From: Hyphomicrobiales bacterium
Lineage (GTDB): Bacteria; Pseudomonadota; Alphaproteobacteria; Rhizobiales; JACESI01
Reading direction: 5' to 3'
Length of the DNA stretch: 64,000 nt
NCBI GenBank assembly: GCA_039973685.1
Contig: JBDWKL010000011.1
Span: forward strand, 1-64,000
Positions 1 through 64,000 of this stretch are shown here, one piece after another. How positions within the stretch are numbered: position 1 is the stretch's first letter; each line of letters starts with the position of its first letter. The notes under the pieces are model-generated. The model saw only the letters and a list, made by a program, of their open reading frames with translations, ran no database searches and had not been told where the DNA came from. Position numbers and translations under genes: made by a program.

Positions 1-1
1 G

Positions 2-1204
2 GGTAAAGAGCTTTGCGCTGAGGCATTGCATAAGCTCTCGCCGCGCAAAAATGGGCCGCATGTCACATTGAACTGTGCAGCTATCCCGCGTGATTTGCTT
101 GAAAGTGAAATTTTTGGTCATGTGAAGGGCGCCTTTACGGGTGCCACTCGTGATCGCAAGGGTGCAGCCATGCGCGCCAATGGCGGTACGTTGTTCCTTG
201 ATGAGATTTGCGAGATGGATTTGTCTTTGCAATCGAAGCTTTTGCGCTTCTTGCAAGAGCGGACCATCCAGCGTGTGGGTGATGATGTTATCCATGCCAG
301 CGATGTGCGTATTGTATGCGCGACGAACCGTGATCCGATGGCCGAAGTTCGGGCAGGGCGGTTCCGCGAAGATTTGTTTTACCGCCTCCATGTTGTGCCA
401 TTGATATTACCGCCACTGCGTGACCGTGGTGACGATGTAATGCTGATTTCAGAATATTTCTTGCAACAATTTTCTGAAGAAGACGGCAAAGAATTTACTG
501 GCTTTGATGAAGAAGCACGACAAGCGCTTATGGCTTATGGATGGCCTGGCAATGTGAGGCAATTGCAAAATGTAATTCGCAATATTGTTGTTATGAACGC
601 GGGAGGCTTAGTGTCTCGTGTCATGTTGCCTGCAGAATTATCAACGCTTGGCCAATCAGCTGGTCCATCTGCGGCGCATCTAAGCAATCCAATGTTGCAA
701 ACTGATGTTTATGCAAGTGCAGAAACTCAGGTATGGCCTTCCCATATTGCGCCAACGGGTTTGCCTTCTGGCGGTTTGCCTCCAGCTGACCTACCAATGC
801 ACATGCCGCCGCAACCAATGTCAGCGAACTATGATCACGCGGCACCCGCCCCAACTAACAATCATTTTGGAACGGGAAATCCTGTTGCAGATCAATTGAT
901 TGGTAACGCTTACCCAGCGCAAGCTTCAAGTGCTGCACCAGTTGATCATCATGCGCCACAGCCTTCGTTGCCGGTTGAAATGCCTTCGACGTCACCTTCA
1001 GTTGTAAAAACACGAGAAGACATAAAGGCGTTGGATAGCGTGATCAGAGAAACCATCGAAGAAGCAATTTCCATCTGTGATGGATCGGTACCAAAAGCTG
1101 CAAGGGCGCTTGATGTTAGTCCGTCGACACTTTATCGACGGTTACAATCATGGGCGGCCGCTGACGCCAAACTTCGCGAACGCAACGGTGATCAAGCGGC
1201 TTAG
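2..1204 (+). CDS. Sigma-54-dependent transcriptional activator (5' truncated by window)
   Basis: This is the C-terminal part of an NtrC-type bacterial enhancer-binding protein. The reading frame is open from base 2, so the start, any receiver domain and most of Walker A lie to the left; only the final GKE of Walker A is visible. The AAA+ core shows the sigma-54-contacting GAFTGA loop, Walker B (GTLFLDEI) and the arginine-finger region (FREDLFYRL). A Pro/Gln/Ala-rich linker of about 120 residues follows, ending in a Fis-type helix-turn-helix ([19 protein letters not shown]). It should hydrolyse ATP to open sigma-54 promoters. It sits at the far end of an EPS operon that has a -24/-12 promoter at 12986–13002, so EPS control is the natural inference. 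The linker is longer than usual. Its 3' end overlaps the convergent copolymerase gene by 57 bp. Confidence 0.93.
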
Positions 1205-2854
1205 CGCAGGGATAACAATCTTCCATATTGTTGCGATGGTTTTCTCAACAATTGGTAGAGTGACGTCCAAGAACTTCTTCGAAAAGATGAACCCATGTGT
1301 CAGCAACCATGTTGCTTTTTCTCGCTTGGTTCCCATGCCCCTGCCGATGGTATTGGGGCGCATGGCTGGCCCAGCCGGATCTATGGCGCCGTCTGTTGTT
1401 GAAGAACTAACATCATCCAGTTGGATATAAGATACCCTCGACAATAATGGCAGTTCCAAACGATGCGCAAGTTCACGAGCAGAACGCACGGTCGGGTCCA
1501 GTATTTCAGTAATTGTTGCAAGGCCAATACCCATCACAATGCCACCGATGATACCACCAAGGATGAAGATGATCCGTCCTGGTGTGTCTGGTGAATGTGG
1601 ATCTTGAGGTGCATCAATAATTTTCACCCGCTCTGGTGCTTCAAAACGACCAAGTGCGCCGGTAACACGCGCCATTTCATAGCGCTGCATTAGTTTTTCA
1701 TGGAGTTGTTGCGCAATGCGAATATTGCGTTCCAACGCTTGCATTTTGCGCTCGATAGGACCGAAGCGTGCAATGCCATTGTTGAGCTGTTTGATTTTGA
1801 TGCTGATTTGCTCGACCTCTTTTTCGAGCGCTGTTTTGTTCGATTGCGCATCTTGAAGGCGAAGCATTTGTGAGACCAAGAATGGGCTTTGACCATTTTC
1901 GTCGAAGCCGCCTGATTGGCCCATTGCAATGTTGAATAAGCGATCCAACTCATCGTCAGAAACTTCTGTCGATACGCTCAAAAGTTGAGAACGTTCTGCG
2001 CGAAGTCGTGCAAGTTTCGTCTCTGCGTTGCGAACCTTTGAATGGTTATCAGTATAACGCGCTTGTAACGAGACAAGCTCGCTTGAAAGGCTGACGATTT
2101 TTTCTTCGAGGTTACCAATCAACGGATTGGTGCCTGATAATCGTTTTCGAAGATCTTGCAGGGAACGTTTAGCCGCTGACAATTCAATGACTTTTGTATC
2201 GTAAAGGTCTTGCAGTGTGGTCAAACGTCCAATGTTGGATTGATAAATTTCCGGCAGATTTGCTGCGTTTTCAACCTTAAATGACACAAGCCGCGCCTCA
2301 GCTTGTTGGAGCTGTTCAGCGCGTCCAATCATTTGCGCACGAAGGAATTTTTCGCTGCCTTCAACAGAAGAACGTTCCGGCGCTACGATGCGCTCGATGA
2401 AGTGTTTTGCGACCGCTGATAGGCGGTTTGCCAAGCCTTCGCTTTTCGGCCCTGTGATGGTCAGCTTGATAACTTCCTTACCAATAAGCCGAGAATTGAT
2501 GGAGCTTGCAAGCTCACGCACTTTTTTTAATTTTTCACGCGGTGTTGTGTTTTCATCAAATTCACCAAGATCGGTCAAAACGTCACTTAAGACGTGCTCA
2601 CTTTTCAACAACGCTTTTAGCGGCGCCATTCGTTCTTTCAAATTCGGACTAAGCGCGAAATCTTCAAGGAACGGGTTCAATGCAGCCGGTTCTTGAATCA
2701 AGATCGACATGCCAGTGGAATAGCTTTTGCTGACTTTATCAGACGCAAAATAGGCAATCGGTGGCAATAACAGCATAGGGATCACAAGCAAATACCTGCG
2801 TCTCCATGCTGCATTGAGCACCAAATATATGATGTCACCTAAGTTGCGGATCAA
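1148..2854 (-). CDS. Wzz/GumC-like polysaccharide copolymerase (chain-length determinant)
   Basis: 568-residue inner-membrane protein that probably sets polysaccharide chain length and links polymerisation to export. It has a membrane segment near residues 21–37, a Wzz-type periplasmic region, long coiled coils (about 170–290 and 335–400), a proline-rich stretch ([13 protein letters not shown]) and a second membrane segment near 427–446. This is the standard layout of the polysaccharide copolymerase family. A cytoplasmic tail of about 120 residues follows, but no Walker motifs of a BY-kinase are present, so it is a kinase-less type. It is the last gene of the minus-strand EPS operon, 47 bp after the lipoprotein gene. 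The tail is longer than in classical Wzz. Confidence 0.88.
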
Positions 2855-2901
2855 GAGTTCAATTCCTTACGCTTTTGCGTTTTTCTAGTTTCGTGTTCTG
2901 G

Positions 2902-4272
2902 TTAGCTTTTGACACTCAGCCTGATCGTGTTTGGCTGAAGCTCCGGTTTTATTTGTTGGTCTGCCGCTCTTATGGCGGGTGATTGGTTGGCAAGTGATTT
3001 GAGACGAGCTTGCGCTTTCGCGAGCCGCTCAAATGTGTTGCCTTCATTGCCAAGTCCAGCTTCAATTTTGAGCGGCTTACCTTTGTGAGCTGCTAAAAAT
3101 TGTGAGAACTGATCTCGTTGTGACGCTGACAAATTCGTTGCACCTGAGGCCAAAACCAAGGTGGTCGTTGTTGGCGTTGCAGGTTGTGTGCGTGAAACAA
3201 GGGCGCGGGCACGTTCAAGAAGCGCATTATTGGATGCCTTCTCAGTCGTTGCTCTTGTACTGTTTGCTTTGTTTCTCGCATTTAATGCTTTTGAACGCGC
3301 CAATACCTCAGACGGGTCTATTTTAGGCGTATCAATTCTTGGCTGTGTCGCTACTGATTGCGGGTTTTGCTTTGCAATGCGCTGGGCTGCTTTAAACACA
3401 GTCGAAGCATCTTGCTCATAGGTTGCTTCGCGCGAAGCTTCTTGCAATTGACGCTCATAATCGCGTTCGTTGGAGATGCGCGACCTTGTTTTGTTCAAGT
3501 ACTGGGAAAAACGAACATCTGCTGATGCATCACCACGCAAAACTGCTTCAGTTTCTGCGCCATTGTTGCCGAAATCATCGTCGAAACCATCAATTGGGAG
3601 GCCGGCCAAATCGTCCGGGCCAGTTTCTACCCAACCTTTTGCAATTTCAGCATTAGTCAGCCCACCGTCACCGGCACGCTGATTGTTCGAGGTGACACGC
3701 AAATTGTTACGTGTTTTTGTTTTTGTTTTACGTACTGGTTGTTCGCTTGCATTATCGAATTTTTCGCGGATTGCGTCTGCTTGTTTTGCAAAACGCGACG
3801 CGCTTGGATCAGTCTGCGCTTTCGACTTTTTGACAGTCGAAACGCTCGCTGTGCTAATTGTATCGACACTGGACGTTTTTGCGAGAACCGTATTTGGCTC
3901 AGCCGTTTGCTCTTCTAAAAATGCAGCGATTGCATCCTTGTCTGTCTTCAGATTAAGAGAGGCCGTTTCAACTGGCTGGAAAACTGGAGATGGGTTCTTT
4001 TTCTTTCTCTTGAAGATTGAAGCGAATTTGCCACGGGTTTTGGCAACAATGGTCTGGCCGCCATTGTCTTCTTCCTCTTCGCGAGCAGATGTAAGGATAT
4101 CGTTGACCGATACTTTCTTGTCTTTCGCATCTTCTGCTGTAATTGAGGCACGCAAGCTCGCAGGGACCAAAGATAGGCCCGACGACGAACACGCACTCAT
4201 CACGCCAAGCATGATGAGTAACGCGACCGTCGTTGCGGTTCTTTTTGTGTTTCTGGTTGTCGCCATTTTCAT
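2902..4272 (-). CDS. Lipoprotein of unknown function, EPS locus
   Basis: 456 residues with a basic N-terminus, a hydrophobic stretch and a lipobox-like VMSAC, which places the lipidated cysteine at residue 28. The body is low-complexity, charged and rich in Lys, Thr, Ala and Asn, and looks mostly disordered. The last ~90 residues (from about 365) loosely resemble an OmpA/CpaD-type fold: a LVLASGATNLSASQRDQF start, a Gly-rich middle and a final strand NTIRLSV. That resemblance is an inference. It lies 20 bp after the secreted glycosidase-like gene and before the copolymerase, so it is probably an envelope component of EPS export or attachment. It does not look like a Wza-type export pore. I do not recognise a named family. 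Confidence 0.75.
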   Translation of the reverse strand: MKMATTRNTKRTATTVALLIMLGVMSACSSSGLSLVPASLRASITAEDAKDKKVSVNDILTSAREEEEDNGGQTIVAKTRGKFASIFKRKKKNPSPVFQPVETASLNLKTDKDAIAAFLEEQTAEPNTVLAKTSSVDTISTASVSTVKKSKAQTDPSASRFAKQADAIREKFDNASEQPVRKTKTKTRNNLRVTSNNQRAGDGGLTNAEIAKGWVETGPDDLAGLPIDGFDDDFGNNGAETEAVLRGDASADVRFSQYLNKTRSRISNERDYERQLQEASREATYEQDASTVFKAAQRIAKQNPQSVATQPRIDTPKIDPSEVLARSKALNARNKANSTRATTEKASNNALLERARALVSRTQPATPTTTTLVLASGATNLSASQRDQFSQFLAAHKGKPLKIEAGLGNEGNTFERLAKAQARLKSLANQSPAIRAADQQIKPELQPNTIRLSVKS

Positions 4273-4292
4273 GACCCTGTTTTTCGTCTTTT

Positions 4293-6740
4293 TTATTTGT
4301 TGCTACTTACATTCAAGTTCAATGCCAGTTTTGCGATTGCAATTCGCAACGATTTTAGCTCTTGGTTGCTAATTCCAGTAATTAATTCCCAATCACCACG
4401 ATGCTTTTTGCGAATTGAGGTCGCAAGTTTGATCGCTTCTGGGCTTGTTTGCATTGAGAGCCAAAGAAGATGGCGCTGATCTGCCAATCCATTTGCCATA
4501 TCGAGGAAGAACTCATGGACATCTGGTTGTTTGGCACAAAGGGTTGGCATTGGCGGGAACATAGATACATCGCCTTCACGCCCATCTGTTGGATCAAAAG
4601 GATGACCGAGTGGTAACCGTGCATGCCATTGCAAATATCTATCCGCACCCGTTGTCCAAAGCCAAAGACCTGCTGTTAGGCGTGGTTGGCCTGTATTGTA
4701 TAGCCAAGGCTTAATATTGCGTTTTTTCAACCACTTAATGTCTTTTTTATCGATACCAAAGCCTTGGTTGATAATCGCAACGTCGAAGAAATGGAGATAC
4801 TCATAATCCTTCGGGTTGTTTAAGTGTCCTGCTAATTTTGCCTCAGGAGCAGCCTTTTTAACGGCGGCGACCCATTGAGGCATGTCGCGTGCTGATTGAG
4901 ATGCTGCGTTGCCTGGTTCGTCCGCCATGCTCCAAACGGGAGCGGGCAGGCCGTTCTCTTTTAAGGCTTTTAAAGCGCGCGCCATTGCTTGTGCGCCTTT
5001 TTCGATACCGAGCTGATGATACAGGCCAAACGATGCATTATAGGCAAGCCAAGGCGAACTCGTTGCATTTTGCAAAGCTTGTTGCGTATCGCGAATAAAA
5101 GCGGGCTTACCATTGATGTGAGGGATGTGCAGAGAGGGAGAATTTCCTCGAATGCCAAACTTTGAGAGGAAGGCAAGGTCGCAAGCATTTTGTTCTGCGT
5201 TATCTTTTGCCAAATCGCGATGCCAGCTTAAATGTGGCGCATGCAACATATAAAAACCTGCATCAGAGGCTACTTTTGGTAGCGTAATTGGCGGAACGAT
5301 CAAAGAAAGCGGTAGCTCTTGAACACGCGTGCCAGATTTTACGGTCAAAACGCCTTTATGTGTTCCTACTGGAAGCATGTCGGTTGGTTGCAACCAAAAT
5401 GAATAACGACGCGGTGTATTGGCGTAAAGCGGGAAGGTTTCAACATCCGATCTGAGTTGGGTCGAACGCGGGGTGAAAAGATTGCCACCTGTTCTAATCC
5501 GTTCCAATCGGCGTTGACCGGCCCAAACCATTGGATCGATCATCCCTTCAAGACTGTTATTTTCCCAAGAAATTTTGAATGTTGGTGCTGAAGCTTCTTG
5601 CGCGCTACTAACTGACAAGGAAAGGCTTGTGCCTGTTTCGTTTGTCATTGCGAGTTCGAGCGGCTTGAAACGAACAATTTTGTTCAAGTTGATGTCGCGG
5701 TCCGCAGTTTGTAGCTCACCAATTGTCGGATCAACTTTCCACTTGTTGTTGAACCAAGTTTTACGGCGTTGCTCGATAGCGGCTAGTGCTTTTGAATCTG
5801 GTTTTTCAATCAATGCAGCAGAAATATAAAGGGCGTTTCTTCCTGCTCCTGCAAATTCGATATCAATTTTATTGTCTTTGCCAACATCAACGTCGAAGCT
5901 TAAGCGTCCTCCGCGGTGTTTGCCGTACATGTTCCAAATATCGTTGTCTTTTCCCACTTCACGATCGCGTCCAGACATATAAATTGTTTGGTTCCATTCG
6001 CGCGGCGTGTATGTCTCGTGACGAACGATCTTGCCATTCACTTTAATGCGTCGATTGGTGAAGCCGCGAAGCTCTTGCCATGCACTGGTCTCTTCTGTCC
6101 AAATTGTTAGGCGTTGTTTGCCACTTGGTGCGGGAAGCGTGATCCGCTCTACACCGTTGACCCCACTTGAAAGCAGAGGATCGGAGCCAGGCCGGAGTAT
6201 TTCGAGCAGGTTTTTGCCGCCGAGCATGGAGCTTGAGGCTGAAACTCTTTTAAAGCCTTCAAAAACCGGACTATCGCTTTTGCCAAAACTGAAACCGACT
6301 GCATTGTCAGGCAATGTGATTGCTTCTTCGATGGCGTAATGTTCAATAACAGTACGGTCCGTGTCTGTTGGCTCAAAAAGAATGATGTTATGGATGCTAT
6401 TCACATCTATCGGTCGTTTACCCGTGGTCTTCAGACCCGTGAGTGGAAGTCGTATTGAAAATGGGCCAGGCGGAAGTGTGCGGCCCATATTGTAGCGGCT
6501 TGAATAATTGCGAGACTTTGCATCATCAATGCGTAAAGCGATTGTGACGTTTTCATCACCTAATACGTTACCACGGATCACGATCACGCCTTCACGTGAG
6601 GCTTCCGTTTTCAGAACGGAACCCGCACGAATTGGTAGACTGCCGCTTCTGAATTTATGGAATACTTCGCCAGCAAACACTGTCGTTGCAGACAGTGTCA
6701 CAAGAGCGGCAGCTATGATTGATGATGCTTGTTTTCTCAT
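4293..6740 (-). CDS. Secreted glycoside-hydrolase-like protein (DUF4091-type C-terminus)
   Basis: 815 residues with a cleavable signal peptide (cleavage near VFA|GEV, residue 23). The first ~480 residues appear to be beta-sandwich modules. Residues ~490–760 look like a TIM-barrel hydrolase: a WSMADEPG motif at 603–610, where E608 is a plausible acid residue, and a GLWLWTTGADRYLQWH block near 691–706. The second block resembles the C-terminal region of DUF4091-type proteins (xWxWxTGADxYxQWHxR). The probable site of action is the periplasm or cell surface, trimming or degrading the polysaccharide made by this locus. The substrate is unknown. Its start overlaps the glycosyltransferase stop by 4 nt (ATGA), so it is translationally coupled to EPS synthesis. 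Confidence 0.75.
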   Translation of the reverse strand: MRKQASSIIAAALVTLSATTVFAGEVFHKFRSGSLPIRAGSVLKTEASREGVIVIRGNVLGDENVTIALRIDDAKSRNYSSRYNMGRTLPPGPFSIRLPLTGLKTTGKRPIDVNSIHNIILFEPTDTDRTVIEHYAIEEAITLPDNAVGFSFGKSDSPVFEGFKRVSASSSMLGGKNLLEILRPGSDPLLSSGVNGVERITLPAPSGKQRLTIWTEETSAWQELRGFTNRRIKVNGKIVRHETYTPREWNQTIYMSGRDREVGKDNDIWNMYGKHRGGRLSFDVDVGKDNKIDIEFAGAGRNALYISAALIEKPDSKALAAIEQRRKTWFNNKWKVDPTIGELQTADRDINLNKIVRFKPLELAMTNETGTSLSLSVSSAQEASAPTFKISWENNSLEGMIDPMVWAGQRRLERIRTGGNLFTPRSTQLRSDVETFPLYANTPRRYSFWLQPTDMLPVGTHKGVLTVKSGTRVQELPLSLIVPPITLPKVASDAGFYMLHAPHLSWHRDLAKDNAEQNACDLAFLSKFGIRGNSPSLHIPHINGKPAFIRDTQQALQNATSSPWLAYNASFGLYHQLGIEKGAQAMARALKALKENGLPAPVWSMADEPGNAASQSARDMPQWVAAVKKAAPEAKLAGHLNNPKDYEYLHFFDVAIINQGFGIDKKDIKWLKKRNIKPWLYNTGQPRLTAGLWLWTTGADRYLQWHARLPLGHPFDPTDGREGDVSMFPPMPTLCAKQPDVHEFFLDMANGLADQRHLLWLSMQTSPEAIKLATSIRKKHRGDWELITGISNQELKSLRIAIAKLALNLNVSSNK

Positions 6741-7873
6741 AGTGTAGCAATAACGCTCTCAATTTTTGCAGCTTGTGCATCCCAGCTTTCACCAGCGACA
6801 AATTCGCGGCGAAGATGATTATGCTTCTTGTCGTGAAGAGCCATTTCGATCGCTTTTGGAAAGTCGACATCATCTTCTGCAACGCGAACCAATTGCTCAT
6901 AACGCTTCAACGCTTTGAAACGAGTGGAGGCAATTGGCGTACCTGCTGCGAAATATTCGCGTAGTTTTAGCGGGTTGCTGGCATCCATGTCTGGCCCTTG
7001 GCGGAAGGGTAGCAAAGAGACATCCCAATTTTGGACATAGCCTGCAAGAACGCTGTGATCGCGTTCGCCTAAGAAGATAACATTTGAGCAAGCCTGAAGG
7101 CGTGAGCAATCTGTTTGAACGGGGCCGATCATCACGAAATACCAATGCGGCATTTTCTCCGCAGCATCTGCTATTGCATCAACGTGGATACGGTCGCCAA
7201 TAGTGCCAAAGAAGCCTGCAACAGGTCTATCATCTGGCATGTCATGTGGGCGAGGGGCTGGTGTGCCGAAGATGTCATGGTCAACACCATGTTCGATCAA
7301 AATCGTCTTCTCGCGAGGGAATTTCTCAAGGAGGTGATCTGACGATGCGATCACGAGGTCAGCGCGTTCTACAAGACGTTTTTCAGCTTCTAAAACAGGC
7401 TTGTGATCAACACCTTGCCAAGCACCAAAATCATCGCCGCAATAATAAATGACACTGCGTTCATCGAGCGTATTACATGCGACTTCTGCTGTTGGAAGTG
7501 AGCACCAAAGCAACGGCTTTTTGATATTTTCAACATTCATCTCACGACGAATTTGGCGGCCCAAGGCAATGCGGTTAAAGGCTGATGCTGCGGGATTGCC
7601 CGGCCATGGGATCGCAACGGGAGAAAGCACGCGCATATTGTCAGGCACAACATTGCGGTTTTCAAGAACAGGTTCTTGAACGCGCTTACTAAACATCGAG
7701 TTCGCTTTTTCAAACAAACGGTGCATGTCTTCACGGTTTAAACGTGGACGACGCATGCCAATTGAGTTGACCCAAAGCACACTACGATCGCCAGAGAGGC
7801 GACGGACAAGGTGCTGAGTTGAACTTGGGTGACGTCCCCAATCTTCACCGAATACGACCATATCATGGATCAT
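6737..7873 (-). CDS. Glycosyltransferase (GT4/TuaH-like)
   Basis: 378 residues starting MIHDMVVFGEDWGRHPSSTQ. I chose the ATG at 7873 because it overlaps the acetyltransferase stop as TAATG; an upstream in-frame extension to 8065 would only read through that gene out of frame. The N-terminal half is a Rossmann-like acceptor domain. The C-terminal half has the GT-B donor pattern: VAGFFGTIGDRI, VIFLGERDHSVLAGYV and a PLKLREYFAAGTPIAS segment, the typical E-x7-E-like donor region. It should transfer a nucleotide-activated sugar onto the lipid-linked EPS unit on the cytoplasmic face. Specificity cannot be read from the sequence. Confidence 0.85.
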   Translation of the reverse strand: MIHDMVVFGEDWGRHPSSTQHLVRRLSGDRSVLWVNSIGMRRPRLNREDMHRLFEKANSMFSKRVQEPVLENRNVVPDNMRVLSPVAIPWPGNPAASAFNRIALGRQIRREMNVENIKKPLLWCSLPTAEVACNTLDERSVIYYCGDDFGAWQGVDHKPVLEAEKRLVERADLVIASSDHLLEKFPREKTILIEHGVDHDIFGTPAPRPHDMPDDRPVAGFFGTIGDRIHVDAIADAAEKMPHWYFVMIGPVQTDCSRLQACSNVIFLGERDHSVLAGYVQNWDVSLLPFRQGPDMDASNPLKLREYFAAGTPIASTRFKALKRYEQLVRVAEDDVDFPKAIEMALHDKKHNHLRREFVAGESWDAQAAKIESVIATL

Positions 7874-8628
7874 TATTTTTCTTCCTTTTGGTCTGCCAAT
7901 TCGGCTTTTGTTTCGTTTGGAAATAGCGGGCGAATAACGCGGGCAGGGACACCACCAGCCAATACGTTCGCAGGCAGGTCTTTGGTGACGACTGAGTTTG
8001 TTGCAACCACAGTACCGCGACCGATCGTGACGCCTGCTGTTACGGCAACACCCATGCCAAGCCATGCGCCTTCTTCGATGATGATGTCGCCGACTTGATC
8101 GTCGGTATCTGCATCACCACGCGCTCTTGCGACAGGATCAAGTGGATGACCTGGGAAGCCAGATAAAAGATTGCGCCCGCCCATGCGCACATCGTCTTCA
8201 AGGACAATTTTGCTGCCCACAGCAATATGCGTTTGCCAGCCAATGCCGACATTGTTGCCAATGATAAGTTCTGGTTGCTTGTCGCCATTGACGCGCGCCA
8301 ATAGTGAGCATTGTGTTGAAAGGCGGCAACGCTCACCCATGCTGAGTTTAAGCGGGCCAGCCATGTAAGGCATGCCTTTGCCAAACAGGTGCAGCTCTTT
8401 CGCGGGCTTTGTCATTTGAGACAAAAATAGCGGCTTGAACCATAGGGCCATGACGACGGTATTGATGCCGTCGCGGACGCCGCAATGTAGCATATAGAGA
8501 GGTTTGTGAATTGCTGGGATACTTGGCATGGATGCACGACGCACAGCCCAACCAGTTTTATAAATCAATTTGGCAAGCGGCGTGTCGCCAGCTTTCACCC
8601 ATTGTCTGAATGAGAGAGCTAAACTCAT
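7873..8628 (-). CDS. Hexapeptide-repeat (LbH) O-acetyltransferase
   Basis: 251 residues. The C-terminal half carries left-handed beta-helix hexapeptide repeats (VGDIIIEEGAWLGMGVAV, VTIGRGTVVATNSVVTKDLP) and the closing NVLAGGVPARVIRP block typical of WcaF/maltose-acetyltransferase-like enzymes that use acetyl-CoA. It probably adds acetyl groups to a sugar of the EPS repeat unit. The N-terminal ~90 residues are less typical and may position the acceptor. It overlaps the polymerase gene by 4 nt upstream and the glycosyltransferase by 1 nt downstream, consistent with coupled translation. Confidence 0.87.
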   Translation of the reverse strand: MSLALSFRQWVKAGDTPLAKLIYKTGWAVRRASMPSIPAIHKPLYMLHCGVRDGINTVVMALWFKPLFLSQMTKPAKELHLFGKGMPYMAGPLKLSMGERCRLSTQCSLLARVNGDKQPELIIGNNVGIGWQTHIAVGSKIVLEDDVRMGGRNLLSGFPGHPLDPVARARGDADTDDQVGDIIIEEGAWLGMGVAVTAGVTIGRGTVVATNSVVTKDLPANVLAGGVPARVIRPLFPNETKAELADQKEEK

Positions 8629-10214
8629 TTCTGTCTCCTAGCTTTCGAGCCAATATCGAGGTCTGGATCCCAACGAACCCGTTCCAAGTGTTGGTTTGAT
8701 TTTTCCCACAAATTCTTCGCGCGTGAGCTGATGCTAACTTCTGCTGGCGGTGGTCTGTCGTAGTAGCCGTCGTCTGCTTTTTCTTGTGTTTCAATAATGA
8801 AGGTGCGGCTGTATTTCGACAGGGCAACGCAAAGGGCTAACAAGAGGTAGAGGGACCATGTATGTGCCTGCGTCAAAAACGTGCCGGATACGCAGAAACC
8901 TGCGAGACCTGCAAGGACGGCCAATGTGGCTGTACGGATACTCTCGTCAGCACGACGATAGGTGTAAAGCTTGTACATTTTGAGCAAGCGCCACGTCATG
9001 AGGAAGATCATGCAAAGGAGGAAGAAGAACGCGATAAATCCGTTTTCTGAAAGAGCACCAAACCAAGTTGAGTGCACCACGTGTGGCTTGCCGTCGCCGT
9101 TAACGCGAAGATAAACGAAATAGTTGGAATAAAAGTTCTGCCAACCAACACCAAAGATTGGGTTGTTGACGGCCATATTCCAAGCTGTGTCCCATGTATC
9201 AAGACGGGCTTGTGCAGAGGCATCAACGCCTTCTTCCGCAGCACCACCAGATTTCCGGTTGTTAATGCCCATCATTGCGAAAAGACCGATGGCTGCGATG
9301 CCGCCAATGCCGCCTAGAATAACTTTGGATTTGATGTAACGTTCGCCGATAACGCCCAAAACGGCCAAAAGCCCAAGTAAGCCACCGCGGCTTTGTGTTG
9401 CAACAATCGCCCAGATCATTGTCAAAGAAGCGAACCCACCAAAGAATTTTAGCAAATAAGATTTTGGCACCATGATGAGCGAAAGGGCGAAGGACAGCGG
9501 GAATAAGAGACGCAGAGACAAGTCATTTGGGTCACCCAGTGGCGAGCGCAAGTGACGTGCAATGGTAACCCGTGAGCCTTCTACAAGGCCGATACCCATG
9601 AGTTTGTTATAGACGGCAACAACGCCAACAATAACACCAGCAACAACGAAGAACTTGATCGCAGCCATGAATTGCTTTGGTTCACGGATGCTCCATGCAA
9701 TTGCGAAAGTCATGATGATGATTTTCACATAGGTATCGAGGAAGAATTGCTTAGATGCACCAAAGTTTGTGGCAAAGAACATGCCGAGCAATGACCAGCC
9801 TGCAAAGAGTGCGAATGGTGTTAGCTCATGTTCCCAATAAACTCTGATTTTGCGGCTGAGGAATAGATTGTAACAAAGCACGCCAAGCACTGCGAGAGAG
9901 AGTAAAAGAGGAACGCGCAACGGTCTGATGGGTGGGTAGACTTCGTGAAAACGGAAGAATGCAAAGCCCACAAACAACAGACACGTAAAGAAAGCAAACC
10001 GGAAAATGAGGATGCCAGCGAAAGGCAAGAATGCAATGACGACCGTTAGAAATGGCTTTACGAATGCTGGCACGCCCAGTGGAATAAACCAAACAACAGC
10101 TGCCAATAAACTGCAGGCAACTGCCAGCAACATATGACGATGTTTCCGCGTGTTTAAATCACGCGGTTCAGCAAGTTTGCTACCAAATGGGATCTGGTCG
10201 TATAGCGTGCTCAT
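8625..10214 (-). CDS. Wzy-like polysaccharide polymerase / O-antigen ligase family protein
   Basis: 529-residue polytopic inner-membrane protein with about 10–12 hydrophobic segments. It has the periplasmic loop and the family signature region around LGDPNDLSLRLLFPLSFAL, TQSRGGLLGLLAVLG and HSTWFGALSENGFIAFF, typical of the Wzy_C (O-antigen ligase) superfamily. In this locus, which also holds a flippase and a copolymerase, it is most simply the Wzy-type polymerase joining repeat units in the periplasm. A ligase role cannot be excluded because the two share the fold. A hydrophilic C-terminal tail of ~70 residues faces the cytoplasm. It overlaps the flippase stop by 4 nt. Confidence 0.88.
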   Translation of the reverse strand: MSTLYDQIPFGSKLAEPRDLNTRKHRHMLLAVACSLLAAVVWFIPLGVPAFVKPFLTVVIAFLPFAGILIFRFAFFTCLLFVGFAFFRFHEVYPPIRPLRVPLLLSLAVLGVLCYNLFLSRKIRVYWEHELTPFALFAGWSLLGMFFATNFGASKQFFLDTYVKIIIMTFAIAWSIREPKQFMAAIKFFVVAGVIVGVVAVYNKLMGIGLVEGSRVTIARHLRSPLGDPNDLSLRLLFPLSFALSLIMVPKSYLLKFFGGFASLTMIWAIVATQSRGGLLGLLAVLGVIGERYIKSKVILGGIGGIAAIGLFAMMGINNRKSGGAAEEGVDASAQARLDTWDTAWNMAVNNPIFGVGWQNFYSNYFVYLRVNGDGKPHVVHSTWFGALSENGFIAFFFLLCMIFLMTWRLLKMYKLYTYRRADESIRTATLAVLAGLAGFCVSGTFLTQAHTWSLYLLLALCVALSKYSRTFIIETQEKADDGYYDRPPPAEVSISSRAKNLWEKSNQHLERVRWDPDLDIGSKARRQK

Positions 10215-11674
10215 TCTGCAGCTTCTCCAGACGGTTTTTCAGCGGCATCAAATTGTTTTGGTGCATATCCTGGACGCGGTAAGTTTACGCGGATAAGGCC
10301 GAGCATTACTGCTGTGATGGCTAATAAAACGACGCCAGTGATTGCCCAACCAATAACAGCAATGCTTGAAAGGACACTTGGCGAGAACCAAATAAATGTC
10401 GTTGTCATGATTGCCAATATCCCGGTACGAAGGAACGGATATGGGATTGGTGCTGAGTGATGACCGATGGTGACGAACAAAACCAAACGCAGTGCTTGTG
10501 CTGCAATTGTCGCTGCGATCGCGCCGACGATGCCATAGTCTGGAACGAACAACCAGTAGCCAGTTAGAGCAACAGCTGCACATGTGCCGTTGATCAAGAG
10601 CACCAAGAAAGCGTGCTTCTTGCGGTAAACGCCAACATTCAAAAGCGTGTTGCTTTCATGCAGAACGGCGATGCCGATGAGCCAAGGCAGATAAAGCGTT
10701 GCGTGCATGTATTCCGCTGGCATTGTCCAGTGAATGAAAAGAGGGCCGATTAAGCTGATGATCGTTGCGCTGACTAAAAGGACCGTGAAGCCCATGCCGA
10801 TAGTTTCAGCAGAGCGTTGTAGGCCGTTTGGTTCTTCTAAAACGCGGAAGCGCTGCGGGTTCCACCACAATAAAAATGGTTGCATCAAAAGAGGCGCTGC
10901 CAATGCAAGCTTGGTAGCCACTGCATAATGGGCAAGGTCATGGGCTGGAACGTGGCCAACAAGGAACCAACGATCAAGGGCGCCAAGCACGAACATTGCT
11001 AAAGCGCCACCAAGCAAAGGCAAACCATAAACACACGTCCGCTTGAAAGCTGCCACTTTGAATGTAACGCCGGTTTCTTTGATCATAATGGTCAAAACCA
11101 CGATCGAAATGAGAATATCTACGGCGGCATTTGTGTAAAGGATTGCTTCGATCCCATATCCTGCCCATGCAGCACCGATGGTTGTGACTGCTTGAAGAAC
11201 GCCGCGCGTTCCTGTGTAGAGCAAAAACATCAAGGGTTGGTCTTTGAGGCGCACCCACGCAAGCGGCAAAGCGATCAAGCCAGAAAGGGTCGCTGCAAAG
11301 AAGCCTGCACGAATGGCACCTTCTTCGAACACGATTGGCAATGAGTTCAAGAATGCAGGCACCAAAAACTGAACCGCGATACCCAGCGCTAATGCAAGTA
11401 GGAGAGCTGTACCGATAATTTCTGAAGCGACAGTATTTCTTTGACCCGTGTCTTTCTCAAGCGAGGTGAAACGGATCAATGTGTCGGCGAGGCCCATCGC
11501 AAATACGAGACCTAAAAACTCAATAAAGCTTGCAGCCACGTCGAGGCGACTAAACTCGGAAGGTGCGATAAAATTCGCAAGCAAAGGTATAGAGATGATG
11601 CTGAAGCCTTTTGTCACGACAATGCTCGCAACGTATGGCCAACCAGCTGGCAGTTTATTGAGTAGTCTAAGCAT
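10211..11674 (-). CDS. Wzx-like oligosaccharide flippase (MOP/PST family)
   Basis: 487 residues from the chosen ATG at 11674 (MLRLLNKLPAGWPYVAS), which overlaps the upstream glycosyltransferase stop by 8 nt. A longer in-frame start at 11773 would lie deep inside that gene and adds a polar, non-conserved stretch. About 12–14 membrane segments and the N-terminal pattern (VTKGFSIISIPLLANFIAPSEF) match polysaccharide transporters of the MOP superfamily. It probably flips the undecaprenyl-linked repeat unit to the periplasm for the polymerase encoded next. Confidence 0.88.
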   Translation of the reverse strand: MLRLLNKLPAGWPYVASIVVTKGFSIISIPLLANFIAPSEFSRLDVAASFIEFLGLVFAMGLADTLIRFTSLEKDTGQRNTVASEIIGTALLLALALGIAVQFLVPAFLNSLPIVFEEGAIRAGFFAATLSGLIALPLAWVRLKDQPLMFLLYTGTRGVLQAVTTIGAAWAGYGIEAILYTNAAVDILISIVVLTIMIKETGVTFKVAAFKRTCVYGLPLLGGALAMFVLGALDRWFLVGHVPAHDLAHYAVATKLALAAPLLMQPFLLWWNPQRFRVLEEPNGLQRSAETIGMGFTVLLVSATIISLIGPLFIHWTMPAEYMHATLYLPWLIGIAVLHESNTLLNVGVYRKKHAFLVLLINGTCAAVALTGYWLFVPDYGIVGAIAATIAAQALRLVLFVTIGHHSAPIPYPFLRTGILAIMTTTFIWFSPSVLSSIAVIGWAITGVVLLAITAVMLGLIRVNLPRPGYAPKQFDAAEKPSGEAAE

Positions 11675-12923
11675 TCTTGTATGCCCTTCTGGGTACATCG
11701 TCTTTCTGGACGACGTGATCTTCGTCATTCTTGACGTAATCTTCCTCAGCATGAACCGTGCCAAGTGTCTCAATCAGGCCAGAAAGAGTTCTGGCTTGGC
11801 TTTCAATAGTGAAATGTTGTTGGATGCGATTGCGTGCCCGCTTTCCAAGTTCAATACGTTCTATTTCATTAAGGACAGATAATTGCTTCATCGCTTCGGA
11901 GAGCTGACGAATATTCCCAGGTTCAACAAGAAGCCCAGTGCCTTCGGAGATTGTGTCTTTTATGCCCATGAAACGAGTTGAGAGCACTGGAAGGCCCATT
12001 GCCATTGCTTCTTTCACAACCAGGGGACCCGTATCTTTCTGGCCATCTGCTGCTTGCTTGAATGGAAGGACAGCGCCTTGATAGAACGGGGCTTCTCGTG
12101 CAATCCAATCAGGTGATTTTGCGCCCAAAAAGCGAATTTTCGTGTCAAGAAGACCATAATCTTTCGCACGTTTTTTCAGCGGGTGGGCTAGCGGTCCATC
12201 ACCAACAATATCGATGTCTGCACAGTGATCGCCAAGTCGGTAAGCCGCTTCAATAAGATCTTCGACGCCTTTTGAAGCTGATAGTCGGCCCAAATATAAC
12301 AACCGGCCGTTGGTTTTCAGCGTTTCTGCTGGACGGAATTGTTCTGTGCTGGTGCCACAAGGAACCATTGCCAACTGCGATGCTGGGCCAATCATGGCAA
12401 ATTCTTCGACCATGTCGTTGCACACGCCGATTGAAAGATCAGCTTTTTGAAGTTTAAGTTCTAAATCTTCACGGTCGCGATTAACGTCAGTTCCGTGACT
12501 TGTGAATGAGACAGTGGCACCCATCCATCTAGCCGCGACAATGGCGTGGCTAGCAGCACCACCTGCAAAATGAGCATGGAGGTGATCGCAGCCATGCTGA
12601 CGGGCAATTGCTACAATCTTCAGTGCGTTGCCCAACAAAGAATAACGGGGCAAAGACTGTTGGTTCAAAAGGTATGACATGGACCGCACAGCCCCAATGC
12701 CAGGACGTTTGAACTCATCAACGGCGCGTTGACTTGGAACGTTTTCCAAAAATGTTGAGTGGACAGCCGTCAAAAGGTCTTGCGGATTGGCAGGCCCAAT
12801 TGTTCGTTTCAACACGATCGGAACGATTTTGTGCCCACGCTCTTGCATAGCTCTCAATTCATTGCCGACGAACGTCTGCGATAAAACTGGGAATTGGCCC
12901 AAAATATAACCGATTGTCTTCAT
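11667..12923 (-). CDS. Glycosyltransferase family 4 (WcaL/AmsK-like), first gene of EPS operon
   Basis: 418 residues. It starts MKTIGYILGQFPVLSQTFVGNELRAM with the F-P-x-x-S-x-T-F-V-x-x-E-L motif of WcaL/AmsK-type GT4 enzymes. Other landmarks are HLHAHFAGGAASHA, the acceptor segment SFTSHGTDV, RLLYLGRLSASKGVEDLI and the donor-site block PLVVKEAMAMGLPVLST. It should add a sugar to the growing EPS unit. It is the promoter-proximal gene of the minus-strand operon; a strong sigma-54-type element lies at 12986–13002, leaving an estimated leader of about 50 nt. Confidence 0.9.
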   Translation of the reverse strand: MKTIGYILGQFPVLSQTFVGNELRAMQERGHKIVPIVLKRTIGPANPQDLLTAVHSTFLENVPSQRAVDEFKRPGIGAVRSMSYLLNQQSLPRYSLLGNALKIVAIARQHGCDHLHAHFAGGAASHAIVAARWMGATVSFTSHGTDVNRDREDLELKLQKADLSIGVCNDMVEEFAMIGPASQLAMVPCGTSTEQFRPAETLKTNGRLLYLGRLSASKGVEDLIEAAYRLGDHCADIDIVGDGPLAHPLKKRAKDYGLLDTKIRFLGAKSPDWIAREAPFYQGAVLPFKQAADGQKDTGPLVVKEAMAMGLPVLSTRFMGIKDTISEGTGLLVEPGNIRQLSEAMKQLSVLNEIERIELGKRARNRIQQHFTIESQARTLSGLIETLGTVHAEEDYVKNDEDHVVQKDDVPRRAYKNA

Positions 12924-12985
12924 TTGATGTTAGTCCATTTCCGTCATGGTGAACCCAATCAACAGGCTCATGCTCACGTGGGTAG

Positions 12986-13002
12986 AGCAAAGTTGATGCC
13001 AA
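12986..13002 (-). promoter_or_regulatory. Sigma-54 (-24/-12) promoter of the EPS operon
   Basis: Read on the minus strand, the site is TTGGCATCAACTTTGCT. It matches the sigma-54 consensus YTGGCACGN4TTGCW at the invariant GG and GC with the required 10-bp gap; the visible mismatches are T for C in -24 and C for the preferred G just after it. Transcription would start near 12975, about 50 nt before the ATG at 12923. The locus also encodes a sigma-54 activator at its other end. Confidence 0.7.
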
Positions 13003-13010
13003 CAATTTCA

Positions 13011-13034
13011 AAACAGCTCAAAAAAATGCTGTTT
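13011..13034. promoter_or_regulatory. Palindrome upstream of the -24/-12 promoter: candidate activator site
   Basis: AAACAGC (13011–13017) and GCTGTTT (13028–13034) form a perfect 7-bp inverted repeat with an A-rich 10-bp spacer. The site lies just upstream of the sigma-54 element and 25 bp before the divergent glycosyltransferase ATG, so one protein could influence both directions. Dyad sites of this kind are typical for Fis-type activators, although they usually lie farther upstream. It could also act as a small hairpin in the plus-strand leader. Confidence 0.35.
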
Positions 13035-13058
13035 GTCCGGTAGGTTTAGGGGACAGAG

Positions 13059-14006
13059 ATGACAAAACCGATTTGTAGTGTGGTAATTCCAACGCGCGAT
13101 TGCGTGGACTATTTGAAACAGTCCATTCCAACGATTTATCTGCAGAAACTTGATAATGTAGAAATTATTATCGTTGATGACGGATCGACAGATGGATCGC
13201 ATGAGTATTTAGCTGAATGCCAGAAGAACGATGAAAACTTCGTTGTATTACAAACAGATGGCATTGGTCCCGGTCGTGCGCGCAACCACGCAATTGAGCA
13301 GGCAAACTCTGATTTAATTGCATTTTTGGATGCAGATGATCTGTGGACTGAAGGAAAACTTGCGCGTCAATTGGCCTTCCATGATGCCCATCCAAATGCG
13401 AGTTTATCGTTTACTGACTACGCGCATTTTCGTCCTGGTGAACCTTTATCTGGATCATCGTTCGATTATTGGGGCCGTAATTTTTTAAAGCCTGACCAAA
13501 CGGGCTATGAAGCAATTGATCATCCTGAAGCTGTTTTGTTGCAACATAATATTGTTGGGACTGCAACTGTGGTTGCAAAACGCGAATCTTTGCAAAATGC
13601 AAACGGTTTTGCGACGGATTTGCAATCTGCAACCGATTGGGACATGTGGATGAAGCTTGCAGGCATGGGTGAGGTTGGCGTTTCGCCTGAAATCGGTATG
13701 CATTATCTCATGCGCCCTGGCTCAATTACGCAAAATCGTCAAAATCGAATAGATGCAATCGACTTCATTATAGACCGTTATAGAGCGCGTACAGAGCCTG
13801 AAATGATCAAAGCTGTTCGTCTTGCAGAAGCAAATTTAGCCGTCGCACGAGCGGAATATGATTATGAGCGCGGACGCGGTTGGGACAGTCTTCGACATTA
13901 TTTTGAAGCGATTTCTAAGAACCCAAGCAAGCGTTCTATTTGGGCCGCTGGTTACTCAGTTGCGTGTGGTGTTCAAAACACCCTTGGTATCAAAAAGGCT
14001 GCTTAA
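13059..14006 (+). CDS. Glycosyltransferase family 2
   Basis: 315 residues with the GT-A fold of family 2: ICSVVIPTRDCVDYL at the N-terminus, the nucleotide-binding IIIVDDGSTDGS, the GPGRARNHAIEQANSDLIAF segment, the metal-binding DxD region FLDADDLW and an ATDWDMWMKLA block (the ED-like catalytic region). It is soluble and lacks the membrane segments of processive synthases, so it adds single sugars to an EPS precursor. It runs divergently from the main operon and 24 bp ahead of the phosphatase/anti-sigma hybrid gene, with which it is probably co-transcribed. Confidence 0.9.
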   Translation: MTKPICSVVIPTRDCVDYLKQSIPTIYLQKLDNVEIIIVDDGSTDGSHEYLAECQKNDENFVVLQTDGIGPGRARNHAIEQANSDLIAFLDADDLWTEGKLARQLAFHDAHPNASLSFTDYAHFRPGEPLSGSSFDYWGRNFLKPDQTGYEAIDHPEAVLLQHNIVGTATVVAKRESLQNANGFATDLQSATDWDMWMKLAGMGEVGVSPEIGMHYLMRPGSITQNRQNRIDAIDFIIDRYRARTEPEMIKAVRLAEANLAVARAEYDYERGRGWDSLRHYFEAISKNPSKRSIWAAGYSVACGVQNTLGIKKAA

Positions 14007-14030
14007 GGCAAAACGTGTCGAGACCAAACA

Positions 14031-15554
14031 ATGCAATTATTTAATGAAAAATGTCCTGCAACACTAAAGGACATTTCATTGGTGAGACGCTCTATGCGTC
14101 GCGCGCTTAGTGAAATTAGAATGTCTGATGAGTTGGTTGGTGACCTCCAGCTGATTGTCTCTGAGATTGCTGTAAACACAATTGAGCATGCAACCACACC
14201 ACCGACGGAACTTGAATTTCGAGTGCGCATTCGTGGCGCAGAGATCGGCATCGAGATAATCGATAATGGGTCGTCTTTTGAGAATTTTGACGATAAATTT
14301 GGTGTTTTTGCACCTGAATTACAGGAAGTTAAAGGGCTGAATACCGCACTGGTTGCTTCTGGCCGCGGGATTGAGCTAGTTCGCGATTTTGCCGATGATA
14401 TTGTTTATCAACCCGGTCCGCCGAACCATTTTATCGCATGGCGTCGCCTGTCGAAACGACAACCAACAGTCTTGATTGTTGAAGATGAGCAGGTTCTCGC
14501 AGAGATGTATGCGCTTGGTCTTTATCCGACTTATCGCACGATTATCGTCGACACCATTGAAGAAGCCTTGGCGACCCTTGAACATACGACGATCGATATT
14601 GTTGTTGCAGATTATCATCTGACCGATGGCACAGGGCGCATTTTAGCAGAGACAATGGAGACAGATCCCCATCGTCTGCCTGTGCCTGTGATTATGATTA
14701 CAGGCGACAACAATGTTACGCTTAAGCAAGAGATGCTTGAGATCGGTGTTGAGGCAGCTTTGCAAAAACCTGTTTCAAAACAAGATCTTGAAGGGCATAT
14801 TCGTTTAGCGTTGCGGCGAGCAGAACGCCGTCGTACTTCGCATTTTCGCCATTTCGGTGCAGCGGCTGCAAAACTTTTGACGTTGAAAATTCCTGAAAAA
14901 GTTGGCGGATTTGCACTTGGCCACCATACCAATGTTGCTGACCTTGGCAGTGGTGATGCGATGCTGCACCTAACCAGCAGTGACCGTGACCGTGTGGTTT
15001 TGATGGATGTTATGGGGCATGGTTTGGGTGCTCATTCGGCGGCCATCGCTTTAGCGGCGATTGCCCGCGCTATTCATTCGCAACGCCGCGATGTTGCACC
15101 AAACTTGTTCTTGCGTGAACTCTCAAACGCTTTGTTTGCCGATTTGACTTTGGGGCAGCTGATTTCAACGATGCTGGTGCTTGATCTAAAGGAAAATGGT
15201 GAGGTGGAAGTTTCTTCCGCCGGTCATCCAAACCCTGTTGTGGTTCGAAAAGATGGTATCGAGCAGATTGATGTGACAGGGCCACTGCTAGGGTTCGCCC
15301 CCAATGTGGATTATGATTGTCGGAAGTTTTCCCTAAAAGAAGGGGAGCGATTGGTGTCATTTACAGATGGGCTTGATCCAATGAGCTTGTCAGCAGGTGA
15401 AGAACTGCCAGAGTGGATGTCGAATGCATTGATGGAAAGCCTACCAAGCCCCTTTGAAAGAGGCATGGAAGAATTACTCACTAAAGTAAGGGCTGCAGTC
15501 GGGCCTGAACCCGACGATGATTGGACGATCTTAGCGCTTGAGAAAAGCGCTTAG
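14031..15554 (+). CDS. Hybrid regulator: HATPase (RsbW/SpoIIAB-like) – receiver – PP2C (SpoIIE) phosphatase
   Basis: 507 residues with three domains. Residues ~1–140 form an anti-sigma-type HATPase (N-box SEIAVNTIEHA with E45/N49, then IEIIDNG and GRGIELV). Residues ~145–262 form a receiver with acidic pocket E151/D152, phospho-acceptor D194, T224 and K246. Residues ~290–507 form a SpoIIE-type PP2C phosphatase with metal ligands D309, D326 (DVMGHG), D446 (FTDGLD) and D496/D497. All key residues are present, so each domain looks active. Such proteins act in partner switching, phosphorylating or dephosphorylating a STAS anti-anti-sigma protein. No STAS gene is in the window. It lies among EPS glycosyltransferases and probably couples a histidine-kinase signal to EPS output. 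Confidence 0.9.
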   Translation: MQLFNEKCPATLKDISLVRRSMRRALSEIRMSDELVGDLQLIVSEIAVNTIEHATTPPTELEFRVRIRGAEIGIEIIDNGSSFENFDDKFGVFAPELQEVKGLNTALVASGRGIELVRDFADDIVYQPGPPNHFIAWRRLSKRQPTVLIVEDEQVLAEMYALGLYPTYRTIIVDTIEEALATLEHTTIDIVVADYHLTDGTGRILAETMETDPHRLPVPVIMITGDNNVTLKQEMLEIGVEAALQKPVSKQDLEGHIRLALRRAERRRTSHFRHFGAAAAKLLTLKIPEKVGGFALGHHTNVADLGSGDAMLHLTSSDRDRVVLMDVMGHGLGAHSAAIALAAIARAIHSQRRDVAPNLFLRELSNALFADLTLGQLISTMLVLDLKENGEVEVSSAGHPNPVVVRKDGIEQIDVTGPLLGFAPNVDYDCRKFSLKEGERLVSFTDGLDPMSLSAGEELPEWMSNALMESLPSPFERGMEELLTKVRAAVGPEPDDDWTILALEKSA

Positions 15555-15589
15555 GTCAATTGTCGATCTTCGCGAAAAACTGAACTTTT

Positions 15590-16639
15590 CTAAGCGGCTA
15601 TTTTTTCTTTAAAGCCTGATCGCTGATAAATATCGATCATGGTTTTAAGGCGTGCTTGAACAGAGAAATTCTCAGCAATATGAGCACGACAATTGTCAAA
15701 CATGACTTGGCGTTTTTCTGCCGTCATTTCTGCCCATTCCATCATGTAGTCTGCTGCTTCATCAAGCTGATTAGGCTCAAACAACCACCCATTTACACCG
15801 TGCGTTATAACATCTGGCAATGCGCCAAGTTTTGGCGCGACCACTGGAATGCCGTGCGACATGGCTTCAAGTACTGCAAGCGGCAGTCCCTCGGCTCGCG
15901 ATGGCAAAACTAAGAGGTCAAGTGTTGGCCATATATTGGTCATGTCTATTTTAAGACCATGTAGATTGATATCGGCTTCGGATCGTTGTTTGATTTCTTC
16001 AAACATTGGTCCATCACCATAGGCGTGCCACTCAACATTTTGGAAAGCAGGCGCAACACGTAGCATTTCCGATAGTGCGCAAAAATTATCAGGCGCCTTT
16101 TCATGGCTGAACCGACCGACAAAGCCTGCCCGAAGTCGATTGCGGGTGGGGTCGGTTGCTTTTTCTGGCATATCAATGAAGTTATGAACCAGCTCTGTTG
16201 ATTTTGGCAAACGGTCGCGGATTGGTTCGCTGACAGCAATTGCTGGAGCGAGGAACGAACTCATTTCATCCAGCGTTTGATACACTGAAACTGGGAATTG
16301 GCCGCGCTCACCAGAATGAAAAGTTGAAACAACCGGCGTCTTTGTCAACCGACAAGTCGCGCGCCCCAAAATACCTGCTTTGTAGCCATGGGTATGAACA
16401 AGCGAAGGGTTGGACATTTTGAGGTTCTTTACAAGATCACCAATCGTGCCTTTTAAAACTCTGAATGGAATCTGTGCAGCTTTCAGCTGATCAAACCAAG
16501 GGTTGTGTCCATAACTTGCAAACAGGATCACTTCACAATCGATATCGAGACGACGAAGACCGCGCGCCAACATTTCAATGTGTCGCTCAATGCCACCAAT
16601 CGCACTGGAATCGATGAGTTGCCAAATCGGGCCAGCCAT
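15590..16639 (-). CDS. Glycosyltransferase family 4
   Basis: 349 residues. The ATG at 16639 (MAGPIWQLIDSSAIGGIERH) is preferred over the in-frame ATG at 16690 because GAGGTGG lies just upstream of it and the GGIERHIEMLARGL motif then sits at the usual N-terminal position. GT-B landmarks are HTHGYKAGILGR, RAGFVGRFSHEKAPDNF and the donor-site block LVLPSRAEGLPLAVLEAMSHGIPVVA. It is convergent with the hybrid regulator gene (35 bp apart) and divergent from the next glycosyltransferase. It is probably an EPS-unit sugar transferase of unknown specificity. Confidence 0.9.
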   Translation of the reverse strand: MAGPIWQLIDSSAIGGIERHIEMLARGLRRLDIDCEVILFASYGHNPWFDQLKAAQIPFRVLKGTIGDLVKNLKMSNPSLVHTHGYKAGILGRATCRLTKTPVVSTFHSGERGQFPVSVYQTLDEMSSFLAPAIAVSEPIRDRLPKSTELVHNFIDMPEKATDPTRNRLRAGFVGRFSHEKAPDNFCALSEMLRVAPAFQNVEWHAYGDGPMFEEIKQRSEADINLHGLKIDMTNIWPTLDLLVLPSRAEGLPLAVLEAMSHGIPVVAPKLGALPDVITHGVNGWLFEPNQLDEAADYMMEWAEMTAEKRQVMFDNCRAHIAENFSVQARLKTMIDIYQRSGFKEKIAA

Positions 16640-16937
16640 AACCACCTCATAATACTGAATGCATTTCCCTCGTATCCCAGAGATCACCACCGAAGGGCTA
16701 ACAAATCCTAACGATGGCCGCAGGGCCGCATAAGAAACAGCAAATTGAGCGTTCTATCGATTTATATGGTGAATGAATGGTTTCAATGTTCAGGATTAGA
16801 AGATTGGAGAGAGGAGTAAATACCCACTTAACCTATTGTTTACCATAGAAAAAATTTCTCTTGTAAATGTCGGGTGCCCATGAAGTATTAACCTACGTAG
16901 ATTATTCTGCTGTTTAGGATTCAACAGGTTTTTCATT

Positions 16938-18206
16938 ATGTTCCAGCCGAATAAGTCGCCCGGTTCGCTCCCCGAGTTAGAACGCCCTTTGGTGATCATC
17001 CATTGTGTTCGATCAATTGTTGGTGGCATTTTTAAGCATATTTCAGACTTGGTAAAACATCAGTCCGATGAAGGTCATCATGTTGGTTTGATCTACGATT
17101 CATCGACAGTTGGCGCTTTTGAAGAAGAACGTTTGGAAGAATTGAAGCCCTACATGACATTAGGGGCGATAAAGCTTCCTATGGGTCGCAATGTTTCGTT
17201 GAAAGATATAACCGTTACGAAAACGGTTCATGGCCTTTTGAAAACAATCAACGTTGATGTGCTTCACTGCCATGGTGCAAAAGGCGGCGTCTACGGGCGT
17301 ATTGCTGCAAGTTTCATAAACCGAGATCGTAAACGAGCTGGCGAACCTAAATTGGTGACGATCTATTCGCCTCATGGTGGCAGCCTTCATTATTCCCAAC
17401 GATCTTTGACGGGGCAAATCTACTTCGGTGTTGAGCGCTTAATGGAGCGCTTCACGAATGAATTTATTTTTGTTGCAGGCTATGAGGTGGAAACCTACAG
17501 CCGCAAAATTGGTAAGCTGCGCCAGCCGTGGTCAATCGCTTATAATGGCCTTGCCGCTGATGAATTCGCTGTGGTTAAGCCATCAAAGCGTGCTGTGGAT
17601 TTTGTCTACGCAGGACACATGCGAGATTTGAAAGGTGCAGATCTATTTATTGATGCAATCGAGATTGCTAATGCGCGTTCTCAGCAACCTGTTCATGCTC
17701 TCATGATTGGTGAGGGTGAAGATTTGCCTCGCTATAAAGAAGACGTGAAACGGCGTGAATTAACGGATCGCATCCAGTTTTTGCCACCAATGCCAATTCG
17801 TGATGTGTTTAAACGTACGCACAATTTGGTGGTGCCGTCACGGGCAGAAGCGCTACCTTATATTGTTGTTGAGGCATTGGGCGCGCGCGTGCCGACCCTT
17901 GCAACCAGTGTTGGCGGCATTCCTGAAATTTATGGTTCTTATGGCCATTATCTTTTGCCGCCCGGTGATGCCAACCTTTTTGCGACTGCTATGCTGGATC
18001 GCCTATCGCGGCCAGAAAAGGCCAGTGACCTGGCAGGTAGCCTTCGCCAAGTTGTGAAGCAGAAATTCACGGTTGAAGGCATGTGTAAGAAGGTCGACAA
18101 AGTGTATTTGCGAAACCTTGCTAAAGTCCATCTTCCTGAAGTTGACCCTAGTGGCTTTTTCAATGAGGACGAGGATATTCAATCTGCTGTTTACGCAAAT
18201 TCGTAA
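16938..18206 (+). CDS. Glycosyltransferase family 4
   Basis: 422 residues. The N-terminal domain has the acceptor-side motif RSIVGGIFKHISDLV and VDVLHCHGAKGGVYGR; the C-terminal donor domain has VDFVYAGHMRDLKGADLFID, an IGEGEDLPRYKEDV segment and LVVPSRAEALPYIVVEALG (the E-x7-E region). It is a GT-B retaining-type enzyme and the last EPS gene on this side. The 298-bp divergent spacer before it (16640–16937) is AT-rich and contains single copies of AAACAGC (16735–16741) and GCTGTTT (16909–16915), the same heptamers as the palindrome at 13011–13034. Confidence 0.9.
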   Translation: MFQPNKSPGSLPELERPLVIIHCVRSIVGGIFKHISDLVKHQSDEGHHVGLIYDSSTVGAFEEERLEELKPYMTLGAIKLPMGRNVSLKDITVTKTVHGLLKTINVDVLHCHGAKGGVYGRIAASFINRDRKRAGEPKLVTIYSPHGGSLHYSQRSLTGQIYFGVERLMERFTNEFIFVAGYEVETYSRKIGKLRQPWSIAYNGLAADEFAVVKPSKRAVDFVYAGHMRDLKGADLFIDAIEIANARSQQPVHALMIGEGEDLPRYKEDVKRRELTDRIQFLPPMPIRDVFKRTHNLVVPSRAEALPYIVVEALGARVPTLATSVGGIPEIYGSYGHYLLPPGDANLFATAMLDRLSRPEKASDLAGSLRQVVKQKFTVEGMCKKVDKVYLRNLAKVHLPEVDPSGFFNEDEDIQSAVYANS

Positions 18207-18223
18207 TATTCTACTATGAACCA

Positions 18224-18269
18224 ATTGTCTCAGCCGCCATTGGCACTATACTGTCGATGCGGAGACAAT
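18224..18269 (+). promoter_or_regulatory. Promoter with inverted repeat ahead of the GntR gene
   Basis: ATTGTCTC (18224–18231) and GAGACAAT (18262–18269) form a perfect 8-bp inverted repeat. The first half overlaps a possible -35 (TTGTCT, 18225–18230). A TATACT at 18247–18252, 16 bp on, could be the -10. The second half contains the ribosome-binding GGAG 7 nt before the ATG. The layout suggests autoregulation by the GntR protein, but this is inference. Confidence 0.45.
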
Positions 18270-18271
18270 AG

Positions 18272-19045
18272 ATGATCAACGATCCACTTTTATCAAATGA
18301 ACCTATTATCAGTAAAGGCAAGCGTCGCACGCGTGAGCCTGTTGTTGCTGAATTGCTGACGCGTATTGCGCGTGGTGATATAGCTGTTGGCGGTCTGATG
18401 CCGACAGAGCAAGAGTTGGTCGTCGAATTTGGCATGAGCCGAACGGTTATTCGCGAAGTTATTCAAGATCTTATCGGTTTTGGCATGATCCAAACCAGAC
18501 CACGAGTGGGCGCGAGAGTGCAGCCTGTGGAGCAGTGGGATCGGTTTAATCCATTGGTGCTGAAAGCGCTTTTGGAACATGACTTGAATGCGGATCTTTA
18601 TGAATCGCTACGTGAAGCACGTTGGTTGATCGAACCTGAAGTTGCGGCGATGGCAGCAGCAAGGGCGACGGCGGAACAGGTTGCTCAGATAGGTACAGCT
18701 TTTGAAAAGCTTGCCGATACTGTGCATCCAGATAAAGCCGTAACACCAGAACAACGCATGGCGGCCGACATCGCGCTTCACCGCGCGATATTGGGTGCGT
18801 GTGGTAATTGGGTTTTTGAGCGGTTTGGTCCTTTGTTTGATGCTTCCATCATGGCGCGTATGGCGCTGGCACAACAAGCACCACGCACCGATCCGCCTTT
18901 GGCGCTTGAAAAACACAGACGAATTGTTGATGCGATCAAAGCGCGCAATCCAAGTGAAGCACGGCGCGCGACACTCAGCGTATTGTCGCTTTCAAAACCC
19001 GCGTTCGCTGATTATTTCGAGGACGAGGAAAGCGCGTCTGCATGA
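18272..19045 (+). CDS. GntR-family transcriptional regulator, FadR subfamily (FCD domain)
   Basis: 257 residues. The N-terminal winged helix (about 24–90) shows the GntR signature: LMPTEQELVVEFGMSRTVIREVIQDLIGFGMIQTRPRVGARV. An all-helical FCD effector domain follows (about 95–240), with LYESLREARWLIEPEVAAMAA, a central DIALHRAILGACGN helix and a HRRIVDAIKARNPSEA segment carrying the usual metal/effector histidines. Regulators of this type respond to small carboxylates or sugar acids. The stop overlaps the ATG of the next gene (ATGA), so it is co-transcribed with the isomerase-like protein, which may belong to its pathway. Confidence 0.92.
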   Translation: MINDPLLSNEPIISKGKRRTREPVVAELLTRIARGDIAVGGLMPTEQELVVEFGMSRTVIREVIQDLIGFGMIQTRPRVGARVQPVEQWDRFNPLVLKALLEHDLNADLYESLREARWLIEPEVAAMAAARATAEQVAQIGTAFEKLADTVHPDKAVTPEQRMAADIALHRAILGACGNWVFERFGPLFDASIMARMALAQQAPRTDPPLALEKHRRIVDAIKARNPSEARRATLSVLSLSKPAFADYFEDEESASA

Positions 19046-19635
19046 GGTCGTCTATTGAATTTTGGTTCGATTTTGCCTCGACCTATTCTTATTTGACAGC
19101 CATGCGAATTGAAGAACTGGCAACAGATTTTGATGTCGATGTGTGTTGGAAACCATTTCTTCTAGGGCCCATTTTTGCAAAGCAAGGCTGGGCAAATTCA
19201 CCCTTCAATATTTATCCGGCAAAGGGCCGGTACATGGTTCAAGACATGCAACGTCTATGTAATGACCGTGGATTGCCATTTAAAATGCCGCCGTCTTTTC
19301 CTGCGCGAAGCATAACCGCAAATAGGCTGGGTCTTGTGGCTCTGGATCAACCTTGGGGTGTTGAATTTGCGAAGGCTGTTTTCAAGACGCAGTTTGGAGA
19401 AGGGCGCGATATTGGTGATGACGATGTGCTTCGTTCGCTTCTCACAGATCTTGGACAAGATGCAGATAGCATGTTTGAAAAAGCGCTTTTTTCTGAGAAT
19501 AAAGAGCGATTGAAGCAACAAACGGCGGAGGCGGAATTAAAGGGCATATTCGGTGCTCCCGCATTTGTGATCGAAGGTGATGAGTTGTTTTGGGGCGATG
19601 ACAGACTGATAAATGCTATTAAATCAATTGCTTAA
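19042..19635 (+). CDS. 2-hydroxychromene-2-carboxylate isomerase family protein (DsbA fold)
   Basis: 197 residues, the usual length of the family. It starts with the WFDFASTYSYL motif typical of NahD-like HCCA isomerases (kappa-GST/DsbA fold), where an N-terminal serine binds glutathione. It also has the VCWKPFLLGPIF segment, an RSITANRLGLVA helix and the cis-Pro loop GIFGAPAFVIEGDELFWG. There is no CxxC, so it is not a disulfide oxidoreductase. The founding enzyme acts in naphthalene degradation, but most homologues are glutathione-dependent enzymes of unknown substrate. It is translationally coupled to the GntR gene. Confidence 0.87.
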   Translation: MRSSIEFWFDFASTYSYLTAMRIEELATDFDVDVCWKPFLLGPIFAKQGWANSPFNIYPAKGRYMVQDMQRLCNDRGLPFKMPPSFPARSITANRLGLVALDQPWGVEFAKAVFKTQFGEGRDIGDDDVLRSLLTDLGQDADSMFEKALFSENKERLKQQTAEAELKGIFGAPAFVIEGDELFWGDDRLINAIKSIA

Positions 19636-19700
19636 TCCATATTTCTGCATTTAGGACCAATTTCACATTCGTTGGATGTTTGACTGTATTTTCTTGCTAT

Positions 19701-19715
19701 TGCGAATTATTCGCA
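19701..19715. promoter_or_regulatory. Fur-family-like operator 1 (Mur/Zur type) before the metal importer
   Basis: TGCGAATTATTCGCA is a perfect 7-1-7 palindrome 38 bp before the likely ATG of the binding-protein gene. The symmetry and length match operators of Fur-family repressors. It is centred 21 bp from operator 2, two helical turns. Rhizobial sitABCD is known to be controlled by Mur at two such sites. Confidence 0.65.
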
Positions 19716-19720
19716 TTATA

Positions 19721-19737
19721 TTTGCGAATGAGTTGCA
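19721..19737. promoter_or_regulatory. Fur-family-like operator 2, imperfect copy
   Basis: TTGCGAATGAGTTGCAA is a 17-bp imperfect palindrome (12 of 16 paired positions symmetric) with the same half-site TGCGAAT as operator 1. It lies 16 bp before the likely ATG, so a bound repressor would block transcription start or elongation. Confidence 0.5.
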
Positions 19738-19753
19738 ATAGCGAAAGTTGAGT

Positions 19754-20728
19754 ATGCAGATTTTTTCCTCTGTTGTCCGTAAAGTCGGGTTGTTGATCAG
19801 CCTTGTTTTTGCTGTTGCTACATTCTCATCCAACGCATTTGCAGCGCCGATTAAAGCAGTAGTCACTGTTGGCATGGTTGCTGATATTGTGACGACTGTG
19901 GGTGGGGAAGATGTTGAAGTCACTACGTTGATGGGATCAGGCGTTGATCCGCATTCCTATCGCCAGACCCGCAGCGACGTTAGTCTTCTTGCCAGCGCTG
20001 ATATTATTTTCGCCAATGGTTTGCACCTTGAAGCGCAGCTTGATGAGCTGTTGCACAAGTTGAGCAAACGCAAGCATGTGGTTTTGGTCTCCGATGAATT
20101 GCCAGCAGATGATCTAATTGAAGCCGAAGGGTTTTCAGGTCGCTATGATCCGCATGTGTGGATGGATCCAAGCCTTTGGCAAAAGACCGTTGCGATTGTG
20201 CGTGATGCTTTGATCAAGGCGGCACCCAATCACACAGTAGGTTTTGAAAAACGCGCCAAAGCGCTGGGTTCAGATATTACGCGCTTTGCAGGTTCTGTTT
20301 CTACAATGATGAAAACAGTGCCAGATGAAAAGCGCGTGCTGATTACCGCCCATGATGCATTCAGCTATTTTGGTCGCGCATTTAATGTTGAAGTGATTGG
20401 CATTCAGGGCCTTTCAACAGACAGCGAAGCGGGCCTCAACCGCATTGAGAGCATGGTAAAAACTTTGGTTGATCGCAAAATCGAAGCCGTGTTCGTTGAA
20501 AGTTCTGTCTCTAAACAAAACATCAAAGCCTTGATAGAAGGCGCTGCAGCACAAGGTCACAAAGTGGCTATTGGCGGCACGCTTTACTCTGACGCGATGG
20601 GTGTTGATGGAACCTTTGAAGGCACATATCTGGGCATGATTGACCACAATGCGACAACGATTACACGGGCGCTGGGTGGCGTAGCACCTGATCGTGGCAT
20701 CACCGGCCAACTGACACCATCGAGCTAG
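19754..20728 (+). CDS. Mn/Zn/Fe ABC importer, substrate-binding protein (SitA/TroA-like)
   Basis: 324 residues from the ATG at 19754; an in-frame TTG at 19748 is the alternative start. It has a signal peptide ending near AFA|APIK. Cluster A-I binding-protein motifs are present: GSGVDPHSY (first His ligand), RYDPHVWMDP (second), ITAHDAFSYFGRAFNVEVIG (third) and SDAMG (Asp ligand), as in TroA and SitA. The His-rich loop of ZnuA proteins is absent, which favours manganese (or iron) over a dedicated zinc role, though metal choice cannot be settled from sequence. It is first in a four-gene operon behind two Fur-family-like operators. Confidence 0.9.
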   Translation: MQIFSSVVRKVGLLISLVFAVATFSSNAFAAPIKAVVTVGMVADIVTTVGGEDVEVTTLMGSGVDPHSYRQTRSDVSLLASADIIFANGLHLEAQLDELLHKLSKRKHVVLVSDELPADDLIEAEGFSGRYDPHVWMDPSLWQKTVAIVRDALIKAAPNHTVGFEKRAKALGSDITRFAGSVSTMMKTVPDEKRVLITAHDAFSYFGRAFNVEVIGIQGLSTDSEAGLNRIESMVKTLVDRKIEAVFVESSVSKQNIKALIEGAAAQGHKVAIGGTLYSDAMGVDGTFEGTYLGMIDHNATTITRALGGVAPDRGITGQLTPSS

Positions 20729-20737
20729 GAAGTATTT

Positions 20738-21562
20738 ATGTCTAACACTGCTCTTAAGACTGTTTTTGATGGATCACGCGAAAGCGCCGCTAACGCCGTG
20801 GATGATGCATTTTCTGTATCAGACCTCACAGTTGCCTATGATCGTAAGCCCGTTTTATGGGATATTTCATTTGCTGCCCGATCTGGTGTGATTACCGCAA
20901 TCGTTGGGCCGAATGGTGCTGGTAAATCAACATTACTGAAAGCAGCACTTGGTCTCATCCCATCGGTGACAGGCCAGACTAAAGTGTCCAATCAAAGCCT
21001 CGCTCAAGCACGCGCCAAGGTCGCCTATATGCCTCAACGTGCTGCTGTTGATTGGGACTTTCCAGCATCTGCCCTTGATGTGGTGATGATGGGCCTATAC
21101 GGGACACTCGGTTTCTTGCGTTGGCCTGGCCGCAAAGAACGGGCGAAAGCGCGCAAATGTCTTGAGATGGTTGATATGGGCGCCTTTGAAAAACGCCAAA
21201 TTGGTCAACTATCCGGCGGACAACAACAACGTGTTTTCATGGCGCGCGCTTTGGCGCAAGAGGCGGATGTCTATTTGATGGACGAACCTTTTGCGGGCGT
21301 TGATGCGGCGACCGAAACCATTATTTTACGCACGCTCAAAAAGCTCGCAGCCGATGGTAAGTGCGTCGTCGTCGTGCACCATGATCTTGATACTGTGCGC
21401 ACCATGTTTGATGATGTTTTGCTGCTCAACAAGCAAGTCGTCGCAAGCGGTCCAATTGAGGATGTGATGAGCGATGATGCGGTTCGTAAAACCTATTCAG
21501 GTCGGTTGAGCATTCACCAAGAAGGCCCAATTGGTGGTGCGGCAGTAACACCGCATCTTTAG
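20738..21562 (+). CDS. Mn/Zn/Fe ABC importer, ATP-binding protein (SitB-like)
   Basis: 274 residues. It shows Walker A GPNGAGKST, the Q-loop at MPQRAAVDWDFP, the signature LSGGQQQR, Walker B VYLMDEPFAGVD and the H-switch VVHHDLD. The MPQR…WDFP Q-loop context is typical of the metal-chelate/manganese importer ATPases. It energises the two permeases that follow and lies 9 bp after the binding-protein gene. An N-terminal extension of ~25 residues precedes the ATPase core. Confidence 0.93.
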   Translation: MSNTALKTVFDGSRESAANAVDDAFSVSDLTVAYDRKPVLWDISFAARSGVITAIVGPNGAGKSTLLKAALGLIPSVTGQTKVSNQSLAQARAKVAYMPQRAAVDWDFPASALDVVMMGLYGTLGFLRWPGRKERAKARKCLEMVDMGAFEKRQIGQLSGGQQQRVFMARALAQEADVYLMDEPFAGVDAATETIILRTLKKLAADGKCVVVVHHDLDTVRTMFDDVLLLNKQVVASGPIEDVMSDDAVRKTYSGRLSIHQEGPIGGAAVTPHL

Positions 21563-21584
21563 CGTTTGAGGAAAGGACGGCTTT

Positions 21585-22823
21585 ATGAGCGAGTTCCTTT
21601 CAGCTCTGTTTTTAGCCCTTAGTTTGCAAGCAGGATACAACACCTCCTTGGTGTTAGTCGGCTCCGCCATTTTGGGCGCGGGGGCGGGCGCTATTGGTGT
21701 GTTCGTCCTGCTTCGAAAACGTGCGCTTGTGAGTGACGCTATCAGTCACGCTACTCTTCCCGGTATTGCGCTCGCTTTTCTGTTTGGAACATGGGCCTTT
21801 GGTGATGGGCGCTCTTTGTGGTTGTTGCTCTTGGGCGCAACTTTGAGCGCTGGCATTGGGGTGTTGGCGGTTGAATGGATGACGCGGCGAACACGCCTTA
21901 CTGAAGATACGGCAATTGGCACGGTGCTCTCCACCTTCTTTGCCCTTGGCATTGTTTTGTTGACGTTTATCCAGTCGCTCGATGTTGGCGGGCAGGCGGG
22001 TTTGTCTGATTTTATCCTCGGCTCAACCGCTGGCCTTTTGCGGGCCGATGCGATGCTCATTGCGGTGACGGCAAGTTTGGTGAGTTTGGTTTTGATCACC
22101 CGCATTAAACAGTTTTCGCTGCTTTGTTTCGATCCGCTCTTTGCCCATGCGCAGGGTATGAAGGTCGCAAACTTAGATCGCCTCTTGCTGCTCTTACTCC
22201 TTGCCATCGTTGTGATTGGTTTGAAAACCGCAGGCCTTGTCCTCGTGATTGCGCTTACCATCATCCCGCCTGTCGCAGCTCGTTTTTGGACGGATCGGGT
22301 TGGCCCGATGTTGTTGGTGTCTGCTGCGATTGGCGGCATTGGTGCTTATTTTGGTGCAGCGTTCTCCTCAATTGCGGCTGATTTGCCAACAGGTGGTTTG
22401 ATCGTGCTCACGTTGTTTGCCGTGTTCTTGGTGTCCATGCTGGTCGCGCCAAGTCGCGGGGTGTTCGGCTCTACACTCAAGCATTTCTTCTTTCAGCGCA
22501 CGATCCACGAACGCCAAGGGCTTCTTGCGGTCTCTCGCGGTGAGCCGATTTTTGATCCACTCACAAGACGGCTTTTGATCAAGCGTGGATATTTGCGGGC
22601 AGATGGTGCGCCGACGAATGAAGGCACAATGGCCGCGCAAAAAATGGCGCGTGATCAAGCTTTGTGGAATGCTTATCGCCGTGCTTATCCAACCGAAGCG
22701 ATGATGCTGGATGACTGGTCTTTAAGGCCGATTGATGATGTGCTCCCGAAAGATTTGGTCCAGTCGCTTTCGCCTGAACTTGCGCCTGTTTCGATTTCCA
22801 AATCGAGAGGAGGGCGCGCGTGA
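21585..22823 (+). CDS. Mn/Zn/Fe ABC importer permease with DtxR-like C-terminal extension (SitC-like)
   Basis: 412 residues. Residues 1–290 form an ABC-3-type permease with about eight membrane segments and the conserved RKRALVSDAISHATLPGIAL loop. Residues ~295–412 are soluble and resemble the distal winged helix plus dimerisation helices of DtxR/MntR repressors: LTRRLLIKRGYLRADG, PTNEGTMAAQKMARDQALWNAY and LPKDLVQSL match the LT-x-x-G / R-x-x-LW / LSxELVxxL pattern. The metal-binding His/Glu residues of that region look replaced (MLDDWSLRPIDD). Chlamydial YtgCR is an established permease–DtxR fusion, so this may be a related arrangement or a degenerate remnant. Confidence 0.88.
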   Translation: MSEFLSALFLALSLQAGYNTSLVLVGSAILGAGAGAIGVFVLLRKRALVSDAISHATLPGIALAFLFGTWAFGDGRSLWLLLLGATLSAGIGVLAVEWMTRRTRLTEDTAIGTVLSTFFALGIVLLTFIQSLDVGGQAGLSDFILGSTAGLLRADAMLIAVTASLVSLVLITRIKQFSLLCFDPLFAHAQGMKVANLDRLLLLLLLAIVVIGLKTAGLVLVIALTIIPPVAARFWTDRVGPMLLVSAAIGGIGAYFGAAFSSIAADLPTGGLIVLTLFAVFLVSMLVAPSRGVFGSTLKHFFFQRTIHERQGLLAVSRGEPIFDPLTRRLLIKRGYLRADGAPTNEGTMAAQKMARDQALWNAYRRAYPTEAMMLDDWSLRPIDDVLPKDLVQSLSPELAPVSISKSRGGRA

Positions 22824-23785
22824 TGATTGAGTTTTTGCAGCTAGATTTCCCGTCCATCCTGCTTGGAACACTGGCCGCCTTATCGTGCGGGTTGCTCGGC
22901 AATTTCCTCGTTCTTCGCAAGCAAGCTTTGATGGGGGACACAATCAGTCATGTGGTGTTGCCCGGCATTGTTGCAGGCTTCTTGCTGACGGGTGTTTCTG
23001 CTACGTGGCCGATGATGCTTGGCGCAATGATTGCCGCTCTGTTTGCCGTTGCGATGATTGAAGTGATACGCCGTGCGGGCCGCATTGAGACGGGTGCTGC
23101 CATGGGTGTGATCTTCACCACCATGTTTGCAGCAGGCGTTGTGATGTTAGAGCAGAGCGGCGCGCGTGGTGTGCATCTTGATGTGGAGCACGCGCTTTAC
23201 GGCAATCTTGAAAGCGCGATCTGGCTTGATGCTTTTGGTATTTCAGACCTATGGAACCCCGCCGCCCTTGCGACTTTACCCGAAGCGATTTGGCGAATAT
23301 TAGGCGTGACGGTTCTCGTTATCCTCTTTATCCTCGCGTTTTACAAAGAACTGATGATCACCAGTTTTGATGTAGCCCACGCGGATAGCCTCGGTATTTC
23401 TTCATCTAAGTTCGGTATTGCCTTAGTGTTCATGACAGCTTTAGCAGCAGTTGCAGCTTTCGCAGCGGTTGGCTCGATTTTGGTGATCGCCATGTTCATC
23501 TGCCCCGCAGCGACCGCCCGCATGTTGACTGACAGGCTTTCAACGCAGCTTTGGATTAGTGCATTCGTGTCCATCATCAGTGGCATTTTGGGCTATCTGC
23601 TAGCAGCATTTGGGCTTGGGTGGCTTGGCTATGACAATAGTGTTTCTGCAGCTGGAATGATCGCGCTTGTTGCGGGATTGTTGCAAGTCTTTGCCATGAT
23701 ATTCGCGCCGCGTTATGGCATGCTCTTCAACCGAGCAACCAGTACCGATCAGCTTGAAGATGATACGCCGCGCATGACGCCTTGA
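22820..23785 (+). CDS. Mn/Zn/Fe ABC importer permease (SitD-like)
   Basis: About 320 residues and about eight membrane segments, with the ABC-3 loop RKQALMGDTISHVVLPGIV parallel to that of the preceding permease. The two probably form a heterodimeric channel. The start is either GTG at 22820 (GTGA overlap with the previous stop) or ATG at 22823; AGGAGG at 22808–22813 serves both. The last 37 bp overlap the convergent acetyltransferase gene, and no terminator is visible there. Confidence 0.92.
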   Translation: MMIEFLQLDFPSILLGTLAALSCGLLGNFLVLRKQALMGDTISHVVLPGIVAGFLLTGVSATWPMMLGAMIAALFAVAMIEVIRRAGRIETGAAMGVIFTTMFAAGVVMLEQSGARGVHLDVEHALYGNLESAIWLDAFGISDLWNPAALATLPEAIWRILGVTVLVILFILAFYKELMITSFDVAHADSLGISSSKFGIALVFMTALAAVAAFAAVGSILVIAMFICPAATARMLTDRLSTQLWISAFVSIISGILGYLLAAFGLGWLGYDNSVSAAGMIALVAGLLQVFAMIFAPRYGMLFNRATSTDQLEDDTPRMTP

Positions 23786-24255
23786 TAACCTTCACGGTTA
23801 GAAAGCGCTTCAGGCCATGCGACCAACAGTCTTGCATAATCAACAGGGCCGGGCATTTTTATGCTATGTGGTGCGCGTTCAAAACCGAGCGGTGCATAGT
23901 AAGGTGCATCACCCACCAAAATGACGGGAAGCGCATGTTTTTCATGGACAGCTTCGCAGGTTTTTTGCACCAAGGCTTTACCAATGCCAGCGCCTTGTTT
24001 TGGATCAGCCACGCAGAGGGGGCCGAGCAAATAGGCTTCTTCCTCGCCGATTATCACTTTGGTCAATCTGACCGATCCGGCAACGGTTTCATCTTCAATC
24101 GCCACAAAACAAAAATCAGGGTCAGCAAGAATGCCTTCGCGCACTCTAAAGGCTGTACGCGCGAAGCGACCTGGGCCGAATACCGTTTCGTGGATGGCTT
24201 CAATCGCGGCCAAATGGTCAAAGGTTTCGTGTGTGATGGAGAAAGAACAAGTCAT
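23749..24255 (-). CDS. GNAT-family N-acetyltransferase
   Basis: 168 residues. The acetyl-CoA pyrophosphate loop KQGAGIGKALV (the Q/R-x-x-G-x-G/A motif) is preceded by the strand AYLLGPLCVAD and followed by VILVGDAPYYAPLGFERA, the typical YY-x-x-xGF block of the YhbS-like subgroup. It probably acetylates a small molecule or protein N-terminus; the substrate is unknown. It is convergent with the importer operon and overlaps its last gene by 37 bp. Confidence 0.88.
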   Translation of the reverse strand: MTCSFSITHETFDHLAAIEAIHETVFGPGRFARTAFRVREGILADPDFCFVAIEDETVAGSVRLTKVIIGEEEAYLLGPLCVADPKQGAGIGKALVQKTCEAVHEKHALPVILVGDAPYYAPLGFERAPHSIKMPGPVDYARLLVAWPEALSNREGYQGVMRGVSSSS

Positions 24256-24547
24256 GGAAGCGCCGTAAAATTCAAGTGTTAGAAGCTTCCAAGGGAGGGG
24301 TGATCTTTTTTGTTACCCTTTGCGGAAGCATGCGAAAGCGGATGCAGGGAAGGTGCATCGGCGTCGGTTTCGCAAGGGTCGTCGCAAGAAAGGCATTTAA
24401 ATCAGTCCACTCGTGTTGTGGCGGCTTTGCTATCACGCTTCTGTTTGGTCGTAAAGCGGTAAACAGTCTGTTTGGTTACTTCAGTTCCGCGTGCATCGTG
24501 TCATAGTGAGGGCAAGTGAGTGCAAAACGACAAAGGGAATGCGCATT

Positions 24548-25534
24548 ATGGGGCTGTTGGTTGAAGGCGTTTGGCATGAAGAATGGTACGACACCAAAAC
24601 GACGAATGGGAAGTTCGTGCGTAAGGACAGTACGTTTCGAAACTGGGTAACGCATGATGGTAAGGCAGGGCCAAGTGGTGTTGGCGGCTTTAAAGCGGGA
24701 GCAGGGCGCTATCATCTTTATGTTTCCCATGCCTGCCCTTGGGCGCACCGTGCGATGATTTTTCGCTCGTTGTTCGGGTTAGAGGAGATGATCTCGATTT
24801 CTGTGGTTGATCATTTGATGCGCGATAAAGGTTGGGAGTTTTCGGATAACGAAGGCGCAATTCCCGACCCCTTGTTCGGTGCGAAAGTGATGGCTGATAT
24901 CTATGTGAAAGCGGACCCTAAATTTACAGGTCGTGTGACGGTTCCTGTGTTGTGGGACAAGGAAACGAGCACGATTGTCTCTAATGAATCGTCGGAAATT
25001 ATTCGCATGATCAATGATGGCTTTCGCGATCTATCAGCCCTTAAGCACGACTTTTATCCTGCTTCGATGCGCGGTGAAATTGATGCAGTGAATGAGCGCG
25101 TTTATCACGACATCAATAATGGCGTTTATAAATCTGGTTTCGCGACCACCCAACAAGCCTATGAAGACGCCGTAACGAGGCTTTTTGACGCCTTGGATTT
25201 TGTGGAAAACCTACTTGGTAAGCAAGATTATCTCGCTGGTGATGTTTTAACCGAGGCTGACTGGCGGCTTTTTACAACGCTGGTGCGGTTTGATCCCGTC
25301 TATGTTGGGCACTTTAAATGCAACCTTAAAAGCATTGCAGATTATCCTAATCTTTCCAATTATTTACGGGCGCTTTATCAGGTGGATGGTGTTGCTGGAA
25401 CGGTCAATATGGACCACATCAAACGGCACTATTATGAAAGCCATGCGACGGTGAACCCGACAGGGATCGTTCCCAAAGGGCCAGAAATGGACTTGTTATC
25501 CCCGCATAATCGCCCTGTGATAACTCTTGTGTGA
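24548..25534 (+). CDS. Glutathionyl-hydroquinone reductase (Xi-class GST, YqjG/PcpF-like)
   Basis: 328 residues from ATG 24548, chosen because AAGGGA (24533–24538) sits 9 nt upstream and the family usually starts M-G-L-L-V-E-G-x-W. The in-frame ATGs at 24539 and 24491 are less well placed. The active-site CPWA cysteine lies in YLYVSHACPWAHR-type context (here YHLYVSHACPWAHRAM). A C-terminal helical GST domain follows, with EADWRLFTTLVRFDPVYVGHFKCN, typical of the class. The enzyme reduces glutathionyl-hydroquinones with glutathione in the cytoplasm. The 292 bp before it hold no convincing gene. Confidence 0.92.
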   Translation: MGLLVEGVWHEEWYDTKTTNGKFVRKDSTFRNWVTHDGKAGPSGVGGFKAGAGRYHLYVSHACPWAHRAMIFRSLFGLEEMISISVVDHLMRDKGWEFSDNEGAIPDPLFGAKVMADIYVKADPKFTGRVTVPVLWDKETSTIVSNESSEIIRMINDGFRDLSALKHDFYPASMRGEIDAVNERVYHDINNGVYKSGFATTQQAYEDAVTRLFDALDFVENLLGKQDYLAGDVLTEADWRLFTTLVRFDPVYVGHFKCNLKSIADYPNLSNYLRALYQVDGVAGTVNMDHIKRHYYESHATVNPTGIVPKGPEMDLLSPHNRPVITLV

Positions 25535-25602
25535 TCAAGCTTTATGCCCGAAACTGGCAAAAATCGGGTAGATTAACTGGCAAAATCGAGGAGGAATGTT
25601 TG

Positions 25603-26280
25603 ATGTTGACGAGATTGTTGATTGTTGGTGCAGCTTTGCTATCGCTCACAATTGGTGCCCATGCCCAAAAAGTTGAACCGATTGAGCGGCAGGAAAACCC
25701 GAACAGCATCCAAGAACAACGGGTTAAAGAACTTGAGGGGCTGCGGGAAGAAATCGCCTTGGCTCACCACAAAGATAAGCTTGTTGAACGCGAACGCCTT
25801 TATAAAATTTTGAAGACTGCAAAGAGCGAAGCTGGTGGCCGATATGTGGCTGATTCAATCTGGCGTAATTGGATGGATAGCGCGCCAAATTCTGAGGTCG
25901 CTGATCTGGTTGCCCAAGCAATGGAACGTCGTCGCTGGTATGATTATGAAGGTGCTTTGAAAATCCTCAATGTGGTGGTTGAAAAAGCCCCTGATTATTC
26001 TGAGGGCTATAATCAACGTGCGTATATTTTGTTCTTGCAGGAAAAATTTGATCAATCGCTTGAAGATACAGACAAAGCCATTGAGCTTGAGCCAAAACAC
26101 TTTGCTGCATTATCTGGGAAAGCGCGGATTTTGTTCCATCAAGGTCGCCATGTTCTTGCGCAAAAAACCTTGCAGGTAGCCGTTGATGTTCATCCTTGGA
26201 TTTATGAGCGTTTCCTACTTGTTCAAACGCCTAAACCGGGATCAGAACCAGCTGAAAATAAACGCGGCGACGAGCTTTAG
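25603..26280 (+). CDS. Periplasmic tetratricopeptide-repeat protein
   Basis: 225 residues from ATG 25603, preceded by GAGGAGG (25588–25594). The start gives a clean signal peptide (MLTRLLIVGAALLSLTIGAHAQ). An upstream in-frame ATG at 25531 would bury the signal. The mature part has a charged coiled-coil-like stretch and then at least three TPR-type helix pairs (ALKILNVVVEKAPDYSEGYNQ, DQSLEDTDKAIELEPKHFAAL, RHVLAQKTLQVAVDVHPWI). TPRs bind partner proteins; no enzyme domain is seen. It ends 2 bp from the convergent NUDIX gene. Confidence 0.85.
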   Translation: MLTRLLIVGAALLSLTIGAHAQKVEPIERQENPNSIQEQRVKELEGLREEIALAHHKDKLVERERLYKILKTAKSEAGGRYVADSIWRNWMDSAPNSEVADLVAQAMERRRWYDYEGALKILNVVVEKAPDYSEGYNQRAYILFLQEKFDQSLEDTDKAIELEPKHFAALSGKARILFHQGRHVLAQKTLQVAVDVHPWIYERFLLVQTPKPGSEPAENKRGDEL

Positions 26281-26282
26281 AT

Positions 26283-26741
26283 CTACCAATACTCATTGTA
26301 CGGGCCGCCTGCCTGCAGTTCTGCAAGGCGGCGTTTTGTGGCGTCCGTTGTGCCATCAGGCAGCTCGTCTAACGGGAAGAATTCTGCAGCAATAATTTCG
26401 TGGTTGGGTAAGTTGGGCTTGTTGTCTTGCCGCCAATGAGGGCAGTGATAAAGCGCTACATGATCGCGTTTTGACGCGCGGCGGTTTTGATAAATGCCCA
26501 GCATTTCGGCTTTACCATCAAGTGTTACGCCTGCTTCTTCCATCAATTCTTTTTCAAGCGCTTGATAAAAGGTTTCGCCCCACTCAATTCCGCCACCTGG
26601 CAAATACCAACCGGGAATATAAGTGTGCTTGACCAAGAGCACCGAGCCGTCTTCTTTTTGCACAATTGCCCGCACGCCAAGTGTGTGCGAACGGCGGACG
26701 AGGTGGACGTAATGCATAATGCGTGCGATGAGAGACTTCAT
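26283..26741 (-). CDS. NUDIX hydrolase
   Basis: 152 residues with a Nudix box GGGIEWGETFYQALEKELMEEAGV. It fits Gx5Ex7REUxEExGU except that Lys replaces the usual Arg before the first catalytic Glu. The preceding VKHTYIPGWYLPGGG is typical of NTP/ADP-sugar pyrophosphatases. It should cleave a nucleoside diphosphate linked to another group in an Mg-dependent way; the substrate is unknown. Its start is 41 bp from the divergent phosphoesterase start. Confidence 0.9.
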   Translation of the reverse strand: MKSLIARIMHYVHLVRRSHTLGVRAIVQKEDGSVLLVKHTYIPGWYLPGGGIEWGETFYQALEKELMEEAGVTLDGKAEMLGIYQNRRASKRDHVALYHCPHWRQDNKPNLPNHEIIAAEFFPLDELPDGTTDATKRRLAELQAGGPYNEYW

Positions 26742-26782
26742 AACCTCATCTTGCCTGACATATTGAGCGAAATCCAGCGACC

Positions 26783-27685
26783 GTGACTTTTACCCTCGCC
26801 CATTTTTCCGATCCGCATATCGGCCCCCTGCCTCAACCGACCTTTGGTGAGTTGTTGTCGAAACGCATTACTGGCTATTTGAATTATCGCCGAAACCGCA
26901 AAGCGTCCATGACGTCTGGGTCGCTTGATCTTTTGTTGGCGGATTTGAAAGCTCAAAATCCTGACCACATAGCGCTAACAGGAGATGTAGTGAACATCGC
27001 GTTGGAGCGAGAGTTTGTGCAGGCGGCTGATTGGCTTGAAGCTGTCGGGCCTGCCGATCATGTGTCGCTCATTCCAGGAAACCATGACGCCTATGTGCCG
27101 AGTGCTTTGGCGATGGCGAAGAAACATTGGGGGCCTTATTTCCTTGGTGATGAGGCGGTTTCTGACCGTATAGAATTTCCCTATGTTAGGAAGCGCGGTG
27201 TGGTGAAGATCATCGCCCTTTCAACGGGTGTGCCAACCGCACCGTTTATGGCGACGGGGCGATTGGGGCGGGAGCAAATTTCAAAAGCGGAAACGTTGTT
27301 GAAGGCCGCTGCAGAAGAAGATTGTTTTCGGGTTGTGATGATCCATCATCCGCCCTTTGTTGAAGAAGGCCGTTGGTATAAACGTCTGACCGACTATGAA
27401 GCCTTTAATGAAATGATTGCGCGCGCTGGGGCTGAGCTTGTTTTGCACGGGCACACGCATCGACGCAATGTTATGTATTTGGATGGGCCGACAGGTAATG
27501 TGCCTGTCGTCGGTGTTCCGTCTGCTGCCAGCGGATTAGAGGGCAAGCATGAACCGGGGCGTTATAATCTTTATAAAATTGACGCGGTTGATGGTGCCGA
27601 AGACCGCAACAAATGGCGCTGCGAACAAATCGAACGTGGTATCACGTCAAATGGCATCGAAGAGCTTGCTCGTCGGGTGCTTTAG
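26783..27685 (+). CDS. Metallophosphoesterase (calcineurin-like)
   Basis: 300 residues, probable GTG start. All metallophosphoesterase blocks are present: DPHIG (D-x-H), LTGDVVN (GD), PGNHD, the MIHHPP histidine and LHGHTHRR (GHxH). The order and spacing match cytosolic CpdA/Icc-type enzymes that use two metal ions to hydrolyse phosphodiesters. There is no signal peptide. The substrate could be a cyclic nucleotide or another phosphodiester and cannot be told from sequence. An ATG start is not available near the N-terminus. Confidence 0.88.
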   Translation: MTFTLAHFSDPHIGPLPQPTFGELLSKRITGYLNYRRNRKASMTSGSLDLLLADLKAQNPDHIALTGDVVNIALEREFVQAADWLEAVGPADHVSLIPGNHDAYVPSALAMAKKHWGPYFLGDEAVSDRIEFPYVRKRGVVKIIALSTGVPTAPFMATGRLGREQISKAETLLKAAAEEDCFRVVMIHHPPFVEEGRWYKRLTDYEAFNEMIARAGAELVLHGHTHRRNVMYLDGPTGNVPVVGVPSAASGLEGKHEPGRYNLYKIDAVDGAEDRNKWRCEQIERGITSNGIEELARRVL

Positions 27686-27697
27686 ACAGCATCCGCG

Positions 27698-28465
27698 TTA
27701 TACAAATGTCTTTACCCAATCGATTGTGTTTATAACAAAGCTGGTGATTGCTTCGCGATTCCATGCATAAATCAAAAGCCCAAGTGCGCCCACTATCGTA
27801 CCGATAATAAACCATATGAAGTTGCGCAATGGGCTTGGTTTAACCACAACAATTGGCTTTTCGCGACGGTTTGATTTTTGAGTAGGGGCATCTAAATCGT
27901 CGACTTCATCGAGTGACGCAGATTGAATAACATTTGCTTTTTGAGCGTGGTTTGCATCACTTAGAGCAAGTTTGAACAATTCTGAATCTTCAGTATTTTC
28001 GTCCTGCTTGCTGCCATCCATCAAAGTGGTTGGTTGCTTCGGCTTTGGTTTTGTCGATTGTTCGAGTGAGGTTTTTGATCGTTCCCATTCCGCCAATCGT
28101 TCAGCGATATAGTGTACGGTTGCTTCCCCGACAGTTTTGCGATCGTCACTTTCACAAAGCAACACGCGGCCTGCTCGGGTTTCTTTGAGCATGCGATAAT
28201 TGCCGGTTTCATCCGCTAAAGTGACGAAGGTTGTCGCATCGACCCAAAGTCGCGCAGGTTCCTTGCCAGAAATTCTGAAATCGAAAAAATGGGCATCATA
28301 AGGAATGTCATTGATGACATCGGCGAGATCATCACGTAGCGCCAGCAGCGCATCGCGTTTTAGCTGGGCAAATTCAACCTTTGAATTTGCCTCACGCTCT
28401 CGCACAAGCCGCATGGTCTCTTCCAAACGACCCGCTGATTGATCTTTTGATGAACTCGATTTCAT
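27698..28465 (-). CDS. Conserved-looking membrane-anchored protein of unknown function
   Basis: 255 residues: a basic, helical N-terminal part, a compact domain around residues 45–140 (PYDAHFFDFRISGKEPARLWVD, then RMLKETRAGRVLLCESDD), a charged linker, and one C-terminal membrane segment (FIWFIIGTIVGALGLLIYAW). It is probably tail-anchored with the bulk in the cytoplasm. I do not recognise a family. It is convergent with the phosphoesterase (12 bp apart). The 299 bp on its 5' side up to the CobW-family gene (28466–28764) hold no gene; AAATAACA occurs twice there (28633 and 28650). Confidence 0.75.
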   Translation of the reverse strand: MKSSSSKDQSAGRLEETMRLVREREANSKVEFAQLKRDALLALRDDLADVINDIPYDAHFFDFRISGKEPARLWVDATTFVTLADETGNYRMLKETRAGRVLLCESDDRKTVGEATVHYIAERLAEWERSKTSLEQSTKPKPKQPTTLMDGSKQDENTEDSELFKLALSDANHAQKANVIQSASLDEVDDLDAPTQKSNRREKPIVVVKPSPLRNFIWFIIGTIVGALGLLIYAWNREAITSFVINTIDWVKTFV

Positions 28466-28764
28466 TTACTGAATTGATGAAACGCTCGAAGCCCAATGGG
28501 GCGTCTCATATCTCCTCTAATTATTGTGCCAATCTTAGCGTGAAAGCTCAAGTTGTATCGGGTTAATTGCTTAATGGCGAATCTTGTCGCGGTCTTATTT
28601 GTTGCACGGTTGGGCGCTATTCTGTTTCGTCAAAATAACATGCTGGTCTAAATAACAAGCGTCGTTAGACAAGTGATCGTGTAATGGTGATGTGATGGCC
28701 ATTGCGTTTTGACTGTTCTCACGCCATATCAAGGCCGACGAAAGCAAAAGGATATGAATGCACG

Positions 28765-29805
28765 ATGAGTGATGAGCGCGCACAAACATCACCTGCCACT
28801 GTACCTGTTACAGTTTTGACCGGTTATTTGGGGGCGGGTAAGACCACTTTGTTGAACCGGATACTGACTGAAGACCACGGCAAGAAATACGCGGTCATCG
28901 TCAATGAGTTTGGTGAGATCGGTATCGATAATGATTTGGTTGTTGATACGGACGAAGAAATTTTTGAGATGAACAATGGCTGTGTGTGTTGCACGGTTCG
29001 TGGTGATTTAATCCGAATTTTGAATGGCTTGATGAAACGGGTCGGTGGCTTTGATGGCATCTTGATCGAGACAACAGGGTTGGCTGATCCGGCACCTGTT
29101 GCACAAACCTTCTTTATGGACGACGACGTAAGAGCCAAAACGCATCTTGATGCTGTTGTCACCGTTGTCGATGGCAAACACATTGCTGAGCGTTTAAAAG
29201 ATGCGCCTGAAGCGCGCGAGCAGATTGCTTTTGGTGATGTGATCTTGGTCAATAAAACTGATTTGTTGAGTGACGATGAACTGACCGACATTGAGCGGTC
29301 TGTCCGTGCGGTCAATCCTTATGCTGTCCTTCATCGGACTGTAAAAAGTGATATTGCGCTTGATAAAATTTTGGACCGTGGTGCGTTTGATCTTGGTCGG
29401 ATTTTGGAAATTGAACCGTCCTTTTTGACAGAGGATCATAGCCATCATGATCATGGGCACGACCACGGTCATAGCCACGAGCACCATCATCACGGTCGCC
29501 ATGCAAATGATATGGGCAGCGTTTCGCTTCGCACAGACAAGATGCTCAATCCAAGCGTGTTCTTTCCGTGGGTTAATAGCATCGTTGATACGCTCGGCCC
29601 TGACATTTTACGCACCAAAGGCATTTTGGCGTTCAAGGATGATGATGACCGTTATGTCCTTCAAGGCGTGCATATGATCATTGAAGGCGATAGCCAGCGG
29701 CCTTGGCGCAATGATGAAAAACGCGAGAGCCGTCTTGTTTTCATTGGCCGTAATTTGAATGCCCAAGAACTAGAAGCAGGCTTTATGGCCTGTGTTGCTT
29801 CATGA
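28765..29805 (+). CDS. CobW/P47K-family (COG0523) GTPase with His-rich metal-binding loop
   Basis: 346 residues from ATG 28765. G-domain motifs are GYLGAGKTT (Walker A), the metal-binding NGCVCC (CxCC), ETTGLADPAPV (Walker B region) and NKTD. Between the two domains, around residues 225–250, lies a dense His/Asp run (about 13 His) typical of zinc-handling members. The C-terminal CobW_C domain contains the KGILAFKDDDDRYVLQGVH segment. COG0523 proteins are metallochaperones, for zinc or for cobalt in B12 synthesis; no cobalamin genes are nearby, which favours a zinc role. It is coupled (ATGA) to the WD40 gene. No clear Zur box was found upstream. Confidence 0.9.
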   Translation: MSDERAQTSPATVPVTVLTGYLGAGKTTLLNRILTEDHGKKYAVIVNEFGEIGIDNDLVVDTDEEIFEMNNGCVCCTVRGDLIRILNGLMKRVGGFDGILIETTGLADPAPVAQTFFMDDDVRAKTHLDAVVTVVDGKHIAERLKDAPEAREQIAFGDVILVNKTDLLSDDELTDIERSVRAVNPYAVLHRTVKSDIALDKILDRGAFDLGRILEIEPSFLTEDHSHHDHGHDHGHSHEHHHHGRHANDMGSVSLRTDKMLNPSVFFPWVNSIVDTLGPDILRTKGILAFKDDDDRYVLQGVHMIIEGDSQRPWRNDEKRESRLVFIGRNLNAQELEAGFMACVAS

Positions 29806-30830
29806 GTTGGGGTTCAACAACACCGCTGGTTGAAAAAAGTGGCTGGCTAGAAAATGGCGATGTTCATGTAACCGCCGTGAATGCGCTTGATCAAGGTTTT
29901 GGTTTTTCCTTTGGCGACGGCTCGGTTTTGTTCGTGAATGGGAATGGCGAGAAACACAAATTTGCAAGCCATGAAGGGGCAATCTTATGTGCTGCTTCTC
30001 TTGGTGATCGTCTTGTTACGGCGGGCGATGATGGGCGGGTTGTTGTGACTGCACCTGATGGAACGCAGACGGTAATTTTCGAACAGTTCGGACGTTTCTT
30101 TGATCAGCTTGCAACCTCCTCATGGGGTGGGATTGCTTTTGCTGATGGGCGCAAGATTTTTGTGGTTATGCCAGACCCTGCAAAACCAAGCGTGACGATC
30201 GAGCGTCGATACCAAGCTTCTGGTTCGGTCGGTGGATTGTGTTTTGGGCCGAAGGGTAGAAAGCTTGCTGCAAGCCGAAACAATGGCGCGAGCGTTTATT
30301 GGGTCGGCACAGATCGCGATGCACCCGATGAATATGAATGGCTTGGTGCGCATGGCCCGATAACATGGTCGCCGCGCGGCGATTTCGTTGTTACATCCAT
30401 GCAAGAAAACGCACTTCACGTTTGGCGGGCAGACAATGAAAAACATGGTCGAATGGGCGGTTATCCAACCCGTATTAAGTCCATGTCTTGGAACCCAAAA
30501 GGCACGGCTTTAGCAACCTCGGGTTCTAATAGTGTGGTGATTTGGCCCTTTGCAACCAAGGATGGTCCCATTGGTCAAGGTGCTGTTCAATGGCCATTAA
30601 ACTCTGACGTTGCTTTGTCTCAGCTCAGTTGGCACTCCACAAAAGACATGATTTTGACAGGTAATTATGAAGGTGATGTCACTTTGGTTCGCGAAGATGG
30701 TGCGCTTGTACCTGTGGCAAAAGAGCTTGGTAGTGTTGTGACATCAGTTGCGTTTTCAAAGGATGGTAAGAGCCTTGCCTTTGGCACAGATGAAGGTGCC
30801 TACGGTGTGGTGGCGTGCGCTGATCTTTAG
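29802..30830 (+). CDS. WD40-repeat (beta-propeller) protein
   Basis: 342 residues without signal peptide or membrane segment. It has repeated blades ending in W/F-x-x-D-like strands (LAASRNNGASVYWV, FVVTSMQENALHVWRAD, LATSGSNSVVIWPF, MILTGNYEGDVTLVR, LAFGTDEGAYGVV), about seven in all. This is a protein-interaction scaffold rather than an enzyme. Its 4-nt overlap with the CobW-family gene suggests it works with the metallochaperone, perhaps as a target or adaptor; that is inference. Its end overlaps the convergent membrane-protein gene by 4 nt. Confidence 0.88.
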   Translation: MSWGSTTPLVEKSGWLENGDVHVTAVNALDQGFGFSFGDGSVLFVNGNGEKHKFASHEGAILCAASLGDRLVTAGDDGRVVVTAPDGTQTVIFEQFGRFFDQLATSSWGGIAFADGRKIFVVMPDPAKPSVTIERRYQASGSVGGLCFGPKGRKLAASRNNGASVYWVGTDRDAPDEYEWLGAHGPITWSPRGDFVVTSMQENALHVWRADNEKHGRMGGYPTRIKSMSWNPKGTALATSGSNSVVIWPFATKDGPIGQGAVQWPLNSDVALSQLSWHSTKDMILTGNYEGDVTLVREDGALVPVAKELGSVVTSVAFSKDGKSLAFGTDEGAYGVVACADL

Positions 30831-32920
30831 CGGCCTTCGCGGTACCACATTGTAGCAAACGCGCCGAGCAAGAGCGCAAGGCCAAGCAGGCCTGCAAAAA
30901 GTGGCAGACGGTTCACGCCTTTCAAAATTGACGCATCGGTCATTTTTAAACCAAGCCAATCACGCCCGCCCAAGGAGCGGTTATCGCTAGCGCCTTTGAG
31001 CGCTAAGACGCGCGGGATACGATCAGCCGCGCGAATAACCCGCCCACCAGTTTCAGCGACAAGCGGCGCTATCAACTCAGATGTCGACACTACATCCAAA
31101 AATTCTTTTGGGTTTGGTGGGCCAATATGGGCAAGTGTTTTTAGATCTCCATCGACGATTTCATAAAGACCGGGCGAGGGGGCTTCAAGCGTTCCTTGGC
31201 GTAGTCCTTCGTCAACATCCTGCATGGCAAGGTTGATCGTTTCGCCTGTTGGCGTTGTTATTTGAACGGTAGGATTAGTGCTCGTGTTTGCATCGTCCAC
31301 TTTAGGATCGGCCATTGTTTGACGTTCGATTACCAAGTCATCGCCCTTGGAAAATCCGCGTAGAGCTTCTTCTTCAAGGTCTGGTTCTTTCATCAACCAG
31401 TGAGAAAGGCGACGCAGCAATTGAACATGAGGGCCACCGCCTTCAAAACCACGCGCCCAAAGCCATGCATGGTCCGATAGCATCAAAGCAACGCGACCTT
31501 CTTCTTCGCGGTTCAAAATAAGGATCGGGCGCCCATCTTCGCCTTCGATCACCACATTGCCGCGTGGGTTTTCAACATCAACACTTCTAAACCAACGGCT
31601 CCATTTGGGCGGGTTGGATTTAGCGCCTTCCAAATTTCTCGTGACTGGATGGCGAAAACCTTCCTTCGTGACCTTGGGATGGAAAGGGTCTTCAAAAACG
31701 CTGCCGATTGGTTCGGCGGGCAGAACGGGAGCGAGCGGTGTTTGATAGATCGAGGTGCTGTCTGCATAGTCGGGGCCTGCCGCAATCAAAATGGCACCGC
31801 CCTCTTGCACATAGCGAGCAATGTTATCGAAATAGAGGATAGGCAAAACGCCGCGACGTTTATAGCGGTCGAAGATGATCAGGTCGAATTCGTTGATTTT
31901 GACTGAGAACAATTCCCGCGTTGGAAAGGCAATCAGTGAGAGCTGGTTGATCGGCGTGCCGTCTTGTTTTTCTGGTGGGCGCAAAATGGTGAAGTGGACG
32001 AGATCGACTGTGGCATCTGATTTCAGTAAATTGCGCCACGTGCGTTCGCCAGGGTGTGGCTCACCGGAAACCAACAGCACGCGTAAATTCTCGCGGATAC
32101 CTTCGATGGTTTGAATGGCGTTATTGTTGATGGTGGTCAATTCGCCTTCAAGTTCATCGACTGTAATTTCCAAAATGTTCTGACCGCCGCGCTCAATGTT
32201 GATTGCAAGCTCGATGTCTTGGCCAATTGGTACGGTTTCCGTGGCTGATTGTTCGCCGTTTAATTGGATCGTGACACGGGCGGTTGATACGTTGGCGTTC
32301 GGTGTTGCTTCAACGCGAAATTTGATGATTTTGTCTTCGTTCACGATGCCAAAACGTGGCGCTTCGGTGAGGACGAGGCGAAGGTCAAATTCTTCGTCTT
32401 CGCCTGTCAAAACAGTATGAAGCGGGGCATCGAAGCCGAGCGATTCACGCTTGTTTGGTGTGTCGTGAACTTGACCATCTGAGATGACAATAGCGCCTGC
32501 AATCCGGTCTGGTGGCACATCAGAAAGGCCGCGTTCGAGTTCGCCAAATAGGGCCGTCCCTGCCCGTGATTTGTCGAGGCCATCGGTTTCGATAATGCGA
32601 GTTTCAAGGTTCTTGATTAGAGCAAGGCGCGCTTTGAGCGCTTCAACGACTTCATCAGTTTGCGCTTTGCGGTTGCCGAGCCTTTGGCTATCAGAGCGGT
32701 CAACAACCACGGCAGCAACGCTTGTCAGCGGTTCGCGGTCTTCTTGAACGAACTCTGGATTAAGCAGCGCCAATAGACCAAAGCTGAGCGCCAAAACACG
32801 GATTAATGCGCCACGGGTGCGGGTGAATAATAACAGGCACCCAAGCACCAAAGCGGCGACAGCTAAGGCTGCGATGAAGGGCCAATCGAGCAGGGGAGCA
32901 AAATCAAGACGCCAGTTCAT
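30827..32920 (-). CDS. Membrane protein with VWA-like and glutamine-amidotransferase-like domains
   Basis: 697 residues: two N-terminal membrane segments (about 12–30 and 38–57), then a VWA-like domain with a MIDAS-type DRSDS and a later ISDGQ, immunoglobulin-like strands, and a class-I glutamine-amidotransferase-like fold (AILIAAGPDYAD) without an evident Cys-His dyad. A final membrane helix near residues 672–690 is followed by a short basic tail. Its companions MoxR and DUF58 suggest a periplasmic-facing complex that senses or remodels the envelope. It is the fourth gene of a coupled operon (1-nt TAATG overlap). The exact function is unknown. Confidence 0.8.
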   Translation of the reverse strand: MNWRLDFAPLLDWPFIAALAVAALVLGCLLLFTRTRGALIRVLALSFGLLALLNPEFVQEDREPLTSVAAVVVDRSDSQRLGNRKAQTDEVVEALKARLALIKNLETRIIETDGLDKSRAGTALFGELERGLSDVPPDRIAGAIVISDGQVHDTPNKRESLGFDAPLHTVLTGEDEEFDLRLVLTEAPRFGIVNEDKIIKFRVEATPNANVSTARVTIQLNGEQSATETVPIGQDIELAINIERGGQNILEITVDELEGELTTINNNAIQTIEGIRENLRVLLVSGEPHPGERTWRNLLKSDATVDLVHFTILRPPEKQDGTPINQLSLIAFPTRELFSVKINEFDLIIFDRYKRRGVLPILYFDNIARYVQEGGAILIAAGPDYADSTSIYQTPLAPVLPAEPIGSVFEDPFHPKVTKEGFRHPVTRNLEGAKSNPPKWSRWFRSVDVENPRGNVVIEGEDGRPILILNREEEGRVALMLSDHAWLWARGFEGGGPHVQLLRRLSHWLMKEPDLEEEALRGFSKGDDLVIERQTMADPKVDDANTSTNPTVQITTPTGETINLAMQDVDEGLRQGTLEAPSPGLYEIVDGDLKTLAHIGPPNPKEFLDVVSTSELIAPLVAETGGRVIRAADRIPRVLALKGASDNRSLGGRDWLGLKMTDASILKGVNRLPLFAGLLGLALLLGAFATMWYREGR

Positions 32921-35736
32921 TATTGCCCCAACCGTTCGAGCAAGGCAGGGATATGCACTTGGTCTGCTTTGTAATTGCCAGTGAGCGTATACATCACAAT
33001 GTTGACGCCGGTTCTAAATGCATAAACGCGCTGTTGCGGATCATCGGGCGATGTTGGAAGCAAGGGATTGGCGTTTTCGTCGGTTGCCCAAGCGCCTGCG
33101 AAATCGTTCGCGGTAATCAAAATGGACGATACGCCATCTGCCTGCGAGCGGGTTCCTTCGTTGCCTTTGTTCTGATCATCAATTGCTTCCACCCAAAGCG
33201 GGCTACCGATCCAACGACCGGGGAAATCTTGAAGCAAATAGAAGGCGCGCGTTAAAACGTGGTTTGCTGGAACAGGCTCCAGAGGAGGTACGTCTAGGCT
33301 TGCGACGATTTCGCGAAGTTTGCCGTTTGCAGCCGAGTTCGCGCCGATGCCGCGTTCTATCTGGTCACGTGTATCAAAGATGACGGTGCCACCTTGCTTC
33401 ATAAAGGCATCAACCCGCGCCATGGTCGCGGCATCAGGGGTAGCAGCTGTTTCTGTCACCGGCCAATAAATCAGCGGGAAGAATGTGAGCTCATCTTTGG
33501 AAAGATCAAGGCCAATCGGTGGGCCAGGTTCTAGGGCTGTACGAAGGGAAATGTAATTGGTGAGACCGCGAAGGCCAGCACGACTAATCTCATCAACGGC
33601 AGTCTCGCCCGTTATCACATAAGCAAGACGTGTGGTCAGCGTGACATCAAAAGGAATACCGTTCTCGCCGTCCCCATCTTGGGCGTGAGCATTATCGGCG
33701 TTGAGGGTTATGCTAGACGCGGCGATAATCACAAAAGCACTGGCGGCAGTCACGCGCATACGTTTTGTGACATTGCGAGTGAACAAGCCAGCCATTGCGG
33801 CGACCACTGCTGCATCGATGAGCAATAAGATCATAACGAGGGTGAATAAAGCTGGACGTAAATCAGTAGCAATATCGCCGTTTATTTCAGTGATGGTGGC
33901 GTCGGGCAAAAGCTCTGCTGGTTGCAAGGCTTCAAAGAGTGTTTCTTGTCCCATCAAATTGAACGCAATCAAGCTTTCTGCTTTGCCGTAGAAGCCGGGC
34001 GGTGTTTTGCTTGTAGGTGTCACGTCGTCAATTTCATTGAGGGCGATTGGTTCAGCTGTCTCTAACGGTGAACCCAAGCGGCCATCGGCACCGAGCGTTT
34101 GGAAAGGCGGGAAGGCTTGCGCTTCATCCGCGTCTCCGTTTTGCACGGCGGAGGCGGGCACGGATGAGAACGCAACGAGCTTCACCAGCATATCAACAAA
34201 GGCACCAGAGATTGGAAGGTTTGACCATGTGGCATCGGCGGTGACATGGAAGAGAACCAACCAACCATCGCCAATACGTTCAGCCGTTACAAGCGGGGTG
34301 CCATCGGCAAGCTCTGCCCATGTTTTCTCCAGCAGATCAAAATCTGGCTCTGCAAGAACTTGGCGTGTTACTTCGATGTCGTCTGGAAGGTCCATGCCAG
34401 CAAAGGGACTGTTTTGCGAGAAGCGCGCGAGTTTTTGCGGTTCTTCCCACGTGAGCGATCCGCCTAGATTGCGTTCCCCTTCGCGAAGGCGCACAGGCGT
34501 GAGCGTGTCTTTCGTTGCCGCAAGGCGAGGCCCTGCAAAGCGCACGACCGTGCCGCCTTTAGACATGAATTTGCGAAGCCGATCGGTTTCACGGTCTGGC
34601 AAGGTGCCGACATCTGCCATCACTAGCAAAGAGACCCCTGATTGCAGGAGAGACGGCACGGCTTCAGCCAGATTGGGTGTTGCCGCTTCGCGCACATCGG
34701 CGAACGGTGTCAACGCGCGATTGATGTAGTAAAGCGGGGAGAGCAAAGGCTGGTCTTTATCTGTGGAGCTACCCGTTAAAAGCCCAACGGTGCGGAGGCG
34801 CGTGCGGTCATCAATAAGGTGCACCGCGCCTGCATTGGCAATTGGTGTGCCGTTATCGTTGATGAGGCTTAGGCGAACGATTTCGTTGCGCAGTTCAATC
34901 GGTAGCTCAATCTTGCCAAGGCCAGAGAGCGCATCATCTTCAAAGATCACAGGAACATCGGCAAGCGACACGTTATTTTCATCAAGCGCCCGCAGTGTGA
35001 TTGGGCCCGTTTCTGCACCCAATCGCTTCACCGCAACATCAAGGGTTGCCGCGCCATTAAGCGCTTGGGTGATTGTTTGGCGCGACGCTTCATCATGGCG
35101 AATAGTCACATTTTCAAAACCGCTCAAAGCATCGGCAAGCGCTGTGTCATTTTCATTGGCAAGGGGGCTTGCAAGCCAAATCACGTCTGCCTCACCAAGA
35201 TTGTCTTTGGCGCGCAAAATTCGGTCTGCTGCGACACCGCGCAATTCTGGGAATGGAAGGGCTGATTGGGCGGATATCTTTTCTAAAGCGATCTGCGCAT
35301 CATCAAGACGAACGTCTGCATTGTCTGGCTCAGTGGTCATCACGAGGGCAGCAGGGCGACCGTTACGGGCGGCTGTTTCAAGGATGCCTTTGGCTGTGTC
35401 TGCTCGTTCTTGCCAATCTTCAGCTGATGTCCAACCGTTGTCGACCACGAGCAACAACGGGTTATCACTATTTCCATTGGTTGAATTGGGTGACCACAAA
35501 GGGCCTGCAACCGCGAAAATTGCTATGGCTGCCAAAGCAAGACGCAACAACGTCAGCCACCACGGGCTTGCATGTGGTGTGTCTTCTTTTTTGGTCAGTT
35601 CTGCCAAAAGTCGTGTCGGCGGGAAATCTTGTAATTGTGGGCGCGGTGGAACCAGACGCAGCAACCACCAAATCGCAGGCAATAATACCAGCGCGAGTAA
35701 AACCCAAGGGGAAGCAAATAGCATAGGGCCGAACAT
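32920..35736 (-). CDS. BatA-type membrane protein with C-terminal DUF4159 domain
   Basis: 938 residues. The N-terminus is a BatA-like anchor (SPWVLLALVLLPAIWWLLRLVPP, then a second helix near 60–80). A VWA-like region follows in which the MIDAS motif is degenerate (DNGWT instead of DxSxS), then an amidotransferase-like domain, and membrane helices around 650–700. The C-terminal DUF4159 domain (about 700–938) has TRLAYVITGE, GGTVIFDTRDQ and VMYTLTGNYKADQVH. It is the third gene of the MoxR operon. It has partners and architecture but no known catalytic activity. Confidence 0.87.
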   Translation of the reverse strand: MFGPMLFASPWVLLALVLLPAIWWLLRLVPPRPQLQDFPPTRLLAELTKKEDTPHASPWWLTLLRLALAAIAIFAVAGPLWSPNSTNGNSDNPLLLVVDNGWTSAEDWQERADTAKGILETAARNGRPAALVMTTEPDNADVRLDDAQIALEKISAQSALPFPELRGVAADRILRAKDNLGEADVIWLASPLANENDTALADALSGFENVTIRHDEASRQTITQALNGAATLDVAVKRLGAETGPITLRALDENNVSLADVPVIFEDDALSGLGKIELPIELRNEIVRLSLINDNGTPIANAGAVHLIDDRTRLRTVGLLTGSSTDKDQPLLSPLYYINRALTPFADVREAATPNLAEAVPSLLQSGVSLLVMADVGTLPDRETDRLRKFMSKGGTVVRFAGPRLAATKDTLTPVRLREGERNLGGSLTWEEPQKLARFSQNSPFAGMDLPDDIEVTRQVLAEPDFDLLEKTWAELADGTPLVTAERIGDGWLVLFHVTADATWSNLPISGAFVDMLVKLVAFSSVPASAVQNGDADEAQAFPPFQTLGADGRLGSPLETAEPIALNEIDDVTPTSKTPPGFYGKAESLIAFNLMGQETLFEALQPAELLPDATITEINGDIATDLRPALFTLVMILLLIDAAVVAAMAGLFTRNVTKRMRVTAASAFVIIAASSITLNADNAHAQDGDGENGIPFDVTLTTRLAYVITGETAVDEISRAGLRGLTNYISLRTALEPGPPIGLDLSKDELTFFPLIYWPVTETAATPDAATMARVDAFMKQGGTVIFDTRDQIERGIGANSAANGKLREIVASLDVPPLEPVPANHVLTRAFYLLQDFPGRWIGSPLWVEAIDDQNKGNEGTRSQADGVSSILITANDFAGAWATDENANPLLPTSPDDPQQRVYAFRTGVNIVMYTLTGNYKADQVHIPALLERLGQ

Positions 35737-36647
35737 TAAATGCGCCCTCCAGCTAAACGGTTATAAAGGGTCAATACAGCTTCACTTGCAGGTCGGTCGG
35801 TGTGGTGAACCAAGAAGGTCCAATCAAGCCGATTGCACAAGTCTTTTACGGCAGAGCGACGGCTTTCCAATCGTTCGCGATATTCTTCGCGGTAGGATTG
35901 TGCGCGGCTTGCGGTGACCTTCATGCCGCTTTCAGGATCTTGAAATTCTACCCGTCCTTGATAGGGGAAAGCTTCTTCCACAGGATCGAGTATTTGTACC
36001 ACATGGCCTCTGGTGCCCGCGCGTGCGATTTGTTGGAGGAAGGTTTCAAGATCAGCGATTGGGTCTAAGAAATCGCCGAATAAAATAACTTCAGAAAAGC
36101 GATTGATACCGTCGGGTGCAGGCATGCCTTGATCTGATTTTAAGGTGCCAGCGCGAGCAATGCGCTCTGCGTATATCTCGGCAGCATTGCGTCTCGTGGT
36201 GGCGCGTGAATGACCCAAAAGGCCTGTGCGCTCACCGCCTGATGCTAAAAGTTCAGTCATGGCGAGGGTTAAAACAATGGCGCGGGCGCGTTTTGTGATG
36301 CCTGACAGCGAAGAGCCAAATTGCATGCTCTTGGTAAGGTCAAGCCATAGCCAAGCGGTTTGAGCGGCTTCCCATTCGCGGTCTTTGATGAAAATGGTGT
36401 CGTCACGGGCAGACCGTCGCCAATCAATTGCGGAAGCATTTTCACCTTCAACAAAAGGGCGGAACTGCCAAAAACTTTCACCCGGCCCAGCCATGCGGCG
36501 ACCATGCCAGCCTGTCATAATGGTGCGGGCAACACGGCGTGCTTCTAGCAATAGATCAGGCAAGCTTTCAGCCGCCTTTTCAGCATCGGATAAAAGCCGA
36601 AAAGGTTCGTCTGCTACCGTTTCTAAAGTGCCGTTGGCGTGTACCAT
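35736..36647 (-). CDS. DUF58 domain protein
   Basis: 303 residues. The DUF58 signature is present: ESFWQFRPFVEGENASAIDWRRSARDD (the R-x-Y/F-x-x-G-D-x-x-R-x-I-D-W-R-x-x-A motif, here with GEN) followed by AWLWLDLTKSMQFGS, a VWA-like MIDAS-type segment in which Leu-Thr replaces Ser-x-Ser. Members are usually encoded next to MoxR ATPases and are thought to be their clients or partners. It is soluble. It overlaps both neighbours by 1 nt. Confidence 0.92.
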   Translation of the reverse strand: MVHANGTLETVADEPFRLLSDAEKAAESLPDLLLEARRVARTIMTGWHGRRMAGPGESFWQFRPFVEGENASAIDWRRSARDDTIFIKDREWEAAQTAWLWLDLTKSMQFGSSLSGITKRARAIVLTLAMTELLASGGERTGLLGHSRATTRRNAAEIYAERIARAGTLKSDQGMPAPDGINRFSEVILFGDFLDPIADLETFLQQIARAGTRGHVVQILDPVEEAFPYQGRVEFQDPESGMKVTASRAQSYREEYRERLESRRSAVKDLCNRLDWTFLVHHTDRPASEAVLTLYNRLAGGRI

Positions 36648-37663
36648 TAGCCAATCTTGCCTTTCAGGGAAGCGATCACATCACGGATGGTGATGCCATC
36701 AGCACGGGCGGAGAATGAAAGCGCCATACGGTGTTGAAGCACAGGCTCTGCTAAGGCCAGCACATCGTCGATGGATGGCGCAAGGCGGCCTTGCAACAAA
36801 GCGCGGGCGCGAACAGTAAGCATCAGGGCTTGTGAAGCACGTGGCCCCGGTCCCCATGCAATGTGCTTGGTCATTTCATCCGTTGAATTCTCATCAGGGC
36901 GGGCGGAGCGAACCAATTCCAAAATCGCATCAATAACGCTTTCGCCTACTGGCATTTGGCGCACAAGCAATTGAAATTCGCGCAGCTCTTTCGCGCTCAA
37001 GATTGGTTTTGCTACAGCCGTCTCAGCACCTGTTGTTTCAAGCAGAATACGGCGTTCAGCATCAAGCTCTGGGTAAAGCACATCAATCTGCATTAAGAAG
37101 CGGTCAAGCTGTGCTTCTGGTAGCGGGTAAGTGCCTTCTTGTTCCAGCGGGTTTTGCGTGGCGAGCACATGGAATGGTTCATCGAGGTCATAGCGCTTGC
37201 CTGCAACCGTCACATGATATTCCTGCATGGCCTGCAATAGCGCTGATTGTGTACGTGGGCTGGCGCGGTTGATTTCGTCAGCCATGAGAAGCTGGGTGAA
37301 AATTGGACCTTTCAAAAAGCGAAAACTACGTTTCCCCTTCTCGTCTTGTTCCATCACTTCAGAACCTAAAATATCAGAAGGCATCAAATCAGGCGTGAAC
37401 TGGACACGTCCGGCATCCAAACCTAAGACGGTGCCCATGGTTTCAACAAGCAGCGTTTTTGCAAGACCTGGTACGCCGACGAGAAGGCCGTGACCACCAG
37501 AAAGGATGGTCGTCATTGCTCTTTCAACGACGGTTTCTTGGCCATAAATCACGCTGCTTATAGCTTCGCGGGCTTCGTTGATGCGGGCAGCGGCGTTGTC
37601 AGCAGCTTTAACAATCGCTTCCTGATTGATATCCTTTGAAGGTTTCGTATCTACGGCACTCAT
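36647..37663 (-). CDS. MoxR-family AAA+ ATPase
   Basis: 338 residues. Landmarks are the family N-terminal VIYGQETVVERAMTTIL, Walker A-like GVPGLAKT, Walker B ADEINRASPRTQSALLQAMQE, sensor 1 LATQNPLEQEGTYPLPEAQLDRF and the C-terminal helical lid with GPGPRASQALML. MoxR proteins act as chaperone-like ATPases that activate VWA proteins, and here three VWA-related genes follow in the same operon. The promoter should lie in the 248-bp divergent spacer (37664–37911). Confidence 0.95.
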   Translation of the reverse strand: MSAVDTKPSKDINQEAIVKAADNAAARINEAREAISSVIYGQETVVERAMTTILSGGHGLLVGVPGLAKTLLVETMGTVLGLDAGRVQFTPDLMPSDILGSEVMEQDEKGKRSFRFLKGPIFTQLLMADEINRASPRTQSALLQAMQEYHVTVAGKRYDLDEPFHVLATQNPLEQEGTYPLPEAQLDRFLMQIDVLYPELDAERRILLETTGAETAVAKPILSAKELREFQLLVRQMPVGESVIDAILELVRSARPDENSTDEMTKHIAWGPGPRASQALMLTVRARALLQGRLAPSIDDVLALAEPVLQHRMALSFSARADGITIRDVIASLKGKIG

Positions 37664-37911
37664 TCAGAAAGCTCCTGTCTGCATATTATGATCATTCATC
37701 ATAGCGCTTGTTGCGCTGTTGAGGTGGCAGTTTCTAATCTTTTCAACAACCCTCTAACTGTATGTGGAGCTATTAGGACAAAAGTCCATCAAAAAAACCA
37801 TCCATTTTAGCTTTGCATCAATCAATTTCTTGACATTAAAATGTTTGCAAACCTCATCGTGATCAGCTCCAATGTTGCGGAATTGAAAACATTTGCTACA
37901 TACCCTTTGTA

Positions 37912-38547
37912 ATGGCTAAAGAATTGACAGATATCGCGGACATTGATGACGGAAAGATGGCGGGCGGCTTAGAGGCTTTAATGGCCCGTGCTAAGTACGC
38001 TGGTGCTGGTCTGCCACCCGTTGAAAAATGGAACCCGCCGTTTTGTGGTGATCTGGATATGCGCATCGCTGCCAACGGGCTTTGGTATTACATGGGAACG
38101 CCGATTGGTCGTGAGGCGTTGGTGCGCTTGTTTTCTACCGTTTTGCGCAAAGATGAAGACGGTAAGACATATTTGGTAACGCCGGTTGAGAAGATCGGTA
38201 TCACCGTTGATGACGCGCCTTTCTTTGCCGTTGAATTGAATGCCCACATTGAGGCAGGCGAACAGGTTTTGACACTACGCACCACGGTTGGTGATGTGAT
38301 TGAGGTCAATGAAGACCATCCTCTTCGTTTTGAAGATGAAGATGTGACAGGTGGCATAAAGCCCTATGTCCATGTGCGTGGTCGTTTAGACGCCTTACTC
38401 GCGCGGCCTTTGCTTTATCAACTTGTGGATTTGGGTGAAACAAAACCTGTTGACGATGTTGATATGTTCGGCATTTCCAGCCGCGGTATATTCTACGCGA
38501 TTATGCGCCAAGATGAACTTGACCGTCTGGCGGCTGAAAGCGACTGA
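37912..38547 (+). CDS. DUF1285 domain protein
   Basis: 211 residues. The family pattern is seen: PPVEKWNPPFCGDLDMRIAANGLWYYMGTPIGREALVRLFSTVL, KDEDGKTYLVTPVEKIGI and VDDAPFFAVEL. DUF1285 proteins are soluble and of unknown function. The gene starts a three-gene operon with a CoA-type NUDIX enzyme (6 bp downstream) and the tRNA CCA enzyme, an association that hints at a housekeeping role. The upstream region holds a TTGACA (37830–37835) and an 8-bp inverted repeat AAATGTTT/AAACATTT (37839–37846, 37887–37894) of uncertain meaning. Confidence 0.9.
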   Translation: MAKELTDIADIDDGKMAGGLEALMARAKYAGAGLPPVEKWNPPFCGDLDMRIAANGLWYYMGTPIGREALVRLFSTVLRKDEDGKTYLVTPVEKIGITVDDAPFFAVELNAHIEAGEQVLTLRTTVGDVIEVNEDHPLRFEDEDVTGGIKPYVHVRGRLDALLARPLLYQLVDLGETKPVDDVDMFGISSRGIFYAIMRQDELDRLAAESD

Positions 38548-38553
38548 TCCACT

Positions 38554-39216
38554 ATGTTTTCATCAGATCAAGACTTTCTGGAACGGGCAAAGCGTTACCT
38601 TCATCAAGACCCGTCAAAGCTTGAAGATAAGGGTGACTTGATCTTGAACGAGGGCGTGCGGAAAATGCATCCGACGTTTCGTGAAGCAGCAATTTTGTTT
38701 TCTGTTATTGAGCGCCCCGACGGTTTGACCACTTTGCTCAACATGCGTCCAGCTCACCTTAAAGACCATGGCGGCCAGATTGGTTTTCCAGGTGGTAAGG
38801 TGGAAGACGAAGACACCGGCCCTATATCCACGGTACGCCGTGAGGCGATGGAAGAGGTCGGCATTGCTACCACTAAAATTGAACCAATTGGTTTTCTAGA
38901 TGCCTATGTTACCGGCTCTGGATTTCGCATAGTGCCAGCTCTTTGTCATGTGAAAATGGATGAACCCATGCGTCTTGATCCCAATGAGGTGGATGCAGCA
39001 TTTGAGGTGCCGTTTTCGTTTTTGATGAATCTGAATAATGAAGAACATGGGTTTATTGAATATAAGAATAAGCCGCGTTTTTATTATGAATATAACTACC
39101 ATGATGGTACGCAGGATTGGCGTATTTGGGGTGTGACCGCAGGTATTATTCGCCAATTATATGAAACAATCTATCCGGAGTTTCCGGTGGATCAACCTTA
39201 CTTGGAAAACCGATAG
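38554..39216 (+). CDS. NUDIX hydrolase, CoA pyrophosphatase type (NudL-like)
   Basis: 220 residues. The Nudix box GGKVEDEDTGPISTVRREAMEEVGI is intact apart from one extra residue of spacing. It is preceded by the CoA-pyrophosphatase motif LLNMRPAHLKDHGGQIGFPGG, equivalent to the LLTxRxxxMRxHxGQVxFPGG block that distinguishes CoA-active NUDIX enzymes. The enzyme should hydrolyse CoA and its derivatives to phosphopantetheine and 3',5'-ADP. It lies in an operon between the DUF1285 gene and cca. Confidence 0.9.
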   Translation: MFSSDQDFLERAKRYLHQDPSKLEDKGDLILNEGVRKMHPTFREAAILFSVIERPDGLTTLLNMRPAHLKDHGGQIGFPGGKVEDEDTGPISTVRREAMEEVGIATTKIEPIGFLDAYVTGSGFRIVPALCHVKMDEPMRLDPNEVDAAFEVPFSFLMNLNNEEHGFIEYKNKPRFYYEYNYHDGTQDWRIWGVTAGIIRQLYETIYPEFPVDQPYLENR

Positions 39217-39219
39217 ATT

Positions 39220-40449
39220 ATGGATGAACTCATCAAACCGCATCTCGTAAACCGCTCATGGCTTGAAGACGTGCCCTTGAAGCAATTGATGTCTGTACTC
39301 AATGTTGATGGCGAAGAAACGCGCATCATTGGTGGCGCTGTGCGTGATGCGTTACTGGGCGAGGTGATTGGCGACATTGATCTTGCAACCACTGCTGTGC
39401 CTGAAAAAGTACGAGAGCTTTGCGAAGCGGCGGGCTTTAAGGCGGTTGATACGGGCCTTGATCACGGCACGCTGACGATTGTGGTTGATGGTGTGAATTT
39501 TGAAGTAACAACGCTTCGAAAAGATGTTGAAACCGATGGGCGTCATGCCACGGTGATTTTTGGTCGCGACTGGGTTGAAGATGCAGCGCGGCGTGATTTC
39601 ACTATGAACGCACTGTCGATTGACCATGAGGGTGAGATACACGACCCTATTGGCGGTTATCCAGATTTGGTGAACCGTGAGGTGAAATTTATCGGTGAAC
39701 CACAAAAGCGTATCGAAGAAGATTATCTGCGCTCATTACGCTTCTTCCGCTTTTTTGCTTGGTATGGCGTTGGACGTCCTGATCGTGATGCGTTGCGGGC
39801 TGTTGTGCGCACAAAGGCGGGCTTGGAAACTTTGTCTGTTGAACGTGTTTGGTCTGAACTTAAAAAGATGCTGCTTGCACGAACACCAGAGCGCGCCATT
39901 TTGTGGATGCGCACGACGGAAGTATTTGCAACGATATTGCCTGAAAATTGGGGGCTCGATCAGTTTCATTGGTTGATCAATTTAGAAGGTGAACTGAATT
40001 GGTCGCCTGATCCTTTGCAACGATTGCAAGCCATGTTGCGCCCTTCAGAAGACGTAATTCACGCGGTTGCTGATCGATTGAAGTTTTCTAATGATGAGCG
40101 CACGCGCTTGATTGATTGGAGCGAAGAATCTGGCAAGGCTACGGGTTATGTCGACCTCACTGTTGTTGATCTTGCCAAGGTGCTTTATCGCGGCAAACGT
40201 CTTGCTGTTCGTGACGCGCTTGTTCATGAGTTTGCAAAACGCTTCAATAAAGAAGAAGCGGGCGCGGACCGGATTCCAGCTTTGCTTGAATTTATCGATA
40301 GCTGGGAAAAGCCAGAATTTCCGGTAAGCGGTGAAGACCTTATTAAGGCCGGATATGCGCCTGGGCCTGATCTTGGCAATAAGCTGAAAGAAATTGAAGA
40401 CGCGTGGATTGAAAGCGGCTTTACGCTTAGTCGTGACGATTTGCTCTAG
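39220..40449 (+). CDS. cca: CCA tRNA nucleotidyltransferase
   Basis: 409 residues, alphaproteobacterial class II type. The nucleotidyltransferase head shows RIIGGAVRDALLGEVIGDIDLATTA (GG-x-VRD and the DxD metal site). An ARRDFTMNALSID motif (basic/template region) and RIEEDYLRSLRFFRFFAWYG follow, then a helical body and tail. The enzyme adds or repairs the 3' CCA end of tRNA in the cytoplasm. No HD phosphohydrolase motif is obvious. It is convergent with the P450 gene with a 4-nt overlap. Confidence 0.93.
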   Translation: MDELIKPHLVNRSWLEDVPLKQLMSVLNVDGEETRIIGGAVRDALLGEVIGDIDLATTAVPEKVRELCEAAGFKAVDTGLDHGTLTIVVDGVNFEVTTLRKDVETDGRHATVIFGRDWVEDAARRDFTMNALSIDHEGEIHDPIGGYPDLVNREVKFIGEPQKRIEEDYLRSLRFFRFFAWYGVGRPDRDALRAVVRTKAGLETLSVERVWSELKKMLLARTPERAILWMRTTEVFATILPENWGLDQFHWLINLEGELNWSPDPLQRLQAMLRPSEDVIHAVADRLKFSNDERTRLIDWSEESGKATGYVDLTVVDLAKVLYRGKRLAVRDALVHEFAKRFNKEEAGADRIPALLEFIDSWEKPEFPVSGEDLIKAGYAPGPDLGNKLKEIEDAWIESGFTLSRDDLL

Positions 40450-41828
40450 TCGCGAAATTCGAGTTTCATTTCCAATCGATCTTTGGGTCTCAACGTAAGG
40501 CGTGAGACGGGTGTTATTTTGTCCAAGTCAATTGGCGTCAGTTTATAGCGCCGCGCAATTGTTCCAAGGACAAGCGCCGATTCAGCATTAGCGAAGGCGG
40601 CACCCGTGCATACCCTTTGGCCAACACTGAAAGGTATCCAAGTACCATTCGGTGCTCCACCCGTACGGTCTTTGATAAAACGGGATGGATCAAAGTGATC
40701 TGGATTTCCCCAGTATTCTCGGTGCCGTTGTACGATCCAAGGAGCGATTATGATCATGTCATCCGGCTTGATATCAAAGCCACGCATTTTATCTTTTTTG
40801 AGCGCGTAGCGAGTGATGAACGCAACAGGTGGGTAGAGGCGCAGGGCTTCTTTGAAAACCGCGGAGGTAAATTTCATTCGACCAACGGCTTCATATGGTA
40901 TTTCTTCGTCACCTGCTTGAGCTAAAACCTCGTCACGAAGCGCCGTCCAATCTTGCGGTGATTGCGAAAGACACAGCAAGCCCCAAGTAAGCGCACTTGC
41001 AGATGTTTCATGCCCGGCCAAAAAGAAGAACGCTATCTGGTTTATGATTTCTTCGCGCGTAAAGCCATCCCCCGTCTCAGGATCGCGGCACTCGACGATA
41101 ATCTGGCAAATGTCATCTTCCTTTACATTGCTCGACAGCCGATCGTCTACAATAGACGCAATGATGGCTCTAATTTTCGAGCAGGCTTCCATGCCACGCT
41201 TCGGGATTTTCTGCTTGGAATGGGCCGCCGCCCGAAACACTGCTTTCCCAGTCATGTGGGGTAGGGATTCTTGGTAGATGGTGAACTCACGAAAGATCGT
41301 ATTTGCGTCGCTATCTTCAATTGGTTTTGAGAACATTGTGCGAAAAATTACATCGGCTGTTACGTAAGCCATTTCTTCATCTAAATTGATGACGCCGCCG
41401 ACCTTTTGATCAAGCGTTTCGATGTAATCCCGAATTGAGTCTTGCATACTGGCATAGGCAACCTTTAGCCGTAGCTTTGCAAAGACCTGATTAATCATCC
41501 GGCTTTGTCGTTTCCACTTGTCGCCGCTTACAGTGAAAATACTGTCCCCAAGCAGCGGCATAAGAGAATCGGTTACTAGATCGCTTTTGGGATAATCATC
41601 CACTTTGTCGATCATGACATGACGGATCATATTGGGGTCATTCACTATATAAATTGATCGCTTGGAGGTAAAAGGCGCGGTCCCCATGAAAATTTTGAAC
41701 GCTTTTTCTGGGATGTATTGCAGAATGTCATTCTTGCCCGACACGAAGATGCGCCACAGAATTTGTTTCCAATCTGCTGGTTCGGGTGCAGGGGGGCGAT
41801 AAAGAGATTTGCTGCGATCAGTTGACAT
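40446..41828 (-). CDS. Cytochrome P450
   Basis: 460 residues. It has the heme-binding loop FSVGQRVCTG (FxxGxRxCxG; Cys is the iron ligand), the I-helix AGHETSA (oxygen activation), K-helix EALR (ExxR) and the PDHFDPSRFIKD meander. There is no membrane anchor and no fused reductase, so it needs separate redox partners, none of which lie nearby. The substrate is unknown; the form resembles bacterial members close to the CYP4/CYP102-like side. It is 7 bp downstream of a membrane serine-hydrolase-like gene, which may provide or process its substrate. Confidence 0.95.
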   Translation of the reverse strand: MSTDRSKSLYRPPAPEPADWKQILWRIFVSGKNDILQYIPEKAFKIFMGTAPFTSKRSIYIVNDPNMIRHVMIDKVDDYPKSDLVTDSLMPLLGDSIFTVSGDKWKRQSRMINQVFAKLRLKVAYASMQDSIRDYIETLDQKVGGVINLDEEMAYVTADVIFRTMFSKPIEDSDANTIFREFTIYQESLPHMTGKAVFRAAAHSKQKIPKRGMEACSKIRAIIASIVDDRLSSNVKEDDICQIIVECRDPETGDGFTREEIINQIAFFFLAGHETSASALTWGLLCLSQSPQDWTALRDEVLAQAGDEEIPYEAVGRMKFTSAVFKEALRLYPPVAFITRYALKKDKMRGFDIKPDDMIIIAPWIVQRHREYWGNPDHFDPSRFIKDRTGGAPNGTWIPFSVGQRVCTGAAFANAESALVLGTIARRYKLTPIDLDKITPVSRLTLRPKDRLEMKLEFRD

Positions 41829-41835
41829 TATCTTG

Positions 41836-43068
41836 CTAGCTATCTGGTTGAATTCGTTTGTTCGCGTTCAAATTGTTTGCAAGCGACTGGGGGTGAGTGA
41901 TGATGTAGAAAAAATCGTAAGAACCCGCAACATCATTGGCAGTTAAATACTGAAAGTGCATGCGCAAAGGGTTGTATTTAAACTGGTCGAGCTTTTTAGC
42001 CGAAAAAACCTCCCCGAATACTGCAGAACGAACTTGGTAACGCGCTGGCAGCGGCGTGCTTAAATTAAAACCATAATCTTGATCTAGTCGAATATGTGGG
42101 ATGCTGAAGGGGTCTTGCGGGGCAAAATATTCGATCCAGTTTGCATCGTTGTCTTCAAGAAGTTGAACGGTGAGCGCTCTGAAATACTCGTTCTTTCTAT
42201 AAGTCGTTGTGTAGGGAAGCAGCGAGCCGAATGTGGCGTGTATAATTTCATAATCGGCGAAATTCTCTCCGGACCGTCTTGCATCTAAAACGGTTTTAAA
42301 GGCTGGAAGCGAATGAAAACAACCACATGAATGGCCGATCACAAGAACCTCATCGGGTTTTTCTTGGTTGATAATTTCGATGGCTTCTTGAGAGAAGGTG
42401 GCGATTTGTTTTTCAAGTTCTGTAATTTTATTCGCCGTCAATCTGCATTGATATATCAAGCTATCAGCCAGATGTGGTTCATACAGTGTCTTAAAGAACC
42501 GACCCAGCCTCGCGACTGATAGGAAGATAAGAAGTCCTATAGAGCCGCCCAATGCATAACTGGAACCTTGGCTTAATTGTAAAAAACTGATCAAGCTTGC
42601 GGCAGCAATAAGCAGAATAAGCGCCAGCAGAAAGCGGGCGATCAAACCAAATAAGGGCACTGAAAAAACAATGCCTGCTCTGATTTGGCGTTTGAAAAGT
42701 GGTGGTAAAACACCGTTTATAAAAAATCGAAAATACCAATAGAGATAGTTTGGAAAGCGGGTGAAATCTGACCGGGCAGCTTCGCGCTCAACTTCTTGCT
42801 GAGTGTCAGAAATATAATATTGAGTGAGCGTTTTGCCTTCTGGCCAATCAGCTTCCAATGTAAAGGAACTGAAGTGGCTGTTTGGCCGCTCGTTTTTGTC
42901 GAGCGGACTGATGCTCATTGGAACATTAAACCGCCGCGCATAATAACGATGCTGTTGGCGCATCATCAAATGATAGCGGCTAGGGCCCGCTATATCGAGG
43001 CCTGTAAAGAACAAAACAAGACGCTTTTGCACTTTCGGCTCGTCGATTTGGTCATTCGAATTGGGCAA
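41836..43068 (-). CDS. Membrane protein with alpha/beta-hydrolase-like motif
   Basis: 410 residues. The N-terminal strand VLFFTGLDIAGPSRYHLMMRQQ resembles the first strand and oxyanion region of alpha/beta hydrolases. Two hydrophobic helices lie near residues 125–200. The nucleophile-elbow-like motif DEVLVIGHSCGCFHSL (GHSxG) lies in the second half. A catalytic Asp/His cannot be assigned with confidence. It may be a membrane lipase/esterase or a degenerate relative. It is 7 bp upstream of the P450 gene on the same strand, and 39 bp downstream of hemF. Confidence 0.7.
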   Translation of the reverse strand: MPNSNDQIDEPKVQKRLVLFFTGLDIAGPSRYHLMMRQQHRYYARRFNVPMSISPLDKNERPNSHFSSFTLEADWPEGKTLTQYYISDTQQEVEREAARSDFTRFPNYLYWYFRFFINGVLPPLFKRQIRAGIVFSVPLFGLIARFLLALILLIAAASLISFLQLSQGSSYALGGSIGLLIFLSVARLGRFFKTLYEPHLADSLIYQCRLTANKITELEKQIATFSQEAIEIINQEKPDEVLVIGHSCGCFHSLPAFKTVLDARRSGENFADYEIIHATFGSLLPYTTTYRKNEYFRALTVQLLEDNDANWIEYFAPQDPFSIPHIRLDQDYGFNLSTPLPARYQVRSAVFGEVFSAKKLDQFKYNPLRMHFQYLTANDVAGSYDFFYIITHPQSLANNLNANKRIQPDS

Positions 43069-43107
43069 AACGGTTCTCAGGCTGTCGAATTTTGTTTCAT
43101 CATTCTT

Positions 43108-44019
43108 TTACGGCCATTTCACCTCTGGCGGAAGACTGGAGAGAATTGATGAGACGTTACCACCAGTCTTGAGACCAAAAATTGTGCCGCGATCATAAAG
43201 CAGATTGTATTCCACATAGCGACCCCGTCGGATCAGTTGTTCTTCGCGATCTTCGTCTGTCCAAGGCGTTTCCATATTTTTGCGGACAAGCTTTGGGTAG
43301 ATATCAAGGAAGCCAAGGCCTACGTCTTTGGTGAGGTTCAAATCATTATCCCAGTCACCTGAATTATGGCGGTCATAAAAGATGCCGCCCACGCCACGCG
43401 GTTCATCGCGGTGGGGGAGATAGAAATATTCATCGCACCACTTTTTGATCTTTTCATAAGAAATGATGTCAGAGTGCGGCGTGACGGCTTTTTCCATAGC
43501 GGCATGAAAATCTATCGTGTCTTCGTGCTCTTGGTTGCGGCGTCTGTCGAGTACAGGCGTTAGGTCTGCGCCGCCGCCGAACCATTGTTTCGTGGTCACG
43601 ACCATGCGGGTGTTCATGTGAACGGCTGGAATGTTTGGATTCCACAAATGAGCAATCAACGAGATGCCTGAGGCCCAAAAGCGCGGGTCTTCTTCAGCAC
43701 CTGGAATTTGTTTGCGAAACTCTGGTGAGAATTCCCCATGAACAGAGGAGCAATGAACGCCGACTTTCTCAAACAGGCGCCCATGCATCATGGACATCAC
43801 GCCGCCACCGCCCTTTGCGCCTGTGTGGTCTGTGCGATCCCATGGCGTGCGATTGAATGTTGCAGGTTCTACGCCCTCTTTGCCAAGGGACACTTCGCGT
43901 TCAAGCGTCTCAAACTCAGCGCAAATTTGGTCGCGCAAGTTTTGAAACCAGCTTTCGGCTTCTTTTTTCTTGTCTTCAATGTCTGCAGGGAGAGGCTGTG
44001 GTGTTGTCGTATCAGACAT
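43108..44019 (-). CDS. hemF: Oxygen-dependent coproporphyrinogen III oxidase
   Basis: 303 residues, the usual length. Characteristic blocks are [11 protein letters not shown]-like (here [22 protein letters not shown]), [31 protein letters not shown] and [17 protein letters not shown]. The enzyme decarboxylates two propionates of coproporphyrinogen III to protoporphyrinogen IX, using oxygen, as a cytoplasmic dimer. It lies between trmL (88 bp upstream) and the hydrolase–P450 pair; heme supply to the P450 is a tempting but unproven link. Confidence 0.97.
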
Positions 44020-44107
44020 AGATTGTTTCCTGAAAATGCATCTTGGTTCGTTTTATCAGAGATGTCGCGCTTCACCATAGGAAAAATCGTGACATGCAGT
44101 TATTGCG

Positions 44108-44587
44108 CTATCCGATTTGCCGCAGCGCTTCACCTGCGACCATGGCAACGGAACAGGCAAGATTGAGAGAGCGCATGTTTTCGACCATGGGGATAGTGAG
44201 TTGCTCATCCACAAGCTCATGCACGCTTTCAGGCACGCCGGAACTCTCGCGACCAAATAACAAAATATCGTTTTCATTATAGGTGAGATCTGCATAGCTC
44301 TTGTCGGTTTTTGTTGTGAGCAAGACCAAGCGCTTTTGTTCCTTTATGCGCCATTCGCAAAAGGCATCAAACGAGACGTGCCGCTGCATGGCCGCGATTT
44401 CTAAGTAGTCCATGCCAGCGCGCTTTAGACCCGTATCCGACAAGACAAATCCGGTCGGCTCAATGATGTGAACTTTCACTCCTAAACAAGCCCCCATGCG
44501 CAGGATCGTTCCTGTATTTTGCGGGATGTCTGGTTGATAAAGCGCGATGCTGAGTTGGCTTGTTGAACGGGGTTTCAAAACGGGCAT
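44108..44587 (-). CDS. trmL: tRNA (cytidine/uridine-34-2'-O)-methyltransferase
   Basis: 159 residues of SPOUT (TrmL/YibK) type. It has the N-terminal ALYQPDIPQNTGTILRMGA, the central LLFGRESSGVPE and the knot motif IPMVENMRSLNLACSVAMVAGEALRQ. It methylates the wobble ribose of certain tRNA-Leu. The N-terminus is about 11 residues longer than typical because the chosen ATG overlaps the pseudouridine-synthase stop by 13 nt; a non-ATG start slightly downstream is possible. It is translationally linked to the upstream RNA-modification gene. Confidence 0.93.
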   Translation of the reverse strand: MPVLKPRSTSQLSIALYQPDIPQNTGTILRMGACLGVKVHIIEPTGFVLSDTGLKRAGMDYLEIAAMQRHVSFDAFCEWRIKEQKRLVLLTTKTDKSYADLTYNENDILLFGRESSGVPESVHELVDEQLTIPMVENMRSLNLACSVAMVAGEALRQIG

Positions 44588-45261
44588 TCACTTTCAAATT
44601 TGATACGGGCGCCGCCGATGGGATGGTGAAATTCTAGCATTTCTGCATGAAGGCTAAGGCGATCGGAGGCGTTTAAGGCTTGCTCGTGAGCATAGAGATT
44701 GTCGCCTAAAATCGGATGGCCAAGCGATAGCATGTGAACGCGCAATTGGTGAGAACGTCCGGTCTTCGGGAAAAGCTGAACGCGGGTTTTATTTTCATCA
44801 CGCGCGAGTACCTTCCAGCTTGTTTGTGCGGATTTTCCTTGCTCAAAGTCCACCATCTGCTTCGGGCGGTTTGGCCAATCGCAAATGAGCGGCAGATCAA
44901 CCTCGCCAGTTTCATTTTCCAGTTGCCCCCAAACATCCGCCACATATCGCTTATCAACATGACGTCGTTCAAATTGCAGGCCGAGATGGCGGTGGGTGTC
45001 TGCATCAAGCGCCAAAACGATGAGGCCAGAGGTATCCATATCCAAGCGATGGACAATGCGTGCTTTGGGGTGTTCAGCTTGCACACGACTTTCTAAGCAA
45101 TCTTTATGGTGGTCTGCTTTGCCTGGTACGGTGAGCAGGCCCGACGGTTTATCCAAGACCAGCAACTGCTCATCCACATGCACATAGCAAAGCGGGCCCG
45201 TCGGTGGTCGGTAGACCAGTGGGGCTGGTGCGGTGCTGCTGATTGCGGTTTTTTCATTCAT
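44575..45261 (-). CDS. RluA-family pseudouridine synthase
   Basis: 228 residues. The catalytic motif HRLDMDTSG (Asp nucleophile) and the family blocks LLVLDKPSGLLTVPG and GRSHQLRVHMLSLGHPILGD are intact. It lacks an S4 domain and has the short length of RluA itself (23S U746 / tRNA U32), but the exact target cannot be read here. It forms a two-gene unit with trmL. The start at 45261 places the catalytic core at the normal distance. Confidence 0.92.
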   Translation of the reverse strand: MNEKTAISSTAPAPLVYRPPTGPLCYVHVDEQLLVLDKPSGLLTVPGKADHHKDCLESRVQAEHPKARIVHRLDMDTSGLIVLALDADTHRHLGLQFERRHVDKRYVADVWGQLENETGEVDLPLICDWPNRPKQMVDFEQGKSAQTSWKVLARDENKTRVQLFPKTGRSHQLRVHMLSLGHPILGDNLYAHEQALNASDRLSLHAEMLEFHHPIGGARIKFESECPF

Positions 45262-45368
45262 CGTTGAATATTCTTGAATTGCTCTTGGGGCCTCATGCCC
45301 CTACAAAGACGGAGCATTCAGATTGCTGCCTATTTAATGGGTATCCAGCCAACAAGAAAGCTCTTCTT

Positions 45369-47234
45369 TTGCTAAAACCAAGCCGCCTCATGGAATATTT
45401 TGAAGGGTTGAATGATCCCTTCGCCGATGATGGTGTGCAAACACCGCCAACTGGCTATGTGGCGTTTTGTTGGTTTTATGCAAAACCGATGTGGCCACTC
45501 TTGCTGTTTATGTCGTGCTTGACCGCTGTGGTGGCTGTGCTTGAGGTGATGATTTTCACTTTTATGGGTGATCTCGTCACCCTGCTTACTAATTCGGAAC
45601 GGGCAAGCTTTTTTGATCAGCATGGTGACACTCTACTTTTCATGACGGTGGTGCTGCTTGTTATTTTACCAGCGGTTGATTGGGTGCGGGAACTCATCTT
45701 GCATCAAAGCATTATGGGTAATTTCCCGATGGGTGTGCGTTGGCGCGGGCATCGCTATTTGCTGCGCCAAAGCATGTCGTTTTATCAAAATGACTTCGCG
45801 GGCCGCATTGCCAATAAGCTGATGCAGACATCGCTTGCGGTGCGTGATGTGTTGATGAAGGTGGGCGATGTTTTCGTCTTTGTCGGCGTTTATTTCTTTG
45901 GTGCTGTGGCTGTTGCCTTTGCAGCAGATTGGCGGCTTGTTTTGCCGTTTGTCGGTTGGTTCGTTGGTTATGCGATTTTGCTACGGATATTTATTCCGCA
46001 ACTTCGCGACATTGCACAAGACCAAGCCGATGCGCGCTCCGTTATGACGGGGCATGTGGTGGATGCTTATTCGAATATTCAAACGGTCAAACTGTTTTCC
46101 CATGCTGACCGCGAAGAGCGCTATGCCAAGCGTTCTATGATCGGTTTTATGAATGCTGTCCATGCACAAATGCGTAAAGTGACATGGCTCAACTTCTCGC
46201 TAGCTCTTCTTAACAACGGTGCGTTTTTTGCCGTTGCTGCGGTTTCTATTTGGGCGTGGCGAGTGGAGGTTGTGTCGATTGGCGATATTGCTGTTGCTAT
46301 GGGCTTGGTGCTCCGCCTGCAAGGTATGTCGCACTGGATCTTGTGGGAGATGGCCGGCATTTTCGAAAATATAGGTACGGTTAAAGATGGCATCAATACA
46401 CTCGCACTCACCCGCATCGTGCGCGATGAAGAAGACGCCTCGACATTGGTGATTGATAAAGGTGCCATCAGCTTCAGCGATGTGTCCTTTCAATATGGCA
46501 AAACCAAAAGCGTTATTCGCGATCTTTCAATTGATGTGGCATCTGGCCAAAAGGTTGGGCTTGTGGGTGCGTCGGGCGCGGGTAAATCAACGCTCGTTAA
46601 TTTGCTGCTGCGTCTTTATGACGTTGAAGCGGGTATCGTGAAAATTGACGGGCAGGATATTGCCAAGGTCACTCAAGAAAGCCTGCGCTCGCAAATTGGC
46701 ATGGTGAGCCAAGACACATCCCTGCTTCACCGCACCATCCGAGAAAACATTGCTTATGGTCGCGAAGGGGCAAGCGAAGATGAGATTATCGCAGCGGCAA
46801 AACAAGCAAAAGCGTGGAGTTATATTCCTGAGCTTGAAGACGTAAAAGGTGGCAAGGGGCTAGATGCACTTGTGGGCGAGCGGGGCGTCAATCTTTCTGG
46901 TGGTCAACGCCAACGCATCGCCATTGCCCGCGTGCTTTTGAAAAATGCGCCAATCCTGGTTTTGGATGAAGCCACTTCCGCGCTCGATAGCGAAGTAGAA
47001 GCAGCGATCCAAGAACAGCTTTATGATTTGATGGAAGGCAAAACTGTGATTGCGATTGCTCACCGACTTTCCACAATCGCCGCCATGGACCGGCTTATCG
47101 TCTTAGATGAAGGTCGTGTTATCGAAGACGGCACCCATGATGAGCTCGTCAAGGCTGGTGGTCGCTATGCTCAACTATGGGAGCGGCAATCTGGTGGGTT
47201 TTTGTATGAAGCGGATAAGGGCGCGGCGGAGTAG
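45369..47234 (+). CDS. ABC exporter with fused membrane and ATPase domains (copy 1)
   Basis: About 621 residues if TTG 45369 is used; ATG 45390 (MEYFEGLNDPF) is the alternative. TTG gives MLKPSRLMEYFEG, parallel to the MLNRFFQYFEG start of the second copy at 50522. A six-helix type-1 exporter membrane domain precedes an ATPase with GASGAGKST, a Q-loop, LSGGQRQR and ILVLDEATSALD plus the H-loop AHRLST. All motifs are intact, so it can work as a homodimer or with its paralogue. The substrate is unknown (lipid or peptide export possible). Its stop is 93 bp from the convergent cold-shock gene. Confidence 0.92.
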   Translation: MLKPSRLMEYFEGLNDPFADDGVQTPPTGYVAFCWFYAKPMWPLLLFMSCLTAVVAVLEVMIFTFMGDLVTLLTNSERASFFDQHGDTLLFMTVVLLVILPAVDWVRELILHQSIMGNFPMGVRWRGHRYLLRQSMSFYQNDFAGRIANKLMQTSLAVRDVLMKVGDVFVFVGVYFFGAVAVAFAADWRLVLPFVGWFVGYAILLRIFIPQLRDIAQDQADARSVMTGHVVDAYSNIQTVKLFSHADREERYAKRSMIGFMNAVHAQMRKVTWLNFSLALLNNGAFFAVAAVSIWAWRVEVVSIGDIAVAMGLVLRLQGMSHWILWEMAGIFENIGTVKDGINTLALTRIVRDEEDASTLVIDKGAISFSDVSFQYGKTKSVIRDLSIDVASGQKVGLVGASGAGKSTLVNLLLRLYDVEAGIVKIDGQDIAKVTQESLRSQIGMVSQDTSLLHRTIRENIAYGREGASEDEIIAAAKQAKAWSYIPELEDVKGGKGLDALVGERGVNLSGGQRQRIAIARVLLKNAPILVLDEATSALDSEVEAAIQEQLYDLMEGKTVIAIAHRLSTIAAMDRLIVLDEGRVIEDGTHDELVKAGGRYAQLWERQSGGFLYEADKGAAE

Positions 47235-47249
47235 GTGGCGCTCATAAAA

Positions 47250-47279
47250 AAACGGCAGAGCTAAAAAGCGCCGCCGTTT
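47250..47279 (-). terminator. Rho-independent terminator of the cold-shock gene
   Basis: AAACGGC (47250–47256) pairs with GCCGTTT (47273–47279), with partial extra pairing inside the loop. Read on the minus strand, the stem is followed by a run of seven T. On the plus strand it may also end the ABC exporter transcript, though the T run there is short. Confidence 0.7.
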
Positions 47280-47327
47280 AATCTTAATCAAGTAGATTGT
47301 TTAATCTAAAAGCGAATCAAACGCTGA

Positions 47328-47537
47328 TTAAACGATTTCTAGCTTGCTAACAGCAGTTTTGCCGCTGCGTGAATCGATTTCAGTTTCAAAAGAAACTTTT
47401 TGACCTTCTGAAAGGCCGTCAACGCCTGAGCGTTCCAAAGCAGTCGCGTGTACGAATACGTCCTGCGCGCCGTCTTCAGGTTGAATGAAGCCAAAACCTT
47501 TTTGGCTGTTATAGAATTTTACTGTACCTGTGGTCAT
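47328..47537 (-). CDS. CspA-family cold-shock protein
   Basis: 69 residues, a single cold-shock domain. RNP1 is KGFGFIQ and RNP2 is VFVHATAL, with the starting TTGTVKFYN-like strand (here [13 protein letters not shown]). It binds single-stranded RNA/DNA and works as an RNA chaperone. A long leader is common for such genes; the upstream spacer is 621 bp and includes three TTCGACAAA repeats. A terminator lies 48 bp downstream. Confidence 0.95.
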
Positions 47538-48158
47538 TGAAATTACCTTTCATCAATGAATTACATTTCGGGATGGCTCGCGATGTTCACGTCCATTTTT
47601 TTATTCGACAAATTTAGAAGAGCTCGGAAAATGTTCATCCATTCACTGATGGGCAAAGAATACATAGAGATTCATTAAGTTTCGACAAAATTCAAATAAA
47701 CACTAATTCGACAAATGGCAAGGTAAAATAGTAAATACACGACAAAAAGAAGCTGTTTGGCCCTAAATAGGTTAAATATCTTAGGTGAAGATTGAGAGAT
47801 TGAAGGGGGCGGGTTTGCCGTCATTGTTGATGCTCGCCTGTTTGATACAGATATTGTGCTAACCTATGACCTGCTATGAGCGTGAAATTTTGTTTTCCTA
47901 ACAAGCTCGTTTGGAATTCGTTTCGGCCGATATTCAACCCATACCTCAACATTCTTAGAACTGAATTATTCAGTCTGCCTGGGTTGTACGCGTTTTATTG
48001 AGGTGATGATGTGATGGGATTTATATGAACTGAAAGGTGGTGCGCTACGAAATAGTGATAAAAAAATTTAATGTATTTGTATTTGAATTTAAATTTTACA
48101 AAAAAATAATTTTATATCCGTATTTTTGATAAATAATTTTTTTCTGGAGTGATTTTTT
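47538..48158. other. 621-bp gene-free, AT-rich spacer
   Basis: No convincing gene is seen. The side next to the cold-shock gene carries repeated TTCGACAAA elements. The last ~120 bp (from about 48040) are extremely AT-rich, with runs of A and T, and lead into the orphan membrane-protein gene, whose GGAG (48146–48149) is 9 nt from the ATG. The composition differs clearly from the flanks, which suggests acquired DNA or a strong promoter region. Confidence 0.7.
47603..47748 (-). repeat. TTCGACAAA direct repeats upstream of the cold-shock gene
   Basis: Exact TTCGACAAA occurs at 47604–47612, 47681–47689 and 47707–47715, and a shorter CGACAAAAA at 47740–47748. On the transcribed strand these read TTTGTCGAA. 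Three identical 9-mers in 112 bp are unlikely by chance and could be operator sites or leader elements; no known regulator is assigned. Confidence 0.5.
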
Positions 48159-49073
48159 ATGATTTATACTTACATAATATTTTTTATTCACTTGCTAATA
48201 TATATGGCGTTTCTTTTTTTGGGACAAGCGGTGGATTTCTATGAAATCGTCGCGGTATCAGGCGATGTTTATCGTTTAGAGACGCCTAAAAGTTATCTTA
48301 TTTGTTTCGTTCTCATTTATCTAGGGTGTACGGGCTCTGAGTCTATAATTCGTTACGCATGGAACAGTGTGAGCTCAATTAACGGGGTAACAATTTGGGA
48401 AACCAACGTCCTCGGTTACCTTACTTTGACCATTGGACCTGTTGTTGCTTTCTGTTTGTTTCTGAACGAATATAGTAACATTCCATATTACTTAGCTATC
48501 TCTTCTATCTGCGCCATACCTGCTATGGCATTTAAGGCGGTTGGATCCATCTTTGACCCAATTCTGCAAGAAGCCGTATCACAAGGGGGAACGCGCCATA
48601 ACACACATAAATCAGAGGCTATTTCATTCTGGAGACGAGGGGTGGCCTTTTTTTGTGCTGGCTTAGCCTTGGTCGTATTTATCGTCTTGGTGCTGGTCGG
48701 TGTAATTGCTTTCTTTTCTACTGAAGAACTACAAGGTATAGCTTCGGTGTTTTATGTTGAGTTGATTATCTCTCTGGTAGTCTTAGTTTTAATGATTTCT
48801 ATTTCAGGTGACACAATCCTTTGGATTGGTCGGTTAATCTGTAAATTTATTCAAACTGAGACTGCTACGACTTCCGCAACAGCAGCCGTCGCATTTTATT
48901 TTGGTATGGGTGTGTTTGGAGGCGTAATCGTCTTGTTGTTAGTTTATGAGCCGGTGATATTTAATAAGCCGATGTATCTTGACGCGATTTTGTTCGTTTA
49001 CAGTTATTTGATATTCATGATTTCGCTCATTCCTGCAGCCTACATATTGGGAAAAGCTTGGCCCAGTGAGTAG
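48159..49073 (+). CDS. Orphan polytopic membrane protein of unknown function
   Basis: 304 residues with about seven hydrophobic helices, including IYTYIIFFIHLLIYMAFLFL, LICFVLIYLGC, LGYLTLTIGPVVAFCLFL, FFCAGLALVVFIVLVLVGVIAFF, ELIISLVVLVLMI, AVAFYFGMGVFGGVIVLLLVY and AILFVYSYLIFMISLIPAAYIL. No family motif was recognised. Codon use and base composition are more AT-rich than in the surrounding genes, and the gene stands alone between the cold-shock and MscS genes. It is probably horizontally acquired. Its clear ribosome-binding site and intact frame support a real gene. Confidence 0.7.
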   Translation: MIYTYIIFFIHLLIYMAFLFLGQAVDFYEIVAVSGDVYRLETPKSYLICFVLIYLGCTGSESIIRYAWNSVSSINGVTIWETNVLGYLTLTIGPVVAFCLFLNEYSNIPYYLAISSICAIPAMAFKAVGSIFDPILQEAVSQGGTRHNTHKSEAISFWRRGVAFFCAGLALVVFIVLVLVGVIAFFSTEELQGIASVFYVELIISLVVLVLMISISGDTILWIGRLICKFIQTETATTSATAAVAFYFGMGVFGGVIVLLLVYEPVIFNKPMYLDAILFVYSYLIFMISLIPAAYILGKAWPSE

Positions 49074-49142
49074 TGCTAATGGCTATTATTTATATAGCAT
49101 TCATCGAGCGATTTTCGAATGTTTGAATAAGAAAACCTGATC

Positions 49143-50447
49143 TTATTTTTCCCCAATAATCCGCACTTCTCTTTGCGGGAACGGGATGCTGATTTTGTTG
49201 TCTCGTAGCGTGCGCCAGATGATGAACAGCACGTCGGATGAGAACTTGTTTTTACCGTCATCAATGCCATCGGCCCAAAACTCCACACCAAACCGAATAC
49301 CGCTGTCATCAAAGGAGCGTAGTTCTACGTCAGCAGGTTCTGGATCATCCAATACTTGTGGGTGCTTTGAAACAGCTTCGACGATTAACTCGGGCAAAGG
49401 GTCAATGTCTGTGTCATAGGCGACTGTAAATTCTACTTCATAACGCTGGCGCGGATCGTCGCGGGTCCAGTTGACGAAGGTTGTGGTGATGAATTTCTCA
49501 TTCGGCAACATGATCTCTTTGCCGTCATAAGTCTCCAGCGTGGTGGAGCGCATGTTGATCTCTTTCAAGATGCCAGATCTGCCATCTTCCATCTCTATGA
49601 AATCACCCGGCGATAGGGATCGCTCAAACAGGATGATCATGCCCGAGATGAAGTTTGCAGCGATTTGTTGCAAGCCGAAACCAAGACCCACACCAACAGC
49701 ACCACCCAGAACGGCAAGCGCTGTAAGGTCAACGCCCAAAAGCTGTAAGAACACGATGCCGATGATGATGAAGAGCGCGATTTCAAACAGTTTTCCCACC
49801 AGCGATTTCATGCTGAGGTCGAGGCTGTCTTGTTTTTGAATGACGCCTTGTCCGGCTTTGTTGGAATGGCGACCAAGCCAGAACAAGATACCGCCAAAAA
49901 TCGCTGCCTTGATCATGAAGAGGGCGGAGATGCGAATATTGCCAAGTTCAAGGGCGACCGTATCGAGCCATGCAGTAAACGCGTCGAACTGACCAAACAC
50001 CATGAGGAGTGCGGATGGTAGGACGACGATTTGAATAATACGTTGCAAGCCACCAGCAGGAATGAAGAGCTTGATGGTTGCATTAAGGGCTAAAACAACG
50101 GCCAAACTTTGCGCTAGCTTTGCCAACCAAGAGGTGCCGATTGTCGCATCCAAAATGGCGACTGCAACGGCAAGAGCTGCGATGAGTAGGAGAGGCTGTA
50201 ACAGGTCCCGTACCATGTAGGCCCATCTCAAAATGAAATAAAGTCGGCCATCCTTGTCAGGTTCAGTGGTTAGGAAAGAGACCCGCTTTTTTATGGTCGC
50301 AGATAGTATTTTTGCGATGAACCAAGCGCCAATAATTGCCCCGATTTGTGCATAGAATGCTGGCGATTGCAGCCAGACGAGGACCACTGCCCAGATTTCG
50401 AGAGCTTGCGCTTTATAAGGTTCGATAAATTCCATAATAGGTTGCAT
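49143..50447 (-). CDS. MscS-family mechanosensitive ion channel
   Basis: 434 residues from ATG 50447. A longer frame to 50567 would run into the divergent ABC gene, and GAGAAAG lies close before 50447. It has several N-terminal membrane helices, then the MscS core: pore helix AVLGGAVGVGLGFGLQQIAANFISG, ERSLSPGDFIEM (beta domain), the GILKEINMRSTTLETYDGKEIMLPN motif and a C-terminal alpha/beta domain. It releases solutes under hypo-osmotic shock. The divergent spacer to the second ABC exporter is only 74 bp. Confidence 0.95.
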   Translation of the reverse strand: MQPIMEFIEPYKAQALEIWAVVLVWLQSPAFYAQIGAIIGAWFIAKILSATIKKRVSFLTTEPDKDGRLYFILRWAYMVRDLLQPLLLIAALAVAVAILDATIGTSWLAKLAQSLAVVLALNATIKLFIPAGGLQRIIQIVVLPSALLMVFGQFDAFTAWLDTVALELGNIRISALFMIKAAIFGGILFWLGRHSNKAGQGVIQKQDSLDLSMKSLVGKLFEIALFIIIGIVFLQLLGVDLTALAVLGGAVGVGLGFGLQQIAANFISGMIILFERSLSPGDFIEMEDGRSGILKEINMRSTTLETYDGKEIMLPNEKFITTTFVNWTRDDPRQRYEVEFTVAYDTDIDPLPELIVEAVSKHPQVLDDPEPADVELRSFDDSGIRFGVEFWADGIDDGKNKFSSDVLFIIWRTLRDNKISIPFPQREVRIIGEK

Positions 50448-50521
50448 TTCTTTCTCGTGAAACTTTGACGCTAGTTTCAACAGTCGCTGGCAGTTTTGCA
50501 AGAACCTTTTATAGTTGCTCC

Positions 50522-52396
50522 ATGTTGAATCGGTTTTTCCAATATTTTGAAGGCTGGGTTGATCCATTCAAAGCGGGTGAGGGAGCGCCTCCGCAAGGTT
50601 TTTTTGCCTATGTCTGGCATTTCATCCGGCAAACACCGCTTATTTTTGCTTTAGCGCTCATTTTGGGTGGGGCGCACGGTTATATTGAGATCGTGATGTT
50701 TCAATATGTGGGCGAGATCGTTGATCTGCTCGCGACGGCGAATATTGAGAGTATTTTTGAAGATTATGCCTCGACCTTTTTATGGATGATGTTCTTTGTC
50801 GCTGTTATCCGCGTTGGCTTCATGATTTTTGGCACAATTTTGGATGAACAAGTCATTGTGCCAGGTTTCTTTAATATGGTGCGATGGCAGAATCATTCGC
50901 ATGTGATGGGGCAGACGCTTTCGTTCTTTAACAACGACTTTGCAGGACGTATCGCGACACAGGTGACGCAAAGCGGGCAATCTTTAGGTGATTTCCTAAT
51001 CAGCCTGTTGCAGATGATTTGGCTGTTTCTGATTTATGTAACCGGTTCACTCGTCTTGTTCGGTGAATTGAACTTTTTGCTGGTCGGCGTGCTTTTGGTT
51101 TGGTGCGTTGTTTATATCAGCATCTTAGTGTTTTTCGTGCCACGCATCAGGCGTTCAGCCAAACGGTTTTCAGAGCTGCAAGCGCGCGTCAATGGGCGCT
51201 TTGTTGATATTTATTCTAACATGTCATTGGTCAAAATTGATGGTGTCGCCTCGCGTGAAGATGAAGGCGTGCGTCAGGCGATTTCGTTGTTTACTGATGC
51301 CATAAGAACATACACCCGCCACATCACCACTATGCGGTTTTCGCTGCATATCATCAATGCGGCGATGGTGATTGGTATTGCTTATTGTGCGCTCTCGCTT
51401 TGGCGTGGACAACAAATGAGCGTTGGTGAAGTTGCTTTCGCGCTCGGCCTTATGATGCGCCTCACGATTTTAGCGACCCGCATGTTGGGGCAGTTTAATG
51501 CACTGTTTCGGGCGGTGGGCACGATCCAAAATTCGATGGATACGATCACTAAGCCGATTGCACTCACAGATAAGCCCAACGCTCCATCGTTACCTAAGGT
51601 GGTGGGCAATGTTTCATTTAATAACGTGCATTTTCGCTATGAGCAGAATGATCGCCCCGAAGTGGTGGAGGGCGTTTCCTTTGCCATTAAAGCAGGCGAG
51701 CGGATCGGTATTGTTGGGCCATCGGGTGCTGGCAAGACGACGCTGTTTAATTTGCTCCTTCGCTTTTATGATCTGGGACAAGGTGAGATCGCGATTGATG
51801 GCCATGACATTTCCAGCGTCACGCAACGTTCTCTTCGGGGGCAAATTGGCGTTGTGGGGCAAGAAACGGCGCTGCTTAATCGGTCAATCTTTGAAAACAT
51901 CGCTTATGCGCGCCCGCAAGCAAGCCTTGATGACGTGGTAAAGGCGGCAAAACAGGCAGAAGCAGACTGGTTTATTGAGGGGCTTGAGGATGGGCAGGGG
52001 CGAACGGGTTATGATGCCCATGTGGGCGAGCGTGGTGTGAAGCTTTCTGGTGGTCAGCGCCAACGTATCGCAATGGCGCGGGTGATCTTGAAGGACGCGC
52101 CAATATTGCTGCTTGATGAGGCAACTTCGGCGCTCGATTCAGAAACGGAAGCCGCTATTCGTGAGAACCTCAAAGAAATCATGCAAGGTAAAACCGTGCT
52201 GGCCATTGCACACCGACTTTCTACGATTGCGGCGATGGATCGTTTGCTGGTGATGGATGAGGGGCGAATCATTGAAAGTGGTACCCACAAAGAGCTGATT
52301 GCAGCTGATGGACTGTATGCGCGATTATGGGCAAGACAGAATGGTGCATTCATTGATGTTGATAATCATACAAATTCGTCTTTAGTCGCGCATTAA
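50522..52396 (+). CDS. ABC exporter with fused membrane and ATPase domains (copy 2)
   Basis: 624 residues from ATG 50522 (MLNRFFQYFEGWVDPF); an in-frame ATG at 50465 lies toward the MscS start and is less likely. The membrane domain has six helices. The ATPase has GPSGAGKTT, LSGGQRQR, ILLLDEATSALD and AHRLST. It is clearly paralogous to the exporter at 45369: the N-terminal YFEGxxDPF…PPxGxxAxxW pattern and ATPase tail are shared. The shared N-terminus is a distinctive subfamily trait. The substrate is unknown. The 230 bp that follow hold the presumed petABC promoter and a CGCGATT pair (52491 and 52505). Confidence 0.93.
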   Translation: MLNRFFQYFEGWVDPFKAGEGAPPQGFFAYVWHFIRQTPLIFALALILGGAHGYIEIVMFQYVGEIVDLLATANIESIFEDYASTFLWMMFFVAVIRVGFMIFGTILDEQVIVPGFFNMVRWQNHSHVMGQTLSFFNNDFAGRIATQVTQSGQSLGDFLISLLQMIWLFLIYVTGSLVLFGELNFLLVGVLLVWCVVYISILVFFVPRIRRSAKRFSELQARVNGRFVDIYSNMSLVKIDGVASREDEGVRQAISLFTDAIRTYTRHITTMRFSLHIINAAMVIGIAYCALSLWRGQQMSVGEVAFALGLMMRLTILATRMLGQFNALFRAVGTIQNSMDTITKPIALTDKPNAPSLPKVVGNVSFNNVHFRYEQNDRPEVVEGVSFAIKAGERIGIVGPSGAGKTTLFNLLLRFYDLGQGEIAIDGHDISSVTQRSLRGQIGVVGQETALLNRSIFENIAYARPQASLDDVVKAAKQAEADWFIEGLEDGQGRTGYDAHVGERGVKLSGGQRQRIAMARVILKDAPILLLDEATSALDSETEAAIRENLKEIMQGKTVLAIAHRLSTIAAMDRLLVMDEGRIIESGTHKELIAADGLYARLWARQNGAFIDVDNHTNSSLVAH

Positions 52397-52626
52397 TCTG
52401 TGAATTAACTGAGACAAATCGCGTGTTCGGGCGTTTATCGTACACAAATTCCCCTCCAAACCTTATGAGTACTAGACAAACTCGTAAAACCGCGATTAAA
52501 AGGTCGCGATTTAGCGCGCTTGGAGATTTTGATGTTGGAGTCAATTTGTCGCGCGAATAATAACTACATGGTTACACTTTTTGCTCTATTAAGTAGGGCA
52601 GTAGGTACAACAACGAGGATTTGACC

Positions 52627-53187
52627 TTGTCTGAAGAATATCAAGATCCAACCCGCCGCGACTTTTTGTATGTCGCAACCGGTGCGTTTGGCGTCGTTGG
52701 CGCTGCAAGCGTCGCATGGCCGTTTATCGATCAGATGAACCCAGACGCTTCGGCGCTGGCTTTGTCGACAACTGAAGTCGATATTTCATCCCTTGAACCT
52801 GGCATGTCCATGCGCATTATGTGGCGCGGTAAGCCCGTTTTCATTCGTAACCGTACGGATGAAGAAGTGGCTGAGGCAAAAGCTGTTGATGTAGCGACAT
52901 TGCCTGACCAAGATTCACGTACACCTGCTGGTGGTGAAGCAACAGACGTTGCCCGCTCAGCTGGTGAAGGCCGTGAAAGCCTGATCGTTATGGTTGGTGT
53001 TTGTACGCACCTTGGCTGTATCCCACTTGGCGTTGAGAACAATGGTGGCGACTTCGGTGGTTGGTTCTGCCCATGTCACGGTTCTCACTACGACACCGCC
53101 GGACGAATTCGCAAAGGCCCAGCACCGGAAAATCTTCCAGTGCCGCCATTCGAATTCCTGTCTGACAACGTCATTAAAATCGGTTAA
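52627..53187 (+). CDS. petA: Ubiquinol–cytochrome c reductase Rieske iron–sulfur subunit
   Basis: 186 residues from the TTG at 52627, chosen because CGAGGA (52614–52619) lies 7 nt before it; the in-frame TTG at 52621 would be too close. The N-terminal [14 protein letters not shown] is a twin-arginine signal/anchor. The Rieske cluster ligands lie in CTHLGC and CPCHGS. It passes electrons from ubiquinol to cytochrome c1 in the bc1 complex at the cytoplasmic membrane. First gene of petABC, 11 bp before petB. Confidence 0.96.
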
Positions 53188-53198
53188 GGGGAAAATCT

Positions 53199-54482
53199 AT
53201 GTCAGGAATGGAACATCACGGACATTATGAGCCTGCAACCGGTGTAGAGAAGTGGATCGACAAACGCCTTCCGCTTCCACGGTTGATGTATGATAGCTTC
53301 GTCTCATATCCCGTCCCACGCAACTTGAACTATATGTACACCTTCGGTGGCATTTTGATGATCATGTTGGTGGTTCAAATCATCACCGGTATCGTGCTTG
53401 CAATGCACTATACTGCGAATACTGCAATTTCTTTCGGTGCTGTTGAGCACATCATGCGTGATGTGAACTACGGCTGGTTGCTTCGTTATATGCACATGAA
53501 TGGTGCGTCGATGTTCTTCATCGCCGTTTACCTGCATATTTTCCGTGGTCTTTACTACGGTTCATACAAAGAGCCTCGCGAACTTCTATGGATCCTCGGC
53601 GTTGTCATCTTCCTTATGATGATGGGTACAGCGTTTATGGGTTACGTTCTTCCTTGGGGACAGATGTCTTTCTGGGGTGCGACAGTGATTACCAACCTGT
53701 TCTCGGCCTTACCTCTCGTGGGTGAACCGATTGTGACATGGTTATGGGGTGGCTTCTCCGTTGATAATGCGACGTTGAACCGTTTCTTCTCACTGCATTA
53801 TCTATTGCCATTCATGATCCTCGGCGTGGTTATCCTCCACGTTTGGGCGCTGCATGTAACAGGTCAAACAAACCCAACTGGTATTGAAGTGAAGAAGAAG
53901 CAAGACACCTTGCCATTCACACCATTTGCCACTGTTAAAGACGCCTTCGCTTTGATGTGCTTCTTCATCGTGTTTGGTTGGTTCTTGTTCTATATGCCGA
54001 ACTTCCTTGGTCACCCAGACAACTACATTCCGGCTGACCCGTTGGTGACACCTGCGCACATCGTTCCTGAGTGGTACTTCCTACCGTTCTACGCGATCTT
54101 GCGTGCCATTACTTTTGACATCGGCCCGATCGATTCAAAACTTGGCGGTGTTATTGCGATGTTTGGTTCGATTGCTGTGCTCTTCATCTTGCCTTGGCTG
54201 GATACATCAAAAGTGCGCTCAACAAAGTATCGTCCGATCTACAAATGGTTCTTCTGGATATTCGTAATCGATACCGTTCTTCTTGGATGGCTTGGTTCAC
54301 GACCTGCAGAGCAGCCGTATATTATCATCGCGCAAATGGCGACACTCTACTACTTCGCTCATTTCATCATCGTTCTACCGCTTTTGGGTCTTTATGAGAC
54401 GCCAAATGAGCAGCCTGCTTCAATCTCTGAAGCAGTCCTTGGTAAAGATGGTGACGCGGCTTCCGCTGAGTCTAAAGGTTAA
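53199..54482 (+). CDS. petB: Cytochrome b subunit of the bc1 complex
   Basis: 427 residues and eight membrane helices, typical of a full-length bacterial cytochrome b. Quinol-site and heme landmarks include [16 protein letters not shown] (heme His), [30 protein letters not shown] (the PEWY motif of the Qo site) and the second heme His region HYLLPFMIL. It carries hemes bL and bH. It is followed 10 bp later by petC. Confidence 0.97.
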
Positions 54483-54492
54483 GGGGCGCGCT

Positions 54493-55374
54493 ATGACACT
54501 TTTTAAATCAAAGTCAGGAACGTCTAAAATGACTTTTAAACTCTTCCGCCTTCCGCTTATTGCAGCAGCCTTCGTTGGTCTCGCCGCAACAGGTGCACAC
54601 GCTGCAGGTGGCCATCATATTAAGCAACCTGCTTACCAAGATTGGTCGTTTGCTGGACCGTTCGGTCATTATGACCGTGGTGCTTTGCAGCGCGGTTTCA
54701 AAATCTATCAGGAAGTTTGTTCTGCTTGTCACTCAATCGGCTTGGTGAACTTTCGCAACTTGATGGAAAAAGGTGGCCCTGAGTTTTCTGAAGCTGAAGT
54801 AAAACAGCTTGCAGAAGATTGGTCGACAACAGTCATCGATGCGCTTCCAGATGAAGATGGTGAGCCGATTGAACGTCAGCCAAAACTGTCTGACAAAATT
54901 CCGGGTCCTTGGGCAAACAAGCAACAAGCACAAGCGTCAAACGGTGGTGCTTACCCACCAGACTTCTCGCTAATTGCAAAAGCACGCGCAGTTGAACGTG
55001 GTTTCCCGAACTTCGTGTTCGATATCTTCACGCAATACCAAGAGCAGGGGCCGGATTACATCCACGCGCTTTTGACTGGTTATGCGTCTGATGAAGCCAA
55101 TGATGCGGGTACATATGACAATCCGTATTACATTGGTGGTCCAGCTCTCGCGATGGCACCGCCTCTGTCAGAAGGTCTTGTGACTTATGACGACGGTACG
55201 CCTGAAACGCTCGACCAATACGCAAAAGACATCACGCATTTCTTGATGTGGGCAGCAGAGCCTAAGCTTGAACAGCGTAAGTCTCTAGGCTTTAAAGCGA
55301 TGATCTTCATGATCCTTTTCGCAGGCCTTCTATACGGCACAAAACGCCGCGTTTATGCGAGTGTGAAGCACTAA
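54493..55374 (+). CDS. petC: Cytochrome c1 of the bc1 complex
   Basis: 293 residues from ATG 54493, preceded by AAGGGG. A longer in-frame start inside petB (54283) is not credible. It has a signal peptide ending near AHA|AGG, heme motif CSACH, the distal-ligand region around PPLSEGLVTYDDG and a C-terminal anchor (FKAMIFMILFAGLLYGTKRRVY). It receives electrons from the Rieske protein and gives them to soluble cytochrome c. The operon ends at a strong terminator at 55399–55425. Confidence 0.97.
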   Translation: MTLFKSKSGTSKMTFKLFRLPLIAAAFVGLAATGAHAAGGHHIKQPAYQDWSFAGPFGHYDRGALQRGFKIYQEVCSACHSIGLVNFRNLMEKGGPEFSEAEVKQLAEDWSTTVIDALPDEDGEPIERQPKLSDKIPGPWANKQQAQASNGGAYPPDFSLIAKARAVERGFPNFVFDIFTQYQEQGPDYIHALLTGYASDEANDAGTYDNPYYIGGPALAMAPPLSEGLVTYDDGTPETLDQYAKDITHFLMWAAEPKLEQRKSLGFKAMIFMILFAGLLYGTKRRVYASVKH

Positions 55375-55398
55375 TCAACGCTTCAAAATAACAAATTA

Positions 55399-55425
55399 AA
55401 GGCGCTCCTTTGGGGCGCCTTTTTT
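55399..55425 (+). terminator. Rho-independent terminator after petABC
   Basis: AAGGCGCTCC (55399–55408), loop TTT, GGGGCGCCTT (55412–55421): a 10-bp stem with one T·G wobble, followed by T residues through 55425. A textbook intrinsic terminator 25 bp after the petC stop. Confidence 0.9.
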
Positions 55426-55533
55426 GTTGCGTGCTGTTTCCATATTCCCATTTTATTACCGTTCATTAAGCATACCGCTTTGCGTGGAATTAACGCCCTT
55501 TTGTTATGCTTTTGAGTAGTTTGGATTGGTGGG

Positions 55534-56784
55534 ATGGTGATGAAGTCAACAAGACCGATAGATTTTGAACCGCGTAAGCATTTTTTGGCGCTTGATTCAT
55601 GGCGCGGTATTTGCGCTTGCTTGGTCGTGTTTTTGCACGTGAGTGCCTTTAGTCACGCCTACTTCTCACCGATCACACGCAATGCTGGATTGTTCGTTGA
55701 TTTCTTCTTCGTGCTTTCGGGCTTCGTGATTGCAGCCAATTATCATGCGCGCTTCCAGCAAGGTCATTCGCTTGGCAAGTTTATGTTCTTGCGGATAGGG
55801 CGGCTTTATCCGATCCATCTTGTGATGTTGATTGCGTATATTGTTTTTGAATTCGCCTTTGCTGACATGATCAGCGCGGTTAACGCCAATGCCCGTCAGC
55901 CGTTCACAGGTGCGATGTCGCTTGAAGCGATTTGGGTGAACCTCTTCATGCTTCAAGGTGTCGGCGTACTTGATTACGCGTCTTGGAACTTCCCAAGCTG
56001 GAGCGTTTCAACAGAGCTTCTTGCGTATTTCTTGTTTGCGCTTGGTGCGATCTATTTACGCAAATCATTATGGGCAATCTTGGCGTTGCTCGTGATCATT
56101 CCGCCGTTTTGGATTTATGGCATGGCGGATGGATTGTTGGACAATCGTTTCATGGGCCTTGCACGTTGTCTTGCAGGCTTCAGCGCGGGTGTTTTGTGCC
56201 TTCATGCTTACCGCACTGCTGAGCATCGTTTGCAGCGCTGGAGCGTTGCCTTTGCAACCTTGATGGAAGCCTGTGCTGTCTCTTGGGTGCTTGTCTATCT
56301 TAACAACGCAGAAGGCGCTTTGACCTATGCGTTGCCGATCCCGTTCTTCTTTATCTCTGTGCTTGTCTTCGCTAATCAACGCGGTTTGATTAGCCGTATG
56401 TTGATGGTGCGCCCTTTGGTGCTTATCGGCACACTGTCCTTCTCGATCTATATGATCCACGCTTTCGTCACAGCACGTTTGCTCAATGCTATGCAATTGG
56501 TCGCAGGCAAATTGAACCTTGATATTTTCACCTTCTATGTGAAAGACGACGGCACCCAAATTCGCATGGTTGGTAAAGAACTATGGCAGGGTGATCTTGT
56601 ATATGCTGCCATGTTGATTGTGGTCATCGGTGCCAGTTTCTTCACTTATCAATTTGTTGAAAAACCATCACGTGACTGGTTCCGCAAGATTGCTGATCGC
56701 ATTTGGCATGGTGGTTTAACATCGCACAAAATCGCGGATGATTACGCCAAAAAAGAACCCGCCACCAAAATGGCAGCGGGTTAG
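55534..56784 (+). CDS. Acyltransferase family 3 (OafA-like) membrane protein
   Basis: 416 residues (ATG 55534; ATG 55540 is equally possible). The N-terminal motif LDSWRGICACLVVFLHVSAFSH holds the family's R-x10-H element. About ten membrane helices follow, including FFVLSGFVIAANYH (the FFVLSGF motif) and RIGRLYPIHL. The C-terminal VEKPSRDWFRKIADRI ends the domain. Such proteins transfer acyl groups to sugars of O-antigen, EPS or other envelope glycans. No glycan locus lies next to it; the EPS locus is 38 kb away. Confidence 0.92.
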   Translation: MVMKSTRPIDFEPRKHFLALDSWRGICACLVVFLHVSAFSHAYFSPITRNAGLFVDFFFVLSGFVIAANYHARFQQGHSLGKFMFLRIGRLYPIHLVMLIAYIVFEFAFADMISAVNANARQPFTGAMSLEAIWVNLFMLQGVGVLDYASWNFPSWSVSTELLAYFLFALGAIYLRKSLWAILALLVIIPPFWIYGMADGLLDNRFMGLARCLAGFSAGVLCLHAYRTAEHRLQRWSVAFATLMEACAVSWVLVYLNNAEGALTYALPIPFFFISVLVFANQRGLISRMLMVRPLVLIGTLSFSIYMIHAFVTARLLNAMQLVAGKLNLDIFTFYVKDDGTQIRMVGKELWQGDLVYAAMLIVVIGASFFTYQFVEKPSRDWFRKIADRIWHGGLTSHKIADDYAKKEPATKMAAG

Positions 56785-56978
56785 ACGCTCAAAGCTCAGG
56801 GTGGTGACCAGCGTCAAGTTGGGTGCTTAAGCACCAACTAATCTTGTTATTTTGACGAGATAGGCTGGGTGAGGCCCGAATCTAGCGTCCTGTGTCAAAG
56901 GATGACTTGCAGTTTTGTCTGTGACGTGGTGATAAGAAGCCGGAAAAATGGCAATTACCGGTTTCAGGTTCAAACTTC

Positions 56979-57524
56979 ATGACAGCTGCTAACAATTTTG
57001 ATTTGAAAGACTTCATTCGGACAATCCCTGATTATCCAAAACCAGGTATTCAGTTTCGTGATGTGACGACATTGATCGCTGACCCTGTTGGGTTGCGCGC
57101 ATCTGTTGATATGCTGTTGCGCCCTTTTATCACGGCAGACATCGACTATGTTGCTGGCATTGAAGCGCGCGGGTTTATCTTAGGCGGCGCTGTTGCTCAT
57201 GAACTTGGCCGTGGTTTCATACCAATCCGTAAAAAGGGCAAATTGCCGGGTGAGACGATTGGGCAGGACTACCAGCTTGAATATGGAATGGACCGCATTG
57301 AGATACACAGCGACGCCATCAAAAAGGGCGACCGCGTTCTCATTATCGATGATTTGATTGCGACAGGCGGCACAGCCGAAGCTGCGATTGAGCTTGTGCG
57401 CCGTGCAGGTGGTGAAGTTGTGGCCGCCGCCTTTATCGTAGATTTGCCGGATATTGGTGGTCGCGCGAAGCTTGAAGCGATGGGCGTTGATGTGCACGTG
57501 CTAGTGGAATTTGAAGGCGACTAA
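56979..57524 (+). CDS. apt: Adenine phosphoribosyltransferase
   Basis: 181 residues, the normal length. The type-I PRTase PRPP loop is [14 protein letters not shown]. The N-terminal [21 protein letters not shown] and the flexible-loop region [21 protein letters not shown] are typical of APRT. It salvages adenine to AMP with PRPP. It overlaps a convergent gene of unknown function by 4 nt. The 194 bp before it show no clear feature. Confidence 0.97.
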
Positions 57525-58018
57525 ACCTGAAGGTCGCGCAGACCGTTTTGTAAGTCGCCTAAAATTTCAAGACGAAGGCCAATTGATGCATCGCTCGATT
57601 GAAGCAAGCGGTTTGTCTCCACTGCAAACTCGAGCACTTGTGCGAGCGCTTGCGTGTCTGTGAGATCGCCAGCGCCGATGCTTTCCAAACCTTCTTCAAG
57701 ATTGATATCGCTTGGCTGGCTTAATTCTTGGGCTGCAAGATCAAGCAGAAACGCAACAGCTGTATCGCTGTTTTCGCCTTGAAACTGTTCTGAAACGAAG
57801 GAAAGCACATCAGGCGTCGGCGCTTCTTCGCCCTCATCACCTTCAACAGCGGGGGCGCTGTCTGCGAGCGCTGTCTCAAGGGCATTGATCTCATTGCGGG
57901 CTGTGCGCTGTGCATCCGTCAGGCTTGCATCATCCACACTTTCAGACAGGTTTAAACGCTCCAAAAAGGAGGGCGTTGCTACCTGTAGCGGTGAAAATGA
58001 TGAGCCAATAGAACTCAC
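57521..58018 (-). CDS. Acidic soluble protein of unknown function
   Basis: 165 residues, Glu/Asp/Ser/Leu-rich, with no signal peptide or membrane segment. The C-terminal half is helical ([48 protein letters not shown]) with a low-complexity acidic middle (EGDEGEEAP). I do not recognise a family. It lies between apt (convergent) and the nucleosidase gene on the same strand, 79 bp downstream of the nucleosidase stop's opposite side. The intact frame and alphaproteobacterial composition make a real gene likely. Confidence 0.7.
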
Positions 58019-58097
58019 GGTCGATGCTCCACAAAGATATTATGAAGCGCAGTTTATAGGAAAAGGGTTTCAAAAACGTTTTGGTTTGTTTCGCGCC

Positions 58098-58706
58098 TTA
58101 TAAAACGGCGGCGAGCTCATCCACAGCCTTTGCAAGCTTCACATCAATATCTGCGAGATAGGCTGTCCAGTCTTCGTACTTGGAAAGCTCTTCCTTGCCA
58201 TCTGAGATGCCGCGTAGGCCCATTAATGGCACGTCAAACGTATCTGCAACCCGTTTAATGGCGAAGGTTTCCATGTCCACCATGTCAGCGTCGATAGCTT
58301 TGTAGGCCTCGCCAGAAACGATATTTGCGCCTGTTGAAAGTCGTGCTGTTGCCGTTGAGAGCGGGCAGGTGAGGGAGATTGCTATTTCATGGTCGATGAA
58401 AGGGGTGACGCCTTTGGTAAAGCCCAGCGGCGAGGCGTCCATATCGCGGTAAGAAACGCTCTCCACCTGATAGACTTCGCCTTGTTCAAGCGTGGCAGAG
58501 CCTGCTGACCCAAGAGAGACAATGAGGTCTGGCTTTGTGTTCAAGCCGCTCAAAGCCTTGGTCACCTGCATAGCGGCCTCAACAGGACCAACGCCGCACA
58601 TGAGGGGCTTGATGCGGGCTTGAAGGGCGTCGCCATATTCCATTGGTACAGCCATGACGAACAGGACTGATTTGCCGTTGATCTGCTTGATCTCAAAATC
58701 ACTCAT
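58098..58706 (-). CDS. mtnN: 5'-methylthioadenosine / S-adenosylhomocysteine nucleosidase-like enzyme
   Basis: 202 residues, shorter than the ~230 of E. coli MtnN. The phosphorylase/nucleosidase fold is shown by MCGVGPVEAAMQVTKAL, LIVSLGSAGSA, the substrate motif VDMETFAI (catalytic Glu and Met) and GLRGISDG (Asp acid). It should release adenine from methylthioadenosine or SAH; the adenine could then be salvaged by the apt product encoded nearby. The compact form could indicate a narrower nucleosidase. It is 16 bp downstream of ychF on the same strand. Confidence 0.88.
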   Translation of the reverse strand: MSDFEIKQINGKSVLFVMAVPMEYGDALQARIKPLMCGVGPVEAAMQVTKALSGLNTKPDLIVSLGSAGSATLEQGEVYQVESVSYRDMDASPLGFTKGVTPFIDHEIAISLTCPLSTATARLSTGANIVSGEAYKAIDADMVDMETFAIKRVADTFDVPLMGLRGISDGKEELSKYEDWTAYLADIDVKLAKAVDELAAVL

Positions 58707-58722
58707 GGCGTCACTCTTCGCT

Positions 58723-59820
58723 CTAGTTGTTAAACTTAAACAACATCACATCGCCATCTTGAACGACATATTCCTTGCCCTCATCACGCGCCTTTCCTGC
58801 TTCTTTGGCAGGTACTTCACCGCCCAAGGTTACGTAGTCTGTGTAACCGATGGTTTGGGCGCGGATGAAGCCTTTTTCGAAATCGGTGTGAATGACGCCA
58901 GCAGCCTGTGGTGCTTTGGTGCCTTCAGCAATTGTCCACGCGCGGGTCTCTTTCGGGCCAGCGGTGAAATAGGTTTGGAGATTGAGAAGTTCGTAGCCAC
59001 GGCGGATCAAACGATCAAGGCCCGGTTCTTCAAGCTCTAGGGTTTCCAAGAACTCTTCCTGCTCATCAAGGTCTAGCTGTGCGATCTCTGATTCAATGGC
59101 GGCAGAAATGGTGACTGACTTTGCGCCTTGTTCTTCGGCCATCTTGTCAACGCGGGCAGAAAAGTCATTGCCGCTACCAGCGCTTTCTTCTTCCACATTT
59201 GCCACATAAAGGATTGGCTTTGAGGTGAGGAGTTGCAAGCCTTCGAAAATTTTGTAGTCGTCATCGCTGACCTCAAGAAGACGTGCAGGTTTGCCCTCTT
59301 GCAAGAGTTCTAAGACGGCTTCGATGATGGGAAGTTGTTCAGCAGCTTCTTTGTCTTTACTGCCCGCTTTCTTGCGCACGCCAACAACGCGCTTTTCAAG
59401 ACTTTCAAGATCCGCAATCAAAAGCTCGGTTTCAACCGTTTCAGCATCTGCAATTGGGTCGATCTTGCCTTCCACGTGCGTAATGTCGCCATCTTCGAAA
59501 CAACGAAGCACATGGGCGATGGCGTCCACTTCGCGGATGTTGGCAAGGAACTGGTTGCCAAGCCCTTCGCCTTTTGAGGCGCCGCGCACGAGACCCGCAA
59601 TATCAACGAAGTTGAGGCGGGCGGGCAGGATCTCTTTTGATTCTGCAATCGCTGCAATTTTCGCCAATCGCTCGTCTGGAACACTCACTTCGCCAGTGTT
59701 CGGTTCGATGGTACAAAACGGATAATTAGCCGCCTGCGCTGCCGCCGTTTTGGTGAGTGCGTTGAACAAGGTGGATTTGCCAACATTGGGCAAACCAACA
59801 ATACCGCATTTAAATCCCAT
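58723..59820 (-). CDS. ychF: Redox-regulated ATPase/GTPase YchF
   Basis: 365 residues from ATG 59820 (MGFKCGIVGLPNVGKST); an in-frame start at 59886 adds a poorly conserved tail. It has G1 GLPNVGKS, G3 DIAGLVRGASKGEGLGNQFL, the altered G4 NVEE (NxxE instead of NKxD, which makes YchF an ATPase) and a C-terminal TGS domain with AAGVIHTDFEKGFIRAQTI. It is a ribosome-associated universal protein involved in stress and translation control. Confidence 0.97.
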   Translation of the reverse strand: MGFKCGIVGLPNVGKSTLFNALTKTAAAQAANYPFCTIEPNTGEVSVPDERLAKIAAIAESKEILPARLNFVDIAGLVRGASKGEGLGNQFLANIREVDAIAHVLRCFEDGDITHVEGKIDPIADAETVETELLIADLESLEKRVVGVRKKAGSKDKEAAEQLPIIEAVLELLQEGKPARLLEVSDDDYKIFEGLQLLTSKPILYVANVEEESAGSGNDFSARVDKMAEEQGAKSVTISAAIESEIAQLDLDEQEEFLETLELEEPGLDRLIRRGYELLNLQTYFTAGPKETRAWTIAEGTKAPQAAGVIHTDFEKGFIRAQTIGYTDYVTLGGEVPAKEAGKARDEGKEYVVQDGDVMLFKFNN

Positions 59821-59931
59821 GATATGGGTCCTTTGCGTTGAATTTTCGTGTTGCGTGTTGTTAGTTGAAACAACGAAGTTCGGCAAGTGATCGTTAGGGT
59901 CACACCATCAAATTCTTAAGGAGCCACGCTT

Positions 59932-60168
59932 ATGCAATGCGTTTTTGTCCAAATCAGATGTCATCCGGGTAAAACTTACACGGTCGCCGACGAAATCTAC
60001 GCCCGCGAAATCGCATCAGAGCTTTATTCCACCAGCGGCGATTTTGATTTGATGATGAAGCTTTATATTGATGAGGGCGAGGACATCGGCAAATTCGTCA
60101 ATGATAAGCTGCTCGATATTGAGGGCATTGCAAGGTCGCTGACGACGCTGACGTTTAAGGCGTTTTGA
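59932..60168 (+). CDS. Stand-alone Lrp/AsnC ligand-binding (RAM) domain protein
   Basis: 78 residues comprising only the RAM ferredoxin-like domain: CVFVQIRCHPGKTYTVADEI, the GDFDLMMKLYIDEGEDIG turn and a final TTLTFKAF. There is no helix-turn-helix, so it cannot bind DNA itself; such proteins oligomerise and bind amino acids. The extreme 3' end (60146–60166) is duplicated almost perfectly at 60724–60744. It is divergent from ychF. Confidence 0.9.
   Translation: MQCVFVQIRCHPGKTYTVADEIYAREIASELYSTSGDFDLMMKLYIDEGEDIGKFVNDKLLDIEGIARSLTTLTFKAF
60146..60166 (+). repeat. 21-bp direct repeat, left copy (3' end of the Lrp-domain gene)
   Basis: CGCTGACGTTTAAGGCGTTTT, which encodes the last residues of the Lrp-domain protein. 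It differs from the right copy at 60724–60744 by a single base. The copies are 578 bp apart and flank a short ORF, as expected for an insertion that duplicated or recreated the gene end. Confidence 0.75.
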
Positions 60169-60274
60169 GGGGGCGATGGCGGCTATGCGGACTTTGCTGC
60201 TGTTCGTTTAGGTATTGCTGTAGAGTTAGAACTACGCGTATTTGGAATGTTATCTCCAATCGTTTAAGGCTGAA

Positions 60275-60577
60275 CTATCGCTCATAAAGTGAACAATTTC
60301 TAGGATGAATTTCCGGCCTGAATAATGATACACTTTGTAAACAGTCCATGAAAATTCCGTCGTCTTTAATAACCTCGAAGGTCAGGGTGACGTCGTTGTG
60401 AATTAGCTTACAATCAATTTTTCTAGGAGTTTGGACGCCATCTGGGGTCGTCAGAGCAACATTCATACAATGCGCTTCGGCTAACCTCACGGAACGCTCA
60501 TAATCTGATCTCAGATCAACAAATATATGTGCTCCATATCCAATAAGTATACCAAAACCCAACAAGAAAAATTTCAT
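60275..60577 (-). CDS. Small membrane-anchored or secreted protein of unknown function
   Basis: 100 residues. An N-terminal hydrophobic helix (FFLLGFGILIGYGAHIFV) can act as signal peptide or anchor. The remainder is a small beta-rich domain with four Cys (residues near 37, 56, 79 and 94), which may form disulfides. GGTGG lies just before the ATG. It has no recognised family. It lies inside the segment bounded by the 21-bp repeats and is more AT-rich than its neighbours, suggesting cargo of an insertion. Confidence 0.6.
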   Translation of the reverse strand: MKFFLLGFGILIGYGAHIFVDLRSDYERSVRLAEAHCMNVALTTPDGVQTPRKIDCKLIHNDVTLTFEVIKDDGIFMDCLQSVSLFRPEIHPRNCSLYER

Positions 60578-60723
60578 CCACCACCCAACTAGATAAGAGA
60601 GTATTAGTCGTAGTCCATGTGAAAACAGACTGGGCCCAACGTTTACTTAAAAAATAAACTCCGTCAATATGGGCTCGAAGCGGACGTTCGGCAACACGGG
60701 TGTGGTAGCCCGCTCGCCCGTGC

Positions 60724-60744
60724 CGCTGACGTTTAAAGCGTTTT
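60724..60744 (+). repeat. 21-bp direct repeat, right copy
   Basis: CGCTGACGTTTAAAGCGTTTT followed by AATTAA. It repeats the Lrp-domain gene end, including a stop codon (TAA) in the equivalent frame, but has no gene attached. If the region between the copies is removed, the Lrp-domain gene would again end here, next to the dehalogenase-like gene stop at 60747. Confidence 0.75.
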
Positions 60745-60746
60745 AA

Positions 60747-61613
60747 TTAATCTCCCAACTGCGCCCGAAAATAAGCAACATTGGTGGTAAGGCCGGGTAG
60801 GAGCCATGTGAAGAGGCGGACGGTTTCTAGGATGGCGGGGAGGTCTTCGCCGCAGGCTTGTTTTAGGGTTTCAGCGGTGAGGCCTGTCGGGTTTGCTAAT
60901 GTTGCCGTCGCTGCAAACTGTGCTTCATGTTGGCTTATTACCAGCGGCTCATAGTTGGGGCCTTGGATCTCAGTCTTCAAATCTTTCCATGCAAGATCGA
61001 AATAGCTCGGCCAGCGGGCGAAGCAACGATAATCCGTGTTGACGAAGGGCAGACCGAGAGTGGTTTTGATGTCTTCGTAGATGGCTTGATGGTCGGGCAA
61101 AACGTGATGCGGTTCCAGCAGTACAAAGGGTGTTGAGACTTCGGGGCCATGCGCCTTTGCGGCAGCGCCTATGTCAGTTCCGCCGAGCAACTCACCGCCC
61201 TCAAGCAATAGCCTCGCGACCATCACTGCTGGGATTTGCATGAAATTGCCGTGGCTGATGATGTCGATCATCTCGCGCATTTCATCCAGTTCTCGTGAGG
61301 AATACCCCATGGCAAAAAGGCGCTCAGAAATCGGCGGCGGATTGAGTGCCTCAATGTCGGTTTCAACCTTTGCCCGCAGGCTTTGGGCAACCTCGACATA
61401 AGCGTTAGTTTGCACAACAGGCTCTAGCGCCTTCCACCAGCAATCAAAGAATGGGCGATAGTGTGCGTAGGCCATGGTGACGACGCCAACCCATGGAATT
61501 TGCATGGCGGCCTTATAGCGCTCATAGGTATCGCGCAATTCGCCTTCGGCTTTGAATTCCCAATGGGGGTAAACGGCAGGGATTGGGACAGGTTTGATGC
61601 GTTCAATTTTCAT
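60747..61613 (-). CDS. DehI-type haloacid dehalogenase family protein
   Basis: 288 residues. Two related halves are visible: AMQIPWVGVVTMAYAHYRPFFDCWWKAL and TLGLPFVNTDYRCFARWPSYFDLAWKDL, an internal repeat matching the pseudo-dimer of DehI. The TDYR-x-FARWPSY segment is the family's active-site region, and its Asp may correspond to the catalytic Asp that activates water. DehI enzymes remove halogen from 2-haloacids of both stereochemistries. Activity and substrate of this homologue are unproven. The start at 61613 has normal family length. Confidence 0.8.
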   Translation of the reverse strand: MKIERIKPVPIPAVYPHWEFKAEGELRDTYERYKAAMQIPWVGVVTMAYAHYRPFFDCWWKALEPVVQTNAYVEVAQSLRAKVETDIEALNPPPISERLFAMGYSSRELDEMREMIDIISHGNFMQIPAVMVARLLLEGGELLGGTDIGAAAKAHGPEVSTPFVLLEPHHVLPDHQAIYEDIKTTLGLPFVNTDYRCFARWPSYFDLAWKDLKTEIQGPNYEPLVISQHEAQFAATATLANPTGLTAETLKQACGEDLPAILETVRLFTWLLPGLTTNVAYFRAQLGD

Positions 61614-61652
61614 GGAACGTGGCCTCGCTATAAAGGTGCTTACACCGTTAGC

Positions 61653-62039
61653 TTAAACCACAGGGGCCACATAATACCAGCGGCCTGCTTTCTTTTTGAA
61701 GCTGCTTTTCTCGCTCTGTTTATCAAGCTTGCCGTGCACCATTGATGTGGCCTCAAATGTTACCGTGCCTTTGGTGTCGTCTTTGGTGCCTGCTTCGGTT
61801 TCTAAAACCCGCAAACCCACCCAAACGCTCTGGGTTGAGCGCACATGATAACCTGCTTCATCAAAACTCTTTTGATAAGGCGGCCATGTGGTGTCTTTGA
61901 GGTAGGGAATTTGAGTGGTCACAAAGGCAGAATACCGCGAGCGCATGAGGGCTTCGGCGGTTTCGGGCAGGGCGTCGCCTTTGTGGAAAGGTTCACAGCA
62001 GGCTTCGTATTCTTGAATTGAACCGCAGGGGCAGGGCAT
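61653..62039 (-). CDS. YchJ-family protein with SEC-C zinc motif
   Basis: 128 residues. The N-terminus is a SEC-C-type zinc knuckle: CPCGS followed by YEACCEPFHKGDA. The YchJ core follows (AEALMRSRYSAFV, a VRVLETE-like strand, GTVTFEATSMVHGKLDKQSEKSSFKKKAGRWYYV). The knuckle can bind metal and often ribosome or SecB-like partners; the function of YchJ is not settled. It is 2 bp downstream of pth on the same strand, so the two are likely co-transcribed. Confidence 0.9.
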   Translation of the reverse strand: MPCPCGSIQEYEACCEPFHKGDALPETAEALMRSRYSAFVTTQIPYLKDTTWPPYQKSFDEAGYHVRSTQSVWVGLRVLETEAGTKDDTKGTVTFEATSMVHGKLDKQSEKSSFKKKAGRWYYVAPVV

Positions 62040-62041
62040 GG

Positions 62042-62770
62042 CTATTCTTTGCCGCCAAACAATCGCTTCAACATATCAGCCATCGGGCCAGATGTTGGCA
62101 CATCTTTCTTGCTGCCTGAGCGCGCTTGATGGATGTGGCTTTGTTTTTTCTTCTCGTGCTTTGCTGCTTTATTGGCTTGGCCGCGTGCGCTTGGTGGCTC
62201 GTTTGAATTGAGTTTGAGCGCGAGCTTGTTCGTGAAGTTGGTGTCTTCGCCTTTGGCGAGCGTGTCCATGCAATCAGCAATGCCGGATAAAAGCGGGTCG
62301 AGCCATGATTGATCGGCCTTGGCAAAGTCTCCGAGTACATAGCTAGAAACACGGTTCTTATCACCAGGGTGACCGATGCCGAGGCGCACGCGGCGGTATT
62401 CTTTGCCGCAATGGGCGTCGATGCTCTTGATCCCGTTGTGACCGCCAGAGCCGCCGCCTTTTTTGATTTTTACTTTGCCGGGTGCAATGTCCAGCTCGTC
62501 ATAGACGACAATGATATCTGCCAGCTCAATTTTATAGAACTTGCATGCTTCGCGCACAGAGCGACCAGATTCATTCATGAAGGTGGTGGGCTTTAAGAGC
62601 AGCGTTTTAACGCCGTCAATTGTGCCTTCCGAAATTTCGCCCTGAAACTTTGAGCGGAAGGGTGTAAAATTATGGCGGTGGGCAATTTCGTCCACCGCCA
62701 TAAAACCGATGTTGTGTCGGTTAGAAGCGTATTTCGCGCCTGGATTACCAAGTCCTACTATGAGAAACAT
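62042..62770 (-). CDS. pth: Peptidyl-tRNA hydrolase with basic C-terminal extension
   Basis: 242 residues against about 190 for E. coli Pth. The core has the catalytic His in [15 protein letters not shown], the PTTFMNESG block, [11 protein letters not shown] and [14 protein letters not shown]. It cleaves peptidyl-tRNA that has dropped off ribosomes. The last ~50 residues are Lys/Gln/Ser-rich ([20 protein letters not shown]…) and end in a short helix; such tails recur in alphaproteobacterial members. It lies between rplY and the ychJ-like gene, the standard rplY–pth–ychF neighbourhood. Confidence 0.97.
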
Positions 62771-62797
62771 GGGTGTCTCCTTTAGCGCGAAGGGGCG

Positions 62798-63433
62798 TTA
62801 CTCGTCGCCGCCTTCTGCTGGTGCTTCTTCTGCGCCTTCTTCACCGTCTTCGTCTTTCAAGTCTTCCTTGATGCCGGCTGGTGTAGCGATTGTTGCAATC
62901 GTGAAATCGCGATCGGTAATCGTTGGTACGCAACCTTCAGGCAATGTCACAGAAGAAATGTGAGCACCATCGCCAAGGTCAAGAGCACCAAGATCAACAA
63001 CGAGATTTTCTGGGATTGCATCCGCAGGACATTCTAGCTCAACCGTGTAACGCACAACGTTCAACACGCCGCCACGTTTAATGCCAGGTGATGTTTCTTC
63101 GTTTTCGAAGAGAACCGGCACTTCAACAGTGAGTTTCGCACCTTTAGTAATGCGCAGAAAATCGACGTGGATCAAGATGTCACGAACAGGATCAAGAGCG
63201 TAATCTTTAGGGATCACTTTGACCTTTTCGCCGTTCACATCAATGGTTGCAACAGTCGACATAAAGCCGCCTGCGTGAAGCTTCATGAAAGCTTCTTTGT
63301 AATCAATCGCAATCGGGAGAGGAGGTTTTTTGTCGCCGTAGATTACAGCCGGAACTTTTTTGTCCCGACGTAAAGCACGAGCGGCCCCCTTGCCAACCCG
63401 GTCGCGTACTTCTGCTTTGAGTTCGTAGCTCAT
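62798..63433 (-). CDS. rplY: 50S ribosomal protein L25/CTC
   Basis: 211 residues from ATG 63433 (GGAG at the usual distance); a longer in-frame start is not supported. It has the L25 domain ([30 protein letters not shown]), the second TL5/CTC-type beta domain and an acidic tail ([17 protein letters not shown]). It binds 5S rRNA in the large subunit. The gene is followed 27 bp later by pth, as in most alphaproteobacteria. Confidence 0.97.
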
Positions 63434-63622
63434 AAGTACACTCCAAATTGTCTGGTATAAAAACGCTGTCTTTCGACTAGCGAGCTGGTTCCTCCAGGGG
63501 TGAACAACAGCTGAGCGGCTTATACGGCAAGAAGGTTGGGATTGCAATGTTTGTTCGACTTGTTATTACAGGCCTGCGCTCGCATTTTGGGGTGCGATAA
63601 GATCTATTTTTTAAGGAATATT

Positions 63623-64000
63623 ATGAAGAATTTTTTAGTGACGTATTTTAAGAGAAATTTGGCGAAATTTAAAACTGACAGTAGTGGTAACTTTATGATG
63701 ATCGCTGCCGTTGGCTTGCCCCTTGCAATCTTTGCCATTGGTTCAGCCGTTGATTATGCGAATTTCCTTTTGGCAACTCGTCAGGTGCAAGCAGCTCTAG
63801 ATTCGGCAAGCTTTGCGGCAACTCGTGCGATTACCGTTGAGGATCTAACACTCGATGAAGCTGCCTTATCTGCTCGTGAACAATTGATGCTGAATATTGC
63901 CAATCTATCCTTCATCGATGCGCAGGCCATTGCGAGTTCACTTCGTCTTGAGCACGATAAAGAAATTGGCAAGTTGACGGCGATTGCAGATTTGCAGACA
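63623..64000 (+). CDS. TadE/TadG-like Flp-pilus assembly protein (3' truncated by window)
   Basis: The first 126 residues are visible from ATG 63623, with AAGGA at 63613–63617. A basic N-terminus is followed by the TadG-type motif DSSGNFMMIAAVGLPLAIFA, a single membrane anchor, and the conserved DYANFLLATRQVQAALDSAS region near the outer face. Proteins with this start belong to the Tad pilus family; TadG members have a large periplasmic domain, often VWA-like, which would lie beyond the window. The gene is divergent from rplY with a 189-bp spacer. Confidence 0.85.
   Translation, partial: MKNFLVTYFKRNLAKFKTDSSGNFMMIAAVGLPLAIFAIGSAVDYANFLLATRQVQAALDSASFAATRAITVEDLTLDEAALSAREQLMLNIANLSFIDAQAIASSLRLEHDKEIGKLTAIADLQT

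Follow-up and report, generated by a model that had tools for sequence, protein, structure and literature searches.

The open reading frame at 14031–15554 very probably codes for a response regulator of the SypE type. Its substrate would be a STAS protein of the SypA type, whose phosphorylation it controls and whose gene belongs to the same EPS locus, ~20.6 kb upstream on an adjoining contig. The architecture, the STAS substrate and the EPS setting are already known from SypE and SypA; what is added here is a linkage rule for the two genes, a sequence patch specific to the STAS proteins of export operons and a layout of sigma-54-like sites. We judge the likeness to the Vibrio fischeri proteins from domain order, published residue numbers and a locus on a Plesiomonas plasmid.

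Domains and residues of the SypE-like protein

The frame opens with ATG and has exactly the coordinates given in the first-pass annotation. That it did not arise by chance is shown by two congeners, in which it is conserved from end to end (66% and 56% identity). Pfam profiles, all above their cut-offs, place within it an HATPase_c_2 domain (54.5 bits versus a cut-off of 27.4), a Response_reg domain (55.9 versus 30.2 bits) and a SpoIIE/PP2C domain (106.4 versus 25 bits) in that order, the last being the sole SpoIIE domain of the genome at E≤0.01. Positions refer to the window, by which we mean the whole 64-kb stretch of DNA analysed (C11:1–64000).

14031–15554, + strand: SypE-like multidomain response regulator, 507 aa (domain profiles, residues, congener conservation)
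14055–14417, + strand: N-terminal RsbW-like serine kinase domain, HATPase_c_2, residues 9–129 (Pfam)
14469–14801, + strand: receiver domain, residues 147–257, phospho-acceptor D194 (Pfam, alignment)
14778–14876, + strand: predicted single helix, residues 250–282, from the receiver into the phosphatase (AlphaFold2 model)
14982–15542, + strand: SpoIIE/PP2C serine phosphatase domain, residues 318–504 (Pfam)

The kinase domain has the N-box residues E45, N49 and H53, D78 and G80 of the G1 box and G111 and G113 of the G2 box; the receiver has D152, D194, T224 and K246; and the phosphatase has D309, D326-x-x-G329-H330, D446-G447 and D496/D497, whose aspartates (D309, D326, D446, D496 and D497) we take to be metal-binding. 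In an alignment of 13 SypE-like proteins, from 12 genomes and one Plesiomonas plasmid, E45, N49, H53, D78, G111 and G113 of the kinase, D152, D194 and K246 of the receiver and D309, D326, G329, H330, D446, G447 and D496 of the phosphatase were invariant (13/13 each). Position 224 was Thr or Ser throughout, D497 was kept in 11 of the 13 and replaced by Arg in G166 and G816, and G80 was Ala in the G001 protein. N49 and D194 are the counterparts of SypE N52 and D192 as judged by motif, not via an alignment to V. fischeri SypE. Profiles and alignment together bear out the first-pass annotation in its description of a kinase, a receiver and a SpoIIE-type phosphatase joined in one chain with key residues intact, and domain order, residues and the surrounding polysaccharide genes agree with its view of opposed kinase and phosphatase activities, separated by a receiver, as a partner-switch type of protein inside an EPS locus.

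An AlphaFold2 model of the protein (seven sequences; pLDDT 80.8, pTM 0.51) was good for each domain, with the ATP-lid region (about residues 91–113) poorly defined, and joined the receiver to the phosphatase through the helix at residues 250–282. Its best Foldseek match was P. aeruginosa RssB (PDB 3f7a, 3eq2; E 3e-21), extending over the receiver, the helical linker and the PP2C fold; RssB is not known to have an RsbW-like kinase domain. Receiver, linker and phosphatase domain are also the parts of RssB named in the excerpted eLife paper. A contig scan with the SypE-like protein returned one relative, a PP2C-only protein in Paenibacillus.

The order serine kinase–receiver–PP2C, within an EPS locus, is that of V. 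fischeri SypE (PMC3610818, in excerpt), whose substrate is the STAS protein SypA (excerpts of PMC3610818 and PMC10120452); neither this published order nor its STAS substrate had entered the first-pass annotation. The present protein differs in that it probably comes from another class, is ~25% identical to the gammaproteobacterial protein aligned (Plesiomonas) and has its STAS gene ~20.6 kb away in a separate, divergent operon. The same three kinds of domain, receiver, PP2C and RsbW-like kinase, also share one chain in P. aeruginosa HsbR and Shewanella CrsR, which act on STAS partners (HsbA and CrsA, respectively) and sigma factors (PMC6482189, in excerpt). By analogy with these proteins the HATPase domain would be an anti-sigma factor, and the STAS protein would release a sigma factor (e.g. 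RpoS or FliA) rather than act on polysaccharide output. We consider this reading unlikely, because HsbR and CrsR have the order receiver–PP2C–kinase, with sigma/anti-sigma factors and a diguanylate cyclase as targets (PMC6482189, in excerpt), whereas the order found here is that published for SypE, and because the linked STAS belongs to an export operon and has the K67-R68 motif of SypA, as described below. In Vogesella indigofera the response regulator TciR, too, has an RsbW-like domain; it consists of a receiver and this output domain and is contrasted in the excerpted source with SypE, which adds PP2C; according to the same excerpt, the TciR strain is without an RsbV homologue (PMC12826045).

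The probable STAS partner across a contig break

The first-pass annotation had reported that no STAS partner was nearby and had likened the protein to a self-contained switch. For the window itself the first of these statements holds: the 64 kb contain no STAS domain, and the eight STAS places that a genome search gave at E≤1 are all on contigs other than C11. The genome search for STAS that it had proposed was nonetheless productive. Four of the eight places exceed the Pfam cut-off, and a single one of these is in a short frame (130 aa, C17:29959–30210), the other three being in frames of 421–753 aa. This STAS gene stands 6.6 kb before the end of C17, and the window, for its part, starts at a contig end.

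C17:29932–30219: stand-alone STAS partner gene, 115-aa ORF (Pfam, locus linkage)
2–1204, + strand: SypG/LuxO-like sigma-54 response regulator, C-terminal two thirds, cut by the contig end; front part at C17:36265–36821

The end of C17 and the start of C11 each cut a gene, and the two parts belong to one sigma-54 response regulator: residues 2–203 of the G003 regulator match the C17 end and residues 203–613 the C11 start, and residues 28–206 and 206–587 of the G001 regulator do likewise. Both contig ends have six bases in common, within the Walker A coding sequence (read by eye), and the genes on either side of the join follow one another in matching order in G003 and, in inverted orientation, in G001. 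If C17 and C11 abut, the STAS and SypE-like genes are ~20.6 kb apart in the joined locus; on single contigs they are 20.5 kb apart in G003 and 13.6 kb apart in G001. We conclude that the probable STAS partner is in the SypE-like gene's own cluster, just beyond the start of the window across the contig break. An apparent internal stop in the G003 STAS was ruled out, being the gene's own stop. The fourth genome of the genus, G002, has neither a SypE-like gene nor a STAS at the limits used.

A one-chain partner switch that works without any STAS partner would agree with a 64-kb window that holds no STAS. We rejected it once the contig break was found, and regard it as exceedingly improbable: the window starts at a contig end, the STAS gene lies upstream across the break, and a linked STAS occurs in every genome found with the full-length protein. 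The earlier reading is thus right as to the parts of a partner switch in an EPS locus and wrong as to self-containment and the absence of a STAS nearby. As a caution, when a window begins at a contig end, an assembly break may explain why a partner seems "missing".

Spread and linkage of the SypE-like and STAS genes

Matches to the SypE-like protein were found in at least 3 of 61 relatives' genomes, all within the genus; in at least 6 of 385 genomes of a class sample (own genome counted; one, G192, receiver–PP2C only); in at least 3 of 398 of a phylum sample; in at least 2 of 9 genomes from the order of G223; and in at least 6 of 36 from the family of G166. Few candidates were scored per genome (three in the class and phylum surveys), so all of these counts are lower bounds. 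The full-length protein is present in 12 genomes of four families: G000, G001 and G003; G223 and G796; G166, G816, G438, G821, G823 and G813; and G336. We excluded G192 from the 12, where the receiver–PP2C protein without a kinase domain (G192:C2:828630–830125) is directly followed by a STAS gene.

A related SypA-like STAS is linked to the SypE-like gene in all 12 genomes, at 0.05–20.6 kb, and in the 11 other than the present one it is on the same contig in every case (0.05–20.5 kb). For comparison we used 25 genomes without a SypE-like match, hand-picked and not random (12 of the 30 of family f158 without a match, 10 of 57 order relatives, G002 and 2 of 7 from the order of G223). Such a STAS was found in one of the 25 at E≤1e-10, a limit chosen after the results were known, and in three at E≤1e-5; the single exception at the stricter limit, G822, has an export-protein stretch beside its STAS. 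Fisher's test for co-occurrence gave p = 7e-9, or 2e-7 without G000, G001 and G003, from which the STAS profile was built, values that overstate the case since related genomes are not independent.

In 8 of the 12 genomes (G000, G001, G003, G223, G796, G166, G816 and G336) the pair is part of an EPS locus whose other genes include relatives of those in the window, which confirms that the domain order is conserved in other EPS loci, as the first-pass annotation had proposed to check. A hybrid kinase and a sigma-54 regulator accompany the pair in seven of these eight; in the eighth, G796, the contig is 8.5 kb long. Genes for STAS, SLBB protein and ATPase follow in order on one strand in G000, G003, G223, G796, G166, G816 and G336. 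The remaining four genomes (G438, G821, G823 and G813) have no export operon around the pair within the 10.9–40 kb examined; there the STAS adjoins the SypE-like gene and the pair stands alone, so that a SypE–STAS pair is not always an EPS regulator. In the genus studied here the STAS is not adjacent to the SypE-like gene, unlike in family f158. One strand of the Plesiomonas plasmid carries, in sequence, a sugar transferase, a STAS, a small ORF, an SLBB protein, an ORF with a weak tyrosine-autokinase match and a SypE-like protein that shares only 25% identity with that of the window.

Genes of the EPS locus

The STAS strand of C17 encodes the STAS (115-aa ORF), a 221-aa ORF without a Pfam match, a 1397-aa SLBB export protein that matches TIGR03027 above its cut-off and a CpsD-like ATPase, an order (STAS, X, export protein, ATPase) like that of sypABCD and scvABCD. 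On the divergent strand are a GT4 glycosyltransferase, a GT2/sugar-transferase fusion, a SypF-like hybrid kinase (PAS-HisKA-HATPase-REC-Hpt) and the REC-sigma54-HTH_8 regulator, whose domains were called on the intact G003 orthologue and whose top NCBIfam match, ahead of other sigma-54 regulators, was LuxO at 554.7 bits, below the cut-off of 800. The locus thus resembles the syp locus in its hybrid kinase with Hpt, its LuxO/SypG-type sigma-54 response regulator and its STAS at the head of an export operon; for the export operon and the hybrid kinase this likeness presupposes the functions ascribed to sypA–D and sypF in V. fischeri.

The SLBB export protein (L018:5090–9283, − strand) has nine SLBB stretches by Pfam and is 1397 aa long, versus 711 aa in Plesiomonas. 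The CpsD-like ATPase (L018:4366–5061, − strand) lacks the Walker A lysine in all six aligned sequences (Val or Ala instead), so that it may be a pseudo-kinase or adaptor. Within the window the polysaccharide genes, among which there is also a hexapeptide transferase, place glycosyltransferases on both sides of the SypE-like gene.

1148–2854, − strand: polysaccharide chain-length protein, PCP/GNVR-type (profile matches below cut-off)
8625–10214, − strand: Wzy/O-antigen-ligase-type polymerase (profile search)
10211–11773, − strand: Wzx-type polysaccharide flippase (profile search)
11667–12923, − strand: family 4 glycosyltransferase that heads the leftward EPS operon (Pfam)
12986–13001, − strand: sigma-54-like −24/−12 site with 1 mismatch, 62 bases before gene 11667–12923; same place in G001 (1 mismatch) and G003 (0)
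13059–14006, + strand: family 2 glycosyltransferase, separated by 24 bases from the SypE-like gene downstream; G001 and G003 have the pair as well
15590–16690, − strand: family 4 glycosyltransferase beside the SypE-like gene, also in G001, G003, G223 and G796
16938–18206, + strand: family 4 glycosyltransferase of the EPS locus (Pfam, congener order)

The chain-length protein is 39% identical to a Plesiomonas GNVR-type protein. An 815-aa protein encoded at 4293–6740 (− strand), without a Pfam or NCBIfam match at the limits used, has relatives in the EPS loci of G003, G223, G816, G336 and Plesiomonas.

Loci of the scv (syp-like) type with a sigma-54 regulator have been described in 148 species of 28 genera, two of them alphaproteobacterial (Elstera and Terasakiella), a distribution traced in the excerpted text with ScvC, ScvL and ScvO, not with SypE or SypA; scvABCD form one operon, scvB is OmpA-like, and V. 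parahaemolyticus is given as lacking SypE and SypF (PMC8941931). A second excerpt likewise lists sypA as present and sypE as absent in V. parahaemolyticus and V. vulnificus (PMC4517449).

In G001 a 120-aa ORF (G001:C4:282335–282697; L029:7336–7698) stands between STAS and ATPase, where the congeners have an SLBB protein of 963–1397 aa; it resembles the N- and C-terminal ends only and, as judged by eye, results from an in-frame internal deletion. The G001 interval has no orthologue of the chain-length, Wzy-type and other EPS genes, and it still keeps the STAS, the SypE-like gene, the hybrid kinase and the regulator. This in-frame remnant and these missing orthologues, together with the lack of SypE-like and STAS genes in G002, could be read as an EPS locus decaying in the genus, with a regulator that no longer works. 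For the genome under study we find such a relic very unlikely, as neither its SLBB protein (1397 aa) nor its PCP, Wzx, Wzy or any of its regulators is truncated (in the case of the sigma-54 regulator, once the two contigs are joined) and the catalytic residues of the SypE-like protein are intact.

Sigma-54-like sites before the operons

The −24/−12 consensus of sigma-54 promoters is TGGCAC-N5-TTGCW. Measured against this consensus, the best site before the STAS operon had at most one mismatch in five of nine loci and at most two in eight, the exception being Plesiomonas, where the best had three (G796 was left out, its contig ending there); random 300-base windows reach at most one mismatch in 2.0% of cases and at most two in 10.3%. 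The divergent GT4 gene and the leftward glycosyltransferase operon (11667–12923) were each preceded by a site with at most one mismatch in all three congeners. No good site was found before the operon of the GT2 and SypE-like genes (best 3, 2 and 2 mismatches in the three congeners) or before four STAS genes outside EPS loci (3–4 mismatches). Over the whole window the pattern at up to two mismatches was not enriched (63 versus 53 expected), and it is informative only by its position before particular genes. From these positions, the STAS-export and EPS operons look sigma-54-dependent, which would fit the regulator of the locus, and the SypE-like protein looks independent of that regulator.

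A SypA motif specific to export-operon STAS proteins

The excerpts of two papers provide the marks by which we compared the STAS proteins. In V. fischeri SypA, exchanging K67 or R68 for Ala abolishes function and leaves the protein stable, and Y64A and Y66A cause defects but also lower the amount of protein (PMC4517449); Y64 stands where SpoIIAA and RsbV have glycine, and the phospho-serine is S56, a register that we took from the published S56A primer (PMC10120452). Y64, Y66, K67 and R68 are thus positions +8, +10, +11 and +12 from the phospho-serine. We set 10 export-operon STAS proteins (including those of Plesiomonas and G822) against eight others, five of them neighbours of SypE-like or PP2C genes in places with no export operon and three of them second copies, with the letters at +10 to +12 read by eye.

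The phospho-serine position directly follows an Asp in all 18 (D-S-[SA]-G) and is the first Ser of D-S-S-G in the C17 partner, which is the likeness expected of a cognate single-domain STAS of the SypE/SypA kind. Lys-Arg at +11/+12 was present in 10/10 export-operon STAS proteins and 0/8 others. Position +8 was Phe in 10/10 of the former and His (4), Arg (2), Tyr (1) or Ser (1) in the latter, and position +10 of the export-operon proteins was Tyr in nine and Phe in one. A second STAS with D-S-A-G, not D-S-S-G, lies ~5 kb from the export-operon STAS in G166 (C65), G816 (C1) and G822 (C9), and in G166 and G816 it falls between the SypE-like gene and the sigma-54 regulator. The idea that these second STAS proteins cannot be phosphorylated was dropped, because the published SypA primer identifies the phospho-serine with the first serine, which D-S-A-G keeps.

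The partner or target of SypA was still described as unknown in 2023, in the excerpt of PMC10120452. Only STAS proteins whose genes immediately precede those for an SLBB protein and a CpsD-like ATPase keep the K67-R68 patch, and relatives paired with SypE-like proteins elsewhere have lost it, which may point to a target within the export operon, and the absence of the Walker A lysine from the ATPase in 6/6 sequences would suit a docking platform more than a kinase. We tentatively put forward the possibility, which we favour less than the assignment of the SypE-type pair itself, that SypA-type proteins have their target among the products of the export operon that they head, where a phosphorylation-gated STAS would open or close polysaccharide export by direct contact. 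The comparison of export-operon with other STAS proteins singles out a functional patch and makes the neighbouring gene products candidate direct binders.

Proposed mechanism and implications

Beside the domains, residues, linkage, gene set, co-occurrence and sigma-54-like sites, which were observed directly, we infer the enzyme activities, the direction of the switch, the phosphotransfer partners and the STAS target. In V. fischeri, according to the excerpted sources, a sensor-kinase pathway switches SypE to phosphatase activity, after which SypA promotes biofilm formation at a step later than transcription (PMC3610818, PMC10120452). The parts of this scheme recur here in matching arrangement, which supports carrying it over. 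As long as the receiver bears no phosphate, the N-terminal kinase would, as in V. fischeri, phosphorylate the STAS on the first Ser of D-S-S-G, and the phosphorylated STAS would hold polysaccharide output off. The Hpt-ended hybrid kinase of the locus would pass phosphate to D194 of the receiver, which, through the long helix into the PP2C domain, would tip the balance to the phosphatase, and the dephosphorylated STAS would promote output. Coiled-coil linkers have been proposed to switch such phosphatases by dimerisation (PMC12143880, in excerpt), and the long receiver–PP2C helix and the RssB match would suit that proposal. A second probable target of this hybrid kinase is the SypG/LuxO-like sigma-54 regulator, which would turn on the STAS-export operon and the glycosyltransferase operons, so that polysaccharide output would need transcription and protein-level release together.

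SypE order, SypF-like kinase, SypG-like regulator and STAS–SLBB–ATPase operon together make up a syp-type regulatory module in what is probably another class. Searches of openly licensed PMC papers for SypE beyond Vibrio, and for partner switches in EPS loci of Alphaproteobacteria, listed no report of such an arrangement. With the linkage rule, the patch peculiar to export-operon STAS proteins and the sigma-54 layout, the question of the SypA target becomes easier to test. What had appeared to be an orphan becomes a complete SypF/SypG/SypE/SypA-like set, apparently outside Gammaproteobacteria. This suggests a design of greater age or mobility than the Vibrio system from which it is known.

Follow-up and report, generated by a model that had tools for sequence, protein, structure and literature searches.

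A degenerate DtxR-like domain fused to an ABC-3 metal permease in Hyphomicrobiales and its possible role within the transporter

The gene product described here, best explained as membrane subunit 1 of a manganese/iron ABC importer that is encoded by four genes and belongs to a separate clade with tails, carries behind its ABC-3 membrane part a C-terminal tail of about 120 residues (288–412). As judged from profile comparisons, this tail descends from metalloregulators of the DtxR/MntR family. With a probability of about 0.6, we regard it as a module of the transporter that neither senses metal nor binds DNA and serves regulation or assembly, the mode of action of which we infer. The gene locates in a stretch of 64,000 nucleotides (in the following termed the window) from an alphaproteobacterial genome of the order Hyphomicrobiales.

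The permease gene, its operon and transcriptional control

The reading frame at 21585–22823 on the forward strand is intact (412 codons from ATG to stop) and represents permease 1, the third gene of the four-gene operon (Table 1). A Pfam search assigned residues 23–287 to the ABC-3 family (PF00950, E = 1.5e-55), and the nearest solved relatives are the manganese ABC transporter permeases 7kyp and 7kyo (E = 2e-25). The PF00950 membrane part together with operon neighbours of the families PF01297, PF00005 and PF00950 places the protein in the ABC-3 metal permease class of the SitC/TroC type.

Table 1. Coordinates of operon genes, upstream elements and tail features in the window
Feature	Position	Strand	Basis and remarks
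Perfect palindrome TGCGAATTATTCGCA, candidate Fur/Mur-type operator	19701–19715		Only match with 0 mismatches in the window; just upstream of the operon; operator role inferred
Imperfect copy TGCGAATGAGTTGCA	19723–19737		2 mismatches; start offset by 22 bases from that of the perfect palindrome
Periplasmic metal-binding protein, ZnuA/MntC/SitA type	19748–20728	+	PF01297, E = 1.5e-69; AztC/MntC models below their own cut-offs
ABC ATPase, SitB/MntA type	20738–21562	+	PF00005; Mn transporter ATPase models below their own cut-offs
Permease 1, membrane part, residues 1–288	21585–22448	+	PF00950 over residues 23–287; match to 7kyp/7kyo
Juxtamembrane helix into former DtxR helix 1, residues 293–317	22461–22535	+	Basic; unbroken and linker-free helix in the prediction
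Degenerate DtxR-derived domain, residues ~303–400	22491–22784	+	Profile comparisons, fold of the model
Remnant of the DtxR recognition helix, residues 325–333	22557–22583	+	Preceding helix of a normal helix-turn-helix missing
Former dimerisation helix, residues 345–367	22617–22685	+	R356-D357-[E/Q]358 and W361 kept in most tails
Q358, position of MntR ligand H77	22656–22658	+	Alignment
R381 to D385, spanning the positions of MntR ligands E99 (R381), E102 (D384) and H103 (D385)	22725–22739	+	Alignment
Permease 2, tailless	22823–23785	+	Overlap of its start codon with the permease 1 stop codon

An intact mntR gene (PF01325 and PF02742) is located directly upstream of the binding-protein gene, at a distance of 3.2–3.6 kb from the tail, in 11 alphaproteobacterial loci. 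No DtxR-family gene above cut-off was detected in the genome of the window or in the remaining tailed Pseudomonadota genomes tested; the former harbours two Fur-family genes. Since sitABCD of Rhizobium leguminosarum is controlled by the Fur-like regulator Mur (PMC5575495), the Fur-family genes and the palindrome upstream of the operon make it likely that a Fur-family protein controls transcription of the window's operon as well.

Descent of the tail from the DtxR/MntR family

Searched alone, the tail yielded no match in Pfam or NCBIfam and no meaningful sequence match in the PDB. The bridge to known proteins originated from a pattern scan of genome contigs, which returned only two relatives, one of them a planctomycete MAG contig (L002) encoding a permease with a clear Fe_dep_repr_C domain. 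A survey of 119 Planctomycetota genomes revealed many further long reading frames that contain PF02742, frequently arranged as tandem pairs; 20 planctomycete regions were fetched and their tails read and aligned. Comparison by hhalign of 20 tails with 14 planctomycete permease-1 tails, run after the shared juxtamembrane stretch had been cut away, gave P = 1.9e-12 (score 72, with 200 column shuffles reaching 23.5 at most), and comparison of the alphaproteobacterial tails with planctomycete permease-2 tails gave P = 4.6e-10. The profile of the planctomycete permease-1 tails in turn finds the structures of DtxR, IdeR, ScaR, SloR and MntR with E-values down to 3.5e-22. Because the tail matches the planctomycete permease tails and these match DtxR/MntR chains, it is, at the level of sequence profiles, DtxR-derived. 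The initial annotation of this gene, a metal permease with a DtxR-like C-terminal domain, is thus borne out by the Pfam match of its membrane part and by this two-step bridge.

Direct comparison of the 20 tails by hhalign with 13 DtxR-domain sequences, comprising 12 standalone repressors, among them 11 MntR proteins of Alphaproteobacteria, and one planctomycete permease tail, gave P = 4.5e-4, a probability of 33 % and a score of 29, which exceeded all 200 column shuffles (maximum 20). A direct hhalign alignment to MntR of Alphaproteobacteria did not suffice as sole proof of descent. Likewise, the match of the window tail to an HMM of the planctomycete tails (17.1 bits, E = 0.0015) was not accepted alone, because one in 5,000 shuffles attained 18.1 bits.

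The comparison of a predicted structure with DtxR/MntR, proposed in the initial annotation, pointed less clearly in the same direction. The AlphaFold model of the tail (pLDDT 79) was built with one alphaproteobacterial relative only and with no DtxR sequence, and nearly all of its best structural matches are chains of the DtxR/MntR family, with Z up to 6.8 over about 80–107 residues; a Z of this size can reflect merely a common arrangement, and the weight of the result comes from the uniform match list and its agreement with the profiles. A Foldseek search of the model against the PDB returned E-values above 0.7, none of them significant. The domain starts at about residue 303–311 and ends at residue 400, within the segment (residues 295–412) previously noted to follow the DtxR pattern; the final 11–12 residues of the protein have a pLDDT below 50. 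The model of full-length permease 1 is poor (pLDDT 61) and unusable for judging how the tail packs on the membrane part or the ATPase. Overall, the tail would represent a folded domain, presumably located in the cytosol.

A mere resemblance of the tail to DtxR, with no common descent, appears highly improbable. The missing direct matches in Pfam and PDB, the Foldseek result and the one shuffled tail in 5,000 that equalled the score of the window tail with the planctomycete HMM would agree with mere resemblance, but are opposed by a profile–profile P-value to which no shuffle came close, by the planctomycete bridge to DtxR, by the independent fold match and by the membrane parts, which share one clade with the bridging proteins.

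Lost metal ligands, lost DNA-reading helix and conservation of the tail

Aligned via the planctomycete tails, the MntR ligands H77, E99, E102 and H103 (numbered as in Bacillus subtilis MntR) correspond to Q358, R381, D384 and D385 of the window protein, and these residues (Q, R, D, D) do not form the ligand set of the DtxR/MntR family. In a set of 33 different tails, E occupies position 358 in 23, Q in 6 and His in none, position 381 is mostly T or R, and position 385 is His in a single tail; only at position 384 is the ligand kept, E or D being present in 25/33. A histidine of helix 1, H308 (22506–22508), situated a single turn away from where MntR ligand D8 would lie, is kept in most alphaproteobacterial tails and may belong to a new site.

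The DNA-reading part is similarly reduced. About 13 residues between helix 1 and the recognition helix of MntR, i.e. helix 2 and the turn, are absent from the tail, its wing is about 4 residues shorter than in MntR, and it has neither a PF01325 match nor the complete helix-turn-helix of the family. With ligands and helix 2 lost, both halves of the metalloregulator, metal sensing and DNA reading, are therefore degenerate as judged from the alignments and the helices of the model. The previously suspected loss of metal-binding residues is confirmed by the two key histidine positions, and the degeneracy extends to helix 2 of the helix-turn-helix and to the wing.

The permease tails of Planctomycetota display a different pattern: the metal-binding and dimerisation domain PF02742 is present in 28/28, the DNA-binding domain PF01325 in only 1/28, compared to 12/13 in the comparison set of 12 standalone repressors and one planctomycete permease tail. 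A standalone DtxR/MntR gene lies close to some of the planctomycete operons that encode tailed permeases. Neither the planctomycete nor the alphaproteobacterial tails look like repressors held in reserve, and the wider clade points away from gene control. Individual loci deviate from this pattern. In four planctomycete genomes (L145, L146, L147 and L148), permease 2 bears only the winged-helix half of DtxR and no metal-binding domain, the latter being carried by permease 1 of the same operon. In another planctomycete operon (L151, genome G820), the permease-1 tail is devoid of the ligand histidines and the permease-2 tail lacks one, apparently a ligand loss independent of that in Alphaproteobacteria; this operon is adjoined by a standalone DtxR gene.

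When 385 sampled genomes of the class were searched with a profile built from seven tails, 14 proved to contain a homologous tail, and a broader profile gave 20 strong matches in 398 genomes of the phylum, with two of the genomes outside the class. In all 36 full-length reading frames extracted, the tail is fused behind the membrane part of this permease, and its length is steady across the family at about 110–130 residues. The tail is under purifying selection: its dN/dS ranges from 0.03 to 0.31 where the divergence of a pair is measurable, which is close to or a little higher than the values of the membrane part, and amounts to 0.09 for the window's nearest pair, a rough value since dS is near saturation. 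Divergence is somewhat higher in the tail than in the membrane part in several pairs. T344, G347 and D390 are invariant in the 33 different tails, many of which also have a motif of their own (DGLTPIE..LT.D) in common.

A maximum-likelihood tree calculated from the membrane parts (112 rows) unites every permease 1 with a tail, from Pseudomonadota and Planctomycetota alike, in one clade (support 100/100), outside of which the tailless ordinary SitC proteins of related genomes are placed; in the same tree, permease 2 of the window groups with planctomycete permease 2. Two members inside the tailed clade, L010 and permease 1 of L002, have lost the tail, which is thus dispensable in some transporters. 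Permease 2 carries a tail in many Planctomycetota and in none of the tailed Pseudomonadota loci examined.

Searching plasmids with a related tail gave a match in Azospirillum ramasamyi only. On a plasmid of Halomonas sp. PA16-9 (L036:4893–5999), the tail of a permease 1 within the tailed clade stops after the winged helix and has no dimerisation domain. A genome of the window's own genus (L023, G003) possesses no tailed importer and instead an ordinary tailless SitCD of another clade, with Fur-family matches a few kb away on the same contig, a pattern which suggests that the whole operon was replaced or transferred.

Possible function of the tail and comparison with known systems

Three roles had been considered in the initial annotation: a sensor gating the transporter, a remnant and a cleaved product. 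A decaying remnant of the ancestral permease–repressor fusion, devoid of any regulatory role and kept only since folding, or the translational coupling with permease 2, would suffer without it, would explain the lost ligands and helix-turn-helix, the tailless permease 2 and the tailless clade members. We nevertheless consider it unlikely, as it fits poorly with dN/dS well below 1, wide retention, the invariant residues, the tails' own motif and their constant length. Less probable still is a re-tuned sensor, in which a candidate new site composed of e.g. H308, E/Q358 and E/D384 would bind cytosolic Mn or Fe and gate the transporter (trans-inhibition). The residues prevailing at these positions among the tails would allow for such a site, and planctomycete tails with a canonical metal domain and a mostly undetectable helix-turn-helix are as expected were metal-gated transport ancestral; however, the window's lineage has Q rather than E at position 358, and neither canonical position is occupied by His. 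Without the ligands, sensing in the manner of DtxR is impossible.

Cleavage of the tail to yield a repressor of the operon is very unlikely and the least supported of the three roles, even though the overall architecture is alike and chlamydial YtgCR is processed in this way (PMC5599777, PMC6504234). The tail has no complete DNA-reading motif and no ligands, whereas YtgR itself retains its metal-coordinating residues (PMC5599777); a separate intact mntR adjoins the operon in 11 relatives, and a helix is predicted to run unbroken from near the membrane into the tail.

Because the cleaved repressor, the simple remnant and the DtxR-type sensor each fit poorly, a module acting on the transporter and not on DNA is the preferred reading. 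The fusion of a DtxR/MntR repressor with the permease would predate the spread of the clade through Planctomycetota and Alphaproteobacteria. In the window's lineage, the tail would then have lost metal sensing and DNA reading while retaining a folded cytosolic domain, which may pack against the cytosolic face of the permease or against the ATPase and tune or stabilise transport independently of bound metal. Transcription of the operon would be left to other proteins, i.e. a Fur-family regulator here and a separate MntR in many relatives.

It is conceivable, though we propose it only tentatively, that permease-fused DtxR domains represent a class of built-in transporter regulators rather than repressors, in which DNA reading was lost repeatedly. 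Planctomycetes would have retained metal sensing as a direct feedback on transport, and the alphaproteobacterial domain would be a metal-blind module answering something else or locking the assembly. In the literature searched, YtgCR is the one permease–DtxR fusion found with a described function, and its cleaved-repressor reading is easily extended to all such fusions. The present data argue that such a mechanism is impossible for many of them, since the DNA-binding half has faded and the metal site is kept in Planctomycetota, and both are gone from a conserved domain in Alphaproteobacteria. The idea that a former repressor directly regulates a metal importer can now be tested, and caution is advised against annotating permease tails of this kind as metal-dependent regulators.

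Permease–DtxR fusions as such are already known, having been reported in 11 phyla (Thompson et al. 2012, as cited in PMC5599777), and the conserved degenerate tail is a variant thereof. In the literature searched, no description of a SitC extended at its C-terminus was found, and neither the conserved degenerate tail nor the planctomycete contrast between a kept metal domain and a faded DNA-binding domain was encountered there. With YtgCR and other permease–DtxR fusions, the window protein shares the combination of an ABC-3 permease 1 and a C-terminal DtxR-derived domain in one chain, encoded in a four-gene metal uptake operon. Chlamydial YtgR, however, is released from YtgCR by cleavage, retains the metal ligands and binds DNA together with Fe2+, whereas the window tail has neither ligands nor helix 2 of the helix-turn-helix, and other repressors are at hand. 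Compared to DtxR, MntR and IdeR (PF01325 and PF02742), the tail agrees in descent and in the modelled arrangement of the retained helices, but is not free-standing, has no metal site and no complete helix-turn-helix, and remains below the Pfam cut-off. The manganese importers SitABCD, MntABC and PsaBC correspond to the window's system in operon make-up and permease family (PDB 7kyp/7kyo); the ordinary SitC of related genomes, in contrast, stops after the membrane part and belongs to another clade. The closest relatives of the window tail are found in the DtxR-tailed permeases 1 and 2 of planctomycetes, which belong to the same transporter clade but keep the metal-binding domain (28/28), often bear tails on both subunits and have an undetectable DNA-binding part in 27/28.
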